Of a stretch of DNA of 64,000 bases, positions 1 through 64,000 are shown one piece after another. The stretch lies in NCBI RefSeq assembly GCF_021117295.1, contig NZ_CP088247.1, positions 5,285,001-5,349,000 of the forward strand. Reading direction: 5' to 3'. The first letter of the stretch is position 1, and each line of letters begins with the position of its first letter. A program made the translations under genes and the position numbers. The notes under the pieces were generated by a model. It did not search any database. It saw only the letters and a program-made list of their open reading frames with translations, and was not told the origin of the DNA. The stretch is from Methylorubrum sp. B1-46 (GTDB lineage: Bacteria > Pseudomonadota > Alphaproteobacteria > Rhizobiales > Beijerinckiaceae).

Positions 1-1
1 G

Positions 2-427
2 TCCGCTGCGGCGCTGGGGGCCATCGCCTTCGGACCCGTCGGGCCGGACTTTCCGTTGCGGGCGGCGGTGGCCGGACTCGGCTTCGGCAACGGCGTCTAC
101 GCCGTGGCAGCGATCGGCTCGATGATGGCGCTCGCCGGACGCGGCGGCGAGGCCGAGCGCGGCACCCGCATGGGCGTCTGGGGCGCGGCCCAGGGCGTCG
201 CCTTCGGCGCGGGCGGCTTCCTCGGCACGCTCGCGGTCGATCTCGCTCGCCTCGTCGCCTCTGCGCCGGTCTATGCCTACGCCGCGGTCTTCGCGCTCGA
301 AGGCGTCCTGTTCCTCGTCGCCCTGGCGATCAGCCTGCGTGTCGAGCACGTCACCGTCGCTCGTCGGCAGAACCCGCTGACCGAAACGGCCTCCTTTCAG
401 CTCAATCCCGGCTTCGAGGCGAGGTAG
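2..427 (+). CDS. PucC/BCD-family MFS transporter, C-terminal part
   Basis: Open from the left edge, so the N-terminus lies outside the window. The visible 141 residues contain hydrophobic helices and a glycine-rich stretch (GNGVYAVAAIGSMMALAGR, then GVWGAAQGVAFGAGGFLGT) typical of the last helices of PucC/Bch2-type major-facilitator proteins. These are implicated in bacteriochlorophyll or light-harvesting complex assembly. It ends 4 bases before bchP, which supports a photosynthesis role. Substrate specificity cannot be read from the fragment. Confidence 0.8.
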   Translation, partial: SAAALGAIAFGPVGPDFPLRAAVAGLGFGNGVYAVAAIGSMMALAGRGGEAERGTRMGVWGAAQGVAFGAGGFLGTLAVDLARLVASAPVYAYAAVFALEGVLFLVALAISLRVEHVTVARRQNPLTETASFQLNPGFEAR

Positions 428-431
428 CGCC

Positions 432-1625
432 ATGGCACACCACGACGCTTGCGAGATCTTCGACGTCGTGGTGGTGGGCGGAGGCCCGGCCGGAGCGACC
501 GCGGCCGCGGATCTCGCGACTGCTGGGCATCGGGTGCTGCTTCTCGACAAGGCCGGGCGAATCAAGCCCTGCGGCGGCGCCATCCCGCCGCGGCTGATCC
601 GCGACTTCGCGATCCCCGATGCGCTTCTCGTCGCCCGCATCCGCAGCGCCCGGATGGTCGCACCGAGCGCGCGCCACGTCGACATGCCAGTCGGCGAGGG
701 TTTCGTCGGCATGGTCGACCGCGAGCATTTCGACCCGTTTCTGCGTGAGCGCGCCGTGCAGGCCGGGGTGGAGCTGCGCGACGGCCTGTTCGAGCGCATG
801 GCCCGAGAGGAGCCGGGCCTCGCCACGATCCACTACCGCAACGGCAAGGCGGGCGAGGAGAGCCGGGTTCGGGCGCGGCTCGTCATCGGTGCCGACGGGG
901 CAACCTCCGCGGTCGGACGGGCCGAGATTCCGGGGCACGCCCGGATGCGGCAGGTCTTCGCCTATCACGAGATCGTCCGGCGCCCCACGGACGCCGCGCA
1001 TGATGGGGCGCGCTGCGACGTCTATTACCAGGGCCGTCTCTCACCCGACTTCTACGCCTGGATCTTCCCGCACGGCGAGACCGTCAGCGTCGGCACCGGC
1101 AGTGCCCGCAAGGGTTTCTCCCTGCGCGGCGCGATTCGTGACCTGCGCGCCGGAACCGGCCTCGACGCCTGCGAGACGATCCGACGGGAAGGCGCGCCGA
1201 TCCCCCTCAAGCCGCTGCGGCGCTGGGACAACGGGCGCGACGTGCTGCTCGCGGGCGATGCCGCGGGCGTCGTCGCGCCGGCCTCCGGTGAAGGCATCTA
1301 TTACGCGATGCTCGGCGGGCGCCTCGCGGCGGAGGCGGCCGGGGCCTTCCTCGTGACGGGCGAGGCCCGTGCCCTGGCCCAGGCGCGCAAGCGCTTCATG
1401 CGGCTGCACGGGCGCGTCTTCTGGATTCTCGGGATGATGCAGTGGGTCTGGTACCGCAGCGACGCCCTGCGCGAGCGCTTCGTCGCGATCTGCAAGGATA
1501 GGGACGTCCAGCAACTCACCTGGGACGCCTACATGAACAAGGAGCTGGTGCGCGCGAAGCCCGCCGCGCATGCGCGGATCTTCTTCAAGGATCTCGCCCA
1601 CCTGTTCCGCTGGGTCTCGCCGTGA
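432..1625 (+). CDS. bchP: Geranylgeranyl diphosphate reductase BchP
   Basis: Flavoprotein of 397 residues that reduces the geranylgeranyl tail of bacteriochlorophyll to phytyl in the last steps of pigment synthesis. The N-terminus carries an FAD-binding Rossmann fold (VVVGGGPAGATAAADLA, residues about 11-27) followed by the family sequence KPCGGAIPPRLI. A second FAD motif, LLAGDAAGVVAPASGEGI, lies near residue 275. The length fits the BchP/ChlP family. It sits directly after a PucC-type transporter and overlaps the next gene by GTGA, so the three are probably one photosynthesis operon. BchP-type is preferred over archaeal-lipid GG reductases because of this context. Confidence 0.93.
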   Translation: MAHHDACEIFDVVVVGGGPAGATAAADLATAGHRVLLLDKAGRIKPCGGAIPPRLIRDFAIPDALLVARIRSARMVAPSARHVDMPVGEGFVGMVDREHFDPFLRERAVQAGVELRDGLFERMAREEPGLATIHYRNGKAGEESRVRARLVIGADGATSAVGRAEIPGHARMRQVFAYHEIVRRPTDAAHDGARCDVYYQGRLSPDFYAWIFPHGETVSVGTGSARKGFSLRGAIRDLRAGTGLDACETIRREGAPIPLKPLRRWDNGRDVLLAGDAAGVVAPASGEGIYYAMLGGRLAAEAAGAFLVTGEARALAQARKRFMRLHGRVFWILGMMQWVWYRSDALRERFVAICKDRDVQQLTWDAYMNKELVRAKPAAHARIFFKDLAHLFRWVSP

Positions 1626-2131
1626 ACGGCCTGCTCGCCGGCGGCTGGGGCCCGCCCGTCGTCGCCGGCCTCATCGCTCTCACCATTGCCGTGGCGGGCG
1701 GAATCGCGACGCGGACCGACGACTGGTACCGCCGCCTGCGCGTTCCCGGCTGGAAGCCGCCGGACTGGGCCTTCGGCCCGGTCTGGGCCGTGATCTTCGC
1801 CCTCACGACTGCCTCGGCCATCATCGCCTGGAACGCCGATCCCGAACCAGCGGCGCGCTTGCGGCTCGTCGCCGTCTTTGCCGTCAACGGTGTGCTCAAC
1901 ATCGCCTGGAGCGTCATCTTCTTCCGTCTGCGCCGGCCCGATTGGGCGTTCGCCGAGGTGCTGCTATTCTGGCTCTCGATCCTCGCCGTGGTGCTCGCGG
2001 TCGGCCAGGTCTCCGTTCCTGCCGCACTCCTCAACCTCCCCTATCTTGCCTGGGTGAGCGTGGCCGCGGGCTTGAACCTCACCATCGTCCGGCTCAATCC
2101 GCCCTTCGAGCCGCGCTTCGGGAACCCATGA
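1622..2131 (+). CDS. tspO: TspO/MBR family tryptophan-rich sensory protein
   Basis: Small integral membrane protein of 169 residues with five predicted hydrophobic segments. It contains the hallmark WYRRLRVPGWKPPDWAFGPVW of the TspO/peripheral benzodiazepine receptor family and a later AWSVIFFRLRRPDW. In photosynthetic alphaproteobacteria TspO is an outer-membrane tetrapyrrole-binding regulator that tunes pigment gene expression to oxygen. The GTG start overlaps the bchP stop (GTGA), indicating translational coupling. An ATG alternative is not obvious at the N-terminus. Confidence 0.92.
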   Translation: MNGLLAGGWGPPVVAGLIALTIAVAGGIATRTDDWYRRLRVPGWKPPDWAFGPVWAVIFALTTASAIIAWNADPEPAARLRLVAVFAVNGVLNIAWSVIFFRLRRPDWAFAEVLLFWLSILAVVLAVGQVSVPAALLNLPYLAWVSVAAGLNLTIVRLNPPFEPRFGNP

Positions 2132-2134
2132 GCG

Positions 2135-2515
2135 ATGGCCGAGCTCTTCGCCCCGCTCTTCGTTTCCGGACGCATCGTCGACGGCATCCTCGTGCTGGTC
2201 GCGATCGAGGCGCTGGTGCTGCTCGGTGTGCGGGCGCGCTGGGGCCGCGGCCCGGCACCGATGGCGCTCCTCAGCAATCTCGCCTCAGGGGCCGCGCTGA
2301 TGCTGGCCCTCCGGGCCGCCCTCACCGGTGCCGCTTGGACCGGGATCGCGGCTTGGCTGATCGTCGCACTCGGAGCGCACCTTGCCGAGTTGGTGCTTCG
2401 TTTCCGCAACGAGCCTGACCGCGCTCCGGACCGTGACAAAGCGACTTGCCGTGACAAAGCGACTTGGAACAACCAAGAGTGGCGAACGTTCGGTGCGCGT
2501 CCGCCGATGACTTAG
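2135..2515 (+). CDS. Small membrane protein of the photosynthesis operon, unknown function
   Basis: Protein of 126 residues starting 3 bases after tspO. It has three hydrophobic stretches (about residues 12-32, 45-65 and 70-88) followed by a charged tail. I do not recognise a named domain. Its position right behind bchP-tspO suggests a role in pigment or membrane organisation, but that is inference. The tail is odd: an 18-base direct repeat duplicates six residues (DKATCR/DKATWN), and the final residues look unlike the rest. The natural stop may have been lost or shifted. Confidence 0.7.
   Translation: MAELFAPLFVSGRIVDGILVLVAIEALVLLGVRARWGRGPAPMALLSNLASGAALMLALRAALTGAAWTGIAAWLIVALGAHLAELVLRFRNEPDRAPDRDKATCRDKATWNNQEWRTFGARPPMT
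2431..2466. repeat. 18-bp perfect tandem duplication inside a CDS
   Basis: The unit ccgtgacaaagcgacttg occurs twice head to tail (2431-2448 and 2449-2466). The duplication is in frame with the small membrane protein and duplicates six residues of its charged C-terminal tail. Confidence 0.95.
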
Positions 2516-2557
2516 AACAATTCTTGCCGGGGCTCTACAAGATCGGAGATCGGGTTC

Positions 2558-4153
2558 ATGACACGTCTCACCGCCCTGGGCTCCGGATGGCTCGCCATCG
2601 CCGCATTCCTGTCTGTCGGTTCCGTCCGCGCGCAGGAGGCCGATGCCGACCTCGTCAAGCGCGGCGAGTATCTAGCGACGGTGGGTGATTGCGTCGCCTG
2701 CCACACCAAGCCCGGCGGCAAGTTCCTGGCCGGCAACTACAAGCTCGACACGCCGATCGGGGCGATCAAGACGCCGAACCTCACGCCGGACGATGAGACC
2801 GGCATCGGCAAGTGGAGCTACGAGACCTTCGAGAAGGCGTTCCGCCACGGCATCGGCGACGAGGGCGAGTATCTCTACCCGGCCTTCCCGTTCGGCTGGT
2901 ATACCAAGGTGTCCGACGAGGATACGAGAGCCATCTTCGCGTATCTGAAGTCGCTGCCGCCGGTAAAGGAGAAGCGGGAGGAGAACGAGATCCCGTTCCC
3001 CTTCAACGTCCGCACCGCCCTGATCACGTGGCGCACCGCCTTCTTCACCGCCGAGAGGTTCAAACCCGATCCGAACGTCAGCGCGGAGGTGAACCGCGGT
3101 GGTTACCTCGTCGAGGGACTCGGCCATTGCGGCATGTGCCACAACGAGCGCAAGCTCGTCGGCAATTCGAGCCTCGCCGGGCGGTTCGGCGGCGGCGTCA
3201 TCGACGGCTGGTACGCGCCCAACATCACGCCCGACGGGCACCAGGGCATCGGCGCCTGGAGCGATGCCGAAGTCGTCACCTATCTCAAGACCGGCACGGC
3301 TCCGGGCAACCGCCCGGGCGTGGCGGCGGGGCCGATGCGCCAAACCATCGAGGAATCGCTCTCCAAGATGACCGACGCCGACCTCAAGGCGATGGTGGCT
3401 TATCTGCGCACGGTTCCGGCCAAGCAGACCTACAAGGAGAAGGACCTCCAGGCCTTCAACCAGCCCGGAGCACCGGGGGCGGACACCTACCTGACCTACT
3501 GCTCCTCCTGCCACCGGCCGGACGGCAAGGGCGTCGAGGGCGCGATTCCCGCTCTGGCCGGCAACACCTCGGTCCAGTCGGCCGGTCCGGAGACGGTCAT
3601 CAACGTGATCGTTGGCGGATTGGCCGCCCAGAGCGACTACGCGCCGATGCCGGCCATCGGCCAGGAAATGACCGACCAGCAGATTAAGGACGTCACCGAC
3701 TACATCCGCAATTCCTGGGGCAACAAGGCGCCAGTCGTCTCCGAGACCGGAATCGTCGCCAATGCTCGGCAGAAGATCCGGACGATGATGGCCGGCAACG
3801 CGCCCTGCTCGACCATCGAGGATGTAAAACTGAAGAGCAGCATCGAGCAGGCCACGGGCGCCGACGCGTTGAAGGGACTGAAGCCGAACGACTTCGTTCC
3901 GCTCCTCGCCCGCGTCGCGCCGCAAGTGAAGGCCGCCGCGCCCGAGGCCGGCGACGATGCAGTGGTCAACGGGTTGCTCTCGGCCTTCTGCAAGGCGAAC
4001 CGCACCGAGAAGGACGCCGAGCCCTTGCCCTGGTCCGCGACGATCGGCTCGTTCGGCAATGTCGCCTATAGCCAGATCAAGAACCCGGAGAAGCGGGTGG
4101 ATGCCCTCTCCGGAAAGGTGCCGGCTTCGGGGGCGACTCCGCCCAAGCCTTGA
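2558..4153 (+). CDS. Triheme c-type cytochrome, dehydrogenase-associated type
   Basis: Exported cytochrome of 531 residues. An N-terminal signal peptide (residues 1-25, ending VRAQ) precedes three heme c sites: CVACH at 45-49, CGMCH at 191-195 and CSSCH at 315-319. This three-domain layout matches the cytochrome c subunits of membrane-bound alcohol/aldose dehydrogenases, which pass electrons from periplasmic oxidations to ubiquinone or the respiratory chain. The roughly 130 residues after the third heme domain are an extension without a recognised motif. No dehydrogenase subunit lies next to it, so its electron donor is unknown. It is oriented with the photosynthesis genes but separated by 42 bases. 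Confidence 0.88.
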   Translation: MTRLTALGSGWLAIAAFLSVGSVRAQEADADLVKRGEYLATVGDCVACHTKPGGKFLAGNYKLDTPIGAIKTPNLTPDDETGIGKWSYETFEKAFRHGIGDEGEYLYPAFPFGWYTKVSDEDTRAIFAYLKSLPPVKEKREENEIPFPFNVRTALITWRTAFFTAERFKPDPNVSAEVNRGGYLVEGLGHCGMCHNERKLVGNSSLAGRFGGGVIDGWYAPNITPDGHQGIGAWSDAEVVTYLKTGTAPGNRPGVAAGPMRQTIEESLSKMTDADLKAMVAYLRTVPAKQTYKEKDLQAFNQPGAPGADTYLTYCSSCHRPDGKGVEGAIPALAGNTSVQSAGPETVINVIVGGLAAQSDYAPMPAIGQEMTDQQIKDVTDYIRNSWGNKAPVVSETGIVANARQKIRTMMAGNAPCSTIEDVKLKSSIEQATGADALKGLKPNDFVPLLARVAPQVKAAAPEAGDDAVVNGLLSAFCKANRTEKDAEPLPWSATIGSFGNVAYSQIKNPEKRVDALSGKVPASGATPPKP

Positions 4154-4268
4154 TTCCGGAATTTCAGCCCTACCATTGCCGGATGCAATCGCCGCTCAGA
4201 ACCACAGGACCCGTGACCGGAAGGGGCTGAGCGGCGGACCCTGACGACCCCGATGGGAGCGCGACCGG

Positions 4269-5261
4269 ATGCAACTCGGCATGATCGGCCTCGGCCGGAT
4301 GGGCGGCAACATCGTTCGCCGGCTCCTGCGCGACGGGCACACCGCCGTCGTCTACGACCGCGATCCGAAGGCGGTCGAGTCCCTGGCGGCCGAGGGCGCG
4401 ACGGCGGCATCGAGCCTCGAGGATCTCGCCGCGAAGCTGGAAGCACCCCGCACCGCCTGGGTGATGTTGCCCGCCGGCCAGATCACCGAGGAGACGGTCC
4501 GCGCGCTCGGCGGCCTTCTGAGCGCGGACGACTGCATCATCGATGGCGGCAACTCGTTCTATCAGGACGATGTGCGTCGGGCCCGAGATCTCGACGCCAA
4601 GGGCATCCACTACGTCGATGTCGGCACCTCCGGCGGCGTGTGGGGGCTGGAGCGCGGCTACTGCATGATGATCGGCGGCCACAAGGCCGCCGTCGACCGC
4701 CTTGACCCGATCTTCCGCACGCTGGCGCCGGGCCTCGGCGAGATCCCGCGCACCCCCGGTCGCGACGGCCGGGATTCGCGGGCCGAACAGGGCTACATCC
4801 ATGCCGGGCCGAGCGGCGCCGGCCACTTCGTGAAGATGATCCATAACGGCATCGAGTATGGGCTGATGCAGGCCTATGCCGAGGGCTTCGACATCCTGCG
4901 CCACGCCAACGCCCCCGACATCCCTGAGGAGCGGCGGTTCGATCTCAATCTCGGTGACATCGCCGAGGTCTGGCGGCGCGGCAGCGTGGTCTCGTCCTGG
5001 CTCCTCGATCTCACGGCCGCCGCTCTGGCCGGTGACGAGCGCCTGGAAGGATTTTCGGGCTATGTCGAGGATTCCGGCGAGGGCCGCTGGACCATCAATG
5101 CGGCGATCGAGGAGGCCGTGCCGGCCACCGTGCTCTCCAGCGCCCTCTATCGCCGCTTCCGCTCCCGCGAGGATGAGAGCTACGCCGACAAGCTCCTTTC
5201 AGCGATGCGTCAGGGCTTCGGCGGCCACAAGGAGCCGCCGCGCCGCGGACCCACGCCATGA
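4269..5261 (+). CDS. gnd: 6-phosphogluconate dehydrogenase, decarboxylating (short type)
   Basis: Cytosolic enzyme converting 6-phosphogluconate to ribulose 5-phosphate and CO2. At 330 residues it belongs to the short, often NAD-dependent branch (GndA/YqeC type), not the 470-residue NADP form. The Rossmann motif GLGRMGGN is at residues 7-14, the substrate region [19 protein letters not shown] near 120-138, and the helix [20 protein letters not shown] near 188-207. The stop overlaps the start of pgl (ATGA), so the two consecutive pentose phosphate steps are co-translated. No glucose-6-phosphate dehydrogenase gene is in view. Confidence 0.92.
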
Positions 5262-5989
5262 TCCCGCTTCCGCCGAATACCGAGTTGATGGCGGATGCGG
5301 AGGCGACGGCCCGCGCTGCCGCCGAGCATCTGCTGGCGATGACCGAGCGCAGCGAGGGGGACCGCATTGCGATCTGCCTTGCCGGCGGCTCGACCCCGAA
5401 GCGGCTCTACGCGCTGTTGGCCTCCCCCGGCTTCGTCGAGCGGGTACCGTGGGCGCGCATCCACTGGTTCTTCGGCGACGACCGGGTGGTGCCGTGGGAC
5501 GATCCCTCGAGCAACGTGCGCATGGTGCGCGACGCCTTCGGCCACGCGGCGCCGGTGCCGGCGACGCACCTGCACTTCATGCCCTCGGACAAGGGCGCCG
5601 AGGCGGGCGCCCGCGCCTATGAGCGAACGCTGCAGGACTTCTACGGCAGCGACCGGCTCGATCCAAATCGGCCGCTGTTCGATCTCGTTCTGCTCGGCCT
5701 CGGCAGCGACGGGCACACCGCCTCTCTGTTTCCGGGCAAGCCCGCCTTGGCCGAGCGCTCGGCCTGGGTCGCGCCGGTGCTGGAGGCGGGAATGGAACCG
5801 TTCGTGCCGCGCATCACCCTGACCTTTCCGGCCCTGGCCTCGTCACGCTCCGTGCTCTTCCTTGTCAATGGTGCGGGCAAGCGCGACGCGCTGCGACGGC
5901 TCGCCGGGGGCGAGGATCTGCCGGCGCGCCACGTCGAAAGTGCGGGCCGGGTGACGTGGTACATCGATCGCGAAGCCGCCGACGCCTGA
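5258..5989 (+). CDS. pgl: 6-phosphogluconolactonase
   Basis: Protein of 243 residues of the DevB/SOL family that hydrolyses 6-phosphogluconolactone, the step just before gnd. Family motifs are visible: [15 protein letters not shown] near residues 41-55, [13 protein letters not shown] near 69-81, and [15 protein letters not shown] near 146-160 carrying the catalytic aspartate/histidine region. The start ATG overlaps the gnd stop. A perfect hairpin 82 bases downstream could end the transcript, although it lacks a T-run. Confidence 0.93.
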
Positions 5990-6070
5990 TTTTCGATAAT
6001 CTGATGCAAGAGCAGCGCCCCGAAAGATGCTCACCGGTCTTTTTGGAAAGCCAATGAAGACAAGAGGATA

Positions 6071-6107
6071 GAGCATCGTGCCGGATCCGGTATCCGGCAC
6101 GATGCTC
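6071..6107. repeat. Perfect intergenic hairpin (16-bp arms), REP-like
   Basis: Arms 6071-6086 (gagcatcgtgccggat) and 6092-6107 (atccggcacgatgctc) are exact reverse complements around a 5-base loop. No T-run follows on either strand, so it is more likely a dispersed palindromic element than a simple terminator, though it could still stop the gnd-pgl transcript. Confidence 0.85.
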
Positions 6108-6216
6108 GGGCGCTCGAACGCGCCTCGCTCCTCCAGGCGTGTGCATCCGCCTCACTTTCGACGCCGGTCTTACCCGTCTATGAACGGCTCACCCTTGTCG
6201 AAACGGGAGTACCTCG

Positions 6217-6777
6217 ATGGGAGCAGCCGAAGGCGCCGCCGCGTTGGATGCTTGGCCGCGGGTCCGTCAGACGCGCTTCGCCCTGCGGCGCAACCGCATT
6301 CAGCCCGGCCCACTGAAACCCGTTGGCGGACATCGCCGCCCACCGGCCTGGGCCGCGTGTGCCGGACTGCTCGGCCTCTCGCTGGTCACGACCTGGGCGC
6401 TCGCTTCGCAACTCCGCACCGGCGTCGCCGTGGTGGAGGAACCCGTAAGCTTGGCTGAGCCTGTTCCAGAACCCGCCCAGCCCATCCGCATCGTCGGTGC
6501 CGCGCGAGCGCCGCAGACGGCACCGGCCGATGAAGCAACGCCTGCCATCGCGTCGCCGCTGACCTCTCCCGTCGCCGGTCTGCCGACCGAGCCGCAGCCG
6601 GCCGCCTCGGTCATCGCCGCGCCGGCCACGTCGGTTCAGAAGCGGGATCCGGTTCCGACGGTCGATCTCGGAGCCCTCCCGGTTCTGACGCTCGACGAGA
6701 CTGCCTTCGATGGCGCTCCGGCTCCGGTTTCCCAGAACGCGCCCCCTGCCCCGGCGCGGGCTCAGGATAGGCCGTAA
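6217..6777 (+). CDS. Single-pass membrane protein with Pro/Ala-rich tail, unknown function
   Basis: Protein of 186 residues. A basic N-terminal 40 residues precede one hydrophobic helix (WAACAGLLGLSLVTTWALA, residues about 45-63). The rest is a low-complexity tail rich in Pro, Ala and Glu that would lie in the periplasm. I recognise no domain. The topology is that of a bitopic anchor or a TonB-like spacer, but no C-terminal TonB motif is present. Codon use is similar to its neighbours. It stands alone between two repeat-containing intergenic regions. Confidence 0.6.
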   Translation: MGAAEGAAALDAWPRVRQTRFALRRNRIQPGPLKPVGGHRRPPAWAACAGLLGLSLVTTWALASQLRTGVAVVEEPVSLAEPVPEPAQPIRIVGAARAPQTAPADEATPAIASPLTSPVAGLPTEPQPAASVIAAPATSVQKRDPVPTVDLGALPVLTLDETAFDGAPAPVSQNAPPAPARAQDRP

Positions 6778-6821
6778 TCGACCTCGCAGGTGAGTGGCGC
6801 ATTCGGCTTTTTGCCCGATGC

Positions 6822-6914
6822 CGTCATCGCGAGGCGAAGCCGAAGCGATCCAGGGCGCGACAGTTCCGGAGCGTGCGGAGCCCTGGATTGCTTGCGCCTC
6901 GCCTCGCAGTGACG
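6822..6914. repeat. Long imperfect palindromic intergenic repeat
   Basis: The left part (6822-6855, cgtcatcgcgaggcgaagcc then gaagcgatccaggg) pairs with the right part (6881-6914, ccctggattgcttgcgcctc then gcctcgcagtgacg) around a central region. This sequence type is familiar as a dispersed, high-copy intergenic palindrome in Methylobacterium and Bradyrhizobium relatives. It would fold into a long stem. Confidence 0.8.
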
Positions 6915-7010
6915 AAGAGACACCGGGGCTACCGAGCGGCGCCTGTACAAGTTGGCATCCCGCCCAATCATCTAACTCGGTCCGCCTGTCGGCGCCTCGG
7001 AACGACCGTG

Positions 7011-7045
7011 GTGTCGGGCTGATCCGCTTGCGATCAGCCCGACAC
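7011..7045 (-). terminator. Strong hairpin downstream of ndvA
   Basis: Arms 7011-7024 (gtgtcgggctgatc) and 7032-7045 are perfect reverse complements with a 7-base loop, 5 bases beyond the ndvA stop on the minus strand. There is no clear T-run, so termination or mRNA stabilisation is inferred from position and stem strength. Confidence 0.6.
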
Positions 7046-7049
7046 CGTC

Positions 7050-8822
7050 TCAAGCCGCGAGCGGCATGTCGTCCTCGGACTCGGCCGCCATGAACTGGGC
7101 CCGGGCGAGCGCTGCGAAGCGCTGGTTGAGGGCGACCAGCTCGTCGAAATTGCCAGCCTCGACGATCTTGCCGTTCTCGAACACAAGGATGCGGTCGGCG
7201 TTGCGGATCGTGGCGAGGCGGTGGGCGATCACGAAGGTGGTGCGCCCTTCCATCACCGTCTCCAGCGCCTGCTGCAGCTTGCGCTCGGTCGCGGCGTCGA
7301 GCGCGCTCGTGGCCTCGTCGAGGATCAGCATCGGCGGGTTCTTCAGAAGCGCCCGCGCGATCGAGAGGCGCTGGCGCTCGCCGCCGGAGAGCGACCGGCC
7401 GCGCTCGCCGATGATCGTGTCGAGCCCGTCGGGTTGGCGCGCCATGAACTCGCTGGCCTGGGCCCGCTCCAGCGCATCGAGCATCTCGGCATCGGTCGCA
7501 TCGGGGCGGCCAACCTGAAGGTTTTCGCGAATCGAGCGGTTGAACAGCATCGGCTCCTGGAACACGACGCCGATGTTGTGGCGCAGGCTGGAGAGGCCGA
7601 TATCGCGGATGTCGATGCCGTCGATGCGGATGGCGCCGGCATCCGGATCGAAGGTGCGGTGGAGCAGGCCTAGCGTCGTGGACTTGCCTGAACCCGTGGT
7701 GCCGACGAGCGCCACGGTCTCACCGGGCCGGGCTGCGAAGGACACACCGTCGAGCGCGTTGCGGCGGCCGTCATAGGAGAAGGCGACCTCGTCGAAGACC
7801 ACTTCGCCCTCGAACCGGGCGACCTGCTTGGCCTGCGGCCGGTCGCGGACGGTCGGGACAGTGTCGACCACCTCGAAGAACTCGCGCATCTTCGGTGCCT
7901 GCATGAACACGCCGTTCACGAAGGTGACCACGTGGTCGAGCTTGGTCACCAGCATGGTGGCAAGGCTCATGAAGGCGACGATCTCGCCGACGGTGGCCGC
8001 ACCCTTCTGATGCAGGGCGATGCCGGTGATGAAGATCGCGGTCATGGTCAGGGTGCCGGAGGCGCGGGTGGCGACGTTGGCCAGCGCCCACCACGACAGG
8101 ACAGGGATCTGCACCCGGAGCAGGTCGTGGATGATGGTGCGCATCGCTTCCTTCTCGGCGCGGGCGCGGGTGAAGGATTGGATCACCGCGACGTTGCCGA
8201 GCGCATCGGAGGCGTGGGCGGCCAGACCCGACTGGAACTGCTCGACCTCGCCCTGGAGCGTCTCGGTGCGGCGCAGGACGTAGCTCGCCAGCGCCGTGAA
8301 GACGAGAACCAGCACCACGAGGATCGCACCGAGCCGCCAGTTCACGAACAGGGTCAGCGGCAGCAGCACGCCGACCGAGAGCAGCGCGGAGAAGTGCTCG
8401 CGGAAGAAGTTGAGCCAAACCCAGGCCATGGCGTTCGTGCCTTCCAGCATCGCCTTCAGCACGCGGCCCGAATGGTTGGACGAATGGAAGGCGATCGGAA
8501 GTTCGAGCACGTGCTCGAAGAAGTTCGCCATGGTGGAGAGCCGGTTGCGGTGGGCGAGCCGGTCGGAATGCAGGGCGATCGCGACGCCCGCGCCGATCGT
8601 GAACAGGCCGAACACCACCCAGGCCACGATCCACGGCAGCAGCGTGGTCGCGGGCGTGTCCTTGGACAAATGGGTGAGGCCGTCGATGATACGGCCCATG
8701 ATCAATGGTTCGGCAAACGCCGCCACGGCGAGCGCGACATTGGCGACGATCAGACCGCCGGCCAGCCGCTTCTCCGCTCCCAGCAGGCCGAGCACTCGCG
8801 CATAGAGGCGAATCATCGACAT
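7050..8822 (-). CDS. ndvA: Cyclic beta-1,2-glucan ABC exporter NdvA (fused permease-ATPase)
   Basis: Half-transporter of 590 residues that, as a homodimer, exports cyclic beta-glucans to the periplasm. The six-helix transmembrane domain occupies roughly residues 1-310. The ATPase domain has Walker A GTTGSGKST, signature LSGGERQRLSIARALL and Walker B MLILDEATSALD. The start chosen is ATG at 8822 (MSMIRLYARVLGLLG), which fits family N-termini; upstream in-frame codons would add 54 residues of Arg-rich, non-conserved sequence. It is transcribed divergently from the MotA-like gene. A role in osmoadaptation and envelope function follows from the family; no glucan synthase gene is in view. Confidence 0.9.
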   Translation of the reverse strand: MSMIRLYARVLGLLGAEKRLAGGLIVANVALAVAAFAEPLIMGRIIDGLTHLSKDTPATTLLPWIVAWVVFGLFTIGAGVAIALHSDRLAHRNRLSTMANFFEHVLELPIAFHSSNHSGRVLKAMLEGTNAMAWVWLNFFREHFSALLSVGVLLPLTLFVNWRLGAILVVLVLVFTALASYVLRRTETLQGEVEQFQSGLAAHASDALGNVAVIQSFTRARAEKEAMRTIIHDLLRVQIPVLSWWALANVATRASGTLTMTAIFITGIALHQKGAATVGEIVAFMSLATMLVTKLDHVVTFVNGVFMQAPKMREFFEVVDTVPTVRDRPQAKQVARFEGEVVFDEVAFSYDGRRNALDGVSFAARPGETVALVGTTGSGKSTTLGLLHRTFDPDAGAIRIDGIDIRDIGLSSLRHNIGVVFQEPMLFNRSIRENLQVGRPDATDAEMLDALERAQASEFMARQPDGLDTIIGERGRSLSGGERQRLSIARALLKNPPMLILDEATSALDAATERKLQQALETVMEGRTTFVIAHRLATIRNADRILVFENGKIVEAGNFDELVALNQRFAALARAQFMAAESEDDMPLAA

Positions 8823-9091
8823 CGTGCTTTCGCTCCCCGCCCCGTCCGGCTGCCGCCGCGGGGACCACGCCATTCGAACCGGAACGCTCCGGCGCCGGCG
8901 GACCGGAGGCTTGCGATTCTCTGCGCAGGCGCACTCGGCCAATCGGCACGGGAACTTATGCCGCTCCGCCCCTGAACGGCACATGACGGCGAAAGGCCGG
9001 ATCGTCCAATCCCCTTTACCGTTCCTTCAGCCTGTTTTTTTACACCTTGGGGACGGCTGGCAGGATCGGCCGGGCTTCGGGCGTCGGCGTC

Positions 9092-9865
9092 ATGGATCTC
9101 GCAACCGGTATCGGGCTGCTCGGCGGCGTCGGCGTGGTATTTACGCTGATCATGATCGATGGCGGCAACTTCGCCGCCTATTTCGACAAGCACGCCGTGA
9201 TCGTGATCTTCGGCGGCGCCATCGCCGCGACCATGATCCGCTTCCCGTTCTCGACCATGTTGCACGGCCTGCCGATGGGCCTGCGCTACGCCTTCACCAT
9301 GCGCTCGGTGAAGCCGCACGACCTGATCGAGGAGATCACCAAGATCGCCGACGTCGTGCGCAAGTCCGGCCCGATCGCTCTGGAAAACATGGAGATTTCC
9401 GACCCGTTCCTGGCCCAGGGCGCGCGCTACATCGCCGACGGCTACGACCGCGACTTCATCCGCGACACGATGGAGCGCGACCGAGACAACTTCCTGATGC
9501 ATCTGGATGAGGGCTCGAAGATCTACCGCGCCTTCGGTGACTGCGCGCCGGCCTGGGGCATGATCGGCACCATCCTCGGCATGGTGACGATGTTCGCCAA
9601 CATGTCCGATCCCTCGAAGCTCGGGCCCGCCATGGCGACCGCGCTGCTCGCGACGCTCTACGGCGCGCTGATCGCCAACATGGTTGCCCTGCCGATCGCC
9701 GACAAGCTGCACGTGAAGCTCGAGGAGGAGGACGTGTCACGCTCCCTCATCATCGACGGCATCCTGCTGATCCGCGACCAGAAGAGCCCCTCGCTGGTGC
9801 GCGAGATGCTGATCGCCTACCTGCCGGCGAACCACCGCGACGAACTCGCTGCGGAAGCGGCGTGA
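9092..9865 (+). CDS. MotA/PomA-type stator channel protein
   Basis: Inner-membrane protein of 257 residues with an N-terminal helix pair (residues about 2-60), a cytoplasmic domain, and a second pair of helices with AWGMIGTILGMVTMFANM and LYGALIANMVALPIADKL. This is the MotA/PomA arrangement for the ring that conducts H+ or Na+ around a MotB-type subunit. ATG at 9092 is chosen; an upstream in-frame TTG would add 15 residues. A MotB-like gene follows 14 bases later. No flagellar gene is nearby, so the pair may power flagella encoded elsewhere or a non-flagellar process. Confidence 0.85.
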   Translation: MDLATGIGLLGGVGVVFTLIMIDGGNFAAYFDKHAVIVIFGGAIAATMIRFPFSTMLHGLPMGLRYAFTMRSVKPHDLIEEITKIADVVRKSGPIALENMEISDPFLAQGARYIADGYDRDFIRDTMERDRDNFLMHLDEGSKIYRAFGDCAPAWGMIGTILGMVTMFANMSDPSKLGPAMATALLATLYGALIANMVALPIADKLHVKLEEEDVSRSLIIDGILLIRDQKSPSLVREMLIAYLPANHRDELAAEAA

Positions 9866-9879
9866 CGGGGGTTTGAGCG

Positions 9880-10713
9880 GTGGCCAAGAAGAAGCGCGGC
9901 GGCGCCCATGGCGGTCACGGCTGGTTCGTGACCTTCGCCGATCTGATGGCGCTCCTGATGAGCTTCTTCGTCATGATCGCCGCCTACTCGACGCAGGATC
10001 AGAAGAAGCTTCAGGTCGTCGCCGGCTCGATGCGTGACGCCTTCGGCGTGAACAAGGAGTCGAAATTCGCCGGCATCCTCGAAAGCGAGGGCATTCCGAC
10101 GGCGGACAAGTTCAAGCACCTGCGCGACGTGCCGCCCGAGCGCGCCACCGACCGCACGACGCCGCCGCAGACCGACAGCGGCCTCGATGACGGCATTCCC
10201 GACCGCGGCTATCCCGACGCATTCGGGCAGGCCGCCGCCTCCCTGCGGCAGGCGATGCAGGACATGCCCGAGGTGGCGGAACTCTCGAAGAACGTCATCA
10301 TCGCGCCGACCCGTAAGGGGCTCGACGTGTCGATCGTCGATCAGGACGGGCGTTCGATGTTCCCGGAAGGGTCGAGCCGCCCCAACGACCGCACCCGCCG
10401 TCTGCTGGAGCGCTTGGCGCCGACGCTGATGAAGCTGCCGAACCGCATCGCGATCACCGGCTTCACCGCGACCGCCCGCCCCGGCACCCGCGACACCGCT
10501 CCGCCCTGGGAGCTCTCGGCCAACCGCGCGCTGAGCGTGCGCGACGTTCTGGCCAATGCTGGCCTGCCCGACGACCGCTTCGCCTCGGTCACGGGCAAGG
10601 CGGATACGGAGCCGATGTTTCCCGACAATCCCTACCTCGCGGCCAACCGGCGGGTGACGGTGACGCTCCTCTCCGAGCCGCCGCCGACGCCAAACGGCAA
10701 GACAATGCCCTGA
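9880..10713 (+). CDS. MotB/OmpA-domain stator protein
   Basis: Protein of 277 residues starting with GTG. A short basic N-terminus is followed by the single stator helix FVTFADLMALLMSFFVMIAA, whose aspartate is the expected ion-binding residue. Next come a plug/linker region (about 45-110) and a C-terminal OmpA-like peptidoglycan-binding domain (IAITGFTATA..., ending NRRVTVTLL). Together with the preceding gene it forms a complete MotA/MotB unit. The insertion TARPGTRDTAPPWELSANRA matches MotB OmpA domains. It is convergent with the CAP lipoprotein gene, 18 bases away. Confidence 0.85.
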   Translation: MAKKKRGGAHGGHGWFVTFADLMALLMSFFVMIAAYSTQDQKKLQVVAGSMRDAFGVNKESKFAGILESEGIPTADKFKHLRDVPPERATDRTTPPQTDSGLDDGIPDRGYPDAFGQAAASLRQAMQDMPEVAELSKNVIIAPTRKGLDVSIVDQDGRSMFPEGSSRPNDRTRRLLERLAPTLMKLPNRIAITGFTATARPGTRDTAPPWELSANRALSVRDVLANAGLPDDRFASVTGKADTEPMFPDNPYLAANRRVTVTLLSEPPPTPNGKTMP

Positions 10714-10731
10714 GGTCCGCTGCCCTGACGG

Positions 10732-11238
10732 CTATTTGGCGACCAACAGCGCCCAGTAAACCTTGTACTTGGAGCCCGGCGCGTAGGCCGTGGCGATGCC
10801 CATGCGCTTGGCTTCCGGCGCGAGCATGACCGCACGGTGCGGAGGGCTGTCGCGCCACCCCGAAAAGGCTTCCGCGAGGGTGTGGTAGCCCGCCGAAAGG
10901 TTGGCATCGGCACCGTCATAGCCCAGGCGCGTCACCGCGGCTCGCACCGTCTGGCTCTTGCTCGGCCGATCGGAGGCGGCCATGGCGGCGGCCTCGGTCT
11001 CGGCCAGCCGCTGCAATTCGGGGTCGACGACGAGCGGCGCGATCCCATTGTTGCGACGATAGGCCGAGATCATGTCCCGGGCCGCCACCGTGTCGACGGT
11101 GCTGCTGCCGGTCGTCAGCGGCAGATACAGGGTCGGTACGCCGCTCGCCTCGGGCGTGATCCGCCCCGCACAACCCTGGAGCAGGGCTGCGAGGGCGAGC
11201 ACCGCTGGGGCGGCGAGAAAGGTCCGGCGTCCGAGCAC
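10732..11238 (-). CDS. CAP/SCP-domain lipoprotein
   Basis: Protein of 168 residues with a lipoprotein signal (RRTFLAAPAVLALAALLQGC, lipobox LQGC, lipidated Cys at 23). It is followed by a cysteine-rich-secretory/antigen-5/PR1 (CAP) domain: SAYRRNNGIAPLVVDPELQR and, later, FSGWRDSPPHRAVMLAPEAK, whose histidine is the usual CAP cavity residue. It is probably anchored in the periplasm. Bacterial CAP proteins have no settled function; binding of sterols, hopanoids or peptidoglycan has been proposed. It lies convergent to the MotB-like gene. Confidence 0.85.
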   Translation of the reverse strand: MLGRRTFLAAPAVLALAALLQGCAGRITPEASGVPTLYLPLTTGSSTVDTVAARDMISAYRRNNGIAPLVVDPELQRLAETEAAAMAASDRPSKSQTVRAAVTRLGYDGADANLSAGYHTLAEAFSGWRDSPPHRAVMLAPEAKRMGIATAYAPGSKYKVYWALLVAK

Positions 11239-11353
11239 GAAAGCAGTTTTCCCGTAAGCAGACGGTTGAGGTGGGCCCTGCTCGCGGGAAACTCAAGTGT
11301 ATCGCCGCCGTCGACCCCGATTTCCCCAGGGGCGGCTTCGGACTTGCGCCGTT

Positions 11354-14095
11354 CTACCCGTGCCGTCGCAGGTTTCCGTCCTGAGACGCGTTTCCTGACC
11401 GTCGGGCCGGTTCGCGCGGGTCGCCCGACGACGCTTCGTCGGCTACGGCCGAGACCTTCTCCTCGCTCTCCCCTCGCGCGGCCGCCGGGGGCGCAATGAT
11501 GTGCGCCGCCGGGCTGCCGACCGCGTGCGCGATCTGACCGAGCGCGTCGCGCACCGGTTCCAGACCCTGAACGGTGATGAAGCTCGAAGCGGGACCCATT
11601 GGCGGGATGAACTCGGCGTCGGCGAGCGTCTTGAACACCGAGAAGTTCAAGTCGCTCTGCACCTTCTGGCTCAGGTTGACGTCGACCACCATGGCGATCA
11701 GCTCGAACTCCAGGAAGGGATCGCCGATCTTCTTGAACACCACCCGCGGCGCCGGCTCCTTGAGCACGTCCGGGTGCGCCTTGGCGCAGGCGACCATCAT
11801 CTCCGCTGCCTCGACCGGATCCTTGCTGCGCAGCACGCTGACCGAGATGATGACCCGTCCGGTCCGGTCGCCGCGCACGCGGTTCTTGACGATACCGGAG
11901 ATCAGGTTCGAGTTCGGCACGATCACGGCGGAGCGGTCGAAGGTCTGGATCTCCGTGGAGCGCACCGAGATCCGCTTCACGATGCCCTCGCTGTCGCCGA
12001 TCAGTACCTGATCGCCGACGCGGATCGGGCGCTCCCACAGCAGCAGCAGGCCCGAGACGAAGTTGTTGACGATCGATTGCAGGCCGAAACCGATACCGAC
12101 GGAGAGGGCACCGGCGACGATGGTCAGCTTCTCGAGACTGAGGCCCAGATAGGAGAAGGCCAGCGCCAGGGCGAGGAGGAAGCCGACATAGCCGGCCACC
12201 GTCGAGATCGAGTTGCGCAGGCCCGCATCGAGGTCAGTCGCCGGCAGGTAGGTGTTCTCGAGCCAGCGCTGAATGCCGCGGGTGATGAACACGCCGAGCA
12301 CCAGGATGCTGACGCCGAAGGCGATTGCCGAGAGGGAGATCGTGACGTCGCCGACCTTGAAGCCGAAGAAGGCCGTGCGAACCGACGAGAAGATATCGGT
12401 CGAATCGAGCCCCCAGGGAGCCAGCGCCAGAAGCGCGGCGACCGCGATCAGCAGGACGCGGGCGAAGCCTGTCGTCAATACCGCGATCTGATTGAGCGAG
12501 CGCTTACGCAGGCCGGTATTGGCCTGGAGCGTCGTGGCGATGCGGGTGTCTTCGCAGAGCGAGCCGCCGATCAGCACATCGGCGCTGACGACCAGCAGCC
12601 AAAGCAGCACGAGGATGCTGGCGGTCCAGATCAACTGATCGACGAGGAAGGCCGAGAAGGCGACGTAGCCGACGAGCGGCGCAACCGCGATTACGGCGAC
12701 CGCGACCCAGCCGAGCAGCCGCAGCGGCCCACCGATGCTGGACGAGGTCTCGGTGCCGACATAGGGGCCGAAGCACTCTTCCTCCTTCTCCGCCGTATCG
12801 GCGAAGCGGTGGAGGCCGATCGCGAGCAGCAAGGCCGCCGTGATGGCGCCGATACCGCGGGTGGCGATCGAGATCGGCAGCGCGGCGTAGATCGCCGAGT
12901 TGAGGGCCTCGGTCGATTTCGACACCGTGATGACGACGGCGATGCTGACGGCGAGCGCGGTGATGCGCCACGCGGCGGCATCGGAGACCGGTGCCGGACG
13001 CCAAGCCGGCTTGTTCACGGCGAGGAGGGCGTCGGCCGTCGCCTCGACGAAGGCGATGAAGGCGATGCCGCCCAGAATGGTGCTGGCGACCGGCAGGAAG
13101 CGGGCCGGCAGCAACTCGGTCACGTCGAGGGCGTAGTAGACCGCATAGCTTCCCGCCAGGGCCGGCAAGGTCCCGAGCAGGAGCACGCGCCATGCGCCGA
13201 GAAGCTTGGCGCGCCTCGACGGCGCGGTGAGGTTGATGTCCCGGCGCCCCAGGGCCGGCGCGATGTTGCGGCGACCGAAATACAGGGCAAAGGACAGGCC
13301 GAGGGCGAGGCCGAGGATCAGCAGGTTCCACAGGCTGCCGTTTCGGCGGAACAGGGAGACAGTTTCGTCGAAGCCGCTCTTCAGCGAGCTGATGTCGCGC
13401 GGGATGTCGGCGCCGACCCGCATCCAGAGATCGGGGGTCAACAGCGACGAGCTGCGCTCGAACAGGCCGCGGGTGAAGGCGGCACGGCGGCGGTTCGAGA
13501 TCTGATCGACGATCTGGTCGCTCTGCACCAGCAGCGATTTGGCCAGGCGCTGCGTGCCGTCGATGTCGTTGACCGCCTGCTCGCGCTCGGTGCGCTCGCG
13601 GGCGACCTCCTCGCCTTCCTCCCCTTCCTTCGGCTTCGGTCCGATCTGGGTGAGACGCTCGCGGGCGGCCTCCAGGCGGGGGCCCAGCAGATCGATCATG
13701 GACCGCAGCCGGTCGGCGAGCGGGTCGAGACCGTCGCGGGCACGGATCAGGTCGCCCGCGCCGACATTCGGACCGGTGATCGCCTTCTCGCGCGCTTCGA
13801 GATCGTCCTTGATGGTATCGAGCCGGTCCCTGAGGGTTTGCAGCGCCTCCGACACGGGGGCTTTGGGCGCGGCCGGCTTGGCGGCCGGCGCGGCCTGTTC
13901 GTTGGCCGGAGCCGGCTGTCCGTTCGCCGGGGCCGGCGCGGCGTTCTGCTGTTTCGCAGCCGGTGCCTGAGCGGCCGGCGGACTCCCCTGCCCCGACGCC
14001 ACGTTCGGCAGGACGGCGGTCGCGGCCAAGGTCGCGATCAGGGCCGTGCTGAGAGTCCTGTGGCGGAAGCGGGTGAGAAGCGAGCGTCGTAGCAT
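11354..14095 (-). CDS. Large mechanosensitive channel, DUF3772 plus MscS domain
   Basis: Inner-membrane protein of about 913 residues. A signal peptide (first ~36 residues) is followed by a Pro/Ala/Gln-rich stretch, a periplasmic DUF3772 coiled-coil region, about eleven transmembrane segments and the MscS core (LTIVAGALSVGIGFGLQSIV, then SVRSTEIQTFDRSAVIVPNS) plus a C-terminal cytoplasmic domain. Such MscK/MscM-like channels release solutes on hypo-osmotic shock. GAAGG lies 6 bases before ATG 14095, so that start is chosen; ATG 14101 is 2 codons upstream, and further upstream codons would add non-conserved sequence. The final ~45 residues are Glu/Ser/Arg-rich. Confidence 0.88.
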   Translation of the reverse strand: MLRRSLLTRFRHRTLSTALIATLAATAVLPNVASGQGSPPAAQAPAAKQQNAAPAPANGQPAPANEQAAPAAKPAAPKAPVSEALQTLRDRLDTIKDDLEAREKAITGPNVGAGDLIRARDGLDPLADRLRSMIDLLGPRLEAARERLTQIGPKPKEGEEGEEVARERTEREQAVNDIDGTQRLAKSLLVQSDQIVDQISNRRRAAFTRGLFERSSSLLTPDLWMRVGADIPRDISSLKSGFDETVSLFRRNGSLWNLLILGLALGLSFALYFGRRNIAPALGRRDINLTAPSRRAKLLGAWRVLLLGTLPALAGSYAVYYALDVTELLPARFLPVASTILGGIAFIAFVEATADALLAVNKPAWRPAPVSDAAAWRITALAVSIAVVITVSKSTEALNSAIYAALPISIATRGIGAITAALLLAIGLHRFADTAEKEEECFGPYVGTETSSSIGGPLRLLGWVAVAVIAVAPLVGYVAFSAFLVDQLIWTASILVLLWLLVVSADVLIGGSLCEDTRIATTLQANTGLRKRSLNQIAVLTTGFARVLLIAVAALLALAPWGLDSTDIFSSVRTAFFGFKVGDVTISLSAIAFGVSILVLGVFITRGIQRWLENTYLPATDLDAGLRNSISTVAGYVGFLLALALAFSYLGLSLEKLTIVAGALSVGIGFGLQSIVNNFVSGLLLLWERPIRVGDQVLIGDSEGIVKRISVRSTEIQTFDRSAVIVPNSNLISGIVKNRVRGDRTGRVIISVSVLRSKDPVEAAEMMVACAKAHPDVLKEPAPRVVFKKIGDPFLEFELIAMVVDVNLSQKVQSDLNFSVFKTLADAEFIPPMGPASSFITVQGLEPVRDALGQIAHAVGSPAAHIIAPPAAARGESEEKVSAVADEASSGDPREPARRSGNASQDGNLRRHG

Positions 14096-14828
14096 CGTCA
14101 TCCTTCGCGGGAGGAGCGGGTCGCGTCGGGTCCACGGGCCCTGAGCAGCCGGGCCGCCACGGGTGCGAATGCCCACGCAACGACGGCCCCAGGCGAACCG
14201 GATCGAGAGATTCTGTCTTGTTGCCCCTGAGCTAGGGCCTGAGCCCGGCTTGCCGAGGGGATGCGCAGCGAAACTTTTTGCAATGCACAATAGTCGTCCG
14301 CGCGGTTTCTTCCGGCGGTGTCTGCCCGCGCAATGGGGCAAAAGCGTGCGGCCAAGGAAGGCGAAAGCCGATTTGCAAGGAAAATCGGCGGCCGCGACGC
14401 CAGGGACGGCTCGCTCGCCTTCACAAGCTTGTCACGCTGATATTACACTAAGCCGCGATGGACTTGGCCATATCCTCACGCAGCGAGGAGGCGGCGCTGA
14501 TCGTCCGCCCTGCCACGCTTCGGTTCGAACCGGCACGACTCGCCGGTCGGGGGAGCTGTCGGCGTCGAGGTCCATCCAGCTTCCTTTATCTCCGCCCACC
14601 CCTCGGAGCGCGTCGCGCCTCGCCTGCGGGTTTGGTGCGAGAGAGTGCGACGGATCGGAGACCCGCGGCCGTGCCGGGGCGCCATGCCCTTCAGCACGGT
14701 TCCGCGGTGTCTCAGAGGGCGCTCCTCGGGGTGCCCCTTGAGCTCCGACTGTCGCGGGTGCGGCATGGCCCTTCGGACCTCCAGCGTCCAAGGCCGAGGC
14801 GCCCGCGGGGCGCCGTCACGAGCAGTGA
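14096..14828. other. Intergenic stretch without a convincing gene
   Basis: About 730 bases between the MscS gene and the HNH gene, presumably holding both promoters. Several overlapping open frames exist on both strands but none shows a recognisable family. On the minus strand a short coding-like tail ends SSLREDMAKSIAA at a TAG near 14454. In another minus frame an ATG at about 14578 with a GGAAG upstream would give a 49-residue peptide. Neither is strong enough to call. Confidence 0.4.
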
Positions 14829-15386
14829 GTGGCGTCGATGATCGATCTGCAAACCCTGGTGCTCAACGCGGATTACCGGCCGCTCTCCTACAATCCGCTC
14901 TCGTTGTGGTCCTGGAAGGACGCCTTCACGGCCCTGTTTCTCGACCGTGTCACCCTGGTCGCGAACTACGACATCGAGGCCCATAGCCCGAGCCGGTCAC
15001 TCAAGGTGCCGAGCGTGGTCGCCCTCAAGAGCTATGTGGCGCTGGCCCGCAGCCCGGCCTTCACGCGCTACAACATCTATCTGCGCGACACCTTCACCTG
15101 CCAGTATTGCGGCCTGCGTCTGCCCTCTGGCGGTCTGACCTTCGACCACGTCGTGCCCCGCTCCCGTGGGGGCCTCTCCACCTGGGAAAACGTCGTGGCA
15201 GCCTGTTCGCCGTGCAATCTGCGCAAGGCCAACCGCACGCCGGACGAGGCGGAGATGCCGCTTCTCAACGAGCCGCACCGCCCGACGCGCCATGAGCTCC
15301 ACCGCCGCCAGCCGGAATTCGACCACCGCCAGTACCATCACACCTGGCTCGACTATCTCTACTGGGACAGCGAGCTCGACAGTTAG
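14829..15386 (+). CDS. HNH endonuclease
   Basis: Protein of 185 residues with a zinc-supported HNH nuclease domain: CQYCG near residues 95-99, the catalytic FDHVVPRSRGG near 108-118, then ENVVAACSPCNLRKANRTP carrying the second CxxC and the HNH asparagine. This stand-alone form with an N-terminal LQTLVLNADYRPLS is common in alphaproteobacteria and cyanobacteria; its biological target is not known. The start is either GTG 14829 or ATG 14838, three codons later; the ribosome binding site does not decide between them. Confidence 0.88.
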   Translation: MASMIDLQTLVLNADYRPLSYNPLSLWSWKDAFTALFLDRVTLVANYDIEAHSPSRSLKVPSVVALKSYVALARSPAFTRYNIYLRDTFTCQYCGLRLPSGGLTFDHVVPRSRGGLSTWENVVAACSPCNLRKANRTPDEAEMPLLNEPHRPTRHELHRRQPEFDHRQYHHTWLDYLYWDSELDS

Positions 15387-15444
15387 ACCATCGTTCCGAA
15401 TGGTGGTTGCCGACTTTCGGAATAAGGAGATGCTTCTGGCTGTT

Positions 15445-15699
15445 TCAGCGGAGCGGCTGCGGCGGCTCGTTGAACATCGGTTGGTTGGTCGGCCGCGGCA
15501 GGTAGGCCCGCACCACAAATCGTTCGACCGGCGGTGGCGCACGAAAGCGCGGGCGCGGATCGCGGTAGGGGATCTCGGGCGGGAGGGCCGTCACTGCCGG
15601 GCCGGGTCGCGCGCGCCTGTCGACTTCGCCGGCCTCTGCCTGCGGAAGCGTCGCGAAACCAGCCAGGGTCGCGGCTGCGAGCGGAAGCAGGTGACGCAT
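15445..15699 (-). CDS. Small exported proline-rich protein, unknown function
   Basis: Eighty-four residues: a clear signal peptide (MRHLLPLAAATLAGFATLPQ, cleavage after AEA at about 23), then a Pro/Arg-rich mature part with repeated PP and RP pairs. No domain is recognised. It lies 25 bases downstream of an outer-membrane protein gene on the same strand and may be co-transcribed with it. The ATG at 15699 is chosen because it starts the signal peptide. Confidence 0.6.
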   Translation of the reverse strand: MRHLLPLAAATLAGFATLPQAEAGEVDRRARPGPAVTALPPEIPYRDPRPRFRAPPPVERFVVRAYLPRPTNQPMFNEPPQPLR

Positions 15700-15724
15700 G
15701 GACAGGCCCCCGTGTTCGATCGCC

Positions 15725-16651
15725 TCAGAACTTGATGGCGGCACCACCGCGAACGGTATTGATGTTCACCTTGTGCCCATCGAAATCGTCAAAGAGCACG
15801 TATTGATACTCGCCGCGCAGAAGAAAATTCGACGTAATCGCGTACTCGATACCGCCACCCAGCGCGACGCCAGCGACCGCTTTGCTTTTGGGCTTCGCAG
15901 GGAGTTGATAGAAGCCATCGGGGACTGACTTGTTCGGATCTTGAGGCGCGCCTGGATCGAAGGCAGTGTTTCCGTTCGCGTATCCGTGGTGGGTGACCGG
16001 AGTACCGGACCTCGGATTGGCCTGATAGGCTGCAGCCGCGGTCGCGTCGTAGCCGTAATTTTGAACTTCCGGTTGGTCCAGAATGGTGGCGCGGCCGATC
16101 GCCAGACCTGCCGTGACGAATGGCAGGAAGCTCCCAAAGGCGTAGCCAGCTCGGCCGCGGATGGTTCCGTAATCCTCAAGTTCAGTCTTCGAGAATCCGC
16201 GCAGATTCACGATGTCGAACATGTTGGCTTTTGTCGTGTAAAAGCGACTGATTTCGTTGTAGGAAATCCCGGACTTATTGAAGCTTGTATAATCAACCTC
16301 AAGGCCAAATACGGCGTCATCAAATTGGACGTTGTAGCCGGCATAGGCACCATAGGTTGTGCTATGGACCCGCCGGGATGAAAAGGTCAGCAGGGAAGAA
16401 ACGCCAAATTCGGCTTCAATGTCGCGAGCACGAAAGTATTCGCGATATGGATTGCCGAAAACGTTCGTGAACCCCATAGACGCAGTCGAATAGCCCCCGT
16501 GTCCGCCGACATAGAAACCGCTCCAATCGATCAACGGAGCCGGCGCGAGGTAGTCATCGTCGGCGCCGCGCAGCACGCCGTAGTCGAGATCGGCAGCGAA
16601 AGCGGGCGAAATCAGAACGGAAGCCAGAACAGCCAGGGTCGCGATGCGCAT
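15725..16651 (-). CDS. Omp25/Omp31-like outer-membrane beta-barrel
   Basis: Protein of 308 residues with a signal peptide (MRIATLAVLASVLISPAFAA) and an opacity-porin-like barrel. WSGFYVGGHGGYSTASMGF opens the first strand, alternating strands follow (FGLEVDYTSF, YGTIRGRAGYAFGSFLPFVTAGLAIG), and the terminal phenylalanine of AAIKF is the usual barrel-assembly signal. A loop insertion near residues 205-255 (Tyr/Asn/Gly-rich) is unusual in length. Function beyond an outer-membrane protein is unknown. Codon use is somewhat less GC-biased than its neighbours, suggesting recent acquisition or surface-driven divergence. Confidence 0.8.
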   Translation of the reverse strand: MRIATLAVLASVLISPAFAADLDYGVLRGADDDYLAPAPLIDWSGFYVGGHGGYSTASMGFTNVFGNPYREYFRARDIEAEFGVSSLLTFSSRRVHSTTYGAYAGYNVQFDDAVFGLEVDYTSFNKSGISYNEISRFYTTKANMFDIVNLRGFSKTELEDYGTIRGRAGYAFGSFLPFVTAGLAIGRATILDQPEVQNYGYDATAAAAYQANPRSGTPVTHHGYANGNTAFDPGAPQDPNKSVPDGFYQLPAKPKSKAVAGVALGGGIEYAITSNFLLRGEYQYVLFDDFDGHKVNINTVRGGAAIKF

Positions 16652-16946
16652 CGTCGTCGTCCTCACGCACCGGGCCGTCGCGGCTCCGGGCTGACCCTTT
16701 CGTACTAACTCGGTAACCTTAATATTTTGTACCAAACCAACATTGGATGACGTCCCGAGATGACGGGTAAGCCGGTCCGGACCACGGAACGCCCATGATC
16801 GGTCCCAATGGGATCGTGCAGGGTGGCCTCCCGAAGGCCCGCCGGCGCCGTGTCGCTCGCGGATTGCTCGCGAAGGCTCGAAACGGCAGCGGCGCCCGGA
16901 TCTGACCCCGGACGCCGCCTGTCGATGAGAAGCAGGGTTGGTCGGC

Positions 16947-17801
16947 TCAGTTGCCGAAGTTCCGCGCCGCAGATGGGAGGAGGCCGTCGGCGAAGCGATA
17001 GCGCAGGCCGACCCTGAACTCGTTGGCTGCCAGATCCTTCACGCGGGTCAGGCCGCCATACTCGTCGAGCCCGCTGCGAATCTTGCCAAGATTGATGTAG
17101 CGATAGGCGGCATCGAGGCTGAAGCCGGCACCGATATCGTAGGAGACACCGGCGGTCAGGGCCCAGGCGAAGGTCGTGACCGAGTGGTTGGCGCGGAAGG
17201 CGGCGTCGCGCGGGCCGGTGCCGGCGGCCCCGTCGCAGCCATCGATCAGGCAGGTCGTCTGCGTGTAGTTGCGGCTCATGCGCTTGTCGGCGAAGCCGAC
17301 GCCGGCGCCGACATAGGGCGTGAAGCCGTACCACGTCCCGATATCGGCATAGACGTTGACGAGGCCGGTCAGCACGTCGACCTTGCCCGCCTCAAGGTTG
17401 TAGCCGGTCTGGAACACCGAGCGCGAGGAATAGCCGCGGAAGGACGAGGCGCCGCGCTGGTCGATCGTGGTATCGACGCGCAGCCAGGGATTGATCTGAT
17501 AGCCGACACCGCCGCCGTAGCCGGCTTCCGAGCTCAGCCGCAATCCGACCAGCGGCGGCATGGCGGGGTCGCTCGGATCGGGAATGGCGTCGTCGCGCGG
17601 ATGCTCGTACCAGCTCTGGGTGAAGTCGCCCCGAAGATACCAGCCGCTGCCGATGGCGACCGGTTCGGCCAGAGCGGGCGGCGGCGGAAGCAGATCCGCA
17701 GCCGAGGCGCTTCCGGGTAGCGCGCACGTGCCGGTCAGGACCCCGAGGAGCGTGCCGGTCGCGAGCGTGGCCGCCAGCGCCAGACGATGCGATGCAATCA
17801 T
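16947..17801 (-). CDS. Outer-membrane beta-barrel protein (Omp31 type)
   Basis: Protein of 284 residues with a long signal peptide ending SASA, an N-terminal proline run (ADLLPPPPALAEP), then WYLRGDFTQSWYEHPRDD and barrel strands with conserved YGGGVGYQINPWLRVDTTID and the last-strand region EFRVGLRYRFADGLL. The closest relative in this window is the next gene, with which it shares the overall plan and the GYQINPWLRVD motif, so the two arose by duplication. There is no evidence for a specific ligand. Confidence 0.8.
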   Translation of the reverse strand: MIASHRLALAATLATGTLLGVLTGTCALPGSASAADLLPPPPALAEPVAIGSGWYLRGDFTQSWYEHPRDDAIPDPSDPAMPPLVGLRLSSEAGYGGGVGYQINPWLRVDTTIDQRGASSFRGYSSRSVFQTGYNLEAGKVDVLTGLVNVYADIGTWYGFTPYVGAGVGFADKRMSRNYTQTTCLIDGCDGAAGTGPRDAAFRANHSVTTFAWALTAGVSYDIGAGFSLDAAYRYINLGKIRSGLDEYGGLTRVKDLAANEFRVGLRYRFADGLLPSAARNFGN

Positions 17802-17976
17802 GGGAAGCCTCGTCGGAGGGTGCGGTAGGAGGATCCGCGCCTCGATTGTCTGGAACTCTCGCTGACAAAAGTTATGATTGGCTTAACCTTAACCCGGGGC
17901 GGAGCCTCAAAGCTTGAAACAAGAACGGCGCGGGATGATTCCGCGCCGTACAAGTGTCGATTGAAAGTCGCTGTAA

Positions 17977-18843
17977 TCAGTATTTGCGAACCAGCGGCGG
18001 GGGCGGCGCATAGTCGACTGCGGCGACGGCGACCGGGGCACCGAACATGTAGCGAAGGCCGACCTTGACGTCGTGCGCCTCAAGCTCCTTCACTCGATAG
18101 ACCGTCTTCGGGCAGTCCAGAGTGCATGTGACGACGCCGGTCGTGGCCTCGCCCATGTTGAGGTAGCGGTAAGCGGCCTCAAAACGGACGTTCTGCGTCA
18201 CGGCGTAGCCGAGACCGGCATGGAGCGCCCAGGCAAAGTTCGTCCGCTCGTTGTGACGGCCGATCCCGTAGCCGCCCTCGTAGGCGCCGAAGCCCTTGTC
18301 GGTCACGCCGCCGAAGCTGTGATGGGCAACGCCGACGCCGGCGCCGATGAACGGCGTCACGCCGTACCACGTGCCGAGATCGACGTAGCCGTTGGCGAGG
18401 CCGACGATGGAATCGAACTTGCCGCTGGTAACGTTGTAGCCGCCGGAACCGCCGAAAGTCTTGTCCTCGGCGACGAACGTCCACTTGCTGCGGAAGCGGT
18501 ACTCACCGGTCGCATCGACGCGGAGCCAGGGATTGATCTGGTAGCCGAGACCGCCGCCGACGAAGTACTGGTTCGACACCTTGTCCTGGATGACGGCGTA
18601 GTCGTACGGCTTCGGCGGGTGTGAAACGTCTTCGGCAATGCTCTTGCGCAGGTCGAGCGAGCCGTAACCGCCATCGACGCGCAGGTACCAGCCGCCGGCG
18701 AACACCTCCGGTTCCGGCAGCGGCGCGGGCATGGGGGGCGGTGGCGGCAGCAGGTCGGCAGCCTGTGCCAAGCAGGGCACCCCGACGCCCGCGAGGAGCG
18801 TGAGAGAGCGCGCCAGTGCGGGAATTCTGGAGCGGCGGCGCAT
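17977..18843 (-). CDS. Outer-membrane beta-barrel protein, paralogue of the preceding one
   Basis: 288 residues from ATG 18843, which has AAGGA seven bases upstream; an in-frame GTG at 18858 would overlap that site and is rejected. Signal peptide, then ADLLPPPPPMPAPLPEPEVF, GGWYLRVDGGYGSLDL and the shared GLGYQINPWLRVDATGEYRF. The strands WALHAGLGYAVTQNVRFEAA and VKVGLRYMFG match the Omp31-like barrels, and the protein ends in an aromatic residue. Tandem with the related gene at 16947-17801, 175 bases away. Confidence 0.8.
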   Translation of the reverse strand: MRRRSRIPALARSLTLLAGVGVPCLAQAADLLPPPPPMPAPLPEPEVFAGGWYLRVDGGYGSLDLRKSIAEDVSHPPKPYDYAVIQDKVSNQYFVGGGLGYQINPWLRVDATGEYRFRSKWTFVAEDKTFGGSGGYNVTSGKFDSIVGLANGYVDLGTWYGVTPFIGAGVGVAHHSFGGVTDKGFGAYEGGYGIGRHNERTNFAWALHAGLGYAVTQNVRFEAAYRYLNMGEATTGVVTCTLDCPKTVYRVKELEAHDVKVGLRYMFGAPVAVAAVDYAPPPPLVRKY

Positions 18844-19225
18844 TAAGATATCCTTCACCCGTCGAGCGCGCCGAAAGGTCAGGCCGGCTCGAGATGCGAG
18901 TGCAAGGATGGTCTATGAAAGTTAAGCCGCGCTTAACGTAAAAAATTAGTCTTGTCGATCCGTTTCCTGGACCGTCATAGCCGAGAGAAACTCAGTACCA
19001 TCGCCGATTGTGCCGCACGGTGGATCATCACCGCTCGGGCCGGTCCCGCCTTGCGAGGGGCCGCCCTGATCGCTCTCTGCCGGGAGGCAGTCCGTCGTCG
19101 AGTCGAGGAAAGCCCCCGAACATTGTCCGCCCGTTCTGCTCGGTGACGTTGTCCCGGGTCACCGCTTCGCTGATGCGCGCGATGACGATGCGGGATCGCC
19201 CCGAAGCGATCGAACGGAAACGAGG
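18844..19225. other. Intergenic region with an inverted repeat
   Basis: About 380 bases between an outer-membrane protein gene and the 3-prime end of glmM. The part near 18890-18950 is AT-richer than its surroundings and includes gttaagc-cgc-gcttaac (18921-18937), a perfect 7-bp inverted repeat about 80 bases upstream of the outer-membrane gene start, a plausible regulator site. Nothing coding is recognisable. Confidence 0.5.
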
Positions 19226-20566
19226 TCAGGCCGCCGCGCGGGTCACGGCGTCGACCACCTCGTCCACCACCTCGGCGACGAGGTCATGGTCGTCGCCCTC
19301 GGCCATCACGCGGATGACGGGTTCCGTGCCCGAGGGACGGATCACGAGGCGGCCCGACTGGCCGAGACGGTCCTTGGCATGGGCGATGGCCGTCACCACC
19401 GAATCCGCGCGCAGCGGCTCGCCGGAGCGGAAGCGGACGTTCTTGAGGATCTGCGGAAGCGGCTCAAAGCAGTGGCAGACTTCGCTCACCGGCAGGTTGC
19501 GGCGCTTGACGACGCTGAGGAGCTGTAGGGCGGCCACCAAGCCGTCGCCCGTGGTCGCGTAATCCGACATGATGATGTGGCCGGATTGCTCGCCGCCGAG
19601 ATTGTAGCCGTGCTCGCGCATGTGTTCGAGCACGTAGCGGTCGCCGACGGCTGTGCGGGCGAGCGTCAGGCCGAGCCCGTTGATGAAGCGTTCGAGGCCG
19701 AGATTCGACATGATGGTGGCGACGAGGCCCGGCTGTGTGAGCCGCTCGTCCTCTTTCCACGAGCGGGCCACGGCCGCCATGAGCTGGTCGCCATCGACCT
19801 TCTGGCCCTTCTCGTCGACGATGAGCACCCGGTCGGCGTCACCGTCGAGGGCGATGCCGACATCGGCGCGCAGCTCGCGCACCTTCTGTACGAGGGCTTC
19901 CGGCGCGGTCGAGCCGACATCCTGGTTGATATTGAAGCCGTCCGGCTCGACGCCGATGGCGATCACCTCGGCGCCCAGCTCCCAGAGCGTCTCCGGGGCG
20001 ACACGGTAGGCGGCGCCATTGGCGCAGTCCACGACGACGCGCAGGCCGTCGAGGGTGACGTGGCGGGGCAGCGTGCGCTTGGCGAACTCGATGTAGCGGG
20101 CATGCACGCTCTCGATCCGCTTGGCTCGGCCGAGGTCGCGCGACCCGGCGAGGCGGCGGCGCATGTCGCCGTCGATCAGGCTCTCGATCTCAAGCTCCAA
20201 CTCGTCGTTGAGCTTGAACCCGTCGGGCCCGAACAGCTTGATGCCGTTGTCCTCGAACGGGTTGTGCGAGGCCGAGATCATTACGCCGATATCGGCGCGC
20301 ATGGAGCGGGTCAGCATGGCGACGGCGGGAGTCGGCATCGGACCCAGCAGCAGCACGTCCATGCCGACCGAAGTGAAGCCGGCCACCAGCGCGGTCTCGA
20401 TCATGTAGCCCGAGAGCCGGGTATCCTTGCCGATCACGACGCGATGGCGATGGTCGCCGCGCTGGAAGATCAGGCCCGCGGCCTGCCCGACCTTGAGGGC
20501 GAGTTCCGGCGTGATGACGCCGTTGGCCCGGCCGCGGATGCCGTCGGTTCCGAAGTGTTTGCGCAA
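19226..20566 (-). CDS. glmM: Phosphoglucosamine mutase
   Basis: Enzyme of 446 residues interconverting glucosamine 6-phosphate and glucosamine 1-phosphate for UDP-GlcNAc, peptidoglycan and LPS synthesis. The N-terminal [14 protein letters not shown], the phosphoserine loop [20 protein letters not shown], the metal loop LDGDADRVL and the phosphate-binding [15 protein letters not shown] are all present. The start is TTG at 20566 with GGAGAAG upstream, which gives the standard family length and N-terminus; an 80-residue upstream extension is not conserved. In many alphaproteobacteria glmM follows ftsH directly; here a TauE-type gene is inserted between them. Confidence 0.95.
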
Positions 20567-20714
20567 CGTCGCTTCTCCGCGCTCGGCGTGGCTCGCAGAC
20601 GGCCACCTTACCAGATCATGCCCCCGGCCGGCGGAGCGGATCGCGGGCGTGGTGAATCGGTTGCTCCGCGACAAAGGCGGTCGAAATGGGGCGGTCGAGC
20701 CTGTTCGACCGGCG

Positions 20715-21464
20715 TCATCGAAGAAGTTGCGGGACCGATGCGACGAGCAGGGCGATGCCCGAAGCGGTGAGGAGCCCGAGGACGAGCCTGCGGAATGCCG
20801 CTTCACTCAATCCGACATAGATGCGGGCGCCGACGACCGCGGGAACGAGCATGGCCGGGAGCACCAGCCCGATCATCGGCAGCATGGTGCGGGTGATGAG
20901 CCCTGAGGCGACGTAGACCAGCAGGGTGACCGCGAGCATCGACAGGTTGAAGTTCTGGATGACGGCGCGCTGGACGTCCCGCTCGTAGCCGCGGAGCGTG
21001 CACCAGAGCGTCGGCAGCGTACCCGTGAACCCGCCGAGACCGCCGAGGAAGCCGCCGCCGAGGCCGATGGCCGCGTCGGCGATCCGGCCGCCGACGGTGA
21101 TCCGCGGGAGGTCCTTCGACAGGAGCATCGCCGGGCACCACAGGACGAGCACGGCCCCGAGGAGGGCCTTGAACCAGTGCAGGTCGAGATGCGGCAACAG
21201 GAAGGCCCCGAGCGGCACCCCGGCGAGGCCGCCGAGGACGAAGGGGGCCAGCAGGCCGAAGGCGAAGCCTCTGCGCACGGTGAAGGCGGCGACGACCTGG
21301 CCTGCCAGGGCGCCGGTGACCGCCAGCGCCGCCGCAAGCTGCGGATCGATCACCCACACCCAGATCGACATGGCCACGAGGCCGAAGGCGAAGCCGGACA
21401 GGCCCTGGACGAAGCCGGCGATCGCTGCGCCGAGAGCGACGATCACGATGACCGAACTCGGCAT
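20715..21464 (-). CDS. TauE/SafE-family membrane exporter
   Basis: Protein of 249 residues with about eight hydrophobic helices in two repeats, each starting with a glycine-rich helix ([38 protein letters not shown]). This is the TauE/SafE (DUF81) plan; members export sulfite, sulfoacetate or other organic anions, or are of unknown substrate. It is located between ftsH and glmM in the same direction, but a hairpin terminator separates it from ftsH. The substrate cannot be inferred from sequence. Confidence 0.82.
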
Positions 21465-21518
21465 GGCCGGCCGTTCTGTCCAACTCAGAGGGGTGGGGTG
21501 CGAGTCGCGGACATGAAA

Positions 21519-21540
21519 AGGGGCGCCTCTCGGCGCCCCT
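21519..21540 (-). terminator. Intrinsic terminator after ftsH
   Basis: Nine-base perfect arms (aggggcgcc at 21519-21527, ggcgcccct at 21532-21540) with a tctc loop. On the minus strand the stem is followed by TTTT, and it lies 21 bases beyond the ftsH stop. Confidence 0.85.
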
Positions 21541-21560
21541 CCCCTACCCGTCTTCGGAGG

Positions 21561-23489
<1,929 letters not shown>

Positions 23490-23626
23490 CGATCGGTCCT
23501 GGGAGGCGTGCGAGCGTCGTCCCGCAAGGTCGCGGCATACCCCACGCGCTCGAAGCCAATGTAGGCGGCCCCCCCTCGCTTGCCAAGTAAATCGGACGCG
23601 CCTGCGGCGAGGGTGACCGCGTAGCG

Positions 23627-24658
23627 TTAGCGCCCCACCCCGCCTGCCCTGCGCGGGGGCGCTGCGGCGAGACGGATCATCCCCTCGTCGTCTGCTTCGA
23701 TCAGGGTGCCGCGAAGGGTGCGGCGCAGCGCCCTCCCCTCGGCGAGCGCCGGCAACAGGGCTTCGAGAACGAGGGCTTCGAGCCGTTCGAGGCGCTTCGG
23801 GACCGTCGACCCGTGATCCGGCACGACCCTGTCGAGAGCGGCATCGAGCACGCGCATCACGATCGCCTCCGGTTCCCGGCGCAGGCGATGGCCGTCGAGG
23901 CGCAGCGTCCCTTCCTCCCTGCCCGCGATCTCCGACAAGACCGCGAGGGCGCGCTGCCCGAGCGCGGCATCGTCCCGCGCGGCGCGGACGGCAAGCCGGC
24001 CAAGGCGAGCCGCGTTCAGGCCCTCCCCCGCCAGAAGCGGCAGGAGGGTGCGCAGCCGGGCTCGGGTGAACCGCGCATCGGCGTTGGACGGATCGCGTAG
24101 AAAGGGGAGACGGTGGGCCTCGCAATAGGCCACGAGGTCGACTTTCGGGATGTCGAGGAAGGGCCGCGCCAGCCGGATGTTCGGTGCGAGCGCACGCTCG
24201 CGGCGCATGCCGGCGAGACCGGAGGGGCCGCTGCCGGCGATGAGCCGCATCAGGACGGTCTCGGCCTGATCATCGAGCGTGTGGGCGGTGAGAACGTGAG
24301 CGGCGCCGATTCGCGCAGCGTGGTCCTTGAGGAGGCGGTACCGGGCCTCGCGTGCGGCAGCCTGGATACCGCTGTCGCGGCGCGGCGTGTCCCATGTCAG
24401 GATCGTGTGCACGAGGCCGAGATCCGCCGCGAGGCGCCCGACACCGGCCGCTTCCTCGCACGAACCCGCGCGCAGGGCGTGATCGACGGTGGCGACATGG
24501 ACGCGCGCGCCGCCCGAGCGGGCCGCGTGCATCAGTGCGGTGGAATCCGGCCCGCCGGAGACGGCAAGCAGCAGCGGAGACGTCGCCGTGTCGAGGAACG
24601 GGACGAGGGCGCGGGCGAGCCGTTCGTCGAGGGACGCTCTCGCTTCCGATTCCTGCAT
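23627..24658 (-). CDS. tilS: tRNA(Ile)-lysidine synthetase
   Basis: Protein of 343 residues that modifies C34 of the CAU-anticodon isoleucine tRNA to lysidine, making it read AUA. The N-type ATP pyrophosphatase loop [13 protein letters not shown] lies near residues 33-45, and [22 protein letters not shown] near 118-139 is characteristic of TilS. The C-terminal substrate-binding part is shorter than in E. coli, as is usual for alphaproteobacteria. It precedes ftsH and follows ybgF, a gene order conserved in this class. Confidence 0.94.
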
Positions 24659-24714
24659 CGTCTTCTTCCGAAAGCCGATGGCGACCTCTCGGAACGAGGT
24701 GCTCGCCGCGTCGT

Positions 24715-25740
24715 TCAGGCGGTGCAGCGGGCGCGCTTCTGCTCCCGCTCGACGCCTTGGCGCACGCCGGCACCCGCCCCCGGAAACTTCCGCTCGACCT
24801 CGGCCAGCGTGGCGCAGGCCTGCGCCTTGGCACCGAGGGCATGCAGGGAGGTGCCGAGCTTTAGCATGGCCTCGGGGGCGACGGGCGAGTTGGCGTAATC
24901 GGTCGAGACCTTCAGGAACTGCTCGGCGGCCTCGCGGGTGCGGTTGCGCTGGAGGTAGCTCTCGCCGAGCCAGTAGGTCGCCTTCGGCACCAGCCGGTCA
25001 CGAGGATGGGACTGGATGAACTGGCGCAGGCTCATCTCGGCCTGCTCGTACTGGCGTTCGCGGATCAGGGCATAGGCCGCCTCGAAATCGGCCTGCGCGT
25101 CGCCGCTGCCGGTGGCGGCGATGCTCGCACTGGCGCCGGGCGCCTCGACCGGCCCGATCGAGCCGGTGCGCGCGGGCGGAGGCGAGAGATCGACCGGCCC
25201 GCCGAAGCCGGGCGGCGGCAGATCCATGTCGTCGGCCGCTCCGGCCTCTGCCTCCGCCACTGTTGGAGGAACGGAGCGGCGCAGGGGCGTTTCGGCCTCG
25301 GCGATGGCGCCGGTCGGCAGCGGCAGCGAGGGCTGCGTCGTCCCGAGCGGCTTCGGCGCCCCCGGCGCATTCGGGTTCTGCTCAGGGTCGAAGGCGTCGC
25401 TGCGCTTGCCCGGCCGAGCTTCGCCGGGATTGGTGCCGTAGGGGGAGGCGGAGGGCGGCGAGGCGGCGGGAGCCGGTGCCTTGCGGGCCGGGGCGGCGGT
25501 GCTCCCCTTCCCTTCCTGGAAGCGGAACTCGACATCCTCCTGGAACTTCCGAAGCTGTTCCTTGAGCTGCCGGTTCTCATACTGAAGTGTTTCGATCTGC
25601 CCGGAGAGTTGCCGAGAGACGTTCTCGAGTCGGTTGAGGCGCACCACGAGCTCGGAGGCGTCCTGCGCCTGCGCCGCGCACAACGCAGCCGATGAGATCG
25701 AGAGGCCGAGTCCGAGAGTCAGGAGGGGGCGGCGGAACAT
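24715..25740 (-). CDS. ybgF: Tol-Pal system periplasmic protein YbgF/CpoB
   Basis: Exported protein of 341 residues. A signal peptide (to about residue 26) precedes a coiled coil (SELVVRLNRLENVSRQLSGQ onward) for trimerisation, a long Pro/Ala-rich linker, and a C-terminal TPR unit (AYALIRERQYEQAEMSLRQF; ATYWLGESYLQRNRTREAAE) ending with a conserved cysteine. CpoB coordinates outer-membrane constriction with peptidoglycan synthesis. The start at 25740 gives a standard signal peptide; the 30 residues upstream are unrelated. It follows pal with a hairpin in between. Confidence 0.93.
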   Translation of the reverse strand: MFRRPLLTLGLGLSISSAALCAAQAQDASELVVRLNRLENVSRQLSGQIETLQYENRQLKEQLRKFQEDVEFRFQEGKGSTAAPARKAPAPAASPPSASPYGTNPGEARPGKRSDAFDPEQNPNAPGAPKPLGTTQPSLPLPTGAIAEAETPLRRSVPPTVAEAEAGAADDMDLPPPGFGGPVDLSPPPARTGSIGPVEAPGASASIAATGSGDAQADFEAAYALIRERQYEQAEMSLRQFIQSHPRDRLVPKATYWLGESYLQRNRTREAAEQFLKVSTDYANSPVAPEAMLKLGTSLHALGAKAQACATLAEVERKFPGAGAGVRQGVEREQKRARCTA

Positions 25741-25841
25741 GGCGGCTGGCACCGATCGGTCTTCTGGCTCGCGGCCATCGTGGTGCGACCCCCGATTCCC
25801 GTCTCCGGGCGTTCGGCGAGGCACGCTCACCCGTTAACAGA

Positions 25842-25869
25842 AGGCCCGGTCGGCCGCAAAACCGGGCCT
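25842..25869 (-). terminator. Hairpin between pal and ybgF
   Basis: Nine-base perfect arms aggcccggt (25842-25850) and accgggcct (25861-25869), ten-base loop, ten bases beyond the pal stop on the minus strand. The following sequence is only weakly T-rich (ttctgtt). It may attenuate rather than end transcription into ybgF. Confidence 0.65.
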
Positions 25870-25878
25870 CGACTCGTG

Positions 25879-26391
25879 TCAGGATCCGGCGCCGCCGTCG
25901 AGGACGCTGACGGAGCGGCGGTTCTGCGACCAGCAGGAGATGTCGTTGCACACGGCCACCGGACGCTCCTTGCCGTAGGAGACGGTCCGCATCCGCGAGG
26001 CCGAGATGCCGCGGGAGGCGAGATAGTCCTGAACCGTCTGCGCGCGGCGGGCACCCAGCGAGTAGTTGTACTCGCGCGTGCCGCGCTCGTCGGCGTGCCC
26101 CTCGATGAGGAAGCTGTAGCGCGGGTAGCGCTGGAGCCACGACGCCTGCTTGTCGAGGGTGGCGGTGGCGGTCGGCGTCAGATCCGTCGAATCGGATTCA
26201 AAGAACACCCGGTCACCGACATTCACGACGAAGTCCTGGGCGCTGCCGGGGCGCGCGACGCCGCCCGCACCGCCTGCGCCGAAGCCGGAGGCGTCGGCGA
26301 GATCGCTGTCCTTGCTGCAGGCGCCGAGCCCGAGCGCGGCGCAGAGCGCCAGCGTCAGGGAAAGCCCACGAATGCGCGCGGGTGTCGACAT
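25879..26391 (-). CDS. pal: Peptidoglycan-associated lipoprotein Pal
   Basis: Outer-membrane lipoprotein of 170 residues of the Tol-Pal complex. The signal peptide ends in a lipobox (LALCAALGLGACSKD, lipidated cysteine near 23), followed by a short linker and an OmpA-like domain with FLIEGHADERGTREYNYSLG and RRAQTVQDYLASRG for diaminopimelate binding. ATG 26391 has GAGGAG seven bases upstream; an upstream in-frame codon would add five residues. Usually tolB precedes pal in alphaproteobacteria; here an Hpt-domain gene lies upstream instead, after a 355-base gap. Confidence 0.95.
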   Translation of the reverse strand: MSTPARIRGLSLTLALCAALGLGACSKDSDLADASGFGAGGAGGVARPGSAQDFVVNVGDRVFFESDSTDLTPTATATLDKQASWLQRYPRYSFLIEGHADERGTREYNYSLGARRAQTVQDYLASRGISASRMRTVSYGKERPVAVCNDISCWSQNRRSVSVLDGGAGS

Positions 26392-26746
26392 CGTCTGTCT
26401 CCTCACGGCCGAGCCGTGCCGGTTGTCCTATCCGATGCCGTCTCGATCGAATGGCGATCGGGACCGGCGCCGAGTTGCTGCTTGGATGAGACCTCGATCA
26501 CCGCACGCGCACTTGCGCCGGCTGAGAGCCTTCTCGTTCCAGATGGTGTAGCGGCCGATGGTTAAGTGTCTCTCACGGATGCGATCGTGCTGCTGTCTGC
26601 CCGCGAGACGGGGAGAGCCGTGACCGGTTCAAGCTCGACCGCACCGCGATGCCCCTGTTCAGCCGAAAAATGGGGCGCGCCGTGGGCGCAGGCCTCAGGC
26701 GCGCTGCATTGCCGAGCCATGTTGCGACGCGGCAACAGGGGGAGGC
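26392..26746. other. Intergenic region upstream of pal, no gene seen
   Basis: This stretch should contain the pal promoter. It carries no recognisable coding sequence and, in particular, no trace of a tolB 3-prime end, which is where tolB would be expected. Confidence 0.5.
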
Positions 26747-27106
26747 TCAAGCGGCACGCAGGGTTGCGATGGCCTTCCGCGCGTGGCGGGCGGCGTGAAC
26801 CGCGGTTCCGAGTGGGGTCGCAATCTCGGCGCCGCTAAGGCAGGCCTGCTCCAGGGCGGCACAGGCCTCCGACAGGTCATGGAAGGAAAGGCCGCCGCTC
26901 GACGAGACGAGGTTGTGCGCGTCCTGAGCCAGCCGCGACGGCTCGGTGGCTGGCGGATCGAGGCGCGCCGCGATTTCGCGATCGAGCACTTCGAGCAGTT
27001 CCATAAGGCGGGAATGGCCGAACAGTGCCTCCAGCTCGGCCAAGCTGTCGGCGTCGAAGACGGTTGCCCGGGCAGGGTCGGGCTGCGGCGCGGCGGGCGG
27101 GATCAT
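26747..27106 (-). CDS. Hpt-domain phosphotransfer protein
   Basis: Protein of 119 residues, all-helical in appearance, with the histidine phosphotransfer motif DAHNLVSSSGGLSFHDL; His64 is the predicted phosphorylated residue and the glycines after it match the HxLKG-type consensus loosely. No other domain. It is divergent from a stand-alone receiver protein gene whose start lies 104 bases away, so the two may be partners in a phosphorelay. A sensor kinase is not in view. Confidence 0.8.
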   Translation of the reverse strand: MIPPAAPQPDPARATVFDADSLAELEALFGHSRLMELLEVLDREIAARLDPPATEPSRLAQDAHNLVSSSGGLSFHDLSEACAALEQACLSGAEIATPLGTAVHAARHARKAIATLRAA

Positions 27107-27210
27107 TCCATTGCTCAGCTTTGCGAAAGATTGCTATGCGGCTGTCGAGTTAACGAAGCATTAACCGTTCAACCGCGTGATGAAGTCCATCCCGAAATTG
27201 GATAAGGACC

Positions 27211-27606
27211 ATGTCGTCAGTCACGACCGTGCTCATCGTCGAGGACAATTACCTGTTGTTGGAGATGCTGACGCGGCTGTGCGAGCGGGAGGGCATGCGC
27301 GTGCTGGCGGCCTCCAGCGGCGAGGCCGCGCTGACGGCCTTGCGGGACGGGGGCGAGTCGATCGACTGGCTGTTCACCGACATCGGTCTGCCGGGCCTCG
27401 TCGACGGCTGGGCGGTCGCCAGCGCTTATCGGGAGCGTCATCCGCAGCGGCCGATCGTCTATGCCTCCTCGGCGGTGCAGATCGAGGGCCGGACGGTTCG
27501 CGGCAGCCTCTATCTCCGCAAGCCGTTCGAAACGCGGGCGATTGTGGAGCTTGCCAGCATCATGGCCGCGCGCGCCGGCGAGGGTCGAGGCGTTCTTGCT
27601 CGCTGA
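27211..27606 (+). CDS. Single-domain response regulator (CheY-like)
   Basis: Receiver domain of 131 residues without an output domain. Acidic pocket VLIVEDN near residues 7-13, phospho-acceptor Asp57 in WLFTDIGLPG, conserved serine-type switch in VYASS, and the lysine of LYLRKPFE. Such single receivers act through protein contacts. It is divergent from an Hpt protein gene, its likely phosphodonor. AAGGA just before the ATG supports this start. Confidence 0.88.
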   Translation: MSSVTTVLIVEDNYLLLEMLTRLCEREGMRVLAASSGEAALTALRDGGESIDWLFTDIGLPGLVDGWAVASAYRERHPQRPIVYASSAVQIEGRTVRGSLYLRKPFETRAIVELASIMAARAGEGRGVLAR

Positions 27607-27627
27607 TGGGCCGGGCGCTGCGGCATC

Positions 27628-28653
27628 CTACGCCGCCACGGCGAACAGTGCGCGGATATCCGACTCTGCCTCCCATGTATCGAGGCGCACACAGCTGAGA
27701 TCCTCCGGCCGGTGTCGGGCGTAGAGAGCGAAGCTCTCGGCGACGAAGTCGGGCAGATCGAGAAGGCGCGGCGCGGCGCGGCGCCCGTCACCCTTGAACA
27801 AGGTAGAGCCCGGCACGCCGTAACGCTCGGCGATGCCCGGTAGAACCGGCCAGACCGGCTCGGCCGCGAGGGTGTCGGGGGCGTAGGCGGCAACCGGGAG
27901 ATCGAGCGGGGCGCAGCCTGCCTCGCGGGCAAGGCGCCGGGCCAGGTCGCCGAGCACGTGAAGCCTGGGGTGGTTGATGACGTGCATGAACACCCCGTCG
28001 CGGCTCCACCGGGCGAATTCTCGATCGAGGCCGAAGCCGACATCACGCGCCGTGCGCAGCAGGTAGGCCGCGCTCGAGTGCCACAGATCGAAGTAGCCGA
28101 GCCGTTCGAAGATGGTGCCGGTGTAGAGCCGCAGGGTCGCCTCGACGCTCAGCCCCCGACGGAAGCCCTGAAGCGCGATCGCCGAGTGATACGGCCCGAT
28201 CGGCGAGGCGACGAGCCGCGACAGCCGCAGGCTCGCCTCGTCCCCGACGTGAACGAGATCGGGATGGAAGCCGGAGAACAGGATCGTCGGGAACAGCCGC
28301 AGGCCGGGTACGCGCTCGGCGAGGTCGTGGACGTTGCCACCGGCAACGAAGCCGACCGGGAAGAACTGCGAGAAGACATGGTCGGCGTCCGCCAGATGGC
28401 GCGCGAGCCGGTCGATATGCCCGAAGCGGCGGCCCAGACCCGCGATCAGGATCGTCTCCACTGCCGCCCCCGGCAGGAGCAGGCGCAGGGCCTGCGCGAT
28501 CCCGGTGGCTTGGCAATTGCCGATCACCGCGATGCGGGGGCGGCCCGCCGATGCCCGCCACGGTCTCGCCCAGGATCGCGGGGAGAAGGAGCGCAAAGCG
28601 GCGGCCTGGACGGCCGGGACGAGCGGCTTGAAAAGGGCGGGGAGCGGGGCCAA
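27628..28653 (-). CDS. WcbI-family polysaccharide biosynthesis putative acetyltransferase
   Basis: Protein of 341 residues. After a short basic leader, IAVIGNCQATGIAQALRLLL (GNCQ at residues 45-48) is the signature of the WcbI domain, named from Burkholderia capsule loci, where the protein binds coenzyme A and is thought to acylate capsule sugar. Downstream FPTILFSGFHPDLVHVG and FMHVINHPRLHVLGDLA are further family regions. It is divergent from a GSCFA-domain gene 48 bases away, another predicted GDSL-like hydrolase/acyltransferase. No capsule cluster surrounds them. Confidence 0.8.
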   Translation of the reverse strand: MAPLPALFKPLVPAVQAAALRSFSPRSWARPWRASAGRPRIAVIGNCQATGIAQALRLLLPGAAVETILIAGLGRRFGHIDRLARHLADADHVFSQFFPVGFVAGGNVHDLAERVPGLRLFPTILFSGFHPDLVHVGDEASLRLSRLVASPIGPYHSAIALQGFRRGLSVEATLRLYTGTIFERLGYFDLWHSSAAYLLRTARDVGFGLDREFARWSRDGVFMHVINHPRLHVLGDLARRLAREAGCAPLDLPVAAYAPDTLAAEPVWPVLPGIAERYGVPGSTLFKGDGRRAAPRLLDLPDFVAESFALYARHRPEDLSCVRLDTWEAESDIRALFAVAA

Positions 28654-28701
28654 GCGGCGCGCGGCCTCTCGCGGGCGGGCGTGCAGGAGTCGGATCAGGC
28701 G

Positions 28702-29760
28702 ATGAACCCTTACCGCGATCTACCGGCCGAGCGGTTCTGGCGCAAGGCGGTGGCGGGCGTGCCGCCCTTCGCCATCGATCCGGGCCCGCGCGACAGCTTC
28801 CGCATCGCGCGTACCGACCGGGTCGCGACCGCCGGCTCCTGTTTCGCGCAGCGCGTGTCGCAGGCGCTCGCGCGCGGCGGATTCCGCTACCACGTCACCG
28901 AGACCGCGCCGGAGGGAATGGGAGAGGCGGAAGCGTCGGCGCGCCAGTACGGCACCTTCTCGGCGCGCTACGGCAATCTCTACGGCCCCCGCCAATTCGT
29001 GCAGTTGTTCGACCGGGCCTTCGGCGTCTTCGAGCCGGAATTGAAGGCGTGGCGGCGGGAGGACGGGCGCTTCGTCGATCCGTTCCGCCCGACGATCGAG
29101 CCCGACGGCTTTGCCGACGAGGCCGCGGTAATCGAAGCCCGCGATCACCATCTCGCTCAGGTGCGTACGCTCTTCGAGAGCCTTGACGTGTTGGTCGTGA
29201 CGCTCGGCCTCACCGAGGGCTGGCGCTGCCGGACCGACGGGGCGGCACTCTCGCTCGCGCCGGGTGTCGCCGGCGGGCAATTCGATCCGGACGAGGTCGC
29301 CTTCGTCAACGCGAGCACCGCGGAGGTGATCGCCGACGTCTCGGGCTTTCTCGACCGCCTCTGGAACGTGAACCCGGCGGCGCGCGTCATCCTCACGGTC
29401 TCGCCGGTACCGCTGATCGCGACCTATCGCGACCAGCATGTGCTCGTTGCGAACGCCCACTCGAAGGCGGTCCTGCGTGCCGCAGCCGGCGAAGTGTGCG
29501 AGCGCGGCGATCCGCGCCTCGTCTACTTCCCCTCCTACGAGATCATCACCGGCCACACCAACGGCGGGCGCTACTACGAGGAGGACCAGCGCAGCATCGC
29601 CGAGGCCGGCGTCGCCCACGTGATGCGCAGCTTCATGGCGAGTTTCTCGCCCGAATCGGTCGAGAGGCGGGAGCCGCCGTCTCGTGTCAGCGAGGCGGAG
29701 TTCGCCGGCACGGCGGGCGTCGTCTGCGACGAGGAGACGATCGAGCGCAGCCTCGCCTGA
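28702..29760 (+). CDS. GSCFA-domain protein
   Basis: Protein of 352 residues. TAGSCFAQRVSQAL (residues 44-57) contains the GSCFA motif, and VLVVTLGLTEGW, ILTVSPVPLIATYRDQHVLV and YFPSYEIITGH follow as in the family. GSCFA proteins are related to GDSL/SGNH esterases; the GSC serine or cysteine is the presumed nucleophile and the function is unknown, probably acyl transfer to cell-surface glycans. ATG 28702 is chosen because it starts the conserved region; a 248-residue in-frame upstream extension is antisense to the WcbI gene. Confidence 0.82.
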   Translation: MNPYRDLPAERFWRKAVAGVPPFAIDPGPRDSFRIARTDRVATAGSCFAQRVSQALARGGFRYHVTETAPEGMGEAEASARQYGTFSARYGNLYGPRQFVQLFDRAFGVFEPELKAWRREDGRFVDPFRPTIEPDGFADEAAVIEARDHHLAQVRTLFESLDVLVVTLGLTEGWRCRTDGAALSLAPGVAGGQFDPDEVAFVNASTAEVIADVSGFLDRLWNVNPAARVILTVSPVPLIATYRDQHVLVANAHSKAVLRAAAGEVCERGDPRLVYFPSYEIITGHTNGGRYYEEDQRSIAEAGVAHVMRSFMASFSPESVERREPPSRVSEAEFAGTAGVVCDEETIERSLA

Positions 29761-29807
29761 CCGAGGCGCGGATGCGCCGTCTTGACGGGATCCGGTCCGA
29801 GGCGGCG

Positions 29808-30737
29808 CTACTTGAGATGGGCGAAGTAGACGTCGCCGGCGGCCCGTTTCAGTTCAGCCCCTGCATCGCGGCCGATCGCATCGGCCTCCGCGGTCAAACC
29901 TTCACGGTGGACGGCCCAGTGGCGGCTGCCATCCGGCAGGAAGAGCAGACCATCGAGGATGATGCGATCACCCTCGACCTGCGCGAGCGCGGCGATGGGC
30001 GTGCGGCAGGAGCCGTCGAGCTCGGCCAGCAGCCCGCGCTCCGCATCGAGCGCCGTCGTCGTGGTGGCGCAGGCTACCGGCGCCAGCAACGCCCGAATCG
30101 CTTCGTCCCCGGACCGGCACTCGATTCCGAGCGCCCCCTGCGCCACGGCCGGCAGCATTTCCTCCACGGGGAGGATGCTGCGCGCGACCTCCGTCATCCC
30201 GAGCCGCTGGAGGCCGGCGAGCGCCAACAGCGTGGCGTCGCATTCCCCGGCTTCGAGCTTGCGCAGTCGGGTATTGGCGTTGCCGCGAAGGGGCACGATG
30301 GTGAGATCGGGCCGGTGCATTAGCACCTGAGCGCCCCGCCGCAGCGATGACGTGCCGACGCGGGCACCGGGCGGCAGTTCGGTAAGGCCGTTGGCCGCGC
30401 CCGCGCTGAGGAAAGCATCGCGCGGGTCATCCCGCTCCAGGATGCAGGCGATCGCGAGCCCGTCGGGCAGCCAAGTCTCCACATCCTTCATGGAGTGGAC
30501 GGCGACATCGATCGTGTCGGCGAAGAGCGCCTGCTCCAGTTCCTTGGTGAACAATCCCTTGCCGCCGATCTCGGAGAGCGGCCGGTCGAGCACCCGATCG
30601 GCCACCGTCGAGACGACGACGATCTCCGTCTCCAGCCCCGGATGGGCGGCGACGATCCGATCGCGGACCATGCCGGTCTGTGCGAGCGCCATCGGGCTGC
30701 CGCGGGTTCCGATTCTCAGTGGTCGCGAGAGAGTCAT
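29808..30737 (-). CDS. hemC: Hydroxymethylbilane synthase (porphobilinogen deaminase)
   Basis: Enzyme of 309 residues polymerising four porphobilinogens into hydroxymethylbilane for heme and bacteriochlorophyll. Motifs: LRIGTRGSPMALAQTGMV at the N-terminus, VHSMKDVETWLPDGLAIACI near residue 80, RRGAQVLMHRPDL, and the cofactor-attachment cysteine in AELDGSCRTPIAALA near 240. ATG 30737 gives the family N-terminus; 44 residues upstream are not conserved. It is convergent with the GSCFA gene. Confidence 0.96.
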   Translation of the reverse strand: MTLSRPLRIGTRGSPMALAQTGMVRDRIVAAHPGLETEIVVVSTVADRVLDRPLSEIGGKGLFTKELEQALFADTIDVAVHSMKDVETWLPDGLAIACILERDDPRDAFLSAGAANGLTELPPGARVGTSSLRRGAQVLMHRPDLTIVPLRGNANTRLRKLEAGECDATLLALAGLQRLGMTEVARSILPVEEMLPAVAQGALGIECRSGDEAIRALLAPVACATTTTALDAERGLLAELDGSCRTPIAALAQVEGDRIILDGLLFLPDGSRHWAVHREGLTAEADAIGRDAGAELKRAAGDVYFAHLK

Positions 30738-30934
30738 GCTCGCGCTGTACCCGAGACGGCGACGCCCGTCACGCGTCGGCGCACATCCCCGTCCGCGTTG
30801 GATCGAGAGCCGTGCGCGACGCTTTGTCGGAAAACTTTTCGATGGGGGCTGGACAGGCCGCCCGCCCATTGCTAATTCGCCGCCATCGCACGGGACTGGT
30901 GGCCCGGCGGTCCAGCCTCTCCAAAAGAGGCTGC

Positions 30935-31010
<76 letters not shown>

Positions 31011-31365
31011 ATCAAATACCTGGAATGACAGAGTTCTCCCCGAGGCGCCCATGTGGCGCCTTTGTCGTTTCCGGGCCTTGGTCGGGGACCGCTCCGATGG
31101 CCTTCACCCACATGTCCGGTTCGTCTTCCTCGCGCATGCGCTCGCCTTTGATGCGCGACTGCGGCGGATCGGCCGGCCATCGGCTCCCCCTCCCTTGGGT
31201 GCCCGCCTTTCCACGCCATGTCGTCCGTCTCGCAACGGAGGCGCACAGATGGATCGTCAGCGCGACCGCGACGCAAAGGGAAGAGCTGATCGAAGATGCC
31301 CGGAGCAGACCGGCGGGGCGAGCCGAAGGAGCGATCGGGCACGGTGCGGACACAGTCCCGGCCGG
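31011..31365. other. Intergenic region with at most a doubtful 41-residue ORF
   Basis: Apart from the hairpin at 31043-31061, the only coding-like element is a minus-strand frame 31012-31137 (start MREEDEPDMWVKAIG), preceded by GGCGAG. It has no recognised family and overlaps the hairpin, so I do not call it a gene. Confidence 0.35.
31043..31061 (+). terminator. Hairpin after tRNA-Lys
   Basis: Seven-base perfect arms aggcgcc and ggcgcct with a five-base loop, followed by ttgt. It lies 32 bases past the tRNA and is a plausible terminator for it. Confidence 0.6.
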
Positions 31366-32439
31366 TCAGGCCCCCCTCGCGAGTTCCGTCGTGATGTGTT
31401 TCACCGAGGGCGTCACCAGCGCCACGAACTGCGCCTCACGCAGGCGGCGGAACGGCTCGGATCCTTCGCGATAGCCGCGGGCACCGAACTGGAGCATGGC
31501 GGCCTGCGCCGCCTCCAGCGCAAGGAACGACACGTCGAGGCGAAGCCGCAGGGTGTCGAGGAAGGTGGCGCGGTCGGTCTCGGCATGACGCTTGACGTCT
31601 GCCGCGACCCGCTCGTGTAACGCGTCGGCGCGGGCCTCGATGGTCTCAAACCCGAGCGGCAGGAACCGACCGTCGTGGCGGCCGCGGGCATCCTCGCGCA
31701 TCAGGCGGGCGACGCCGCGGGCGAGCCCCAGCCCCATTCCGGTCTGGAGCAGGACGAAGCCGTTGCGGATGCGCGGCACAAAGGCGCCCGCGTCGTGGGC
31801 GATCACGTCGGCGTCCGGGAGGTATGCGTCGCGCACCATCACGGTGACGGTGCCGGTTCCTTCGAGGGCGACGAAGCGGGCGTTGGCGGAGATCGCGACA
31901 GCCTCGCTGCCAGCCTCGAACAAGCCCATCACCCGCCGCCCGTCGGGCAGCGAGAAGATGCCGGCGAAACGGTGGCCGGGAGCGAGGTTCGAGACCCAGG
32001 GCAGGCGCCCGCGCACCCGGTAGCCCGCGCCCTCGCGCTCACCGCGGAGCGCCAGCGGTTCGATGCCGGAAAACGCCTTCATCGGGTTCGACAGCCCGGT
32101 GCCGCCGAGCCCCGCGCCGTCGGTGAGGGCGGCGAGGTGGCGGCGCGCGCCCGGTTCCTCGGAGCGGGCGAGGTACCAGACCAGCGCAGCCTGGCACCAC
32201 ATGCAGAAGGCGGTGGAGAGGCAGGCCTCGCCCGCTTGCGCCATCGCATCGATCGCCGCGAGCAGGCCTGCGGGCGAACCGTCGATATGGTGGGCGTAGG
32301 CCCCGGCCGCCCCGAGCGCCCGCAGCACGTCGTCCGGGTAGGCCCCGGCATCGATCGCCGCGAGGCGGGGGCGCAGGTCCTCGCGCACGATGTCCGCGAC
32401 CGTTCGAGGCGAGGGCGCGATGCGGGCGGATGCCACCAT
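31366..32439 (-). CDS. Acyl-CoA-dehydrogenase-like flavoprotein (SfnB/DszC type)
   Basis: Protein of 357 residues with the acyl-CoA dehydrogenase fold: N-terminal helical domain (TVADIVREDLRPRLAAIDAG), middle beta domain with FSGIEPLALRGEREGAGYRV, and a C-terminal helical bundle. It lacks the canonical dehydrogenase signatures around the catalytic glutamate, like SfnB/DszC-type reductases and monooxygenases. It is the last gene of an operon after an ABC importer of the sulfonate type and an OsmC protein, so a role in using an imported organosulfur or similar compound is inferred. ATG 32439 lies 7 bases beyond the osmC stop. Confidence 0.75.
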   Translation of the reverse strand: MVASARIAPSPRTVADIVREDLRPRLAAIDAGAYPDDVLRALGAAGAYAHHIDGSPAGLLAAIDAMAQAGEACLSTAFCMWCQAALVWYLARSEEPGARRHLAALTDGAGLGGTGLSNPMKAFSGIEPLALRGEREGAGYRVRGRLPWVSNLAPGHRFAGIFSLPDGRRVMGLFEAGSEAVAISANARFVALEGTGTVTVMVRDAYLPDADVIAHDAGAFVPRIRNGFVLLQTGMGLGLARGVARLMREDARGRHDGRFLPLGFETIEARADALHERVAADVKRHAETDRATFLDTLRLRLDVSFLALEAAQAAMLQFGARGYREGSEPFRRLREAQFVALVTPSVKHITTELARGA

Positions 32440-32446
32440 GGCGGAG

Positions 32447-32989
32447 TCAGGCCCGGGCGAGAGTGACGGAGACCGGGTTCTGCACGGTGTTGAGCACCGG
32501 CGACCATTGCGCGGCATGGGCCACGAGGGCGTCGAGCTCGTCCGGGCTCGCGCCGTCGATGTCGAGATGGGCTTTCAGCCGGACGGCGGTGAGCCCGACC
32601 GGCTTCTCCGAGAGGTCGCCCGTGCCCCAGACCGAGGTGATGTTGATGTCGCCCTCCGATTCGATCGTGATGCCGCGCACGGTCCAGCCGCGGGCGACCG
32701 CATTGGCCTGGAGCCCGACCGCGACGCAGGTGCCGAGCGCGGCGAGCAGCGCCTCGGTCGGGTTCGGTGCGGTGTCGTCGCCGAGAAGCGCGGGCGGCTC
32801 GTCGACGATGTGGGCGTCGAGGTTGCGGACGTAGTTGAGATGGCGGAAGCGGCGCCCCTCGGCGATGGTTTTCGCCCGCACGGTCTTCACCACGGACGGA
32901 TCGGCGCGGCCCCTCTCGGACAGTGCCTGGAGCTTGTCGCGGTCGATCGTTTCGAAGGTCTGAACGATCTCACGGGCGGTAGCGGACAT
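32447..32989 (-). CDS. OsmC-family protein
   Basis: Protein of 180 residues with the OsmC/Ohr fold: ALGTCVAVGLQANAVARGW carries the single peroxidatic-type cysteine, and an earlier region RRFRHLNYVRNLDAHIVDEP and the NPTEALLAALG helix start match the OsmC branch. A second conserved cysteine is not apparent, so peroxidase activity of the Ohr kind is uncertain. ATG 32989 begins MSATAREIVQTFE; sequence upstream belongs to the permease. Genes of this kind often accompany sulfonate uptake operons. Confidence 0.85.
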   Translation of the reverse strand: MSATAREIVQTFETIDRDKLQALSERGRADPSVVKTVRAKTIAEGRRFRHLNYVRNLDAHIVDEPPALLGDDTAPNPTEALLAALGTCVAVGLQANAVARGWTVRGITIESEGDINITSVWGTGDLSEKPVGLTAVRLKAHLDIDGASPDELDALVAHAAQWSPVLNTVQNPVSVTLARA

Positions 32990-33003
32990 TTTGAAACCAA
33001 TCC

Positions 33004-33834
33004 TTAGGTGGCGGGAATCCAGCGGGCACGGGCAGCGAGCCGACCGAGTACGCTGTCGAGGGCGTAGCCGATCAGGCCGATCAGCAGGACGACGGCGGCG
33101 AGCCGGTCGTAGGAGAGAGTGTCGCGGGCGTCGTTGATGGCGTAGCCGAGCCCACTCGTGACCCCGAGAGATTCGGCCGGCACCAGCACGATCCAGGCGA
33201 CGCCAAGCGCCAACCGCAAGCCCGTCAGGATGTCCTGCAGCACCGCGGGCACCACGACGGTCAGGAGGGTGGCGAGGCGGCCGGCGCCGAGGTTGCGCGC
33301 CATGGCGAGCCAGACCGGATCGACCCGCTTCACCCCAGCGGCCGTGGCGAACAGGATCGGCCAGATCGCGGCCGCCGCGATCAGGAAGACGATGGCCCCG
33401 TCCCAACTCGGGAAGGCCAGCACCGCCACCGGCATCCAGGCGAGCGGCGAGATCATCCGCAGCAACTGGAACGGCGGCTGGAGGATGCGCTCAGCCAGCC
33501 GCGACGATCCCATCAGCAGCCCGAGCGGCGCGCCGAGCCCGAAGGCGGCGAGGAGCCCCTGGCCGATCCGTAAGAGGCTTGGGGCGGCAGCCCGCCACGC
33601 CTCGCCGGAAGTCAGCAGCTCGGCGAAGGAGGCCAGCGCCGGGCCAGGGGCGAAACCGGCAAATGCCGCGTAGGCCGGCACAGCCTCCAGCACGAGGCCG
33701 GCGGCGAACCAGACCAGGCCGAGCCCGGCGAGTCCGACGAGTGGCGCCAGCCGGTCGAGCACCGGGCCGATCCGGGTCGGGCGGCGCGGCGGCACGGCCG
33801 CGACCTCGGCGGCGAGGGTGGCGCCCCCGCTCAC
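33004..33834 (-). CDS. ABC transporter permease, SsuC/TauC/NrtB type
   Basis: Inner-membrane permease of 276 residues with six predicted helices and the EAA-like loop GVKRVDPVWLAMARNLGAGR, followed by AVLQDILTGLRLALGVAWIV, characteristic of sulfonate/taurine/nitrate importers. The GTG start at 33834 overlaps the stop of the upstream binding-protein gene (GTGA); a longer start 13 codons upstream would overlap it by 43 bases and is less likely. Confidence 0.88.
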   Translation of the reverse strand: MSGGATLAAEVAAVPPRRPTRIGPVLDRLAPLVGLAGLGLVWFAAGLVLEAVPAYAAFAGFAPGPALASFAELLTSGEAWRAAAPSLLRIGQGLLAAFGLGAPLGLLMGSSRLAERILQPPFQLLRMISPLAWMPVAVLAFPSWDGAIVFLIAAAAIWPILFATAAGVKRVDPVWLAMARNLGAGRLATLLTVVVPAVLQDILTGLRLALGVAWIVLVPAESLGVTSGLGYAINDARDTLSYDRLAAVVLLIGLIGYALDSVLGRLAARARWIPAT

Positions 33835-35042
33835 AGGCTCAGGGTCTCCTGGCGGGTGAGCGCGGCCGGCCATTCGGGATGGCGCTTCAGGGCCGCGGCA
33901 ACGAAGCGGTCGTCCACGAGGTCGCGCGCCACGAAGTCCGGATCGAGGCCCTTCAGGAAGGTGGCATCGCCTTCGACCACGGTGTTGCCCATCGCCTCGA
34001 CGATGAGCTTCGTCGCCGACGGGTAGGGCCAGGGCTGGAAATCGATGCGCCGCGCCACCCAGTCAGGATGGCGGATCGCACCGCTGCGCTCGTAGGCTTG
34101 CCCGTAATCGGTGGTCGCCTTGATCACCACATCGGCCGGCATCGGAAGGTAGCCGCGGCCCTCCTTCGAGATCAGGCGGGCGACGTCCTCGCGGTTCTTC
34201 ACGCAATAGGCCTGCGCCCGCACGATCGCCTCGACGGCCTTGCCGGTCCATTCGGGATTTAGGCTCACCTGCCGCTCGTGGGCGACGACGACGCAGCAGG
34301 GATGGTTCTTCCAGATGTCGCCGGTGAAGCGGAGCATCCGCGCGCCGGCCTTGAGTTCGCCCAAAGCATTGAAGGGCTCGGCGACGATGTAGCCGTCGAT
34401 CTTGCCCGCTGCGAGCGCCGCCGGCATCTCGGGCGGTGGCAGGATCTGGAGGGCGCACTCACTCGGGCCGGCCTCGCCGCGGATCACCGGTGTCACACCG
34501 GATTGACGCAGGGCGTATTGCAGCACGACGTTGTGCATCGAGTACCAGTAGGGCACCGCGACACGCTTGCCGGCGAGGCCCTTGAAGTCCTCGATCCCGC
34601 TCTTGCCGCCGACGACGATGCCGGAGCCGTTGGTGTGAGCCCAGGCCAGGACCTTTACCGGGAACTTGTTGTTGTAGCGCATCCAGACCGGGATCGGTTT
34701 CAGGAGATGCGCGAGGTTGAACTTGCCCGCCGCGAACCCTTCGACCAGGGCCGACCACGAGCGCACCGGCGTCGGCTCGGCGACTTTGAGGCCGGCTTCC
34801 TCGAAATAGCCCTTGGCGTGGGCGACGAGGAGCGCGGTGGCATCGGTGATCGGCAGGTAGCCGATGCGGACGGTCTCGTCGTCGGCCGCATGCGCCGCCC
34901 GGCCCGACAACCCGAGTGCCCCGCCGCCGAGGAGCGCAGCGAGGCCGCCGCGGGCAAGCGCGTCGAGGGTATCGCGCCGCGTCCAGTCGGCACGCGTCCA
35001 TTCGTGTGTCCACAGGGCGGAGAGGTCGTCGGGGGCGCTCAT
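33831..35042 (-). CDS. ABC transporter substrate-binding protein (SsuA/TauA/NrtA-like)
   Basis: Protein of 403 residues. An unusually long N-terminal leader contains a twin-arginine (TRRDTLDALARGG) followed by a hydrophobic stretch and AAHA, a plausible Tat signal, suggesting folded export. The mature part is a type II periplasmic binding fold of the NMT1/SsuA class: VRIGYLPITDATALLVAHAK, then GKSGIEDFKGLAGKRVAVPY. It sits between the ATPase and permease genes. Sequence alone does not tell sulfonate, taurine, nitrate or a thiamine precursor apart. Confidence 0.85.
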   Translation of the reverse strand: MSAPDDLSALWTHEWTRADWTRRDTLDALARGGLAALLGGGALGLSGRAAHAADDETVRIGYLPITDATALLVAHAKGYFEEAGLKVAEPTPVRSWSALVEGFAAGKFNLAHLLKPIPVWMRYNNKFPVKVLAWAHTNGSGIVVGGKSGIEDFKGLAGKRVAVPYWYSMHNVVLQYALRQSGVTPVIRGEAGPSECALQILPPPEMPAALAAGKIDGYIVAEPFNALGELKAGARMLRFTGDIWKNHPCCVVVAHERQVSLNPEWTGKAVEAIVRAQAYCVKNREDVARLISKEGRGYLPMPADVVIKATTDYGQAYERSGAIRHPDWVARRIDFQPWPYPSATKLIVEAMGNTVVEGDATFLKGLDPDFVARDLVDDRFVAAALKRHPEWPAALTRQETLSL

Positions 35043-35072
35043 CTGGTCTCGGTTCTTTTGGGATTTTTCGGG

Positions 35073-35792
35073 TCAGGCGGCGGCACGCTGGGGCGCGGTC
35101 GGCCCGAGGCGGCGAAGCGCGGCTTCCGCGTCGTCGCCGAGCGCAAAGTCGTCCGCGACGCGGGCCGGGCGGCCGGCGAGCACCACGGCGCGTCGGGCGA
35201 GGGCCGCCACGTCGGCCAGATCGTGGGTGACGACGATCAGGGTCAGTCCGCGCGCCTCGGCGAGCCGCAGCACGTCGGCGCGCAAGCTCGCCCGCATCTC
35301 GGGATCGAGCGCGGAGAACGGTTCGTCGAGGAGCAGGATGCGCGGCCGGCTCGCCAGCGCGCGGGCGAGCGCCACCCGCTGCTGCTGGCCGCCGGAGAGC
35401 TGATGCGGCTTGGCCTCCGCCCGCTCGGTCAGGCCGAGATCGTCGAGCAGGCGCCGGGCTTCCGCTACGCTCTCGCCGCGCCCGAGCCGGGCCGGCAGCA
35501 GCACATTGTCGAGGACGGTTGCCCACGGGAGCAGCGCGGGCCGCTGGAACATCACCGTGCAGCCCGGCACCGGCCCACGCACGGGCGCGCCATCGACCTG
35601 CACCGTGCCCGAGGACGGGGCGACGAGTCCGGCGAGGATCTGCAAGAGCGTCGACTTTCCGACGCCGGAGCGGCCGACGATGCCGACACGCTCTCCCGCC
35701 CCCACCGCGAGATCGACGCGGTCGAGCACCGGCGCGGAGCCATAACGGTAGGCGACCGAGGCGAGGGCAAGGTGGGGCAAGGAACGCGTCAT
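35073..35792 (-). CDS. ABC transporter ATPase, SsuB/TauB type
   Basis: ATPase of 239 residues: Walker A VGRSGVGKSTLLQ, Q-loop MFQRPALLPW, signature QLSGGQQQRVALARALA, Walker B ILLLDEPFSALDP and H-loop VTHDLADV. First gene of the five-gene operon ATPase, binding protein, permease, OsmC, acyl-CoA-dehydrogenase-like; gaps are 30, -4, 14 and 7 bases. Confidence 0.9.
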   Translation of the reverse strand: MTRSLPHLALASVAYRYGSAPVLDRVDLAVGAGERVGIVGRSGVGKSTLLQILAGLVAPSSGTVQVDGAPVRGPVPGCTVMFQRPALLPWATVLDNVLLPARLGRGESVAEARRLLDDLGLTERAEAKPHQLSGGQQQRVALARALASRPRILLLDEPFSALDPEMRASLRADVLRLAEARGLTLIVVTHDLADVAALARRAVVLAGRPARVADDFALGDDAEAALRRLGPTAPQRAAA

Positions 35793-36116
35793 CGGCTCTT
35801 GGAATCGGGCGCGGCTGCGCCGTCCCCGGCCTCAAGAGCCGGTGATCGGCACCGAAGGCCGTGTTTAGTCAAGATCATCGATCGATGGGGGCAAGATCAA
35901 TGACTGCAAAATCCAAATATCAGCCGGTTTCAGGAAGATTTTTCTGCGCAATGATGCGGCAATGATGCGTTTCGTCTTGGCGAGCTCAAAAGGGCATCGA
36001 CAGCCGCCGCTTTGATCGCCGCGCGAGGCAAGTCCTTGCGTCCCTCGTCCCCTGCCCGCGGTCCAACCGCATCGGCCGGTCGTCCTGCGACGGCTCTGGC
36101 TTGGCCGAGGAGGACG
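35793..36116. other. Operon upstream region, otherwise unassigned
   Basis: Contains the presumed promoter of the ABC operon and the palindrome at 35876-35887. Nothing coding is recognisable; the downstream half is GC-rich and may be part of the decayed locus that follows. Confidence 0.4.
35876..35887. promoter_or_regulatory. 12-bp perfect palindrome upstream of the ABC operon
   Basis: The sequence catcgatcgatg equals its own reverse complement and lies about 84 bases upstream of the first operon gene. It is a candidate operator; no regulator gene is adjacent, and GATC-rich palindromes can also occur by chance. Confidence 0.3.
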
Positions 36117-36462
36117 GATGTGGCGGCGATCCCTCGCGAGATCAGGCTCACCGAGGGGCGCCGCCGCCTCGACGTGATCTGGGAAGTGATCTTGATCTGG
36201 GAAGTGATCTGGGAGGACGGCTCGGCCTCGCAGCTCACAGCCGACACCCTGCAAGCGCACAGATGGTGCGGGCCGGGATCGACGGCTTGCCGTCCGCATG
36301 CCCCGCTGATCTCGCCATCTCTGCGGTCGAGCCGGTCGGCGCCGACGCGGTCACTCTCGCCTTTGCCCGGCAGGCACGACCACGGAATCGTCTCGTGGCC
36401 GTAGCTGCGGGCCCTGGCCGAAGACGCAGCGGCGAGCAAAGTGGACTCAAGTGTTTCGGCGT
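36117..36462 (+). pseudogene. Decayed DUF971-domain gene
   Basis: In frame from about 36120 one reads IPREIRLTEGRRRLDVIWE, then a duplicated IWEV block, then WEDGSASQLTADTLQAH, matching the start of DUF971 (the domain also found at the N-terminus of gamma-butyrobetaine hydroxylase). After about 36262 homology continues in another frame (DLAISAVEPVGADAVTLAFA). Near 36370 it returns to the first (GRHDHGIVSWP), then a TAG replaces the expected tyrosine codon before LRALAEDAAASK. Two frameshifts, an 18-bp tandem duplication and a stop show a dead gene of about 110 codons. Confidence 0.85.
36175..36210. repeat. 18-bp perfect tandem duplication in the DUF971 pseudogene
   Basis: The unit tgatctgggaagtgatct is present at 36175-36192 and again at 36193-36210. 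It adds six codons in frame. It is itself built from two tgatct steps, which may have seeded slippage. Confidence 0.95.
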
Positions 36463-36706
36463 CGAGCGCTGTTCGAAGTGAGCATTCGTGTCCCGGTCGG
36501 TGGGATGCCTGGGGATCCAGGCGCTACCGCTCGGTCGAAGCGGGTGTCCCAGGCGTCACGCACTTCTGTCGCGTTTTGGCGTATCGCCACGCCCAGCGCG
36601 CGGGGCCATGCATCCTCAGGCCGGTCGCTGTCGCCGAGGGCGACCTCGTCGCGCTGGAACGGGACACTCAGGATCGTTCGTCGACAGAGCCGATATGCAT
36701 GCCGTC

Positions 36707-37120
36707 TCAGGCGAAGGCGGCCTCTCGAACCTCGAGCACGGTCAGGCGTCGGATCTCGCCCGTTCGTGTGGCCCAATCGATGGACTGCCCCTTGCTCAAG
36801 CCGATCAGGGCTGCGCCGATCGGAGTCAGGATCGAAACCTTGCTCTGCTCGATGTCGGCCTCTCCAGGGTAGACCAGCGTCACGGATTGCGTCCTTCCCG
36901 TCGAATTGTCACGGAAGTCCACCCGGCTGCCCATGCGTGCGAAATCGCCTCGCGCCGCCCCGTTGCGGACGATCTGGACCCGGTCGAGTTCGTCCGAAAG
37001 AAAGGAAGCGACCTCCGGCGCGCGATCCATGGCGCTCGCTGCCAGCCGCGACAAACGTTCGTGGTCATCGGCCGTCATCTTGATGCGCGGCTTCGCCGCA
37101 CCAAGGAAAATCTTCTTCAA
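36707..37120 (-). CDS. rnk: Rnk-like nucleoside diphosphate kinase regulator (GreA/GreB fold)
   Basis: Protein of 137 residues: N-terminal helical hairpin (MTADDHERLSRLAASAM) and C-terminal GreA/B-type FKBP-like domain (VTLVYPGEADIEQSKVSILT, then PIGAALIGLSKGQSIDW). Rnk proteins bind RNA polymerase without the GreA coiled-coil tip. A TTG start at 37120 has AAGGA nine bases upstream; ATG at codon 15 is an alternative. A second, more divergent member lies at 38017-38466. Confidence 0.85.
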   Translation of the reverse strand: MKKIFLGAAKPRIKMTADDHERLSRLAASAMDRAPEVASFLSDELDRVQIVRNGAARGDFARMGSRVDFRDNSTGRTQSVTLVYPGEADIEQSKVSILTPIGAALIGLSKGQSIDWATRTGEIRRLTVLEVREAAFA

Positions 37121-38016
37121 TTTTTTAGATCCTTTTTAGAGTGTCGTCGTACTACGCTGCACTCGGGCCCGGATCGTTCTCGTCTTCTAGACGAAGCGAG
37201 AGATCATTTTCCGCTTTTGCTGGACTTGGCGAATACGAGTAGTTTCTGCGCGAGAACGGAAGCACGGTACTTGAACGCGGTGCCACGGCGTGCGCGGAGA
37301 TGGGCTTCTCTCGCTCCGTCGCCATCTGCCCTGCGTCGCCGCGAGGATGACGTTCCGGTTCGCGCTCAGGGGCATCCATTGATCCCGCTCCGATACTGCA
37401 TCAGGACCGCCCATCCGGCAGCCGGATCCGCGGCATGGTCGTCGAGCGGAGAACGCCCTCGCTTCACATGCCGGACGAAGAATTTGATGTGGTGATTGTC
37501 ATGCGCACTTGCGGCGACAGCCGACAGCGTCTCGGCAAAACCCTCGCGCAATCCCCGAACTCTGCGTGCGCGGATGCGCCGCCGGCCCGGGGCTAATCGC
37601 CCGCGATGACGCGACCTGCCCGAAGCAGGGCACGGCTGAGGGGGGAAGTGCTGTACATGATCATCAGAACATCGGCGAAGTTGATGATCGTGTCAATTCG
37701 CTGCGACAAGGCAATTGAGGCGACCCAGCTCCGCAAAACCATTTCCTTAGGCCTGCTTGACAGCCGCACGCCTTAGCCTATGCTCCGTTAGATTATGCCG
37801 AACCGTCTCCAAAGCATTCGCCTTCTTGGGCGTGCGGGCAGCCTGCAAGCAGGCTCCTAAGCCCTGGCGCCTGGCCGGCCTGACAAGGCGCGGCCCGCTC
37901 CAGGGATAGATCTCCAGCACTTCGTTCTTTTCGACGCGCAGGTTCCGGACGGGCTGCGCCGTCAGCCACTCTGCGCGGCTTGGCCGTGCGGAGCGGTCAT
38001 GCTGTGAGGTGTCAGA
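37121..38016. other. Long non-coding or decayed region between two Rnk-like genes
   Basis: About 900 bases without an intact recognisable gene. Short minus-strand frames exist near 37152-37379 and 37366-37551, the latter with a coding-like stretch (AHDNHHIKFFVRHVKRGRSP), and a longer remnant lies at 37747-38006. GC content and codon preference are lower than in flanking genes. It looks like the debris of one or more inactivated genes. Confidence 0.5.
37747..38006 (-). pseudogene. Coding remnant without start codon, family unknown
   Basis: An open minus-strand frame ends at TAA 37747-37749 and reads smoothly (EWLTAQPVRNLRVEKNEVLE, IYPWSGPRLVRPARRQGLGA, ETVRHNLTEHRLRRAAVKQA). It has no ATG, and no useful GTG/TTG near its beginning, and runs into the start of the Rnk-like gene on the other strand. 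It is probably the 3-prime end of a gene whose front was lost. I do not recognise the family. Confidence 0.4.
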
Positions 38017-38466
38017 ATGGGCGCTGTTCGGAAACCTCCTCCGATTACGCTTCCGACCTACGACTTCGACCGTCTCGTCACTCTTGGTCTTGCTGCGTAT
38101 CAGCGCGGCGATCCCGAGGCCGACTTTCTTCTGTCAGAACTTGAACGTGCGGCATCTTTCGACGCTCGCCCGCCGCTCGGAGATGTCGTTGTCGTCACTT
38201 GTCGCGTGACCTATCGGCTCGACGATGAGCCGACGGTCCATGCGCGTCGTCTTGTATATCCAAGCAACGTGATCGCTTCCGAAGACGAAATCTCTGCGAC
38301 GAGTCCGCTCGGAGTTGCGATGCTCGGTCTCGGAAGAGGGGACCGCATGCCGTTTCGCGACACCGCCACGGGACGCGAGCACGTCGTCGAAATCGCAGAT
38401 GTCGGACCGCCACGGTGCACGAATGACGCCGTACCGCCCAGGCCATTCGATCGTCTTCTCGGCTGA
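38017..38466 (+). CDS. Divergent GreA/GreB-family (Rnk-like) protein
   Basis: Protein of 149 residues. The N-terminal half (ITLPTYDFDRLVTLGLAAYQ) resembles the Rnk helical region, and the C-terminal half has RRLVYPSNVIASEDEISATS and SPLGVAMLGLGRGDRMPF, which match the GreA/B C-terminal domain (typical PLGxALLGxxxGD). It lacks a strong match to Rnk outside these parts, so its role at RNA polymerase is inferred. It lies about 100 bases upstream of hss. Confidence 0.75.
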   Translation: MGAVRKPPPITLPTYDFDRLVTLGLAAYQRGDPEADFLLSELERAASFDARPPLGDVVVVTCRVTYRLDDEPTVHARRLVYPSNVIASEDEISATSPLGVAMLGLGRGDRMPFRDTATGREHVVEIADVGPPRCTNDAVPPRPFDRLLG

Positions 38467-38564
38467 TCCTCACAGACCGTACCGGCTGCCGATCAACTTT
38501 CATGTCGGCCGCATGATCGCGGCCGCAACTTCGCAAACACCTTACCTCCACAGGACTTTGAGTA

Positions 38565-40001
38565 ATGACTGAGAGCCGTTGGCCCGTGCATGGTCGCATC
38601 GCAGGCCCGATCGTGATGATCGGCTTCGGTTCGATCGGGCGGGGAACCCTGCCGCTGATCGAGCGGCATTTCGCGTACGACAAGAGCCGCTTCACGGTCA
38701 TCGATCCGGTCGACACCCACAAGGATCTCGCCGACAAGCACGGCCTGCGCTTCGAGAAGGTCGCGCTCACCAAGGAGAACTATCGCGACGTCCTCACCCC
38801 GCTCCTCACCGAGGGCGGCGGCCAGGGCTTCTGCGTGAACCTCTCGGTCGACACGTCCTCGCGCGACATCCTCGAACTCTGCCGCGAACTCGGTGCGCTC
38901 TACATCGATACGGTGGCCGAGCCCTGGCCGGGCTTCTACTTCGACGCCGGAGCCAGCCAGGCGGAGCGAACGAACTACGCTTTACGAAACCGCATTCTGG
39001 ATGCGCGCGCCGCGAGCCCCGGCGGCCCGACCGCGGTCTCGTGCTGCGGGGCCAATCCCGGCATGGTCTCGTGGTTCGTCAAGCAGGCGCTCCTGAACAT
39101 CGCCAAGGACACGGGCGTCACTGATCCGGAGCCGAAGACCCGCGAAGAGTGGGCCGCGCTGATGCGCGAGCTCGGCGTCAAGGGCGTCCACATCGCCGAG
39201 CGCGACACCCAGCGCGCCAAGACCCCCAAGCCCATGGGCGTCTTCGTCAACACTTGGTCGGTCGAGGGCTTCGTGTCCGAGGGCAACCAGCCGGCCGAGC
39301 TCGGCTGGGGCACGCACGAGACCTGGAAGCCGGCCAATGCCGAGGAGCAGACCAAGGGCTCGCGCTGCGCGATCTTCCTGCTTCAGCCCGGCGCCGACAC
39401 CCGCGTGCGCACCTGGGTGCCGACCGCGGGCGCGCAGTTCGGCTTCCTCGTGACCCACAACGAGGCGGTCTCGATCGCCGACTACTACACGGTGCGTGAG
39501 AACGGCGAGGCGGTCTACCGCCCGACCTGCCACTACGCCTACCACCCGGCCAACGACGCCGTGCTCTCGCTGCACGAGATGTGGGGTAATGCCGGCAAGG
39601 TGCAGGAGCGCCAGCACATCCTCGACGAGGACGAGATCGTCGACGGCATCGACGAGCTCGGCGTGCTCGTCTACGGCCACGAGAAGAACGCCTACTGGTA
39701 CGGCTCGCAGCTCTCGATCGAGGAGACGCGGCGCGTCGCCCCCTACCAGAACGCGACGGGTCTGCAGGTGACCTCGGCCGTGCTGGCCGGCATGGTGTGG
39801 GCGCTGGAGAACCCGGAGGCCGGCATCGTCGAGGCCGACGAGATCGACTTCCGCCGCTGCCTGGAAGTGCAGACGCCGTATCTCGGCCCGGTGGTGGGCG
39901 TATACACGGACTGGACCCCGCTCACCGATCGCCCCGGCCTGTTCCCGGAGGACATCGACCCGAGCGATCCCTGGCAGTTCCGCAACGTGCTCGTTCGGTA
40001 G
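38565..40001 (+). CDS. hss: Homospermidine synthase
   Basis: NAD-dependent enzyme of 478 residues joining two putrescines (or putrescine and spermidine) into sym-homospermidine, the major polyamine of many alphaproteobacteria. The N-terminal Rossmann motif PIVMIGFGSIGRGTLPLIER is followed by GFCVNLSVDTSSRDILELCR, CCGANPGMVSWFVKQALL and AYHPANDAVLSLHEMWGN, all typical of the family; the length is standard. AGGA sits nine bases before the ATG. A stump of hpnE begins 7 bases after the stop. Confidence 0.95.
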   Translation: MTESRWPVHGRIAGPIVMIGFGSIGRGTLPLIERHFAYDKSRFTVIDPVDTHKDLADKHGLRFEKVALTKENYRDVLTPLLTEGGGQGFCVNLSVDTSSRDILELCRELGALYIDTVAEPWPGFYFDAGASQAERTNYALRNRILDARAASPGGPTAVSCCGANPGMVSWFVKQALLNIAKDTGVTDPEPKTREEWAALMRELGVKGVHIAERDTQRAKTPKPMGVFVNTWSVEGFVSEGNQPAELGWGTHETWKPANAEEQTKGSRCAIFLLQPGADTRVRTWVPTAGAQFGFLVTHNEAVSIADYYTVRENGEAVYRPTCHYAYHPANDAVLSLHEMWGNAGKVQERQHILDEDEIVDGIDELGVLVYGHEKNAYWYGSQLSIEETRRVAPYQNATGLQVTSAVLAGMVWALENPEAGIVEADEIDFRRCLEVQTPYLGPVVGVYTDWTPLTDRPGLFPEDIDPSDPWQFRNVLVR

Positions 40002-40008
40002 CGAAACT

Positions 40009-40335
40009 TTGCCGAACACGGTTCACACCGTGGGCGCCGGCCTGTCCGGGCTCTGCGTGGCCGTCGATCTCGTCGATGCCGTGTATCCGGTGATCATCCA
40101 CGAGGCCGCCGGTCCTACCGGCGGCCGCTGCCGATCCGATCACGATCCGCAAAGCGGGATGACGATCGACAACGGCAATCATCCCGGCCCTTCCGGCAGC
40201 CGCGCGCCGAGTCGAACGAGGTCGGTCAACCTCCTCATCGCCAGGGACCGGACCGACACAGGCCTGCGGACCTGCATCGAGGGCGCGATCCGGTTCGGCA
40301 ACGAGGCGTCACGTCTCGCAATCGAGGCAAGCTAA
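40009..40335 (+). pseudogene. hpnE: N-terminal fragment of hpnE (hydroxysqualene dehydroxylase)
   Basis: The first ~50 codons read [40 protein letters not shown] and [17 protein letters not shown], the FAD-binding start of squalene-associated desaturase HpnE. After DNGNH the sequence loses similarity and ends after 108 codons instead of about 420. The TTG start is 7 bases after hss, and the stop overlaps the next ATG (TAATG). The catalytic domain is absent, so it cannot function as HpnE. An intact copy must exist elsewhere if the strain makes hopanoids by this route. Confidence 0.85.
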
Positions 40336-41576
40336 TGCGTTCGTGCTGTGACCTCTCTTCGGGCCAAGCCGCCGATGATGACGGCAACGGTCCTGTCGGG
40401 ATCGGCCGGGCGGGTGCCGCGCCGGATCGCCCCGCCGCGCGCCCGCGCGTGCCTTACTTTTCGTCCGGCCCCACGACCAAGCGTCCCGGCTGGAGCCTCG
40501 ATGCCCTCGCCGGCGCGGCGCTCGGCCGCTCACACCGCTCGGCCGCCGGCAAGGCCAAGCTCGCCGAGGCCATCGAGTTCACCCGCACGGTTCTGCGTGT
40601 CCCCGCCGACTATCGCATCGGCATCGTCCCCGGATCTGACACCGGCGCTGTCGAGATGGCGATGTGGTCGATGCTCGGACCGAAGACCGTCGAGGTCATG
40701 GCCTGGGATTCCTTCGGTGCCGAGTGGGTCACCGACGCCCTGAAAGAGCTCAAGATCGATCCGATCGTCCATGTCGGCGAGCATGGCATCCTGCCCAAGC
40801 TCGACGCCATCGACACGAAAAAGAACGACGTCGTCTTCACCTGGAACGGCACCACCGCCGGCGTGAAGGTCCCGCACAGCGACTGGATCGCCGACGATCG
40901 TGAAGGCATCACCATCTGCGACGCGACCTCGGCCGCCTTCGCGATGCCGCTGCCGTGGGACAGGCTCGATGTCGTCACCTATTCCTGGCAGAAGGTGATG
41001 GGCGGCGAGGCCGCGCACGGCATGCTGATCCTCTCGCCGCGCGCGGTGGCGCGCCTGGAGAGCCACACGCCGGCCTGGCCGATCCCGAAGGTGTTCCGCC
41101 TGACCAAGGGCGGCCGGCTCATCGAGGGCATCTTCAAGGGCGACACCATCAACACGCCCTCGATGCTCGCGGTCGAGGACTACCTCGATACCCTGAAATG
41201 GGCCGAGCGCATCGGCGGCCTCGATGCACTGCACGCGCGGGCGGACGCGAACGCGCGGGCGGTCCACGCCTGGGTGGCGCGCACCCCCTGGATCGGCCAC
41301 CTCGCGGTGGATCCGGCGACCTACTCGAACACGGGCGTGTGCCTCGTGATCACCGACCCGGACGTGCTCGCCAAGGGCGACGCCGTGGTCAAGGCCGTCG
41401 CCGCCGGGATCGTCAGCCGCCTGGAGCGTGAGGGCGTGGCCTTCGATTTCGGCGCCTATCGCGACGCGCCGGCCGGGCTGCGGATCTGGTGCGGGGCGAC
41501 CGTCGAGACTTCCGACATCGAGGCGCTCACCTCCTGGCTCGACTGGGCCTTCGCCCAGGAAAAACAACGGATCTAG
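40335..41576 (+). CDS. serC: Phosphoserine aminotransferase (methanogen/alphaproteobacterial type)
   Basis: PLP enzyme of up to 413 residues forming phosphoserine from 3-phosphohydroxypyruvate. The conserved part begins [20 protein letters not shown] and includes [39 protein letters not shown] and the PLP-lysine region [20 protein letters not shown]. The first ~38 residues, starting at the TAATG overlap with the hpnE stump, are variable, so the true start may lie downstream. serA, the usual partner, is not adjacent. This may be a second serC copy. Confidence 0.85.
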
Positions 41577-41701
41577 ACCGCCTTTCGGCAAAGAGATGCT
41601 GGTCCGTACGGAAAATGCGCATCGGGTCAACGCCCGATTCTGATCGATCACATTCTGCGGCCTGGCAGGCTTGCGAAGATAAACTAAAGGAAATCCCGAA
41701 C

Positions 41702-42964
41702 ATGCAGGATGCGAAGATCTTCGATCAGGCGTTGGTGCGCCTGGACGATGCCGCGCGGCATCTCGAGCTCGATGCGGATGTGTTGGAAAAGCTCAAATAC
41801 CCCCGCGAGACGACCAAAGTCCGGCTGATGATCCGTATGGATGACGGATCGCGGAAATCATTCATGGCATGGCGCTGCCGCTACGACGACACGCGCGGCC
41901 CGACAAAGGGGGGCATCCGCTTCCATCCCGAGGCGACGGTCGAGGAAGTCGAGACGCTCGCCTTCTGGATGACGTTCAAATGCGCCGTGATGGATCTGCC
42001 CTATGGCGGTGGAAAGGGGGCCGTCCGCGTCGACCCTCGTACCCTGTCGAAGACTGAGCTGGAGCGGCTTTCCCGAGCCTACATTCAGGCTTTCGCCAAG
42101 GTCATCGGACCCGATCGCGACATTCCTGCGCCGGACGTCTACACGAACTCGATGGTCATGGGGTGGATGGCCGACGAATACGCGTCGATCATCGGCCAGC
42201 CGGCCCCCGCCGTGATCACCGGCAAGCCGATGGCGCTCGGCGGCTCGCTCGGGCGTGAGGACGCCACCGCACGCGGCGGCTACTACCTGGTCCGGTATCT
42301 CAAGGAGCGTCTGGGCCTGCCGTCTCGCGCACGCGTCGCGGTACAAGGCTTCGGCAACGCTGGGCAGCACATCGCCCGCCTCCTTGCCGAGGACGGACAC
42401 AAGATCGTGGCAATCTCCGACTCGCGCGGAGCGGTCTATTGCTCGGACGGCATCGATCCGGGCGCTGCCGTCCGGGCGAAGCAGGGCGGCAGCGTGACGT
42501 CGCTCGCCGGATCCGCGGGCGTCTCGGGGCTATCGAGCGACGACCTCGTCGCCGTGGAGTGCGACCTGCTCGTCCCGGCCGCAATGGAGGATATGATCCA
42601 CGAGGGCAACGCCTCCCAGGTCAAGGCCGGCGTCGTCCTCGAACTGGCGAACGGCCCCCTGACGCCGGAGGCGGATGCGATCCTCGGCCGTCGCGGCACC
42701 GTGGTCCTGCCGGACATCCTGGCGAATGCGGGCGGGGTCACGGTCTCGTACTTCGAGTGGGTCCAAAACCGTCAGGGCTACTACTGGCCGGTCGATGACG
42801 TGCATGCGCGCTTGCGGACGACGATGGAGCGTGAGGGCGACGCCATCTGGCGCTTGGCACAGGAGCGCAACCTCACTCTCCGAAGCGCAGCCTACGTCCA
42901 CGCGCTGGCCCGGCTCGCGAGCGCGATCGAGGCTCACGGGACGCAGCAATTCTTCACAAGCTGA
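41702..42964 (+). CDS. gdhA: Glu/Leu/Phe/Val dehydrogenase (GdhA type)
   Basis: Enzyme of 420 residues for reversible oxidative deamination of an amino acid, most likely glutamate. Substrate region GPTKGGIRFHPEATVEEVET and the catalytic lysine segment MDLPYGGGKGAVRVDP, then the Rossmann domain VAVQGFGNAGQHIARLLAED. ATG 41702 follows AAAGGAAA and is preferred over an upstream in-frame codon inside the previous gene region. It lies 125 bases after serC, whose reaction consumes glutamate, a suggestive pairing. Confidence 0.88.
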   Translation: MQDAKIFDQALVRLDDAARHLELDADVLEKLKYPRETTKVRLMIRMDDGSRKSFMAWRCRYDDTRGPTKGGIRFHPEATVEEVETLAFWMTFKCAVMDLPYGGGKGAVRVDPRTLSKTELERLSRAYIQAFAKVIGPDRDIPAPDVYTNSMVMGWMADEYASIIGQPAPAVITGKPMALGGSLGREDATARGGYYLVRYLKERLGLPSRARVAVQGFGNAGQHIARLLAEDGHKIVAISDSRGAVYCSDGIDPGAAVRAKQGGSVTSLAGSAGVSGLSSDDLVAVECDLLVPAAMEDMIHEGNASQVKAGVVLELANGPLTPEADAILGRRGTVVLPDILANAGGVTVSYFEWVQNRQGYYWPVDDVHARLRTTMEREGDAIWRLAQERNLTLRSAAYVHALARLASAIEAHGTQQFFTS

Positions 42965-42974
42965 AGCGCTCGAC

Positions 42975-43937
42975 ATGTCCCTATCCATTCCCGGCTCGCA
43001 GAACCGCGCGCGGGGGAGGTTCGCAGCTCACTCGAGCCCTCCTCCTGTCAGTCTGCCGCGCGTTCTTTCGAAATTCGGCTTTTGCTCACGACGCTTGGCG
43101 GAGGCCCTGATCGAGAGCGGGCGGGTCCGCGTCGACGGCCGTGTGGTCCGCAATGCGGGCGTGCGCGTGGATCCCCAGCGCGCCGCGATCTGCGTCGATG
43201 GCCGCCGGCTCGTCTCCGCGGCAAAGGTCTACCTGCTGCTGAACAAGCCGCGTGGCTTGCTCACGACCTATGGCGACCCGCAAGGCCGCAAGACGGTCTA
43301 CGATTGTCTCGCCGGACACGACTTGCCGTTCCTCGCGCCGGTCGGACGACTGGACTGTGCCAGCGAGGGCCTGCTGCTCATGACCAACGATACGCGGTGG
43401 GCGCATCGTCTCCTCGATCCGGCCTCCAATGTCGATAAGGTCTACCATGTGCAGATCGACTGCCGGCCGGACGAGGCTCTCCTGTCCAGTTTACGAGAGG
43501 GCGCGGTGGATGATGGGGAGCGGCTCACCGCCAAATCGGTGGCCCCACTGCGTGTCGGCGAGCGTAACGCTTGGCTCGAGGTCGTCCTGAGTGAGGGCCG
43601 CAACCGTCAGATCCGACGCCTGATGGCACTCAACGGAGTCGGCGTGCTTCGGCTCGTGCGCGTCGCGGTCGCCGGCCTCCGTCTCGGCGATGTGAGAAAG
43701 GGCGCGTTCCGCCACCTGACCGATGCCGAGAGGTCATGCTTGGCGGCTGGTGGAAGGGCCGATAGCGTTCGCCGATCACCAATCGCAGAACGTGCCGAGA
43801 ATGGAAGGGAAACCCGCTCGGCAGAGCGCCGGCTCCGGCGATCCGTAGCAGCTTCTTCAATCCGTTCCGACACCGGACCAGACCTTCTGCGGATGCAGAC
43901 AGAGGGGGGGGTCGCGCTTGGAAGGCATCCGATTTGA
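42975..43937 (+). CDS. RsuA/RluB/RluE-type pseudouridine synthase with C-terminal extension
   Basis: Protein of 320 residues. An N-terminal S4 RNA-binding domain ([20 protein letters not shown]) precedes the synthase domain with catalytic aspartate in [19 protein letters not shown] and the motif [20 protein letters not shown]. The family normally ends near residue 255 ([12 protein letters not shown]); the last ~60 residues are Arg/Ser-rich, without similarity, and run through a G8 tract. The extension probably arose by loss of the original stop at a recombination junction. It starts 10 bases after gdhA and overlaps ispF by 4 bases. Confidence 0.85.
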
Positions 43938-44446
43938 CGCAGTTCGTGACCCGCCTCGGCACCGGCTTCGACGTTCACGCCTTCATGGAGGGCGACCATG
44001 TCTGGCTCGGCGGCGTGAAGATCCCCGCCGACCGCGGCGTGCTCGCCCATTCCGACGGCGACGTGGCCCTGCACGCGCTCACCGATGCGCTGCTCGGCGC
44101 CATCGCCGACGGTGATATCGGCACCCACTTCCCGCCCTCCGACGAGAAATGGCGCGGGGCGGCCTCGGATCAGTTCCTGGCTCATGCCTGCGAGCTGGTC
44201 CGCGCCCGAGGCGGCAGGATCGACCATCTCGATATCACCGTGCTGGCGGAAGCGCCGCGCATCGGCGCGCACCGCGAGAAGATCCGCCAGCGCATCGCCG
44301 AGATCGCCGGTGTGCCGCTCTCCTCGGTGTCGATCAAAGCGACGACCGCGGAGAAGCTCGGCTTCGTCGGCCGGGCCGAGGGCCTCGCCGCCCAGGCCGC
44401 CGCCACGGTGCGGCTCCCAGAGCCGGCTCCTTGCGAACTGGCGTGA
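43934..44446 (+). CDS. ispF: 2-C-methyl-D-erythritol 2,4-cyclodiphosphate synthase, IspF only
   Basis: Protein of 170 residues of the MEP isoprenoid pathway. Metal ligands Asp13/His15 in [10 protein letters not shown] and His47 in [13 protein letters not shown], then [27 protein letters not shown] and [16 protein letters not shown] complete the domain. In alphaproteobacteria IspF is normally fused behind IspD; here no IspD precedes it and the gene begins with TTG (or GTG four codons on) inside the end of the pseudouridine synthase gene. It is either a solo ispF or the 3-prime half of an ispDF copy. Confidence 0.9.
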
Positions 44447-44658
44447 TGGCAGGCCGGACTGGGAAGGGAATGGATCGGTCCAAGACCGGCCGCACTGGCG
44501 GAAGGCGGGCTTTGAGGGAGGCGGAGAGCCGTCGGCAGCGGCTCCCCCTTCGCGGTCGGACGCCTCGCCCGCGCCATCGATCGGGCCTGGGCCGCGACGG
44601 GCGAGGCAACGAACAGGCTCAAGGCGGCAACGGCGGATAGGATAAATCTGCGCTTCAA
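44182..44658 (-). CDS. Possible exported protein fragment antisense to ispF
   Basis: The TTG start overlaps the stop of the universal stress protein gene (TTGA) and opens a textbook signal peptide, [20 protein letters not shown] with AQA cleavage. The mature part is Pro/Ser/Ala-rich and, beyond about 70 residues, runs antisense through ispF, where its sequence is merely the shadow of that gene. I take the first part as a true gene start whose 3-prime portion was replaced by the ispF segment. No family recognised. Confidence 0.4.
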
Positions 44659-45473
44659 TGGCTCATGAAGCAGCAGACCGGGCAGCGTTCGAGGGCGTCG
44701 CGGGTGAACCCGCCGAAGATCCATTCCCGTAGCCGGGAACGGCCGAAGGCGCCCATCACGATCAGGTCGGCCTCCCGGCCCTGGGCGAATTCCAGGATGT
44801 CGTCGCTCTCCTGCCTGACCGGGCGCATGAGGTGGGCGGAGGCCGGGGCGCCGTGACGCCTGAGGTGGCCGGCCACGGCTTCGGCCCCATTCTGTGCCGC
44901 ATCGTCTCCCACCGTCGCGACGAACACCTCGTCCGCCTCGCGGAGGAAAGGCAGCGCTGCCGTCACGGCTCGCCGCGCCTCGGGCGTATCCTTCCAGGCG
45001 ACAACGATGCGAGTTCCCTTCACGTGGACCAGACGCGGCGGCGCGACGAGGACGGGCCGGCCCACCTCCATCAGGAACGGGCCGGGCGACACGCCGAGTC
45101 CACCCGTCTCCTCGTCGTCGGGTCCGCGCCGGCCGACCACGACAAGGTCGGCGCTGCGCGCCTGCTCAACGAGATGGGTGAAGGGCTTGGCGCGGGCGGC
45201 ATGCCACTCCGTCCGGATCCCGTCCCCGGCGCTGCGCTCGAACAGAGCCCGAGCCTGTTCCAGGATCTCGCGAACCTTGGCCTTGTTGCGTTCCTCTTGG
45301 TCGATGGCGTCGTCGGCGTCGCGAACCAGAATGGGCGCCGGCACTTCGCAGGCGGCCGCGCCGGTGAGGGTCGCGTCGAAGCGCCGGGCGAGACTGGCGG
45401 CGAGGCGCACCCGATCCGGTGATGCCGCGCCAAGGTCGGCGGAAACAAGGATATTCGCGTAGTCCATGGCCAT
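44655..45473 (-). CDS. Tandem-domain universal stress protein
   Basis: Protein of 272 residues made of two UspA folds. The first (ANILVSADLGAASPDRVRLA) lacks a clear ATP-binding glycine motif at its end, while the second (TRIVVAWKDTPEARRAVTAA) ends with VMGAFGRSRLREWIFGGFTR, close to the GxxGx9G(S/T) nucleotide motif. Such proteins respond to stress and metal or energy starvation. It is 87 bases downstream of a metal-type P-ATPase gene on the same strand, suggesting shared expression. ATG 45473 or ATG 45467 two codons later may be used. Confidence 0.9.
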   Translation of the reverse strand: MAMDYANILVSADLGAASPDRVRLAASLARRFDATLTGAAACEVPAPILVRDADDAIDQEERNKAKVREILEQARALFERSAGDGIRTEWHAARAKPFTHLVEQARSADLVVVGRRGPDDEETGGLGVSPGPFLMEVGRPVLVAPPRLVHVKGTRIVVAWKDTPEARRAVTAALPFLREADEVFVATVGDDAAQNGAEAVAGHLRRHGAPASAHLMRPVRQESDDILEFAQGREADLIVMGAFGRSRLREWIFGGFTRDALERCPVCCFMSH

Positions 45474-45560
45474 CCACGTCTGTGTCGATACGGACAGGTG
45501 AAACCTCGCCTCGGCCTCACCGGCTCACCTTGATCCACCGCAAGGTCGATGGCACCGGCC

Positions 45561-47489
45561 TCATGCGCCGCGCGGGACGTCCTGCGTCGTCGGCTCGCCC
45601 CCATCCTGCGGGCCGCCGAGCGCGCGCAGGGCGTTGAGGATCACGGCGACGTCGATGATCTCCTGCAGCACCGCGCCCCGGAGGGGCGAGAGGTGTCCCA
45701 GAGCCGCTGCAACCATGCCGACGAGCGAAAGCCCGAGGCCGACCCATACGCTCTGCAGCGCGATGGCGCGGGCTCGCCGGGCGATGAGGATGGCCTGGGG
45801 CAGCGGCGCGAGGCTGTCGACCAATAGCACCACATCCGCAGCCTCGGCCGCGGCTGCCGCCCCTCGCGCCCCGAGCGCTATGCCGAGGTCGGCGGCCGCC
45901 AGTGCGGGCGCATCGTTGATTCCGTCGCCGACCATCATAACGGGACCGCTCCGTCGTTCGGCGGCCACGATGTCCGTCTTGGCCGCCGGATCGAGGTCTG
46001 CGGCGACGGCATCGACAGGCAGACCGGCGACGAGCGCCTCAGCGACGGCGCGCCGGTCGCCGGTCGCGAGCACGATCCGCTTGATGCCGCATTCGCGCAA
46101 AGCCGCGAGCGTTCTGCCGCCGTCGTTGCGCAACGGATCGACGAGTTCCAGGACGGCGACGGGCGCGCCTTCCACGGCAACCAGCACCGTCGCGGTCGCC
46201 GCCGCGGCGACGAGCCCGGCACCGTCTGGCGGCGGAAAGCGGACATCGTGCATCCGCATCAGGCGCGGACCGCCGACAAGAACATGCCGCCCCTCGACCC
46301 AGCCGCTCACGCCCTCGCCGGGAGACTCCGTGACGTTTTGGGGTTGCGACAGCACGAGGGCACGACGGCGCGCCTCCTCAACCAAGGCACGCGCTATCGG
46401 ATGGCCGGACGCTTGGTCGAGGGAGGCGGCCAGCCTCAGCGCCTCCACCGCGTCGTAGGGGCCGAAGGACCGCGTCGAGGTCAGCCGGGCCGAGCCGTGG
46501 GTCAGGGTACCAGTCTTATCGATGACCAGCACGCGGATCTCGGCCAAAGTCTCCAAGGCGCCGCCGCCCTTGATCAGGACGCCGTTGCCAGCCGCGCGCG
46601 AGAGGCCGGAAACGAGCGCGACGGGAACGGCCAAAATCAGCGGGCACGGCGTAGCGACCACCAGCACGGCCAACGCCCGGAGAGGATCCCCGCTGGCGGA
46701 CCAAGCGCCACCGGCCAGTAGGAGCGTGAGAGCAAGGAATGCGAGGCCGTAGCGGTCGGCCAGATGTGCCATGGGCGCCTTCCGGGCCTGGGCCGCCTCG
46801 ACCAGCCGGACGATGCCGGCATAGGTGCTATCCGCAGCCGGCCGTTCCGCCACCACGGTGAACGGCGTGCCTGCATTCACCGTCCCACTCAGCACCGGCT
46901 CGTTCGCCAGGAGGGTGATCGGCAGCGCCTCGCCGGTCAGGCTCGACCGGTCGAGAACGGCGCTGCCTCTGAAGACCCGCCCGTCCACCGGCACGACATC
47001 GCCGGCACGCACCAGGATATGGTCTCCCGGCGCCAGCGCCGCGAGGAGCACCTCCGTCAGCCCGCCGACGTCCTCGCGCAGGGCGGTCCGCGGCTGGCGT
47101 GCGACCAACGCCGTCATGGCCTTGCCGGCACGGCCTGCCGCGTAGGCTTCCAGCGATTGGCCTCCCGCGTACATCAGAGCGATGACGGCGCCGGTCAGCG
47201 GCTGAGACAGGGCGAGGGCGCCGCTCATAGAGAGCAGGGCAACGAGGTCGAGTCCGACGTCGCCCTTCGTCAGGCTTCTCACCACCTGGGTCACGAGCAC
47301 GACGAGGACTGCGAGGGTCACAACGGTCCAGGTCGTCGCCGCGAAGTGTGCATGCCCGAGGGCATGCGCTGACAGACCGGTGCTGAGGCCGAACAGCGGC
47401 ACAACCGCCAACCATCCCCTCAGCTGCGGCAACCAACCGACCACCGACCCTCGCATCTTTCGAAAGCCTGCGGCCGGTTTCGTCATCAT
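45561..47489 (-). CDS. P1B-type metal-translocating ATPase with TPC motif
   Basis: About 642 residues. No N-terminal metal-binding domain with CxxC. Transmembrane helices near residues 15-95 precede the actuator domain with SLTGEALPI, the metal-site helix LVVATPCPLILAVPVALVSG (TPC instead of CPC), the phosphorylation site VLVIDKTGTLTHG, a variant SGHP nucleotide motif (usually SEHP), and MVGDGINDAPALAAADLGIALG. P1B-ATPases with SPC/TPC transport metals other than Cu+, such as Co, Ni, Fe or Zn, or are of unknown specificity. The start is ATG 47489 or the adjacent 47486; the 38 codons upstream are poorly conserved in character. Confidence 0.88.
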   Translation of the reverse strand: MMTKPAAGFRKMRGSVVGWLPQLRGWLAVVPLFGLSTGLSAHALGHAHFAATTWTVVTLAVLVVLVTQVVRSLTKGDVGLDLVALLSMSGALALSQPLTGAVIALMYAGGQSLEAYAAGRAGKAMTALVARQPRTALREDVGGLTEVLLAALAPGDHILVRAGDVVPVDGRVFRGSAVLDRSSLTGEALPITLLANEPVLSGTVNAGTPFTVVAERPAADSTYAGIVRLVEAAQARKAPMAHLADRYGLAFLALTLLLAGGAWSASGDPLRALAVLVVATPCPLILAVPVALVSGLSRAAGNGVLIKGGGALETLAEIRVLVIDKTGTLTHGSARLTSTRSFGPYDAVEALRLAASLDQASGHPIARALVEEARRRALVLSQPQNVTESPGEGVSGWVEGRHVLVGGPRLMRMHDVRFPPPDGAGLVAAAATATVLVAVEGAPVAVLELVDPLRNDGGRTLAALRECGIKRIVLATGDRRAVAEALVAGLPVDAVAADLDPAAKTDIVAAERRSGPVMMVGDGINDAPALAAADLGIALGARGAAAAAEAADVVLLVDSLAPLPQAILIARRARAIALQSVWVGLGLSLVGMVAAALGHLSPLRGAVLQEIIDVAVILNALRALGGPQDGGEPTTQDVPRGA

Positions 47490-47662
47490 CCGCCCCGACT
47501 CGGTTGGTTGCTCGTCACTCAGGTGCGCCCGGCCAATCTTGCGGGACCTTGCGGTCGTGCGACGTAGCCGAACGATTGCGTCCCGATCGCTGTCCGGGCG
47601 CAAAAAGGAACGACGTAACGGCCTGCGCGTCTACCTGCGAGAGATGCAAGCGAGGATGCACG

Positions 47663-47944
47663 ATGTCGATCTTTCAGATCCGTCAGGGCGGAACAGGCGC
47701 GATCCTCTGGACGGGTGAAGCCGCGAACGAGATCCAAGCCATGGATGCGATGGCGCATGAGGCCGGCTATCGTGACCGATCCGATCTCCCGCAGAGCCTC
47801 GGCCGCGGCATGAAGGTCGAAGCGCTTTCGTTCAACACACCGCCGCTACATACGTCCGCTGGCCGCACGCTGGGCGGCAGGGCCGGCCAAGTCGTGATGG
47901 GCACCGCGATCAACGATCGTAACCTCGGCCGGGCAGCAGGCTAG
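47663..47944 (+). CDS. Small hypothetical protein
   Basis: Ninety-three residues beginning MSIFQIRQGGTGAILWTGEA, followed by an acidic-helical region EIQAMDAMAHEAGYRDRSDL. The composition is that of a soluble globular protein. I do not recognise a domain, but the frame has coding-like codon use and an ATG start after an AGGATG context. It is divergent from the P-type ATPase gene. Confidence 0.6.
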   Translation: MSIFQIRQGGTGAILWTGEAANEIQAMDAMAHEAGYRDRSDLPQSLGRGMKVEALSFNTPPLHTSAGRTLGGRAGQVVMGTAINDRNLGRAAG

Positions 47945-47972
47945 CACCAGGGGTGCTGTGCTTGCCCGCTGG

Positions 47973-48164
47973 CTATTGGGACGCCTCCGGCCTGTGCCTT
48001 GTGAACCCGCGAGAAGCGGCGCGCTCAGCCGTTTCCCGTTTTTGCCGACACGCGACAGTGTCCATGAGCGCATCTGAGGTTGCTTGCCGAAGAGCAGCCA
48101 CGGCGTTGCCACGCGATCTCTCAAGGTACGGCTCGACGAGGGTATTCACCTCGTCCGACCTCAC
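47973..48164 (-). CDS. Small hypothetical protein
   Basis: Sixty-three residues from GTG 48164: VNTLVEPYLERSRGNAVAAL then RQATSDALMDTVACRQKRET and a tail with SRGFTRHRP. The pattern of a helix with AALRQA..DAL and the SRGF tail resembles small proteins common in Methylobacterium genomes. Function unknown. It is convergent with the preceding small gene, and the region to 48371 is otherwise empty. Confidence 0.55.
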   Translation of the reverse strand: MRSDEVNTLVEPYLERSRGNAVAALRQATSDALMDTVACRQKRETAERAASRGFTRHRPEASQ

Positions 48165-48371
48165 CGCCGCTGCACACCCGATGCCTGGCCTATCGCTCTG
48201 ACGAGGAGCGGCGTTTGATGCAGGATCGGGGCCCTGATGAGGCCCATGTCATCGGCAGCGCCAAAGGGTGAACGCCTCGCTCACCACCATCCGTCTAACC
48301 TAACACCCGGTCGGACGACGGGCGCCTCCCTCGCCCCGCCCGCTCTGCCGGCGCGGCGTTTTTCCTGCGCG

Positions 48372-49223
48372 CTATCCGTCCGAGCGAAACGGGCTCGCGA
48401 AGCGCATCGGCTCGGTGCTCGTTTCGGCCTCGCCGGCTTTCTCGGCCACGAGCAGGATGTGGTATGGGCGGCGTGCCTCCACCGCGAGTGGCCGGAAGCC
48501 TGCCTGTCGCACCATTGCCTCCACGAGCGCCGTGTCGAAGACGTGGTGATGCAGGGCCCGAATCGCGAGGTTGGCGGCCGAGCGCTGCGCGAACGCCTCT
48601 GCTGTCGTGCCGCCCGGGTCGCGTCGCAGGTCGTGCAGCCGCAGGATCTCGGGGACGTGGGTGGTGTCGTCCTCGTCGGTGCTGCGATCGAAGTCCTCCA
48701 CGAGGTGGTCGAGACGGGTCACCGGCCGGCGATGATCGAAGGTTCCGTCCTTGTGCGGGACGATCAGGACGAGAAGACCGTCATCATTCAGCACGCGCCG
48801 CCACTCCTGAAGCGCCTTCAGCGGGTTGGCTGTGTGCTCGATGGTGTGGGAGGACAGAACGACATCGTAGCTGCCGCCCGCGATCGCGGGCAGCGCGGTG
48901 GCCTCGGCGATGTACTGCCGGCCGGCTGGGCGCGAGGGATCGAAGCGGAAGCTCGCGCCGGCATCGATCTCGCCCTCCCAGATCGTCCGGCTGGCGAAGT
49001 TGCAATTGTCGACGGTCGCCAGGATCGGGTAGGCGGGAAAGATGCCGCGCGCCTGGAAGGGTGCGCTCGGACCGCCGATCTCTAGGGCATGCTTCCCGAC
49101 GAATCGCTCGCGCAGAGCCCGGAAACTTTTCGCGCGGGGTTTGAGGATGCGACTGCCCACGCGCGCGAACAGGCCGGCCGCGCCCTCGGTCCGCACGACC
49201 GTCAGCACTTGGTTGATGATCAT
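48372..49223 (-). CDS. Class I SAM-dependent methyltransferase domain protein
   Basis: Protein of about 283 residues. SAM motif I variant HALEIGGPSAPF near residues 44-55, acidic loop in YPILATVDNCNF, and motif IV-V SYDVVLSSHTIEHTANPLKA then DDGLLVLIVPHKDGTFDHRR, as in the Methyltransf_11 type. Comparable proteins occur in glycan and secondary metabolite loci; the substrate is unknown. ATG 49223 follows a GGGGGGATC site and is chosen; earlier in-frame starts (TTG 49286, ATG 49268) would add a basic leader. Confidence 0.8.
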   Translation of the reverse strand: MIINQVLTVVRTEGAAGLFARVGSRILKPRAKSFRALRERFVGKHALEIGGPSAPFQARGIFPAYPILATVDNCNFASRTIWEGEIDAGASFRFDPSRPAGRQYIAEATALPAIAGGSYDVVLSSHTIEHTANPLKALQEWRRVLNDDGLLVLIVPHKDGTFDHRRPVTRLDHLVEDFDRSTDEDDTTHVPEILRLHDLRRDPGGTTAEAFAQRSAANLAIRALHHHVFDTALVEAMVRQAGFRPLAVEARRPYHILLVAEKAGEAETSTEPMRFASPFRSDG

Positions 49224-49305
49224 GATCCCCCCGAGCCCGCGTCGAGCGGGACGGCCATGCTTACCCATCCTCAAATTGAGTGACAACGATCGCTGGCAGG
49301 AGCGC

Positions 49306-49524
49306 TCAGACCACCCGGTGGGCCGCCCCGTCGATTTCCATCCACTTCGTCAAGGCGATGGGCAGCCGCTGAATCGCCGCGTCGCACGTATCCGCCACGC
49401 CTTTCAGGTCGCAGCCGGTCGGGATCCGGTTCTGCTCGACGCCCATCGCCTTGCGTCCGCCGACCATCATCACCCCGCACCCATCGACGCCGATGAAGCG
49501 TACGACGTGAGAGGCCGGCAGCAC
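49306..49524 (-). CDS. Small hypothetical protein
   Basis: About 72 residues from GTG 49524, containing VRFIGVDGCGVMMVGGRKAM and DLKGVADTCDAAIQRLPIAL. Coding-like composition, but no family recognised. It lies 31 bases after the cytochrome c lipoprotein gene on the same strand. A longer version starting at 49596 would overlap that gene. The start is uncertain. Confidence 0.45.
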   Translation of the reverse strand: MLPASHVVRFIGVDGCGVMMVGGRKAMGVEQNRIPTGCDLKGVADTCDAAIQRLPIALTKWMEIDGAAHRVV

Positions 49525-49555
49525 CCTGGCAGCAGGGGAAGTCGGAGGAACATGA

Positions 49556-50050
49556 TCAAGGCCGCGCGGAGAGCGCCTCAACGCCTCCGGCCCCAACCGA
49601 CTGCGCTTGCAGGTATGCGACGATGTCCGCCCGGTCGAGCGGGTCGGGGACTCCGCGAAAGCTCATGCTCGTGCCCGGCGCGAACTGCGCAGGGGCGGCA
49701 AGCCAAGCGTCCAACCTCTCCGGCGTCCAGACGCCGCCCGTCGACCGGAGAGCCCCCGTGTAGCCGAAACGTCGGCTGTTGCTCGCGACGGGCTTGCCGA
49801 CCACGTCGTGGAGGCTGGGACCGTTTCGGTCGCCGGCTCCCACCCTGACCGTGTGACAGGCGGCGCACTGACCGAACAAGCGGCTGCCCCGCCCCGCGTC
49901 GGCTACCCGCATGAAGTCACCGAAGCGCGGATTGTCACCCAGTGAACGGCGGCGTTCCCCGCTCTCATCCGAACAAGCCGTGACGAGGAAGGCCAGCGCG
50001 ATCAGCAGGGCGTGCCGGCGGAATAAGGGGAGATGGAAGGTGCGCTTCAC
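49556..50050 (-). CDS. Class I cytochrome c lipoprotein
   Basis: Protein of 164 residues. The N-terminal signal ends in a lipobox (LLIALAFLVTACSDE, lipid cysteine near 27). One heme site, CAACH, is followed by a class I cytochrome fold with FRGVPDPLDRADIVAYLQ near the end; the methionine in GTSMSFRG is the likely sixth ligand. It resembles the cytochrome c-552/c-550 type with the GP(S/D)LHDVVG(K/R)P motif. GTG 50050 has AGGA upstream and starts the signal; the long upstream frame is not coding. It may serve as an electron carrier to a terminal oxidase. Confidence 0.85.
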   Translation of the reverse strand: MKRTFHLPLFRRHALLIALAFLVTACSDESGERRRSLGDNPRFGDFMRVADAGRGSRLFGQCAACHTVRVGAGDRNGPSLHDVVGKPVASNSRRFGYTGALRSTGGVWTPERLDAWLAAPAQFAPGTSMSFRGVPDPLDRADIVAYLQAQSVGAGGVEALSARP

Positions 50051-50097
50051 CCGTTCGATCCTGTGAACCACCGTCAATCGCCGATATTCGTCCGCCT

Positions 50098-51117
50098 TCA
50101 GTGAGATCGGACAGGCAAGAGCTTGCCGCGCAGCAGCAGGCCCAACGTTCTCAGCGCAATCCAGCCGATGATCAGGTTGGCCGCGACGAACAGCGGAACG
50201 GCGAGGAACGCGCTCGGTCCTGCCAGCCCGCGCTCCGTCAGCCGCAACGCGGCGAGCGGAAGGGCCGAGACACCGAATGTGTAGGCCCAGGCCGCCGGCG
50301 AGAATGGCTGCTGGCGCAACCACGGCACCAGCCGCACCATGACCAGGGCATGCAGCAGAGCGTAGCCGAACAGGATCTGCGCAAGCCGGTCGGGCGGTCC
50401 GTCCGTGACGGCCAGGTAAGCGACGCAAGCCACCGCCGGCGGCGCGAGGTGCAGCCCGAGCGAGGCGCGCAGCGGCACAGGCAGAGTCCGCAGGATCAGC
50501 CTGTGAATGACGACCGATTCCAGCGTCAGCCAGGACAGAAGGCCGGCGCCGAAGAAGAGCAGACCGAGCTCAGTCATGCCGAAGGCGGCGCAGGTGATGG
50601 CCGCCACGAACCCTCCGCCGACGGTGGGCATGTAGAGGATCGGCGTCGTCGCCTCGAAGGCGCGGTCGCCCATCCAGAGGCCTCCCACGCCCCAGACGGC
50701 GAAGAGCGTCGTGCCGACAAGGCCCGCTAGGGCCATCACCCATGCGCCGTCCGGCCAGTGCGGCGCGAGGCCGACGCTGGCGATCATGGTCGCGACAGGA
50801 GCCAGAGCGGCGAAGAACGAGGATATCGGATCTCGCGCCTCGGCAAAAACCGTGTCCCGGTCGTGCAGCCACCGAGCGGCGTAGAAGACCAGCCACGTCG
50901 CCCAGACCGCCACGCCGAGCAGGGAAAGGACCTCGCCGACCCAGGCGGGGGCCAGTGCGAGGCGGGTCATGGCACGCCAGCCGTTTCCCAAACCGCAGAG
51001 TCCGAGCACCATCCCGAAGAAGGTGGCGGGGACCCTGGTCCGTCGAAGCCAAGCGAATTCACGCCGCGGTTTGACGGCACCTTCTCGCTCCGCGACCGAG
51101 CTCGTCTCATCAGGCAC
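50098..51117 (-). CDS. TDT/SLAC1-family (TehA-like) membrane channel or transporter
   Basis: Protein of 339 residues with about ten hydrophobic segments, beginning VPATFFGMVLGLCGLGNGW, the hallmark first helix of tellurite-resistance/dicarboxylate transporters, and later HRLILRTLPVPLRASLGLHL and LAPPAVACVAYLAV. The family includes TehA, the SLAC1 anion channel and Mae1; members pass chloride, nitrate, malate or sulfite. No TehB is adjacent. It precedes the MocR gene by a single base and is thus its operon partner on the minus strand. Confidence 0.85.
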   Translation of the reverse strand: MPDETSSVAEREGAVKPRREFAWLRRTRVPATFFGMVLGLCGLGNGWRAMTRLALAPAWVGEVLSLLGVAVWATWLVFYAARWLHDRDTVFAEARDPISSFFAALAPVATMIASVGLAPHWPDGAWVMALAGLVGTTLFAVWGVGGLWMGDRAFEATTPILYMPTVGGGFVAAITCAAFGMTELGLLFFGAGLLSWLTLESVVIHRLILRTLPVPLRASLGLHLAPPAVACVAYLAVTDGPPDRLAQILFGYALLHALVMVRLVPWLRQQPFSPAAWAYTFGVSALPLAALRLTERGLAGPSAFLAVPLFVAANLIIGWIALRTLGLLLRGKLLPVRSH

Positions 51118-51118
51118 G

Positions 51119-52507
51119 TCAGACGACCGTGGAGATCGCGCCGGGCGGATGCGCCAGGAGCGTCGCGAGCAGGCTCAAGCCGTACCGCAAGGTCTCGGCG
51201 TCCGGCGCCGCCCCCAGAGAAACGCGAATGGCCTCGGGGGCCGGCCCCACCGCGAAGGCATCGCTCAGGATGACCGACAGCCCGAGCTGACGCGCATGCG
51301 CTCCGAACTCGCCGCGACGCCAAGGCTCGGGAAGCCGGAGCCAGAGGTGGTGCCCGCAAGGATGGGCCTGGACGTCGAGACCCTGCAAGGTCTCGCGCGC
51401 GACGGCCTGCCGCCGGCCGTTCTCCTGCCTGATGGCCGCGACGACCGCGTCGAGCTCGCCTTCCAAGATCCAGTGCGAGGCGAGCGCCGCCGTGAGCGGC
51501 GAGGCCATCATGTTGAGCGCCCGCAGCTCGGCGGCGAGCCGCACCGCCTCGTTCGTTCCGGGTACCGCCACATAGGCAATGCGCAAGCCCGGGCTGACGC
51601 ACTTGGACAGCGTTGCGATATGCCACGTGATATCCCCGGCCAAGGAAGCGATGGGCGCCGGAGCATCGGACGGCAGCGCGCCGTACGCGTCATCCTCGAT
51701 GATTGTGACGCCGCGCGAGCGCGCGACCTCGGCGATCCGCTCGCGGCGCGCCGTCGGCAGCGTCGCGGTCGTCGGGTTGTCGAGCGTCGGTACCACGTAC
51801 AGGGCGCGCGGCCGCTCGGCTTCGCAGCGCTCCCGGAATGCGTCCGGGTCGAGCCCGTCCGCGTCGCAGGCTACCGGAACGAGGCGAACGCCGCGGCGCT
51901 CGGCGGCCATGCGCAGGCCCGGATAGGTCAGGGCGGGGATGCAGAGCGCATCGCCCGGCTTGAGGATGGCGGCGAGCGCAGCGGCGAGCACGACCTGGGC
52001 GCCCCCTCCCACGAGGATGCGGTGCACCGGAAGCGGCCCGACCCGCCGACCGAGCCACTGTGCCGCCGCAGCGCGGTCGGCCATGTTCCCGGCGCTGTCT
52101 TGGTACTGCATGCGGTCGAGGAACCCGGGCGAGCCGGCAAGCCGCGACAAGCCTGCTTCCATACGCTCGGCCAGACGCGCCGCCGCCGGCTGGGGCGGCA
52201 TGTTCATGCTGAAGTCGACGCTTCCGGACGGGTCCGGCCTGCGCATCTCCGCAGGCGGCGTGGGCCCGCGTACGAAGCTGCCCCGACCGGCTGTCGCGTC
52301 GATCAAGCCTATCCTGCGGGCTTCGTTGAAGGCGCGTGTGACGGTGGTGAGATCGACGTTGAGGTGTTTGGCCAGGACGCGCTGTGGCGGCAGGCGAACG
52401 CCCGGCGCCAGGCGCCCGGCGCGGATGTCGTCGGCCAGCGCCTTGACGATGGCCAGGTACTTCGGGCCTCCGTCGCCGGCGATTGTCGGGCTCCAGGATG
52501 CCATCAT
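51119..52507 (-). CDS. MocR/PdxR-type regulator (GntR helix-turn-helix plus aminotransferase domain)
   Basis: Protein of 462 residues. The N-terminal winged helix (YLAIVKALADDIRAGRLAPG, then LAKHLNVDLTTVTRAFNEAR) belongs to the GntR family. From about residue 100 a class I aminotransferase-like domain follows with VPTLDNPTTATLP, TIIEDDAYGALPSD and the PLP-lysine region HIATLSKCVSPGLRIAYVAV. MocR proteins use PLP or an aldimine as effector and often control the adjacent divergent operon, here DUF983-hemA-cydAB-nitrilase. Palindromic sites in the shared upstream region support this. Confidence 0.9.
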   Translation of the reverse strand: MMASWSPTIAGDGGPKYLAIVKALADDIRAGRLAPGVRLPPQRVLAKHLNVDLTTVTRAFNEARRIGLIDATAGRGSFVRGPTPPAEMRRPDPSGSVDFSMNMPPQPAAARLAERMEAGLSRLAGSPGFLDRMQYQDSAGNMADRAAAAQWLGRRVGPLPVHRILVGGGAQVVLAAALAAILKPGDALCIPALTYPGLRMAAERRGVRLVPVACDADGLDPDAFRERCEAERPRALYVVPTLDNPTTATLPTARRERIAEVARSRGVTIIEDDAYGALPSDAPAPIASLAGDITWHIATLSKCVSPGLRIAYVAVPGTNEAVRLAAELRALNMMASPLTAALASHWILEGELDAVVAAIRQENGRRQAVARETLQGLDVQAHPCGHHLWLRLPEPWRRGEFGAHARQLGLSVILSDAFAVGPAPEAIRVSLGAAPDAETLRYGLSLLATLLAHPPGAISTVV

Positions 52508-52528
52508 TGACCCCTGCTCTCACATTGC

Positions 52529-52540
52529 TGTATGCATACA
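52529..52540. promoter_or_regulatory. Palindrome tgtatgcataca upstream of the MocR gene
   Basis: A perfect 12-bp palindrome 22 bases upstream of the MocR start, followed at 52543-52550 by the half-site acatacac. The core TGTATG recurs in the long inverted repeat at 52606-52646. It is a probable operator for autoregulation. Confidence 0.6.
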
Positions 52541-52605
52541 CAAGACATACACGCAAAGCGAGCCGTGGTTCTGTCTGTGACAGCGTTTTGAAGACTGTCG
52601 GTCTC

Positions 52606-52646
52606 CACTCCGAATGTATGGATTATTAAGCCATACATTCGGAGTG
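52606..52646. promoter_or_regulatory. 16-bp perfect inverted repeat in the MocR/DUF983 divergent region
   Basis: Arms cactccgaatgtatgg (52606-52621) and ccatacattcggagtg (52631-52646) with a nine-base AT-rich loop. It lies about 50 bases before the DUF983 start and 99 bases before the MocR start. The arms include TGTATG as in the palindrome at 52529-52540, so it could be a regulator-binding site or an mRNA leader hairpin. Confidence 0.65.
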
Positions 52647-52696
52647 CGCAAGGCGCCTCTCGATGCCGTCGGGTGGTCAGCGGTTCAGGAATGTGG

Positions 52697-53104
52697 ATGA
52701 TGCAAAGGACAACCGATCAATCCATCATGTCGGTCGGCGTGCGGTGCCGCTGCCCTCGGTGCGGCGACGGGCGGCTGTTCGACGGTTTCATCACCCTCAA
52801 GCCACGCTGCGAGGCGTGCGGCCTCGACTACGGCTTTGCCGACCCGGCCGACGGACCTGCCTTCTTCATCATGATGACAATGGCCTTCCCGGTCACAGCC
52901 TTCGGCATTTGGCTGGAGCTCGCCTACGAACCGCCGCTCTGGATTCATGCGGTTGTGACGCTTCCGCTGCTCTTGCTGGCTTGCGTGCCGGTCATCCGGC
53001 CGCTGAAGGGGCTCTTCATCGCCAGCCAGTACATCAACAAGGCGGGCGAAGGCCGGCTCGCGACCGCGCCAATCCCCAACACCGGACCTGGAGCAGGCGA
53101 CTGA
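52697..53104 (+). CDS. DUF983-domain membrane protein
   Basis: Protein of about 135 residues. A zinc-ribbon-like [20 protein letters not shown]...CEACGLDY start is followed by [18 protein letters not shown] and two transmembrane segments, exactly the DUF983 plan. DUF983 proteins are often encoded with cytochrome oxidase assembly genes. AGGA lies six bases before ATG 52697, so that start is chosen; GTG 52673 and ATG 52691 are upstream options. Faces the MocR gene and heads the hemA-cydAB run. Confidence 0.82.
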
Positions 53105-53210
53105 CCCTGCCGCTCCGCCGCGCGCTCCCGGACGGATGCTGGGCTGCGGCATGGACCGTCCGGCTCGGATCTCACGGCCGACTCGATCAGACCTGACAAG
53201 GACCGGGACG

Positions 53211-54437
53211 ATGCTGCCCTACTCCGACGTATTCGAGGCCTCCCTTCGGACGCTGCGCGAGGAGGGTCGCTACCGGACTTTCATCGAGCTCGAGCGGATT
53301 GTCGGCACGTTCCCGACGGCCATCTGGAGGCATCCAGACGGCAGCCGCCGGCCGGTCACGGTCTGGTGCAGCAACGACTATCTCGGGATGGGGCACAGCC
53401 CCGAGGTCCTCGGCGCCATGCACGAGGCTCTCGACCGGTACGGCGGCGGTGCGGGCGGCACCCGCAACATCTCCGGCACGGCCCACGAGCACGTGCTGCT
53501 GGAGCGCGACCTCGCCGACCTGCACGGCAAGGAGGCCGCCCTCCTGTTCACCTCTGGCTACGTCTCGAACCTGGCGGCGCTCAGCGTCCTCGGCCAAGTG
53601 CTGCCGGGCAGCGTGATCCTGTCTGATGCCAACAACCACAACTCGATGATCGAGGGCATCCGCCGCTCCGGGACCGAGAAGGCGATCTTCCCGCACAACG
53701 ACGTCGCCGCGCTCGACCGGCTGCTGGCCGGGTACGAGCCCGGACGGCCGAAGATCGTCGCCTTCGAGAGCGTCTACAGCATGGACGGCGACGTCGCCCC
53801 CATCGCGGAGATCTGCGACGTCGCGGAGCGCCACGGCGCGCTCACCTATCTCGACGAGGTGCACGCGGTCGGGATGTACGGCACGCACGGCGCGGGCATC
53901 GCGGAGCGCGAGGGCGTCGCCCACCGCATCACGCTGATCGAGGCGACGCTGGGCAAGGCCTTCGGCGCGATGGGCGGCTACGTCGCCGGTCCGTCCACGG
54001 TGGTCGACGTCATCCGCAGCCACGCGGCCGGCTTCATTTTCACGACCTCGCTCTCCCCCCACCTAGCGGCCGGCGCGCGGGCGGCGGTGCGGCACCTCAG
54101 GGACAGCCAGACGGAGCGGGACGCGCAGCAGCGCAACGCGGCGAGCCTGATGGCGATGCTGCGCAAGGCCGGCCTGCCGGTCCTGCCGAGCCAGAGCCAC
54201 ATCCTGCCGGTCATGGTCGGCGACGCCCACCATTGCCGGCGGATCAGCGAAGAACTGCTGGAACAGCACAGCATCTACGTGCAGCCGATCAACCACCCGA
54301 CCGTGCCGCGCGGCGGCGAGCGGCTGAGGATCACCCCGACGCCGCTGCACACCGAGGAGCACATGCGGGCGCTCGTGACGGCGCTGCTCGAGGTCCGCTC
54401 ACGCGTGGGCTGGGGCGATGTCTCGCTGGCCGCTTGA
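53211..54437 (+). CDS. hemA: 5-aminolevulinate synthase
   Basis: PLP enzyme of 408 residues condensing glycine and succinyl-CoA to 5-aminolevulinate, the first committed step of heme synthesis in alphaproteobacteria. It shows [40 protein letters not shown], the [19 protein letters not shown] loop and the catalytic-lysine region [22 protein letters not shown] precedes ATG 53211. Placement in front of a heme-rich quinol oxidase suggests a dedicated supply of heme; whether the genome carries another hemA or only this one cannot be seen here. Confidence 0.95.
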
Positions 54438-54479
54438 CCGCGGCTTCGCCCCGACGACAGACGCAACGAGGTGACCGAC

Positions 54480-55898
54480 ATGCTGGCGGACGCTGACGCC
54501 CTGCTGCTCGCACGGTGGCAATTCGGGTTCACCGTGGCCTTCCACATCGTGTTCCCGGCCTTCTCCATCGGCCTCGCCAGCTATCTGGCCGTGCTGGAAG
54601 GGCTCTGGCTGGCCACGGGCCGCCAAGTGTTCATCGACCTGTTCCGGTACTGGATCAAGATCTTCGCCATCGGCTTCGCCATGGGCGTCGTGTCCGGGCT
54701 GGTCATGTCCTACCAGTTCGGCACGAACTGGTCGGTCTACGCCGACAAGACGGGACCGGTGCTCGGCCCACTCATGGCCTACGAGGTGCTCTCGGCCTTC
54801 TTCCTGGAGGCCGGCTTCCTCGGGGTGATGCTGTTCGGCATGAGCAAGGTCGGGCCACGCCTGCACTTCCTCGCCACCCTGATGGTGGCCATCGGGACCT
54901 TCTTCTCGGCGTTCTGGATCCTGTCCGTGAACTCCTGGATGCAGACGCCGCAGGGACACGCGGTCAACGCCGCCGGGCAGTTCGTCCCGGTCGACTGGTG
55001 GGCCATCGTCTTCAATCCGTCGTTTCCCTACCGCCTCGTCCACATGGTGCTGGCGGCCTACCTCACCACCGCGCTCGTCGTCGGCGCGGTCGGGGCCTGG
55101 CACCTGCTGCGCGACCGCGCCAACGCGGGCGCGCGGACGATGTTCTCGATGGCGATGTGGATGCTCGCCGTCGTCGCGCCGATCCAGATCCTCGTCGGCG
55201 ACGCCCACGGCCTGAACACCCTGGAGCACCAGCCCGCCAAGGTCATGGCCATGGAAGGCCACTTCCGGAGCCACCCGGACGGCGCCCCGCTCGTCCTGTT
55301 CGGCCTGCCCGACCAGGAAGCCGGCACGGTGCGCTACGCGGTCGAGATCCCGAAGCTCTCCTCGCTGATCCTCAAGCACGGCCTGAACGAGCCCCTGAAG
55401 GGTCTCGACAGCGTGCCGCGGGAGGATTGGCCGCCGGTGCCCGTGGTGTTCTGGTCCTTCCGGGTGATGGTGAGCCTCGGGATGCTGATGCTCCTGCTCG
55501 GCTGCGTCAGCCTGCTCGCCCGCTACAGGGGCAGGCTCTACGAGTGGGCGCCCCTGCACCGCTTCGCCCTCGGCATGGGCCCGGCCGGCTTCGTCGCCGT
55601 GGTGGCCGGCTGGATCACCACCGAGGTCGGGCGCCAGCCCTTCACGGTCTACGGCCTGCTGCGCACGGCGGAATCCGCCTCGCCGCTCCACGCGCCCGCC
55701 GTCGCCGCCTCGCTCACCGCCTTCGTGCTGGTCTACTTCGCCGTGTTCGGGATGGGCATCCTCTACATCCTGCATCTGATGGCGAAGTCGCCGCACCGGG
55801 GCGAGCACGGGATGGAGCCCGGCGCGCCGATCCGCACCGCCGGCATCACGCCCGCGCCCTCGGTCGATCGCGACCGCACCCTCCGCCCCGCCGAATAG
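54480..55898 (+). CDS. cydA: Cytochrome bd-type quinol oxidase subunit I, short Q-loop (CioA-like)
   Basis: Membrane protein of 472 residues. The N-terminal ARWQFGFTVAFHIVFPAFSI bears the heme b595 histidine; LVHMVLAAYLTTALVVGAVG carries the heme b558 histidine; GWITTEVGRQPFTVYGLLRT is the signature after helix 8. The Q-loop between DGAPLVLFGLPDQEAG and the next helix is short, as in CioA cyanide-insensitive oxidases rather than E. coli CydA with its long loop. Heme b558 methionine is expected near residue 390. ATG 54480 is chosen because GAGGTG lies seven bases before it; GTG 54471 is an alternative. Confidence 0.92.
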   Translation: MLADADALLLARWQFGFTVAFHIVFPAFSIGLASYLAVLEGLWLATGRQVFIDLFRYWIKIFAIGFAMGVVSGLVMSYQFGTNWSVYADKTGPVLGPLMAYEVLSAFFLEAGFLGVMLFGMSKVGPRLHFLATLMVAIGTFFSAFWILSVNSWMQTPQGHAVNAAGQFVPVDWWAIVFNPSFPYRLVHMVLAAYLTTALVVGAVGAWHLLRDRANAGARTMFSMAMWMLAVVAPIQILVGDAHGLNTLEHQPAKVMAMEGHFRSHPDGAPLVLFGLPDQEAGTVRYAVEIPKLSSLILKHGLNEPLKGLDSVPREDWPPVPVVFWSFRVMVSLGMLMLLLGCVSLLARYRGRLYEWAPLHRFALGMGPAGFVAVVAGWITTEVGRQPFTVYGLLRTAESASPLHAPAVAASLTAFVLVYFAVFGMGILYILHLMAKSPHRGEHGMEPGAPIRTAGITPAPSVDRDRTLRPAE

Positions 55899-55908
55899 GG
55901 AGCCCGTC

Positions 55909-56916
55909 ATGCTCGCCGATATCGACCTGACGGTGGTCTGGGCGCTCATCATCGCCTTCGCGGTCTTCGCCTACATCGTGATGGACGGCTTCGACCTCGG
56001 CATCGGCATCCTGTTCCCCGCCTTCCGGCCGGGACACGAGCGCGACACCGCGATGAACTCGATCGCACCGGTCTGGGACGGCAACGAGACCTGGCTGGTG
56101 CTGGGCGGCGGCGGCCTGTTCGCGGTGTTCCCGCTGGCCTACGCGGTGATCATGCCGGCCCTCTACGCGCCGATTATCGCGATGCTGCTCGGCCTGATCT
56201 TCCGCGGCGTCGCGTTCGAGTTCCGCTGGCGCGACCCGCGCCACCGGGCGCTCTGGGACGTCGCGTTCACCGGGGGCTCAGTCGTGGCGGCGCTTGCCCA
56301 GGGCATCACCCTCGGCGCGCTGCTCCAAGGCATCAAGGTCGAGGGCCGCGCCTATGCGGGCGGCTGGTGGGACTGGCTCACCCCGTTCAGCCTGCTCGTC
56401 GGGCTCGGCATCGTCTGCGGCTACGCCCTGCTCGGCGCCACCTGGCTGGTGATGCGGACGGAGGGGAGCCTGCAGGACCGGGCGCGCATCTTCTCGCTCC
56501 GGCTCGGCGCGGCCACGGTCGCGGCGATCGCCGCCGTCAGCGCGGCGACGCCCTTCCTGGAAGGCAGGTATTGGGAGCGCTGGTTCGCGATGCCGAACGT
56601 GTTGCTCACCGCCCAGGTGCCGCTCCTCGTCGCGCTCGCCTCGTTCCTGTTCTTCCGCCTCCTGCGCGGTGGGGCGGAGAGAGCGCCGTTCCTGCTGTCG
56701 CTCGGCTTGTTCCTGCTGTCCTTCGTCGGGCTCGGGATCAGCATCTTCCCGGACGTCGTGCCGGGTCGGATCACGATCTGGGAGGCGGCGGCTCCGCATT
56801 CGAGCCAGGTCTTCCTGCTCGTCGGTGCGTCCGTCCTGATCCCGGTCATCCTGGCCTACACGGCCTACTCGTACTGGGTCTTCCGCGGGAAGGTCGACGC
56901 GGCGGGGTATCACTGA
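55909..56916 (+). CDS. cydB: Cytochrome bd-type quinol oxidase subunit II
   Basis: Membrane protein of 335 residues with eight to nine helices and the family start VVWALIIAFAVFAYIVMDGF, then GFDLGIGILFPAF, NETWLVLGGGGLFAVFPLAY and FRGVAFEFRWRDPRHRALWD. It pairs with CydA. It lies 10 bases after cydA, and its stop overlaps the start of a 45-residue DUF2474-type gene (TGATG). Confidence 0.93.
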   Translation: MLADIDLTVVWALIIAFAVFAYIVMDGFDLGIGILFPAFRPGHERDTAMNSIAPVWDGNETWLVLGGGGLFAVFPLAYAVIMPALYAPIIAMLLGLIFRGVAFEFRWRDPRHRALWDVAFTGGSVVAALAQGITLGALLQGIKVEGRAYAGGWWDWLTPFSLLVGLGIVCGYALLGATWLVMRTEGSLQDRARIFSLRLGAATVAAIAAVSAATPFLEGRYWERWFAMPNVLLTAQVPLLVALASFLFFRLLRGGAERAPFLLSLGLFLLSFVGLGISIFPDVVPGRITIWEAAAPHSSQVFLLVGASVLIPVILAYTAYSYWVFRGKVDAAGYH

Positions 56917-57053
56917 TGGGCACCAGCGCCGCTCCCGAGCGGCCGACCCCGCTGTGGCGCCGCCTCGTGTGGTTCGCCTCCCTGTGGGCCGGCAGCATCC
57001 TCTCGCTCGGTCTCGTCGCCGGTCTCCTGCGGGCGTGGCTCAAGGCCGGCTGA
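56916..57053 (+). CDS. DUF2474 small membrane protein of the bd oxidase operon
   Basis: 45 residues: a polar N-terminus, then RLVWFASLWAGSILSLGLVA forming one transmembrane helix, and a short tail. It matches DUF2474, typically encoded right behind cioB/cydB and presumed to be a small oxidase subunit analogous to CydX. The ATG overlaps the cydB stop. Small size is normal for the family. Confidence 0.8.
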   Translation: MGTSAAPERPTPLWRRLVWFASLWAGSILSLGLVAGLLRAWLKAG

Positions 57054-57102
57054 ACCCGCGGCGCCCGGTCCCGACCGCCTCCCGTTCGAGGAGCTGAAAC
57101 CG

Positions 57103-58065
57103 ATGACCGCGAAACCCGTCGTCACGGCCGCCGTGGTGCAGGCCGGCTCGATCCTGTTCGACACCGCGCGGACATTGGACAAGCTTGCGGACCTCGCGAG
57201 CGACGCCTCGGCCCGCGGCGCCGACCTGGCGGTGTTCCCCGAAGCGTTCGTCGGCGGCTACCCGAAGGGGCTCGACTTCGGTGCCCGGATCGGCTCCCGC
57301 ACCCCGGCGGGCCGGGACGACTTCCTCCGCTACCACGCGGGCGCCATCGACGTACCAGGGCCTGCGACCGAGGCCATCGCCGCCGTCGCCCGCGCCGGCA
57401 AGCTGCACATCGTCGTCGGCGTAATCGAGCGGGCCGGCGGCACGCTCTACTGCAGTGCCCTGACGTTCGGGCCCGACGGCGCGCTCCTATCACGCCGCCG
57501 CAAGCTGATGCCCACCGCCTCGGAGCGGCTCGTCTGGGGTTTCGGCGACGGTTCGACGCTCGATGTCGCCGGCACGCCCCTCGGCCGGATCGGGACCGCG
57601 ATCTGCTGGGAGAACTACATGCCGCTCCTGCGCACGGCGCTCTACGCCAAGGGCGTCGAGATCTACTGCGCCCCCACGGTCGACGACCGCGCCACGTGGC
57701 TACCGACGATGCAGACCATCGCCCTTGAGGGGCGGTGCTTCGTCGTGTCGGCGAGCCAATACCTCCTCCGGAAGGATTGCCCGGTCGACTACGCTGCGGT
57801 CCAGGGCGACGACCTGGCAACGGTCTTGATCCGTGGCGGCTCGTGCATCGTGGGTCCCCTGGGGAACGTCCTGATCGAGCCCGATTTCGAGGGCGAGAGC
57901 GTGCGACTCGCCGAACTGGACCGGGCGGACATCGTCCGCGGCAAGTTCGATTTCGACGTGGTCGGCCACTACGCGCGCCCGGACATCTTCAGCCTCAGCG
58001 TGAACGAGCGACCGCTCGAACCCGTCACGGCGAGGGGCTCCGGCGACTATGAGGACCAAACGTAA
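57103..58065 (+). CDS. Nitrilase (carbon-nitrogen hydrolase, branch 1)
   Basis: Protein of 320 residues with the complete catalytic triad Glu47 (AVFPEAFVGGYP), Lys134 (RRRKLMPTASERLVWG) and Cys168 (GTAICWENYMPLLR). The CWENYMPLLR motif and the RKLMPT segment place it among true nitrilases converting nitriles to acids and ammonia, rather than amidases. It lies 50 bases behind the DUF2474 gene and is likely the last gene of the hemA-cydAB operon. Combined with a CioA-type oxidase, nitrile or cyanide handling is a natural hypothesis; the actual substrate is unknown. Confidence 0.93.
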   Translation: MTAKPVVTAAVVQAGSILFDTARTLDKLADLASDASARGADLAVFPEAFVGGYPKGLDFGARIGSRTPAGRDDFLRYHAGAIDVPGPATEAIAAVARAGKLHIVVGVIERAGGTLYCSALTFGPDGALLSRRRKLMPTASERLVWGFGDGSTLDVAGTPLGRIGTAICWENYMPLLRTALYAKGVEIYCAPTVDDRATWLPTMQTIALEGRCFVVSASQYLLRKDCPVDYAAVQGDDLATVLIRGGSCIVGPLGNVLIEPDFEGESVRLAELDRADIVRGKFDFDVVGHYARPDIFSLSVNERPLEPVTARGSGDYEDQT

Positions 58066-58174
58066 AGCACTGACGCAGACGGATCATTCCCGCAAGTCTG
58101 CTGACGGCCCTGACGATTTCGGCCGCCGGGTGGGTCCAAGTGAAGGGCCGGGCGCGACTGTTGTGCTCAGCGAT
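58066..58174. other. Intergenic between nitrilase and IS debris
   Basis: Short gap; nothing recognised. Confidence 0.4.
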
Positions 58175-58474
58175 CTAGCGCTTGATGGCGGCCTGAAGAT
58201 CAACGACGCCGGTGAAGGTGCCGCGCCGCAGGCGGCGGCGGGTCAGGGCGGAGAAGAAGCCCTCGACCGCGGTGAGCCAAGATGCGGAGGGCGGGGTGAG
58301 GTGGAAGGTCCAGCGCGGATGACGCGCCGGCCACGCGCGCACCTGCGGGGGCTTGCGGGTGGCGTCGTTGTCGAGGATCGCGTGGATCGTCTTGCCGGCC
58401 GGCACGGCGGCTTCGACGGCGTTGAGGAAACGGATGCACTCACCGTTCCGATGACCGGTGCGCTTTGCCCTCAC
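58175..58474 (-). mobile_element. IS630-family transposase, C-terminal fragment
   Basis: The translated frame carries IRFLNAVEAAVPAGKTIHAI, LDNDATRKPPQVRAWPARHP, RWTFHLTPPSASWLTAVEGFF and LTRRRLRRGTFTGVVDLQAAI, the last part of IS630/Tc1-type DDE transposases. The N-terminal two thirds are missing. It abuts an IS5-type fragment at about 58458 on the other strand. Not functional. Confidence 0.9.
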
Positions 58475-58700
58475 GGCTGCACAGAAGGGCGACGCGCCAC
58501 AGACCGAGACGCTGCTGAAGGATCTGCCGGCTGACGTGATCCTGGCCGATGCCGCCTATGACAGCGACCGGCTGCGCAAGCTCGTCGCTGACTTAGGCGC
58601 TAAGGCTGTGATTCCGGACAACCCCTCGCGCGCCTGGAAGTATGACTTCGACAAGGCGCTCTACAAAGCGCGCCGTCTGGTCGAACGCTGCTCTCCGCCT
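58458..58700 (+). mobile_element. IS5-family transposase fragment
   Basis: In frame from 58458: FALTAAQKGDAPQTETLLKD, DVILADAAYDSDRLRKLVAD and KAVIPDNPSRAWKYDFDKAL, then RRLVERC, the core of IS5/IS1031-type DDE transposases. Similarity stops at about 58692, where the usual SKLKQFR should follow; the open frame continues to 58829 with unrelated sequence. Both ends of the element are absent. Confidence 0.88.
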
Positions 58701-58877
58701 GCATCGGACGGGGATCATGCCGTAGAACTCGTCTCCCATGCTCTCGACGGTGCAGATCTGGGTGGCTTTCGCTCGAATGAGAGGCGGCTTCCGGTGTCAG
58801 CGAGCCCGGACGGTGAGACATCTCACTAACGCCGCCATTCGATGGGCAAGCGCTCACCGTTCGACGCTGAGAACGGC
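58701..58877. other. Sequence between IS fragment and efflux operon
   Basis: No gene recognised. It contains a short imperfect palindrome, gtgaga-ca-tctcac, at 58813-58826, which may be a remnant of an element end. Confidence 0.35.
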
Positions 58878-61800
58878 TCAGAACGCCTCGAACGGTGTGC
58901 GCTGGGCGGCCACCGGCGACGCGTGCGGCCGGTGACGGGCATCCTGTCGCAACCGCTCCAGGGGCTTTCGGCCGAAGGTCAGGAACAGGACCGGCGTCAG
59001 CACCGTGTCGAGCAGCGTCGCGCTGATCAGGCCGCCGAAGATCGTCACCGCCACCGGGTGCAGGATTTCCTTGCCCGGAGCGTCGGCGCCGATGAGCAGC
59101 GGCACCAGCGCGACGCCGGCGGACAGCGCGGTCATCAGGACCGGCGCGAGCCGTTCCAGGCTGCCGCGGATGACGAGTTCGCGCCCGAACGGCATGCCCT
59201 CGTGAATGGCAAGATTCAGGTAGTGGCTGATCTTGAGGATGCCGTTGCGGGTGGCGATGCCGGTCAGCGTGATGAAGCCGATCATCGAAGCCACCGACAG
59301 GGGCTGCCCGGCGAGCCACAGCGCGGCGACGGAGCCGATCAGGGCGAGCGGGATGCTGCCGAGGATGATCAGCGTGAAGGTCACCGAACGGTAGCGGCTG
59401 TAGAGCAGCGCGAAGACGAGGGCGAGCGAGAGGAGCGACAGGAGACCGATCGTGCGGCTCGCCTCGGCCTGCGCCTGGAACGAGCCCTCCAGGCGCGTCG
59501 TGTAGCCGTTGGGCAGGCTTGCTGCGGCGACGTTCTCCCGAATGGCCTCGACGATCTTGCCCATGTCGGCGCCGGGCTGCGTGTTGGCCTGCACGACGAT
59601 GCGGCGGCGGGCGTTCTCGCGCAGGATCTGGTTCGGCCCGTCGGTTTCGCGAATGTCGGCGATCTGGCGGGCCGGCACCCAGCCGGACGGCGTCTCGATC
59701 AAGAGGTCTCCGAGGCGCTGCGTCGTGCGCATCGCGTCGGAGAGCCGCATCACCACGTCGAAGCGGCGGTAGCCGTCCACCACCCGCGAGACCACTTGGC
59801 CGTTCGAGAGACGGCTCAACTGCTCGACCAGGGCGGCGGGCTGCACGCCGTAGAGGGCCGCGCGATTGTAATCGACGCGGATTTCGAGCTGCGGGATCAG
59901 CACCTGCTTCTCGACCTGCAGGTCGGCAATGCCGGGGATATCGGCGAAGCGTTGCCGCAGGTCCTCGGCCAGCGCCCGCAGGGTGTCGAGATCTTCGCCG
60001 AAGATCTTGAGCGCGATCTCGGCGCGCACGCCTGAGAGCATGTGGTCGAGCCGATGCGAGATCGGCTGGCCGACATTGACGTTGACCGGCAGCACCGCGA
60101 GGCGCCCGCGGATATCGGCAACGAGGTCGGGCTTGGGCCGGGCCCCCGGCTTGAGGTCGATCTCGAGGTCGGAGGAGTGCACCCCCTCCGCATGCTCGTC
60201 GAGTTCGGCCCGGCCGGTGCGGCGGCCGATCGACCGGACGTCCGGCATCTCGAGAAGCAGGCGCTCGGCCACGAGGCCGATGCGGTTGCTCTCGGCGAGC
60301 GAAATGCCGGGATTGAAGGTCATGTTGACCGTGAACGAACCCTCGTTGAACGGCGGCAGGAAGGTGCGCGGAAGGAAGAAGGCCGCGAGACCGGCCGCCG
60401 CCACGGCGAACGCGGCGACCGCCATGACGGGGCGGGCATGCCCGAGCAGGCCCCTGAGCAGGGCGGCGTTGCCGCGCTTGAGCGCTTTGAGGAAGCGGCT
60501 GTCGTGCTCCTCCAGACGTTTGAGGCCGGGCAGCAGATAGTAGGCGAGCACCGGTGTCAGCGTGATCGAGACGAGGAGACTCGCCAGGATCGAGATGATG
60601 TAGGCTTGGCCCAGCGGCGCGAAGAGCCGGCCCTCGATGCCGGACAGGGCGAAGAGCGGCACGAAGACCAGCACGATCACCATCGTGGCGTAGACGATGC
60701 CGGAACGCACTTCGTTCGAGGCCGCGACCACCACGTCGAAGACGCTCCTCGGATTTCCGGCCCGCCGGTTCTCGCCGAGGCGTCGGAAGATGTTTTCCAC
60801 ATCGACCACGGCGTCGTCGACGAGCTCGCCGATGGCGATGGCGAGACCGCCGAGGGTCATCGTGTTGATGGAGAGCCCGAAGGCGTGGAACACTACGGCG
60901 GTCGCCAGGATCGAGACCGGGATCGCCGTGAGCGAGATCGCGGTGGTGCGGACGTTGAGCAGGAAGGCGAACAGGACGATTGCGACCACGACCACCGCTT
61001 CGACCAGCACCGTTTCGACGTTGCGGATCGACGTCTCGATGAACTTGGCTTGGCGGAAAATGATCTGGTCGGCGCGCACGCCCTTGAAGGCGCAGGCTTC
61101 GCCGGCCGGTTCGGTACCGAGCTGACCCGGACTACGCTTGTCGGCGTCGGGACCGCACGTGTTGAGGCTCGCCGTGATCTCGGCGAGCGCCGCCTCGACC
61201 TCGCGGGTGAGGCGGACCGTGTCGACACCCGGCTGCTTCTCCACCGAGATCACGACGGCGGGCGCGCCCATATAGCCGCTGTCGCCGCGCTTCACCCGCG
61301 CCGCGAAGGACACGTCGGCCACCTGCCGCAGGTAGACGGGCCGATTGTTGACCGTCGCGACCACCATGTTCCGGAGGTCGTCGAGGTTCATCGTCCGTCC
61401 GAGATTCCGGATCAGGTACTCGCGGGCGTACTGATCGGTGAAGCCGCCGCCGGTATTGGTGCCGAATTGCGCGAGCGCGGTTTCCAACTGGGCATGGGTG
61501 ACGCCGAGCGCCCGCAGGGCCGTCGGTTGCGGGGCGACGCGGAACTGGCGCACCTCGCCGCCCATCGGGATCACCTGGGCGACGCCCGGAATGGAGAGCA
61601 GACGCGGCCGGATGGTGAAATCGGCCAGCTCCCGCAACTGCATCGGCGAGACCGAGCCGCCGCTCAGCGCCACCATCACGATCTGGCCCATGATCGAGGA
61701 GACCGGACCCATCATCGGGGTCACCGTCGGCGGCAGTTGCGGCCGCACCATCGCAAGGCGTTCCGAGACCTGCTGGCGGTTGCGGTAGATGTCGGTGCCC

Positions 61801-62096
61801 CAATCGAACTCGACATAAATCACCGAGAGGCCGACGCCTGAGACCGAGCGCACCCGCGTGACGCCGGGTAGGCCGTTCATCTGCGTCTCGACCGGGAAGC
61901 TGACGAGTTGCTCCACCTCCTGGGGCGCGAGCCCCTCGGCCTCCGTCATGATGGTGACGGTGGGCCGGTTGAGGTCGGGGAAGACGTCGACCGGCAGCTT
62001 GGTCGCCGTAAACGCGCCGTAGACGACGAGGACGGCGGCGAGCGCCAGCACGAGCAGGCGGTTGCGCAGGGACTGCGTGACGAGGAGCGTGAACAT
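58878..62096 (-). CDS. Heavy-metal RND efflux pump inner-membrane transporter (CzcA/CusA)
   Basis: Protein of 1072 residues with twelve helices and two large periplasmic loops. The proton-relay helix [20 protein letters not shown] and the repeated [19 protein letters not shown] and [16 protein letters not shown] place it in the heavy-metal efflux (CzcA/CusA) group. An insertion near residues 310-345 ([20 protein letters not shown]) sits in a periplasmic loop and contains two cysteines; it might be a metal-binding addition. The N-terminus [20 protein letters not shown] is standard. Downstream of its adaptor gene by 12 bases. Confidence 0.94.
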
Positions 62097-62108
62097 CGGC
62101 GGGCCTCC

Positions 62109-63836
62109 TCAGCGGACCTGATTGAGGAGTTCGGCGCCCTGGCTGACGATCCGCTTGCCCGGAGCGATCCCCGACACCACGAGGACCCGCCCGGCATCGA
62201 GCGGTTCGACCCGGACCTCGCGCGGCTCGAAGCGCTCGGGCGCGGCGTGCTCGTAGACGATGCTCTGCCCGTTGCCGCCGCGGACCACGCTGGTGCGCGG
62301 CAGGGCCAAGCCCTCCTGCTGCGCGTCGGTCGCGGCCAACACGGTGATAAATTGTCCGGTGCGCAGCTCAGGCGGGCCCCCGAGCACGGCGAAGTGCATC
62401 GGCACCGCCTGGCTGCGGTCGGCCAAGCCCGCCCCCATATAGGCGAGCCGCAGGATCCGTCCGTCGGCCATCCGGGCCGTGGCGTCCTGCCCACCGGCCA
62501 GCGCATCGAAGCTCAGGGCCTCCACCCAGAGGCGGGCAGGATCGACGATCTGAAAGACCTGCACGCCGGGGCTCGCCATCTGGCCGGCCACCGCGTTCGC
62601 CTCGGCGATGACCCCGTCAACCGGCGCCTCCAGCGCTTCCGGCTTCTGACGAATGTTGTCGAGGGCCGCGCGGCGGTCGAGCAGGCCCTTGAGTTCGGCC
62701 TGGGCATCCTCGAGCTGGACCTGCGAGACGGAGCCGCCCGGCGCGAGCTTGCGGTAGCGCTCGACGCGGCGCTCCGTGATGGCGATCTGCTGATCGAGTT
62801 CCCCCTGGCGCTGGCGCATGTCGGAGGCATCCACCGCCTGGACCGGCGGCGTGACATAGGCCAGCACCTCACCCTTGCGCACCCGCGTGCCCAGGCGCGG
62901 GAAGATGCCGGATTCCGGTGGCGACAGCCGGCCGCCGACCGAGGATTGGACGACGCCGCTGGCGCTCGGATCGGGAACGATGCGCCCCGGCAGCTCGACG
63001 GTGCGGCGGAGCGTATCGGAGGCGGTCACCACGGTCCGGACCGCGAGCACCCGCTGGGTCGGCTTGGGCACGAAGATCGCCCCATCCGGCAGGCGTCGTG
63101 CCAGATCCTGTCCGCCGGTGGACGGCGCGGCCATCGGCAAGGCGTGGGGCGCGGGCCTGCCGCCGTGGTCGTGGCCCTCGGCCGCGAAGGCGCGGGGGGC
63201 GAGCGCAAGGGCCAAGACGAGCGCGACCAGGGCCGTGGCGGGCAAGTAGCGCCGCCTGCGCATCAGCAGCGTGACGGCGATGCCGAGGACGAAGCCGGCG
63301 CCACCGATGGCGAACGCGAGCGGATCGGCTTCCTTGAGGTGGCTCTGGAAGTCGTGAGCCGCCGCGAGGCCGGCTGCCCAGGCCGAGGCACCCGCTGCGG
63401 GTGGCGCTGGTGGCGGCTCCGGGACATTCAGTGTCACCGGGAACAGGTCGGCGCTTCCGTTCACCGTCACGGTGAAGAGCACGTCGTGCGCACCGGAATG
63501 CTGGCTCCAATGCGCATCGAGCCCGTAGCTGCCGTCCGGCAGAGGCAGGGCTTTGGCGGGGCCTTCCGGAGTCTCGGCCTCGACCACGGCGTCCGTGACC
63601 GGCGCGTTGGAATCCGCGCGGTCGAGGAAGACCACCAGCCGGCCGTTGCGGGCAATGGCGACGAGTTCGAGCGCGTCCGTGCTCGAAGCACCGCGCGGCG
63701 CGGCGGCCACCGGCGCGGCCGGCGTCTCGTTGCCGTGATCGTGGCCCTCGTGGGCAAGGGACATCGTCGGCGTCCCGGCCGACAGGCCGAGCGCGAGGAC
63801 AGCCATCCGCAGGGCGGCGGCGGAGAAAAAACGCAT
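62109..63836 (-). CDS. RND efflux periplasmic adaptor with N-terminal His-rich module
   Basis: Protein of 575 residues, longer than the usual 350-450 of CzcB/CusB. A signal peptide (to SLAHEG) is followed by HEGHDHGNETPAAP, a beta-rich domain (LVVFLDRADSN; DVLFTVTVNGSADLFPVTLN), a transmembrane segment near 200-230, and a second EGHDHGG. Then come the adaptor parts: lipoyl half motif SGVVQSSVGGRLSPPESGIF, hairpin coiled coil RQGELDQQIAITERRVERYR and beta-barrel VFQIVDPARLWVEALSFDAL. No outer-membrane partner (CzcC) is visible within the window. Confidence 0.88.
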   Translation of the reverse strand: MRFFSAAALRMAVLALGLSAGTPTMSLAHEGHDHGNETPAAPVAAAPRGASSTDALELVAIARNGRLVVFLDRADSNAPVTDAVVEAETPEGPAKALPLPDGSYGLDAHWSQHSGAHDVLFTVTVNGSADLFPVTLNVPEPPPAPPAAGASAWAAGLAAAHDFQSHLKEADPLAFAIGGAGFVLGIAVTLLMRRRRYLPATALVALVLALALAPRAFAAEGHDHGGRPAPHALPMAAPSTGGQDLARRLPDGAIFVPKPTQRVLAVRTVVTASDTLRRTVELPGRIVPDPSASGVVQSSVGGRLSPPESGIFPRLGTRVRKGEVLAYVTPPVQAVDASDMRQRQGELDQQIAITERRVERYRKLAPGGSVSQVQLEDAQAELKGLLDRRAALDNIRQKPEALEAPVDGVIAEANAVAGQMASPGVQVFQIVDPARLWVEALSFDALAGGQDATARMADGRILRLAYMGAGLADRSQAVPMHFAVLGGPPELRTGQFITVLAATDAQQEGLALPRTSVVRGGNGQSIVYEHAAPERFEPREVRVEPLDAGRVLVVSGIAPGKRIVSQGAELLNQVR

Positions 63837-63916
63837 GGAAAAACTGAGCCTTCGCCAGAGAGGCTGGCGGCAGCCGTCAGGGGCCGCCGCTCAGAGCGCG
63901 CGTCGGAGCGCGGACC

Positions 63917-64000
63917 TCAGGCGAAGGTTCGAGGGGGTTCCGACGGCGTCTCGCGGGCCACGCTCTCGAACGCGACCGTCGGGGTTCCGGACAAGGTCCG
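63917..64000 (-). CDS. C-terminal end of an upstream gene, partial
   Basis: A minus-strand frame enters from the right edge and ends at TGA 63917-63919; the last 27 residues read RTLSGTPTVAFESVARETPS and end PPRTFA. The codon pattern looks real. It is 80 bases upstream of the adaptor gene and in the same direction, so it may belong to the same metal-efflux operon. Family not identifiable from this end. Confidence 0.6.
   Translation of the reverse strand, partial: RTLSGTPTVAFESVARETPSEPPRTFA

Follow-up and report, generated by a model that had tools for sequence, protein, structure and literature searches.

Why would a short bd-type oxidase operon carry its own 5-aminolevulinate (ALA) synthase and end in a nitrilase, with a MocR-type regulator facing it from the other strand? 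We addressed this question in a 64,000-nucleotide stretch of the Methylorubrum sp. B1-46 genome, referred to here as the window. Our preferred reading, to which we assign a probability of about 0.7, is that a PLP-binding MocR would repress a cyanide-tolerance operon until cyanide appears, and that this operon would be a compact relative of the cio-nit4 kind described in Pseudomonas.

Gene content of the cluster

Profile searches and ORF coordinates placed all nine genes named in the initial annotation where it had put them. The features of the cluster, including two predicted operators, are as follows:

49556-50068, minus strand: lipoprotein-like c-type cytochrome (PF00034 match on a longer ORF; start uncertain)
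50098-51117, minus strand: TehA-type TDT/SLAC1 anion channel (NF008032 354 bits, cut-off 342; SLAC1 E 1e-32)
51119-52504, minus strand: MocR-type regulator with a GntR HTH and an aminotransferase-like domain, PLP lysine K301
52530-52550, no strand: predicted MocR operator 1, GTATG-N11-CATAC, on the MocR side
52616-52636, no strand: predicted MocR operator 2, GTATG-N11-CATAC, upstream of DUF983
52697-53104, plus strand: DUF983 protein (PF06170 E 5e-30; 52691 is an alternative start codon)
53211-54437, plus strand: 5-aminolevulinate synthase (hemA), divergent cluster paralogue, PLP lysine K249 (TIGR01821 628 bits, cut-off 338.55)
54480-55898, plus strand: cydA/cioA, short Q-loop bd oxidase subunit I (PF01654 542 bits)
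55909-56916, plus strand: cydB/cioB (PF02322 335 bits; TIGR00203 above cut-off)
56916-57053, plus strand: DUF2474, CydX-like small subunit (PF10617 E 7e-9)
57103-58065, plus strand: NIT4-like nitrilase with Glu47, Lys134 and Cys168 (6i00, NIT4, 387 bits)

The divergent gap between MocR and DUF983 measures 192 bp. On the minus strand 1 bp separates MocR from TDT and 29 bp TDT from the cytochrome; on the plus strand the gaps are 106 bp (DUF983/hemA), 42 bp (hemA/cydA), 10 bp (cydA/cydB) and 49 bp (DUF2474/nitrilase), while cydB and DUF2474 overlap by 1 bp. Four terminator-like sites were found over both strands, with 3.1 expected, and the single plus-strand site lies inside cydA; a search of the cluster for sigma-70-like promoters returned none (0.4 expected). 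As judged from this layout, one plus-strand transcript for the operon is plausible. Reading the cytochrome by eye revealed a lipobox (LVTAC) and a CAACH motif; its match to NF043008 was weak, below the cut-off. This gene also adjoins TDT in two relatives (L049 and L060), and linkage of the TDT channel was seen in genus loci only.

The short Q-loop attributed to CydA was borne out by alignment, E. coli CydA being about 60 residues longer at window residues 311-316. Both sequence marks of the CIO type are thus present, namely the short Q-loop and the DUF2474 small subunit, the latter tied to CIO subtype C (PMC5322542), and the window CydAB is probably cyanide-resistant. The host has four ALA synthase copies, of which the cluster gene is one; its product passes the TIGR01821 model, with the PLP lysine conserved. 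In the tree, the majority of cluster ALA synthases fall into a separate clade (SH-aLRT 99), whereas the nitrilase-near copy of L117 joins the housekeeping copies and the corresponding copy of L070 pairs with its own paralogue. A distinct ALA synthase clade is found with these clusters.

Among solved nitrilase structures, NIT4 (PDB 6i00) was by far the nearest to the window enzyme (387 bits vs 188 for the next), with 177 of 315 aligned residues (56%) identical to the Arabidopsis protein and the catalytic Glu, Lys and Cys conserved. The locus had been proposed to encode a true nitrilase acting on nitriles; the enzyme class holds, but as NIT4 is described as specific for beta-cyanoalanine (PMC6637149), this intermediate of cyanide detoxification, rather than nitriles generally, is the likely substrate. 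The likeness to plant NIT4 lies in sequence identity and the three catalytic residues; the window enzyme differs in being bacterial and operon-encoded, and its activity is predicted only. Among the matches listed for the host there was no further strong nitrilase.

Linkage of nitrilase, oxidase and regulator

This nitrilase or a remnant of it was listed for seven of 111 genus genomes (broken in three), in all seven directly downstream of the same cydAB. The full set occurs, for example, in Methylorubrum zatmanii LMG 6087 and M. thiocyanatum DSM 11490. Among 20 genus loci around cydA, the nitrilase was full-length in three, broken in three and absent from 14; hemA was full-length in 10 and fragmented in four, so that it was missing or fragmentary in half of these loci. 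The unit is thus modular in the genus, with nitrilase and hemA varying among cydA loci. The view of the cluster as a self-contained unit is upheld by comparative genomics as regards its recurrent linkage, but not as regards a fixed composition. Downstream of cydAB, at a distance of 2.4-9.5 kb, nine of the 20 loci also have a NitC-like nitrilase accompanied by its own, second MocR; in this they resemble the Nit1C cyanide-assimilation cluster (NitC; TIGR04042-04049), and the NitC-like copy of L060 passes seven Nit1C models. The window nitrilase was excluded from the Nit6803/NitC group (213.6 bits, below the curated cut-off of 502.6), and the window cluster from Nit1C, since its nitrilase fails the NitC (TIGR04048) test.

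Outside the genus, the best 78 nitrilase loci included 11 with cydAB, 15 with MocR (44% or more) and eight with ALA synthase (63% or more); many of these loci are short contigs, in which absences are weak. The counts were drawn from the locus table and not from the labels of the nitrilase tree, where some of the rows kept after removal of identical ones were short loci and several labelled MocR are really cyd plus MocR. In L070 the nitrilase and cydA matches overlap by 2 bp, and nitrilase-linked CydA proteins occupy three places in the CydA tree. At the level of the class, where the first four or five candidates per genome were scored, 385 genomes yielded nine NIT4-like genes (E<=1e-110), and only that of the window adjoins cydA. 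A universal link is therefore ruled out, and the expected co-occurrence of nitrilase with cydAB, complete in the seven nitrilase-listing genus genomes, does not hold throughout this class sample. Of 13 other class genomes with a strong ALA synthase match (62-67%), the two inspected (L245 and L246) had no MocR, nitrilase or cyd genes nearby. Nevertheless, the linkage of nitrilase, oxidase and MocR exceeds chance.

The predicted operator and related systems

The window regulator has the GntR HTH, the aminotransferase-like domain and the PLP lysine of the MocR family, and this lysine is present in 64 of 64 aligned MocRs. Its nearest NCBIfam model is that of the ectoine regulator EhuR (NF052286), an identity we rejected on score (400.8 bits, cut-off 480). 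The two dyads of the window belong to a pattern, GTATG-N9-11-CATAC, which was found upstream of MocR in 11 of the 15 MocR-bearing loci among the best 78 of other genera, in all 17 genus MocR rows and in 11 of 14 sister-group rows; predicted operator 2 is the core of a longer TGTATGG...CCATACA dyad. In two genomes (L236 and L237) the dyad also precedes hemA. No exact dyad was found at the cluster in G115, G118, G120 and G121, and the MocR tree places the regulators of L070, L076, L088 and L102 outside the main set. Over 1.93 Mb of loci the dyad occurred 24 times, with 2.1 expected, or 21 times without L062, a locus included because hits had already shown there. In 15 whole genomes, 19 of 39 sites lay at these clusters or islands; the overall enrichment was slight (39 sites vs 30 for the reversed control, which was higher in six of the 15), and thus the position of the dyad, not its whole-genome number, is its sole telling feature. 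The operator-like dyad is conserved across most of the clusters, and its binding by MocR is predicted.

A cluster of similar content, BN5_1899-BN5_1912, is reported for strain CECT5344 (Pseudomonas pseudoalcaligenes/oleovorans), where cio-nit4 is cyanide-induced, MocR-repressed and constitutive in a mocR mutant (PMC8567248, PMC11049912, PMC5333837). As judged by gene content, the kind of cluster is already known from that one Pseudomonas strain and the window holds a compact alphaproteobacterial relative, which likewise links a divergent MocR, CioAB and Nit4. In contrast to CECT5344, the window adds DUF983, ALA synthase, the TDT channel and cytochrome c, and the gene order differs. Some alphaproteobacterial islands come closer to the Pseudomonas strain, as they add SerC, HisC-like, ArgD, a NIR_SIR-type reductase and a KDPG-type aldolase (in CECT5344 the aldolase BN5_1898 is found beside mocR), together with a weak MetF-like match and a malic enzyme with a PTA domain; the HisC and CysI matches were below cut-off. 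Extra genes of the CECT5344 type are present in part in L070, L088, L102 and L236-L238, whereas none of SerC, HisC, ArgD, CysI, DapA, MetF, CysM and MaeB was among the genes identified at window positions 48372-62096.

Another MocR-family protein, MpaR of P. aeruginosa, drives an oxidase gene (ccoN4 cluster) in response to cyanide (PMC10790758). It shares with the window a regulator beside terminal-oxidase genes, but MpaR is described as an activator with the palindrome ATCTGAT, its oxidase gene encodes a cbb3 subunit, and the genes named for that cluster include no nitrilase or ALA synthase.

Proposed mechanism and its alternatives

We propose that MocR would bind both GTATG-N11-CATAC sites of the divergent promoter, repressing its own gene with TDT and cytochrome c as well as the DUF983-hemA-cydAB-DUF2474-nitrilase operon. 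Cyanide would lift this repression, either through the PLP of MocR or through a product; respiration would then proceed through a cyanide-insensitive CydAB, with heme supplied from the dedicated ALA synthase. A cysteine/cyanoalanine synthase encoded elsewhere would form beta-cyanoalanine from HCN, and the nitrilase would hydrolyse it to Asp/Asn and ammonia. The suggestion of a unit for cyanide or nitrile stress is hence retained for cyanide, in view of comparative genomics and the CECT5344 cio-nit4 genes, but not for nitriles in general. In CECT5344 itself 3-cyanoalanine synthase activity was reported as not detected (PMC8567248, PMC11049912, PMC5333837), so Nit4 may be marginal there.

Since bd oxidases often serve low oxygen, the locus could be an ordinary operon for low-oxygen or oxidative stress with its heme supply, with a MocR that would respond to an amino acid or to PLP and a nitrilase that would be present incidentally. 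The 14 genus cydA loci lacking a nitrilase and the MocR-cydAB arrangements without one in L208-L210 fit this explanation, but we regard it as unlikely given the NIT4-like linkage in seven of seven nitrilase-listing genus genomes and 11 of the best 78 other loci, the NitC-like nitrilase and second MocR at nine of 20 genus loci, and the dyad common to the clusters. The nitrilase might instead serve to use plant nitriles (for example, indole-3-acetonitrile for auxin) or to scavenge nitrogen, its adjacency to the oxidase reflecting a shared usefulness on plants. Record titles name Rhizobium, Sinorhizobium and Azospirillum, all plant-associated, and NIT1-type relatives act on aryl nitriles; this seems quite unlikely, however, because the best solved match is NIT4, which is described as specific for beta-cyanoalanine (PMC6637149), and because the association with a bd-type oxidase is found repeatedly, involving different CydA lineages.

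It is also conceivable that beta-cyanoalanine, the substrate of the nitrilase, and not cyanide itself, is the inducer acting on MocR, an idea with which EhuR as the nearest model and the use of GABA, taurine and ectoine among known MocR regulons (PMC5320631) agree. In CECT5344, however, a cyanide residue induced cioA and nit4 and 3-cyanoalanine did not (PMC8567248, PMC11049912, PMC5333837). Although the MocR of that strain may not be orthologous, these data led us to keep this explanation only as a rival, and a very improbable one.

Returning to repression relieved by cyanide, a broader logic can be put forward tentatively, and we consider it doubtful as a whole: the alphaproteobacterial genes would form a dispersed MocR-controlled cyanide regulon, in which MocR, itself a PLP protein, would read the damage done when cyanide reacts with PLP and switch on spare isozymes of cyanide-poisoned enzymes together with NIT4. 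The spare set would comprise PLP enzymes (ALA synthase, SerC, HisC and ArgD), a siroheme reductase, Schiff-base aldolases and a terminal oxidase, whereas NIT4 would clear the detoxification product; the window would be the minimal version, its ALA synthase being the only spare PLP enzyme there. In a limited term-based check, this idea was not found in PMC8567248, and PMC6989483 did not mention pyridoxal or isoform.

The literature searched held no description of a cio-nit4-kind cluster for this genus; homologs of nit4 in comparable genomic surroundings were said to be undescribed in 2021 (PMC8567248), and a homologous cluster was said to be absent from bacterial databases in 2024 (PMC11049912). 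At the level of gene content, the loci reported here speak against these statements. Roughly twelve further bacteria have the set in a reshuffled form, in most cases together with the predicted operator, and it thus looks like a portable module for coping with cyanide. These natural variants can now be compared, with a predicted operator and a cluster-associated ALA synthase lineage, and they bear on what would allow a MocR protein to sense cyanide and on why PLP enzymes of amino-acid and heme metabolism accompany a cyanide-resistant oxidase.

Gene content and layout of the cluster

The host genome comprises 5.5 Mb in four contigs, and the window corresponds to positions 5285001-5349000 of contig C1. 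The nine genes that the initial annotation had placed at 49556..58065 were all recovered by ORF calls and domain or model matches, on the strands it had given: MocR, TDT and cytochrome c on the minus strand, and DUF983, hemA (ALA synthase, ALAS), cydA, cydB, DUF2474 and the nitrilase on the plus strand. The intergenic spacing suggests a divergent pair of transcripts, one of MocR-TDT-cytochrome c and one of DUF983-hemA-cydA-cydB-DUF2474-nitrilase, the gap between DUF2474 and the nitrilase being 49 bp. Base composition showed nothing unusual.

The nitrilase scored 387 bits against Arabidopsis NIT4 (PDB 6i00), with 177 of 315 aligned residues identical, versus 188 bits for the next solved nitrilase; its closest relatives among named genomes, within the best 80 of 542 loci, were those of Methylorubrum zatmanii LMG 6087 and M. 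thiocyanatum DSM 11490 (92% each). A Nit6803/NitC identity was ruled out, as the protein fails that model. The alignment shows no counterpart in CydA to the long Q-loop of the E. coli protein, and DUF2474 is described as a CydX-like small subunit tied to CIO subtype C (PMC5322542). The PLP lysine is present in MocR and is kept in 64 of 64 aligned MocRs. The host harbors three other ALA synthases (60-61% identity to the cluster copy) as well as relatives of CydA (67%, 53% and 37%); elsewhere in the chromosome (L239:5965-19847), another CydA-like gene (53%) is separated by about 11 kb from another ALA synthase (61%).

On the 3' side of the nitrilase, transposase-like fragments read by eye are followed by an AcrB-type pump, and the ORF at 58049-58534 had no Pfam match. 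The short remnant-like stretches span 58066-58830, and several relatives have CysI-type genes or a NitC-like nitrilase on that side; for these two reasons, part of an island may have been lost downstream of the window nitrilase.

Conservation within the genus

In 111 genomes of the genus, searched down to about E 6e-8, the matches listed include the nitrilase at 91% identity or more in at least five genomes (partial in G018, where it matched in two pieces) and remnants in two others, G003 and G096. In all seven, the nitrilase or its remnant directly follows the orthologous cydAB-DUF2474 and shares its strand; in G096 cydA itself matched in two pieces. Among 20 loci fetched around cydA, three carry a full-length nitrilase and three a broken one. 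The orthologous MocR (79-91%) is present in 16 of these 20 loci and full-length ALAS in 10, while four (L054, L055, L057 and L061) retain ALAS fragments just upstream of cydA. These counts imply that the oxidase-MocR core is more stable than the ALAS and the nitrilase. In L051, L052 and L053 the broken or truncated NIT4-like gene occupies its usual place behind DUF2474, and one internal TAG stop was reported in cydA of L054 (genome G021).

A second MocR (41-43% identity) lies downstream of cydAB in 10 of the 20 loci (L048-L064), and a NitC-like nitrilase, 2.4-9.5 kb downstream of DUF2474, in nine of the 20, where it sits beside the second MocR. The cluster of L060, the sole NitC locus of the genus run against the models, passes TIGR04042, 04043, 04044, 04046, 04047, 04048 and 04049, which we take to be the Nit1C (cyanide assimilation) set. 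Between the cydAB and NitC sides of L049 lie a CysI sulfite reductase that passes its cut-off and a CysJ-like protein that does not.

Linkage and phylogeny in other genera

A single scan of GTDB species genomes gave 542 confirmed nitrilase loci, the best 80 of which, with two from Methylorubrum set aside, left 78. Among these, 11 contained cydAB, 15 a MocR of at least 44% identity and eight an ALAS of at least 63% identity.

Nitrilase loci with cydAB (11): Azospirillum soli, a Microvirga MAG, two Rhizobium, two Neoroseomonas, Asticcacaulis, Sphingomonas, Ochrobactrum, Tropicimonas and Sphingobium.

The distance between nitrilase and cydA is 20-105 bp in 10 of these 11 loci (the matches overlap in L070), and MocR is found within 136 bp of the nitrilase in 12 of 15. 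Finding cydAB in 11 of 78 has P ~3e-9 if a random 20 kb holds cydA with a chance of 1.2%, a rate that is our own estimate, many of the 78 loci being shorter than 20 kb. As a counterweight to this linkage, in an evenly drawn sample of 385 alphaproteobacterial genomes, NIT4-like matches at E<=1e-110 occurred in nine, beside cydA only in the window, and MocR at E<=1e-90 in 35, beside cydA in five (G000, G009, G401, G478 and G187). The nitrilase-cydAB-MocR association is sporadic yet recurrent.

All trees were quick ones, with SH-aLRT as the only branch support. Most ALAS rows of other genera belonged to genomes chosen for carrying the nitrilase locus; one clade (SH-aLRT 99) joined 11 cluster rows of the genus with nine rows from eight other genomes, apart from the other ALAS of those genomes, and each of the nine has MocR/nitrilase or SerC/ArgD-type genes in its locus. 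As exceptions, the cluster copy of Azospirillum soli grouped with a paralogue from its own genome, and L117's nitrilase-near copy with housekeeping types. Nitrilase-linked CydA rows were spread over three parts of their tree (a nine-row clade, an Azospirillum/Microvirga pair and the genus), and the supported branches force at least three changes of the nitrilase-plus-MocR label, among which there may be losses. The genus and most nitrilase-linked loci formed one 32-row set in the MocR tree (SH-aLRT 97), outside which were the MocRs of L070, L076, L088 and L102.

Islands in other alphaproteobacteria have recurring neighbour genes. L070 encodes SerC (above cut-off), a HisC-like protein (269.6 bits, below the cut-off of 276.55), CcoG and a 2-dehydro-3-deoxy-6-phosphogalactonate/KDPG-type aldolase; L088, ArgD (above cut-off) and a partial CcoG; L074, a NIR_SIR reductase far below the CysI cut-off and a weak MetF-like match; L237, a malic enzyme with a PTA domain; and L236, a serine acetyltransferase-like protein. 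Relatives of these neighbours recur in L072, L073, L077, L084, L102 and L236-L238. For Rhizobium hainanense, separate contigs carry the island (L236) and the MocR-nitrilase-cydAB operon (L084). At the MocR-ALAS-nitrilase locus of Nitrospirillum (L076) no cydAB was found; genes resembling those of heme-copper quinol oxidases (COX1, COX2 with an ARM motif, and COX3) are present there.

A predicted operator and the likeness to cyanide-responsive systems

The MocR/DUF983 gap, aligned over 17 loci of the genus, contains two conserved blocks: GTATGCATACA on the MocR side and TGTATGG-N-CCATACA ahead of DUF983. In the window both read GTATG-N11-CATAC. Mean conservation was 92% over the 37 block columns, which were chosen from this same alignment, versus 77% over the other 155. 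This dyad, a predicted MocR operator, occurs with a 9 bp spacing just before MocR in 11 of the 15 MocR loci (L072-L075, L077-L082 and L084). The 9 bp form also precedes the nitrilase in L071, hemA in L236 and L237, and an aldolase in L237; L070 has two sites upstream of the likely SerC start. With spacings of 8-13, 24 sites were counted versus 2.1 expected in 1.93 Mb of loci, three of them in L062, a locus added because of earlier dyad matches. A dyad was near five of the nine second-MocR/NitC-type rows of the MocR tree. Across 15 whole genomes there were 39 sites versus 30 for the reversed control, which was higher in six; by manual count, 19 of the 39 lie at MocR/nitrilase clusters or islands. 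The host has four sites (control two), two of them at the window cluster, and the scan found none at the cluster of G115, G118, G120 and G121. Given this weak genome-wide enrichment, the evidence for the dyad is its position, not its number. In L264 of Rhizobium hainanense (position 6651), the dyad GTATGGATATCAAGCCATAC starts 38 bp ahead of a 160-aa ORF; NitC-type genes are about 9 kb away. In another family (L208-L210) a MocR (45-47%) directly precedes cydAB with a DUF983 gene (33-37%) diverging; nitrilase and dyad were both looked for there, and neither was present.

The cio cluster of Pseudomonas strain CECT5344 has a divergent mocR and comprises CysI3, CioC, CioAB, SerC, HisC, ArgD, DapA, MetF, CysM3, MaeB and Nit4, and the aldolase BN5_1898, of KDPG type, is listed next to mocR. 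The cluster is induced by a cyanide residue and mostly not by 3-cyanoalanine, hisC3 excepted, and its proteins are constitutive in a mocR mutant, cited there as unpublished (PMC8567248, PMC11049912, PMC5333837). Its SerC, HisC, ArgD and aldolase-type genes have their likes in islands such as L070, L088 and L237. The statement in PMC11049912 that bacterial databases hold no homologous cio cluster is one that the nitrilase-cydAB-MocR loci speak against, at the level of gene content. Furthermore, the P. aeruginosa MocR protein MpaR mediates cyanide-dependent ccoN4 expression, a PLP-cyanide adduct being the proposed signal (PMC10790758), and MocR regulons that contain PLP enzymes and cytochrome oxidases from unknown pathways have been reported (PMC5320631). 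As two Methylobacterium sequences are among the bacterial ones nearest arthropod cyanoalanine synthase (PMC4011162), the genus may plausibly carry out the initial reaction leading to beta-cyanoalanine, judging by sequence. Literature joining cioA, nit4 and mocR was found for Pseudomonas only; a keyword search combining aminolevulin- terms, cyanide-insensitive, cluster and cioA returned no paper, and one on cyanide, ALA synthase, nitrilase and bd oxidase no title on such a link.

Together, these results show that the MocR-linked module with nitrilase and oxidase is real and recurrent, and that the window holds a compact version of it with its own ALA synthase. Its parts point to cyanide tolerance, a role suggested by analogy and gene content.
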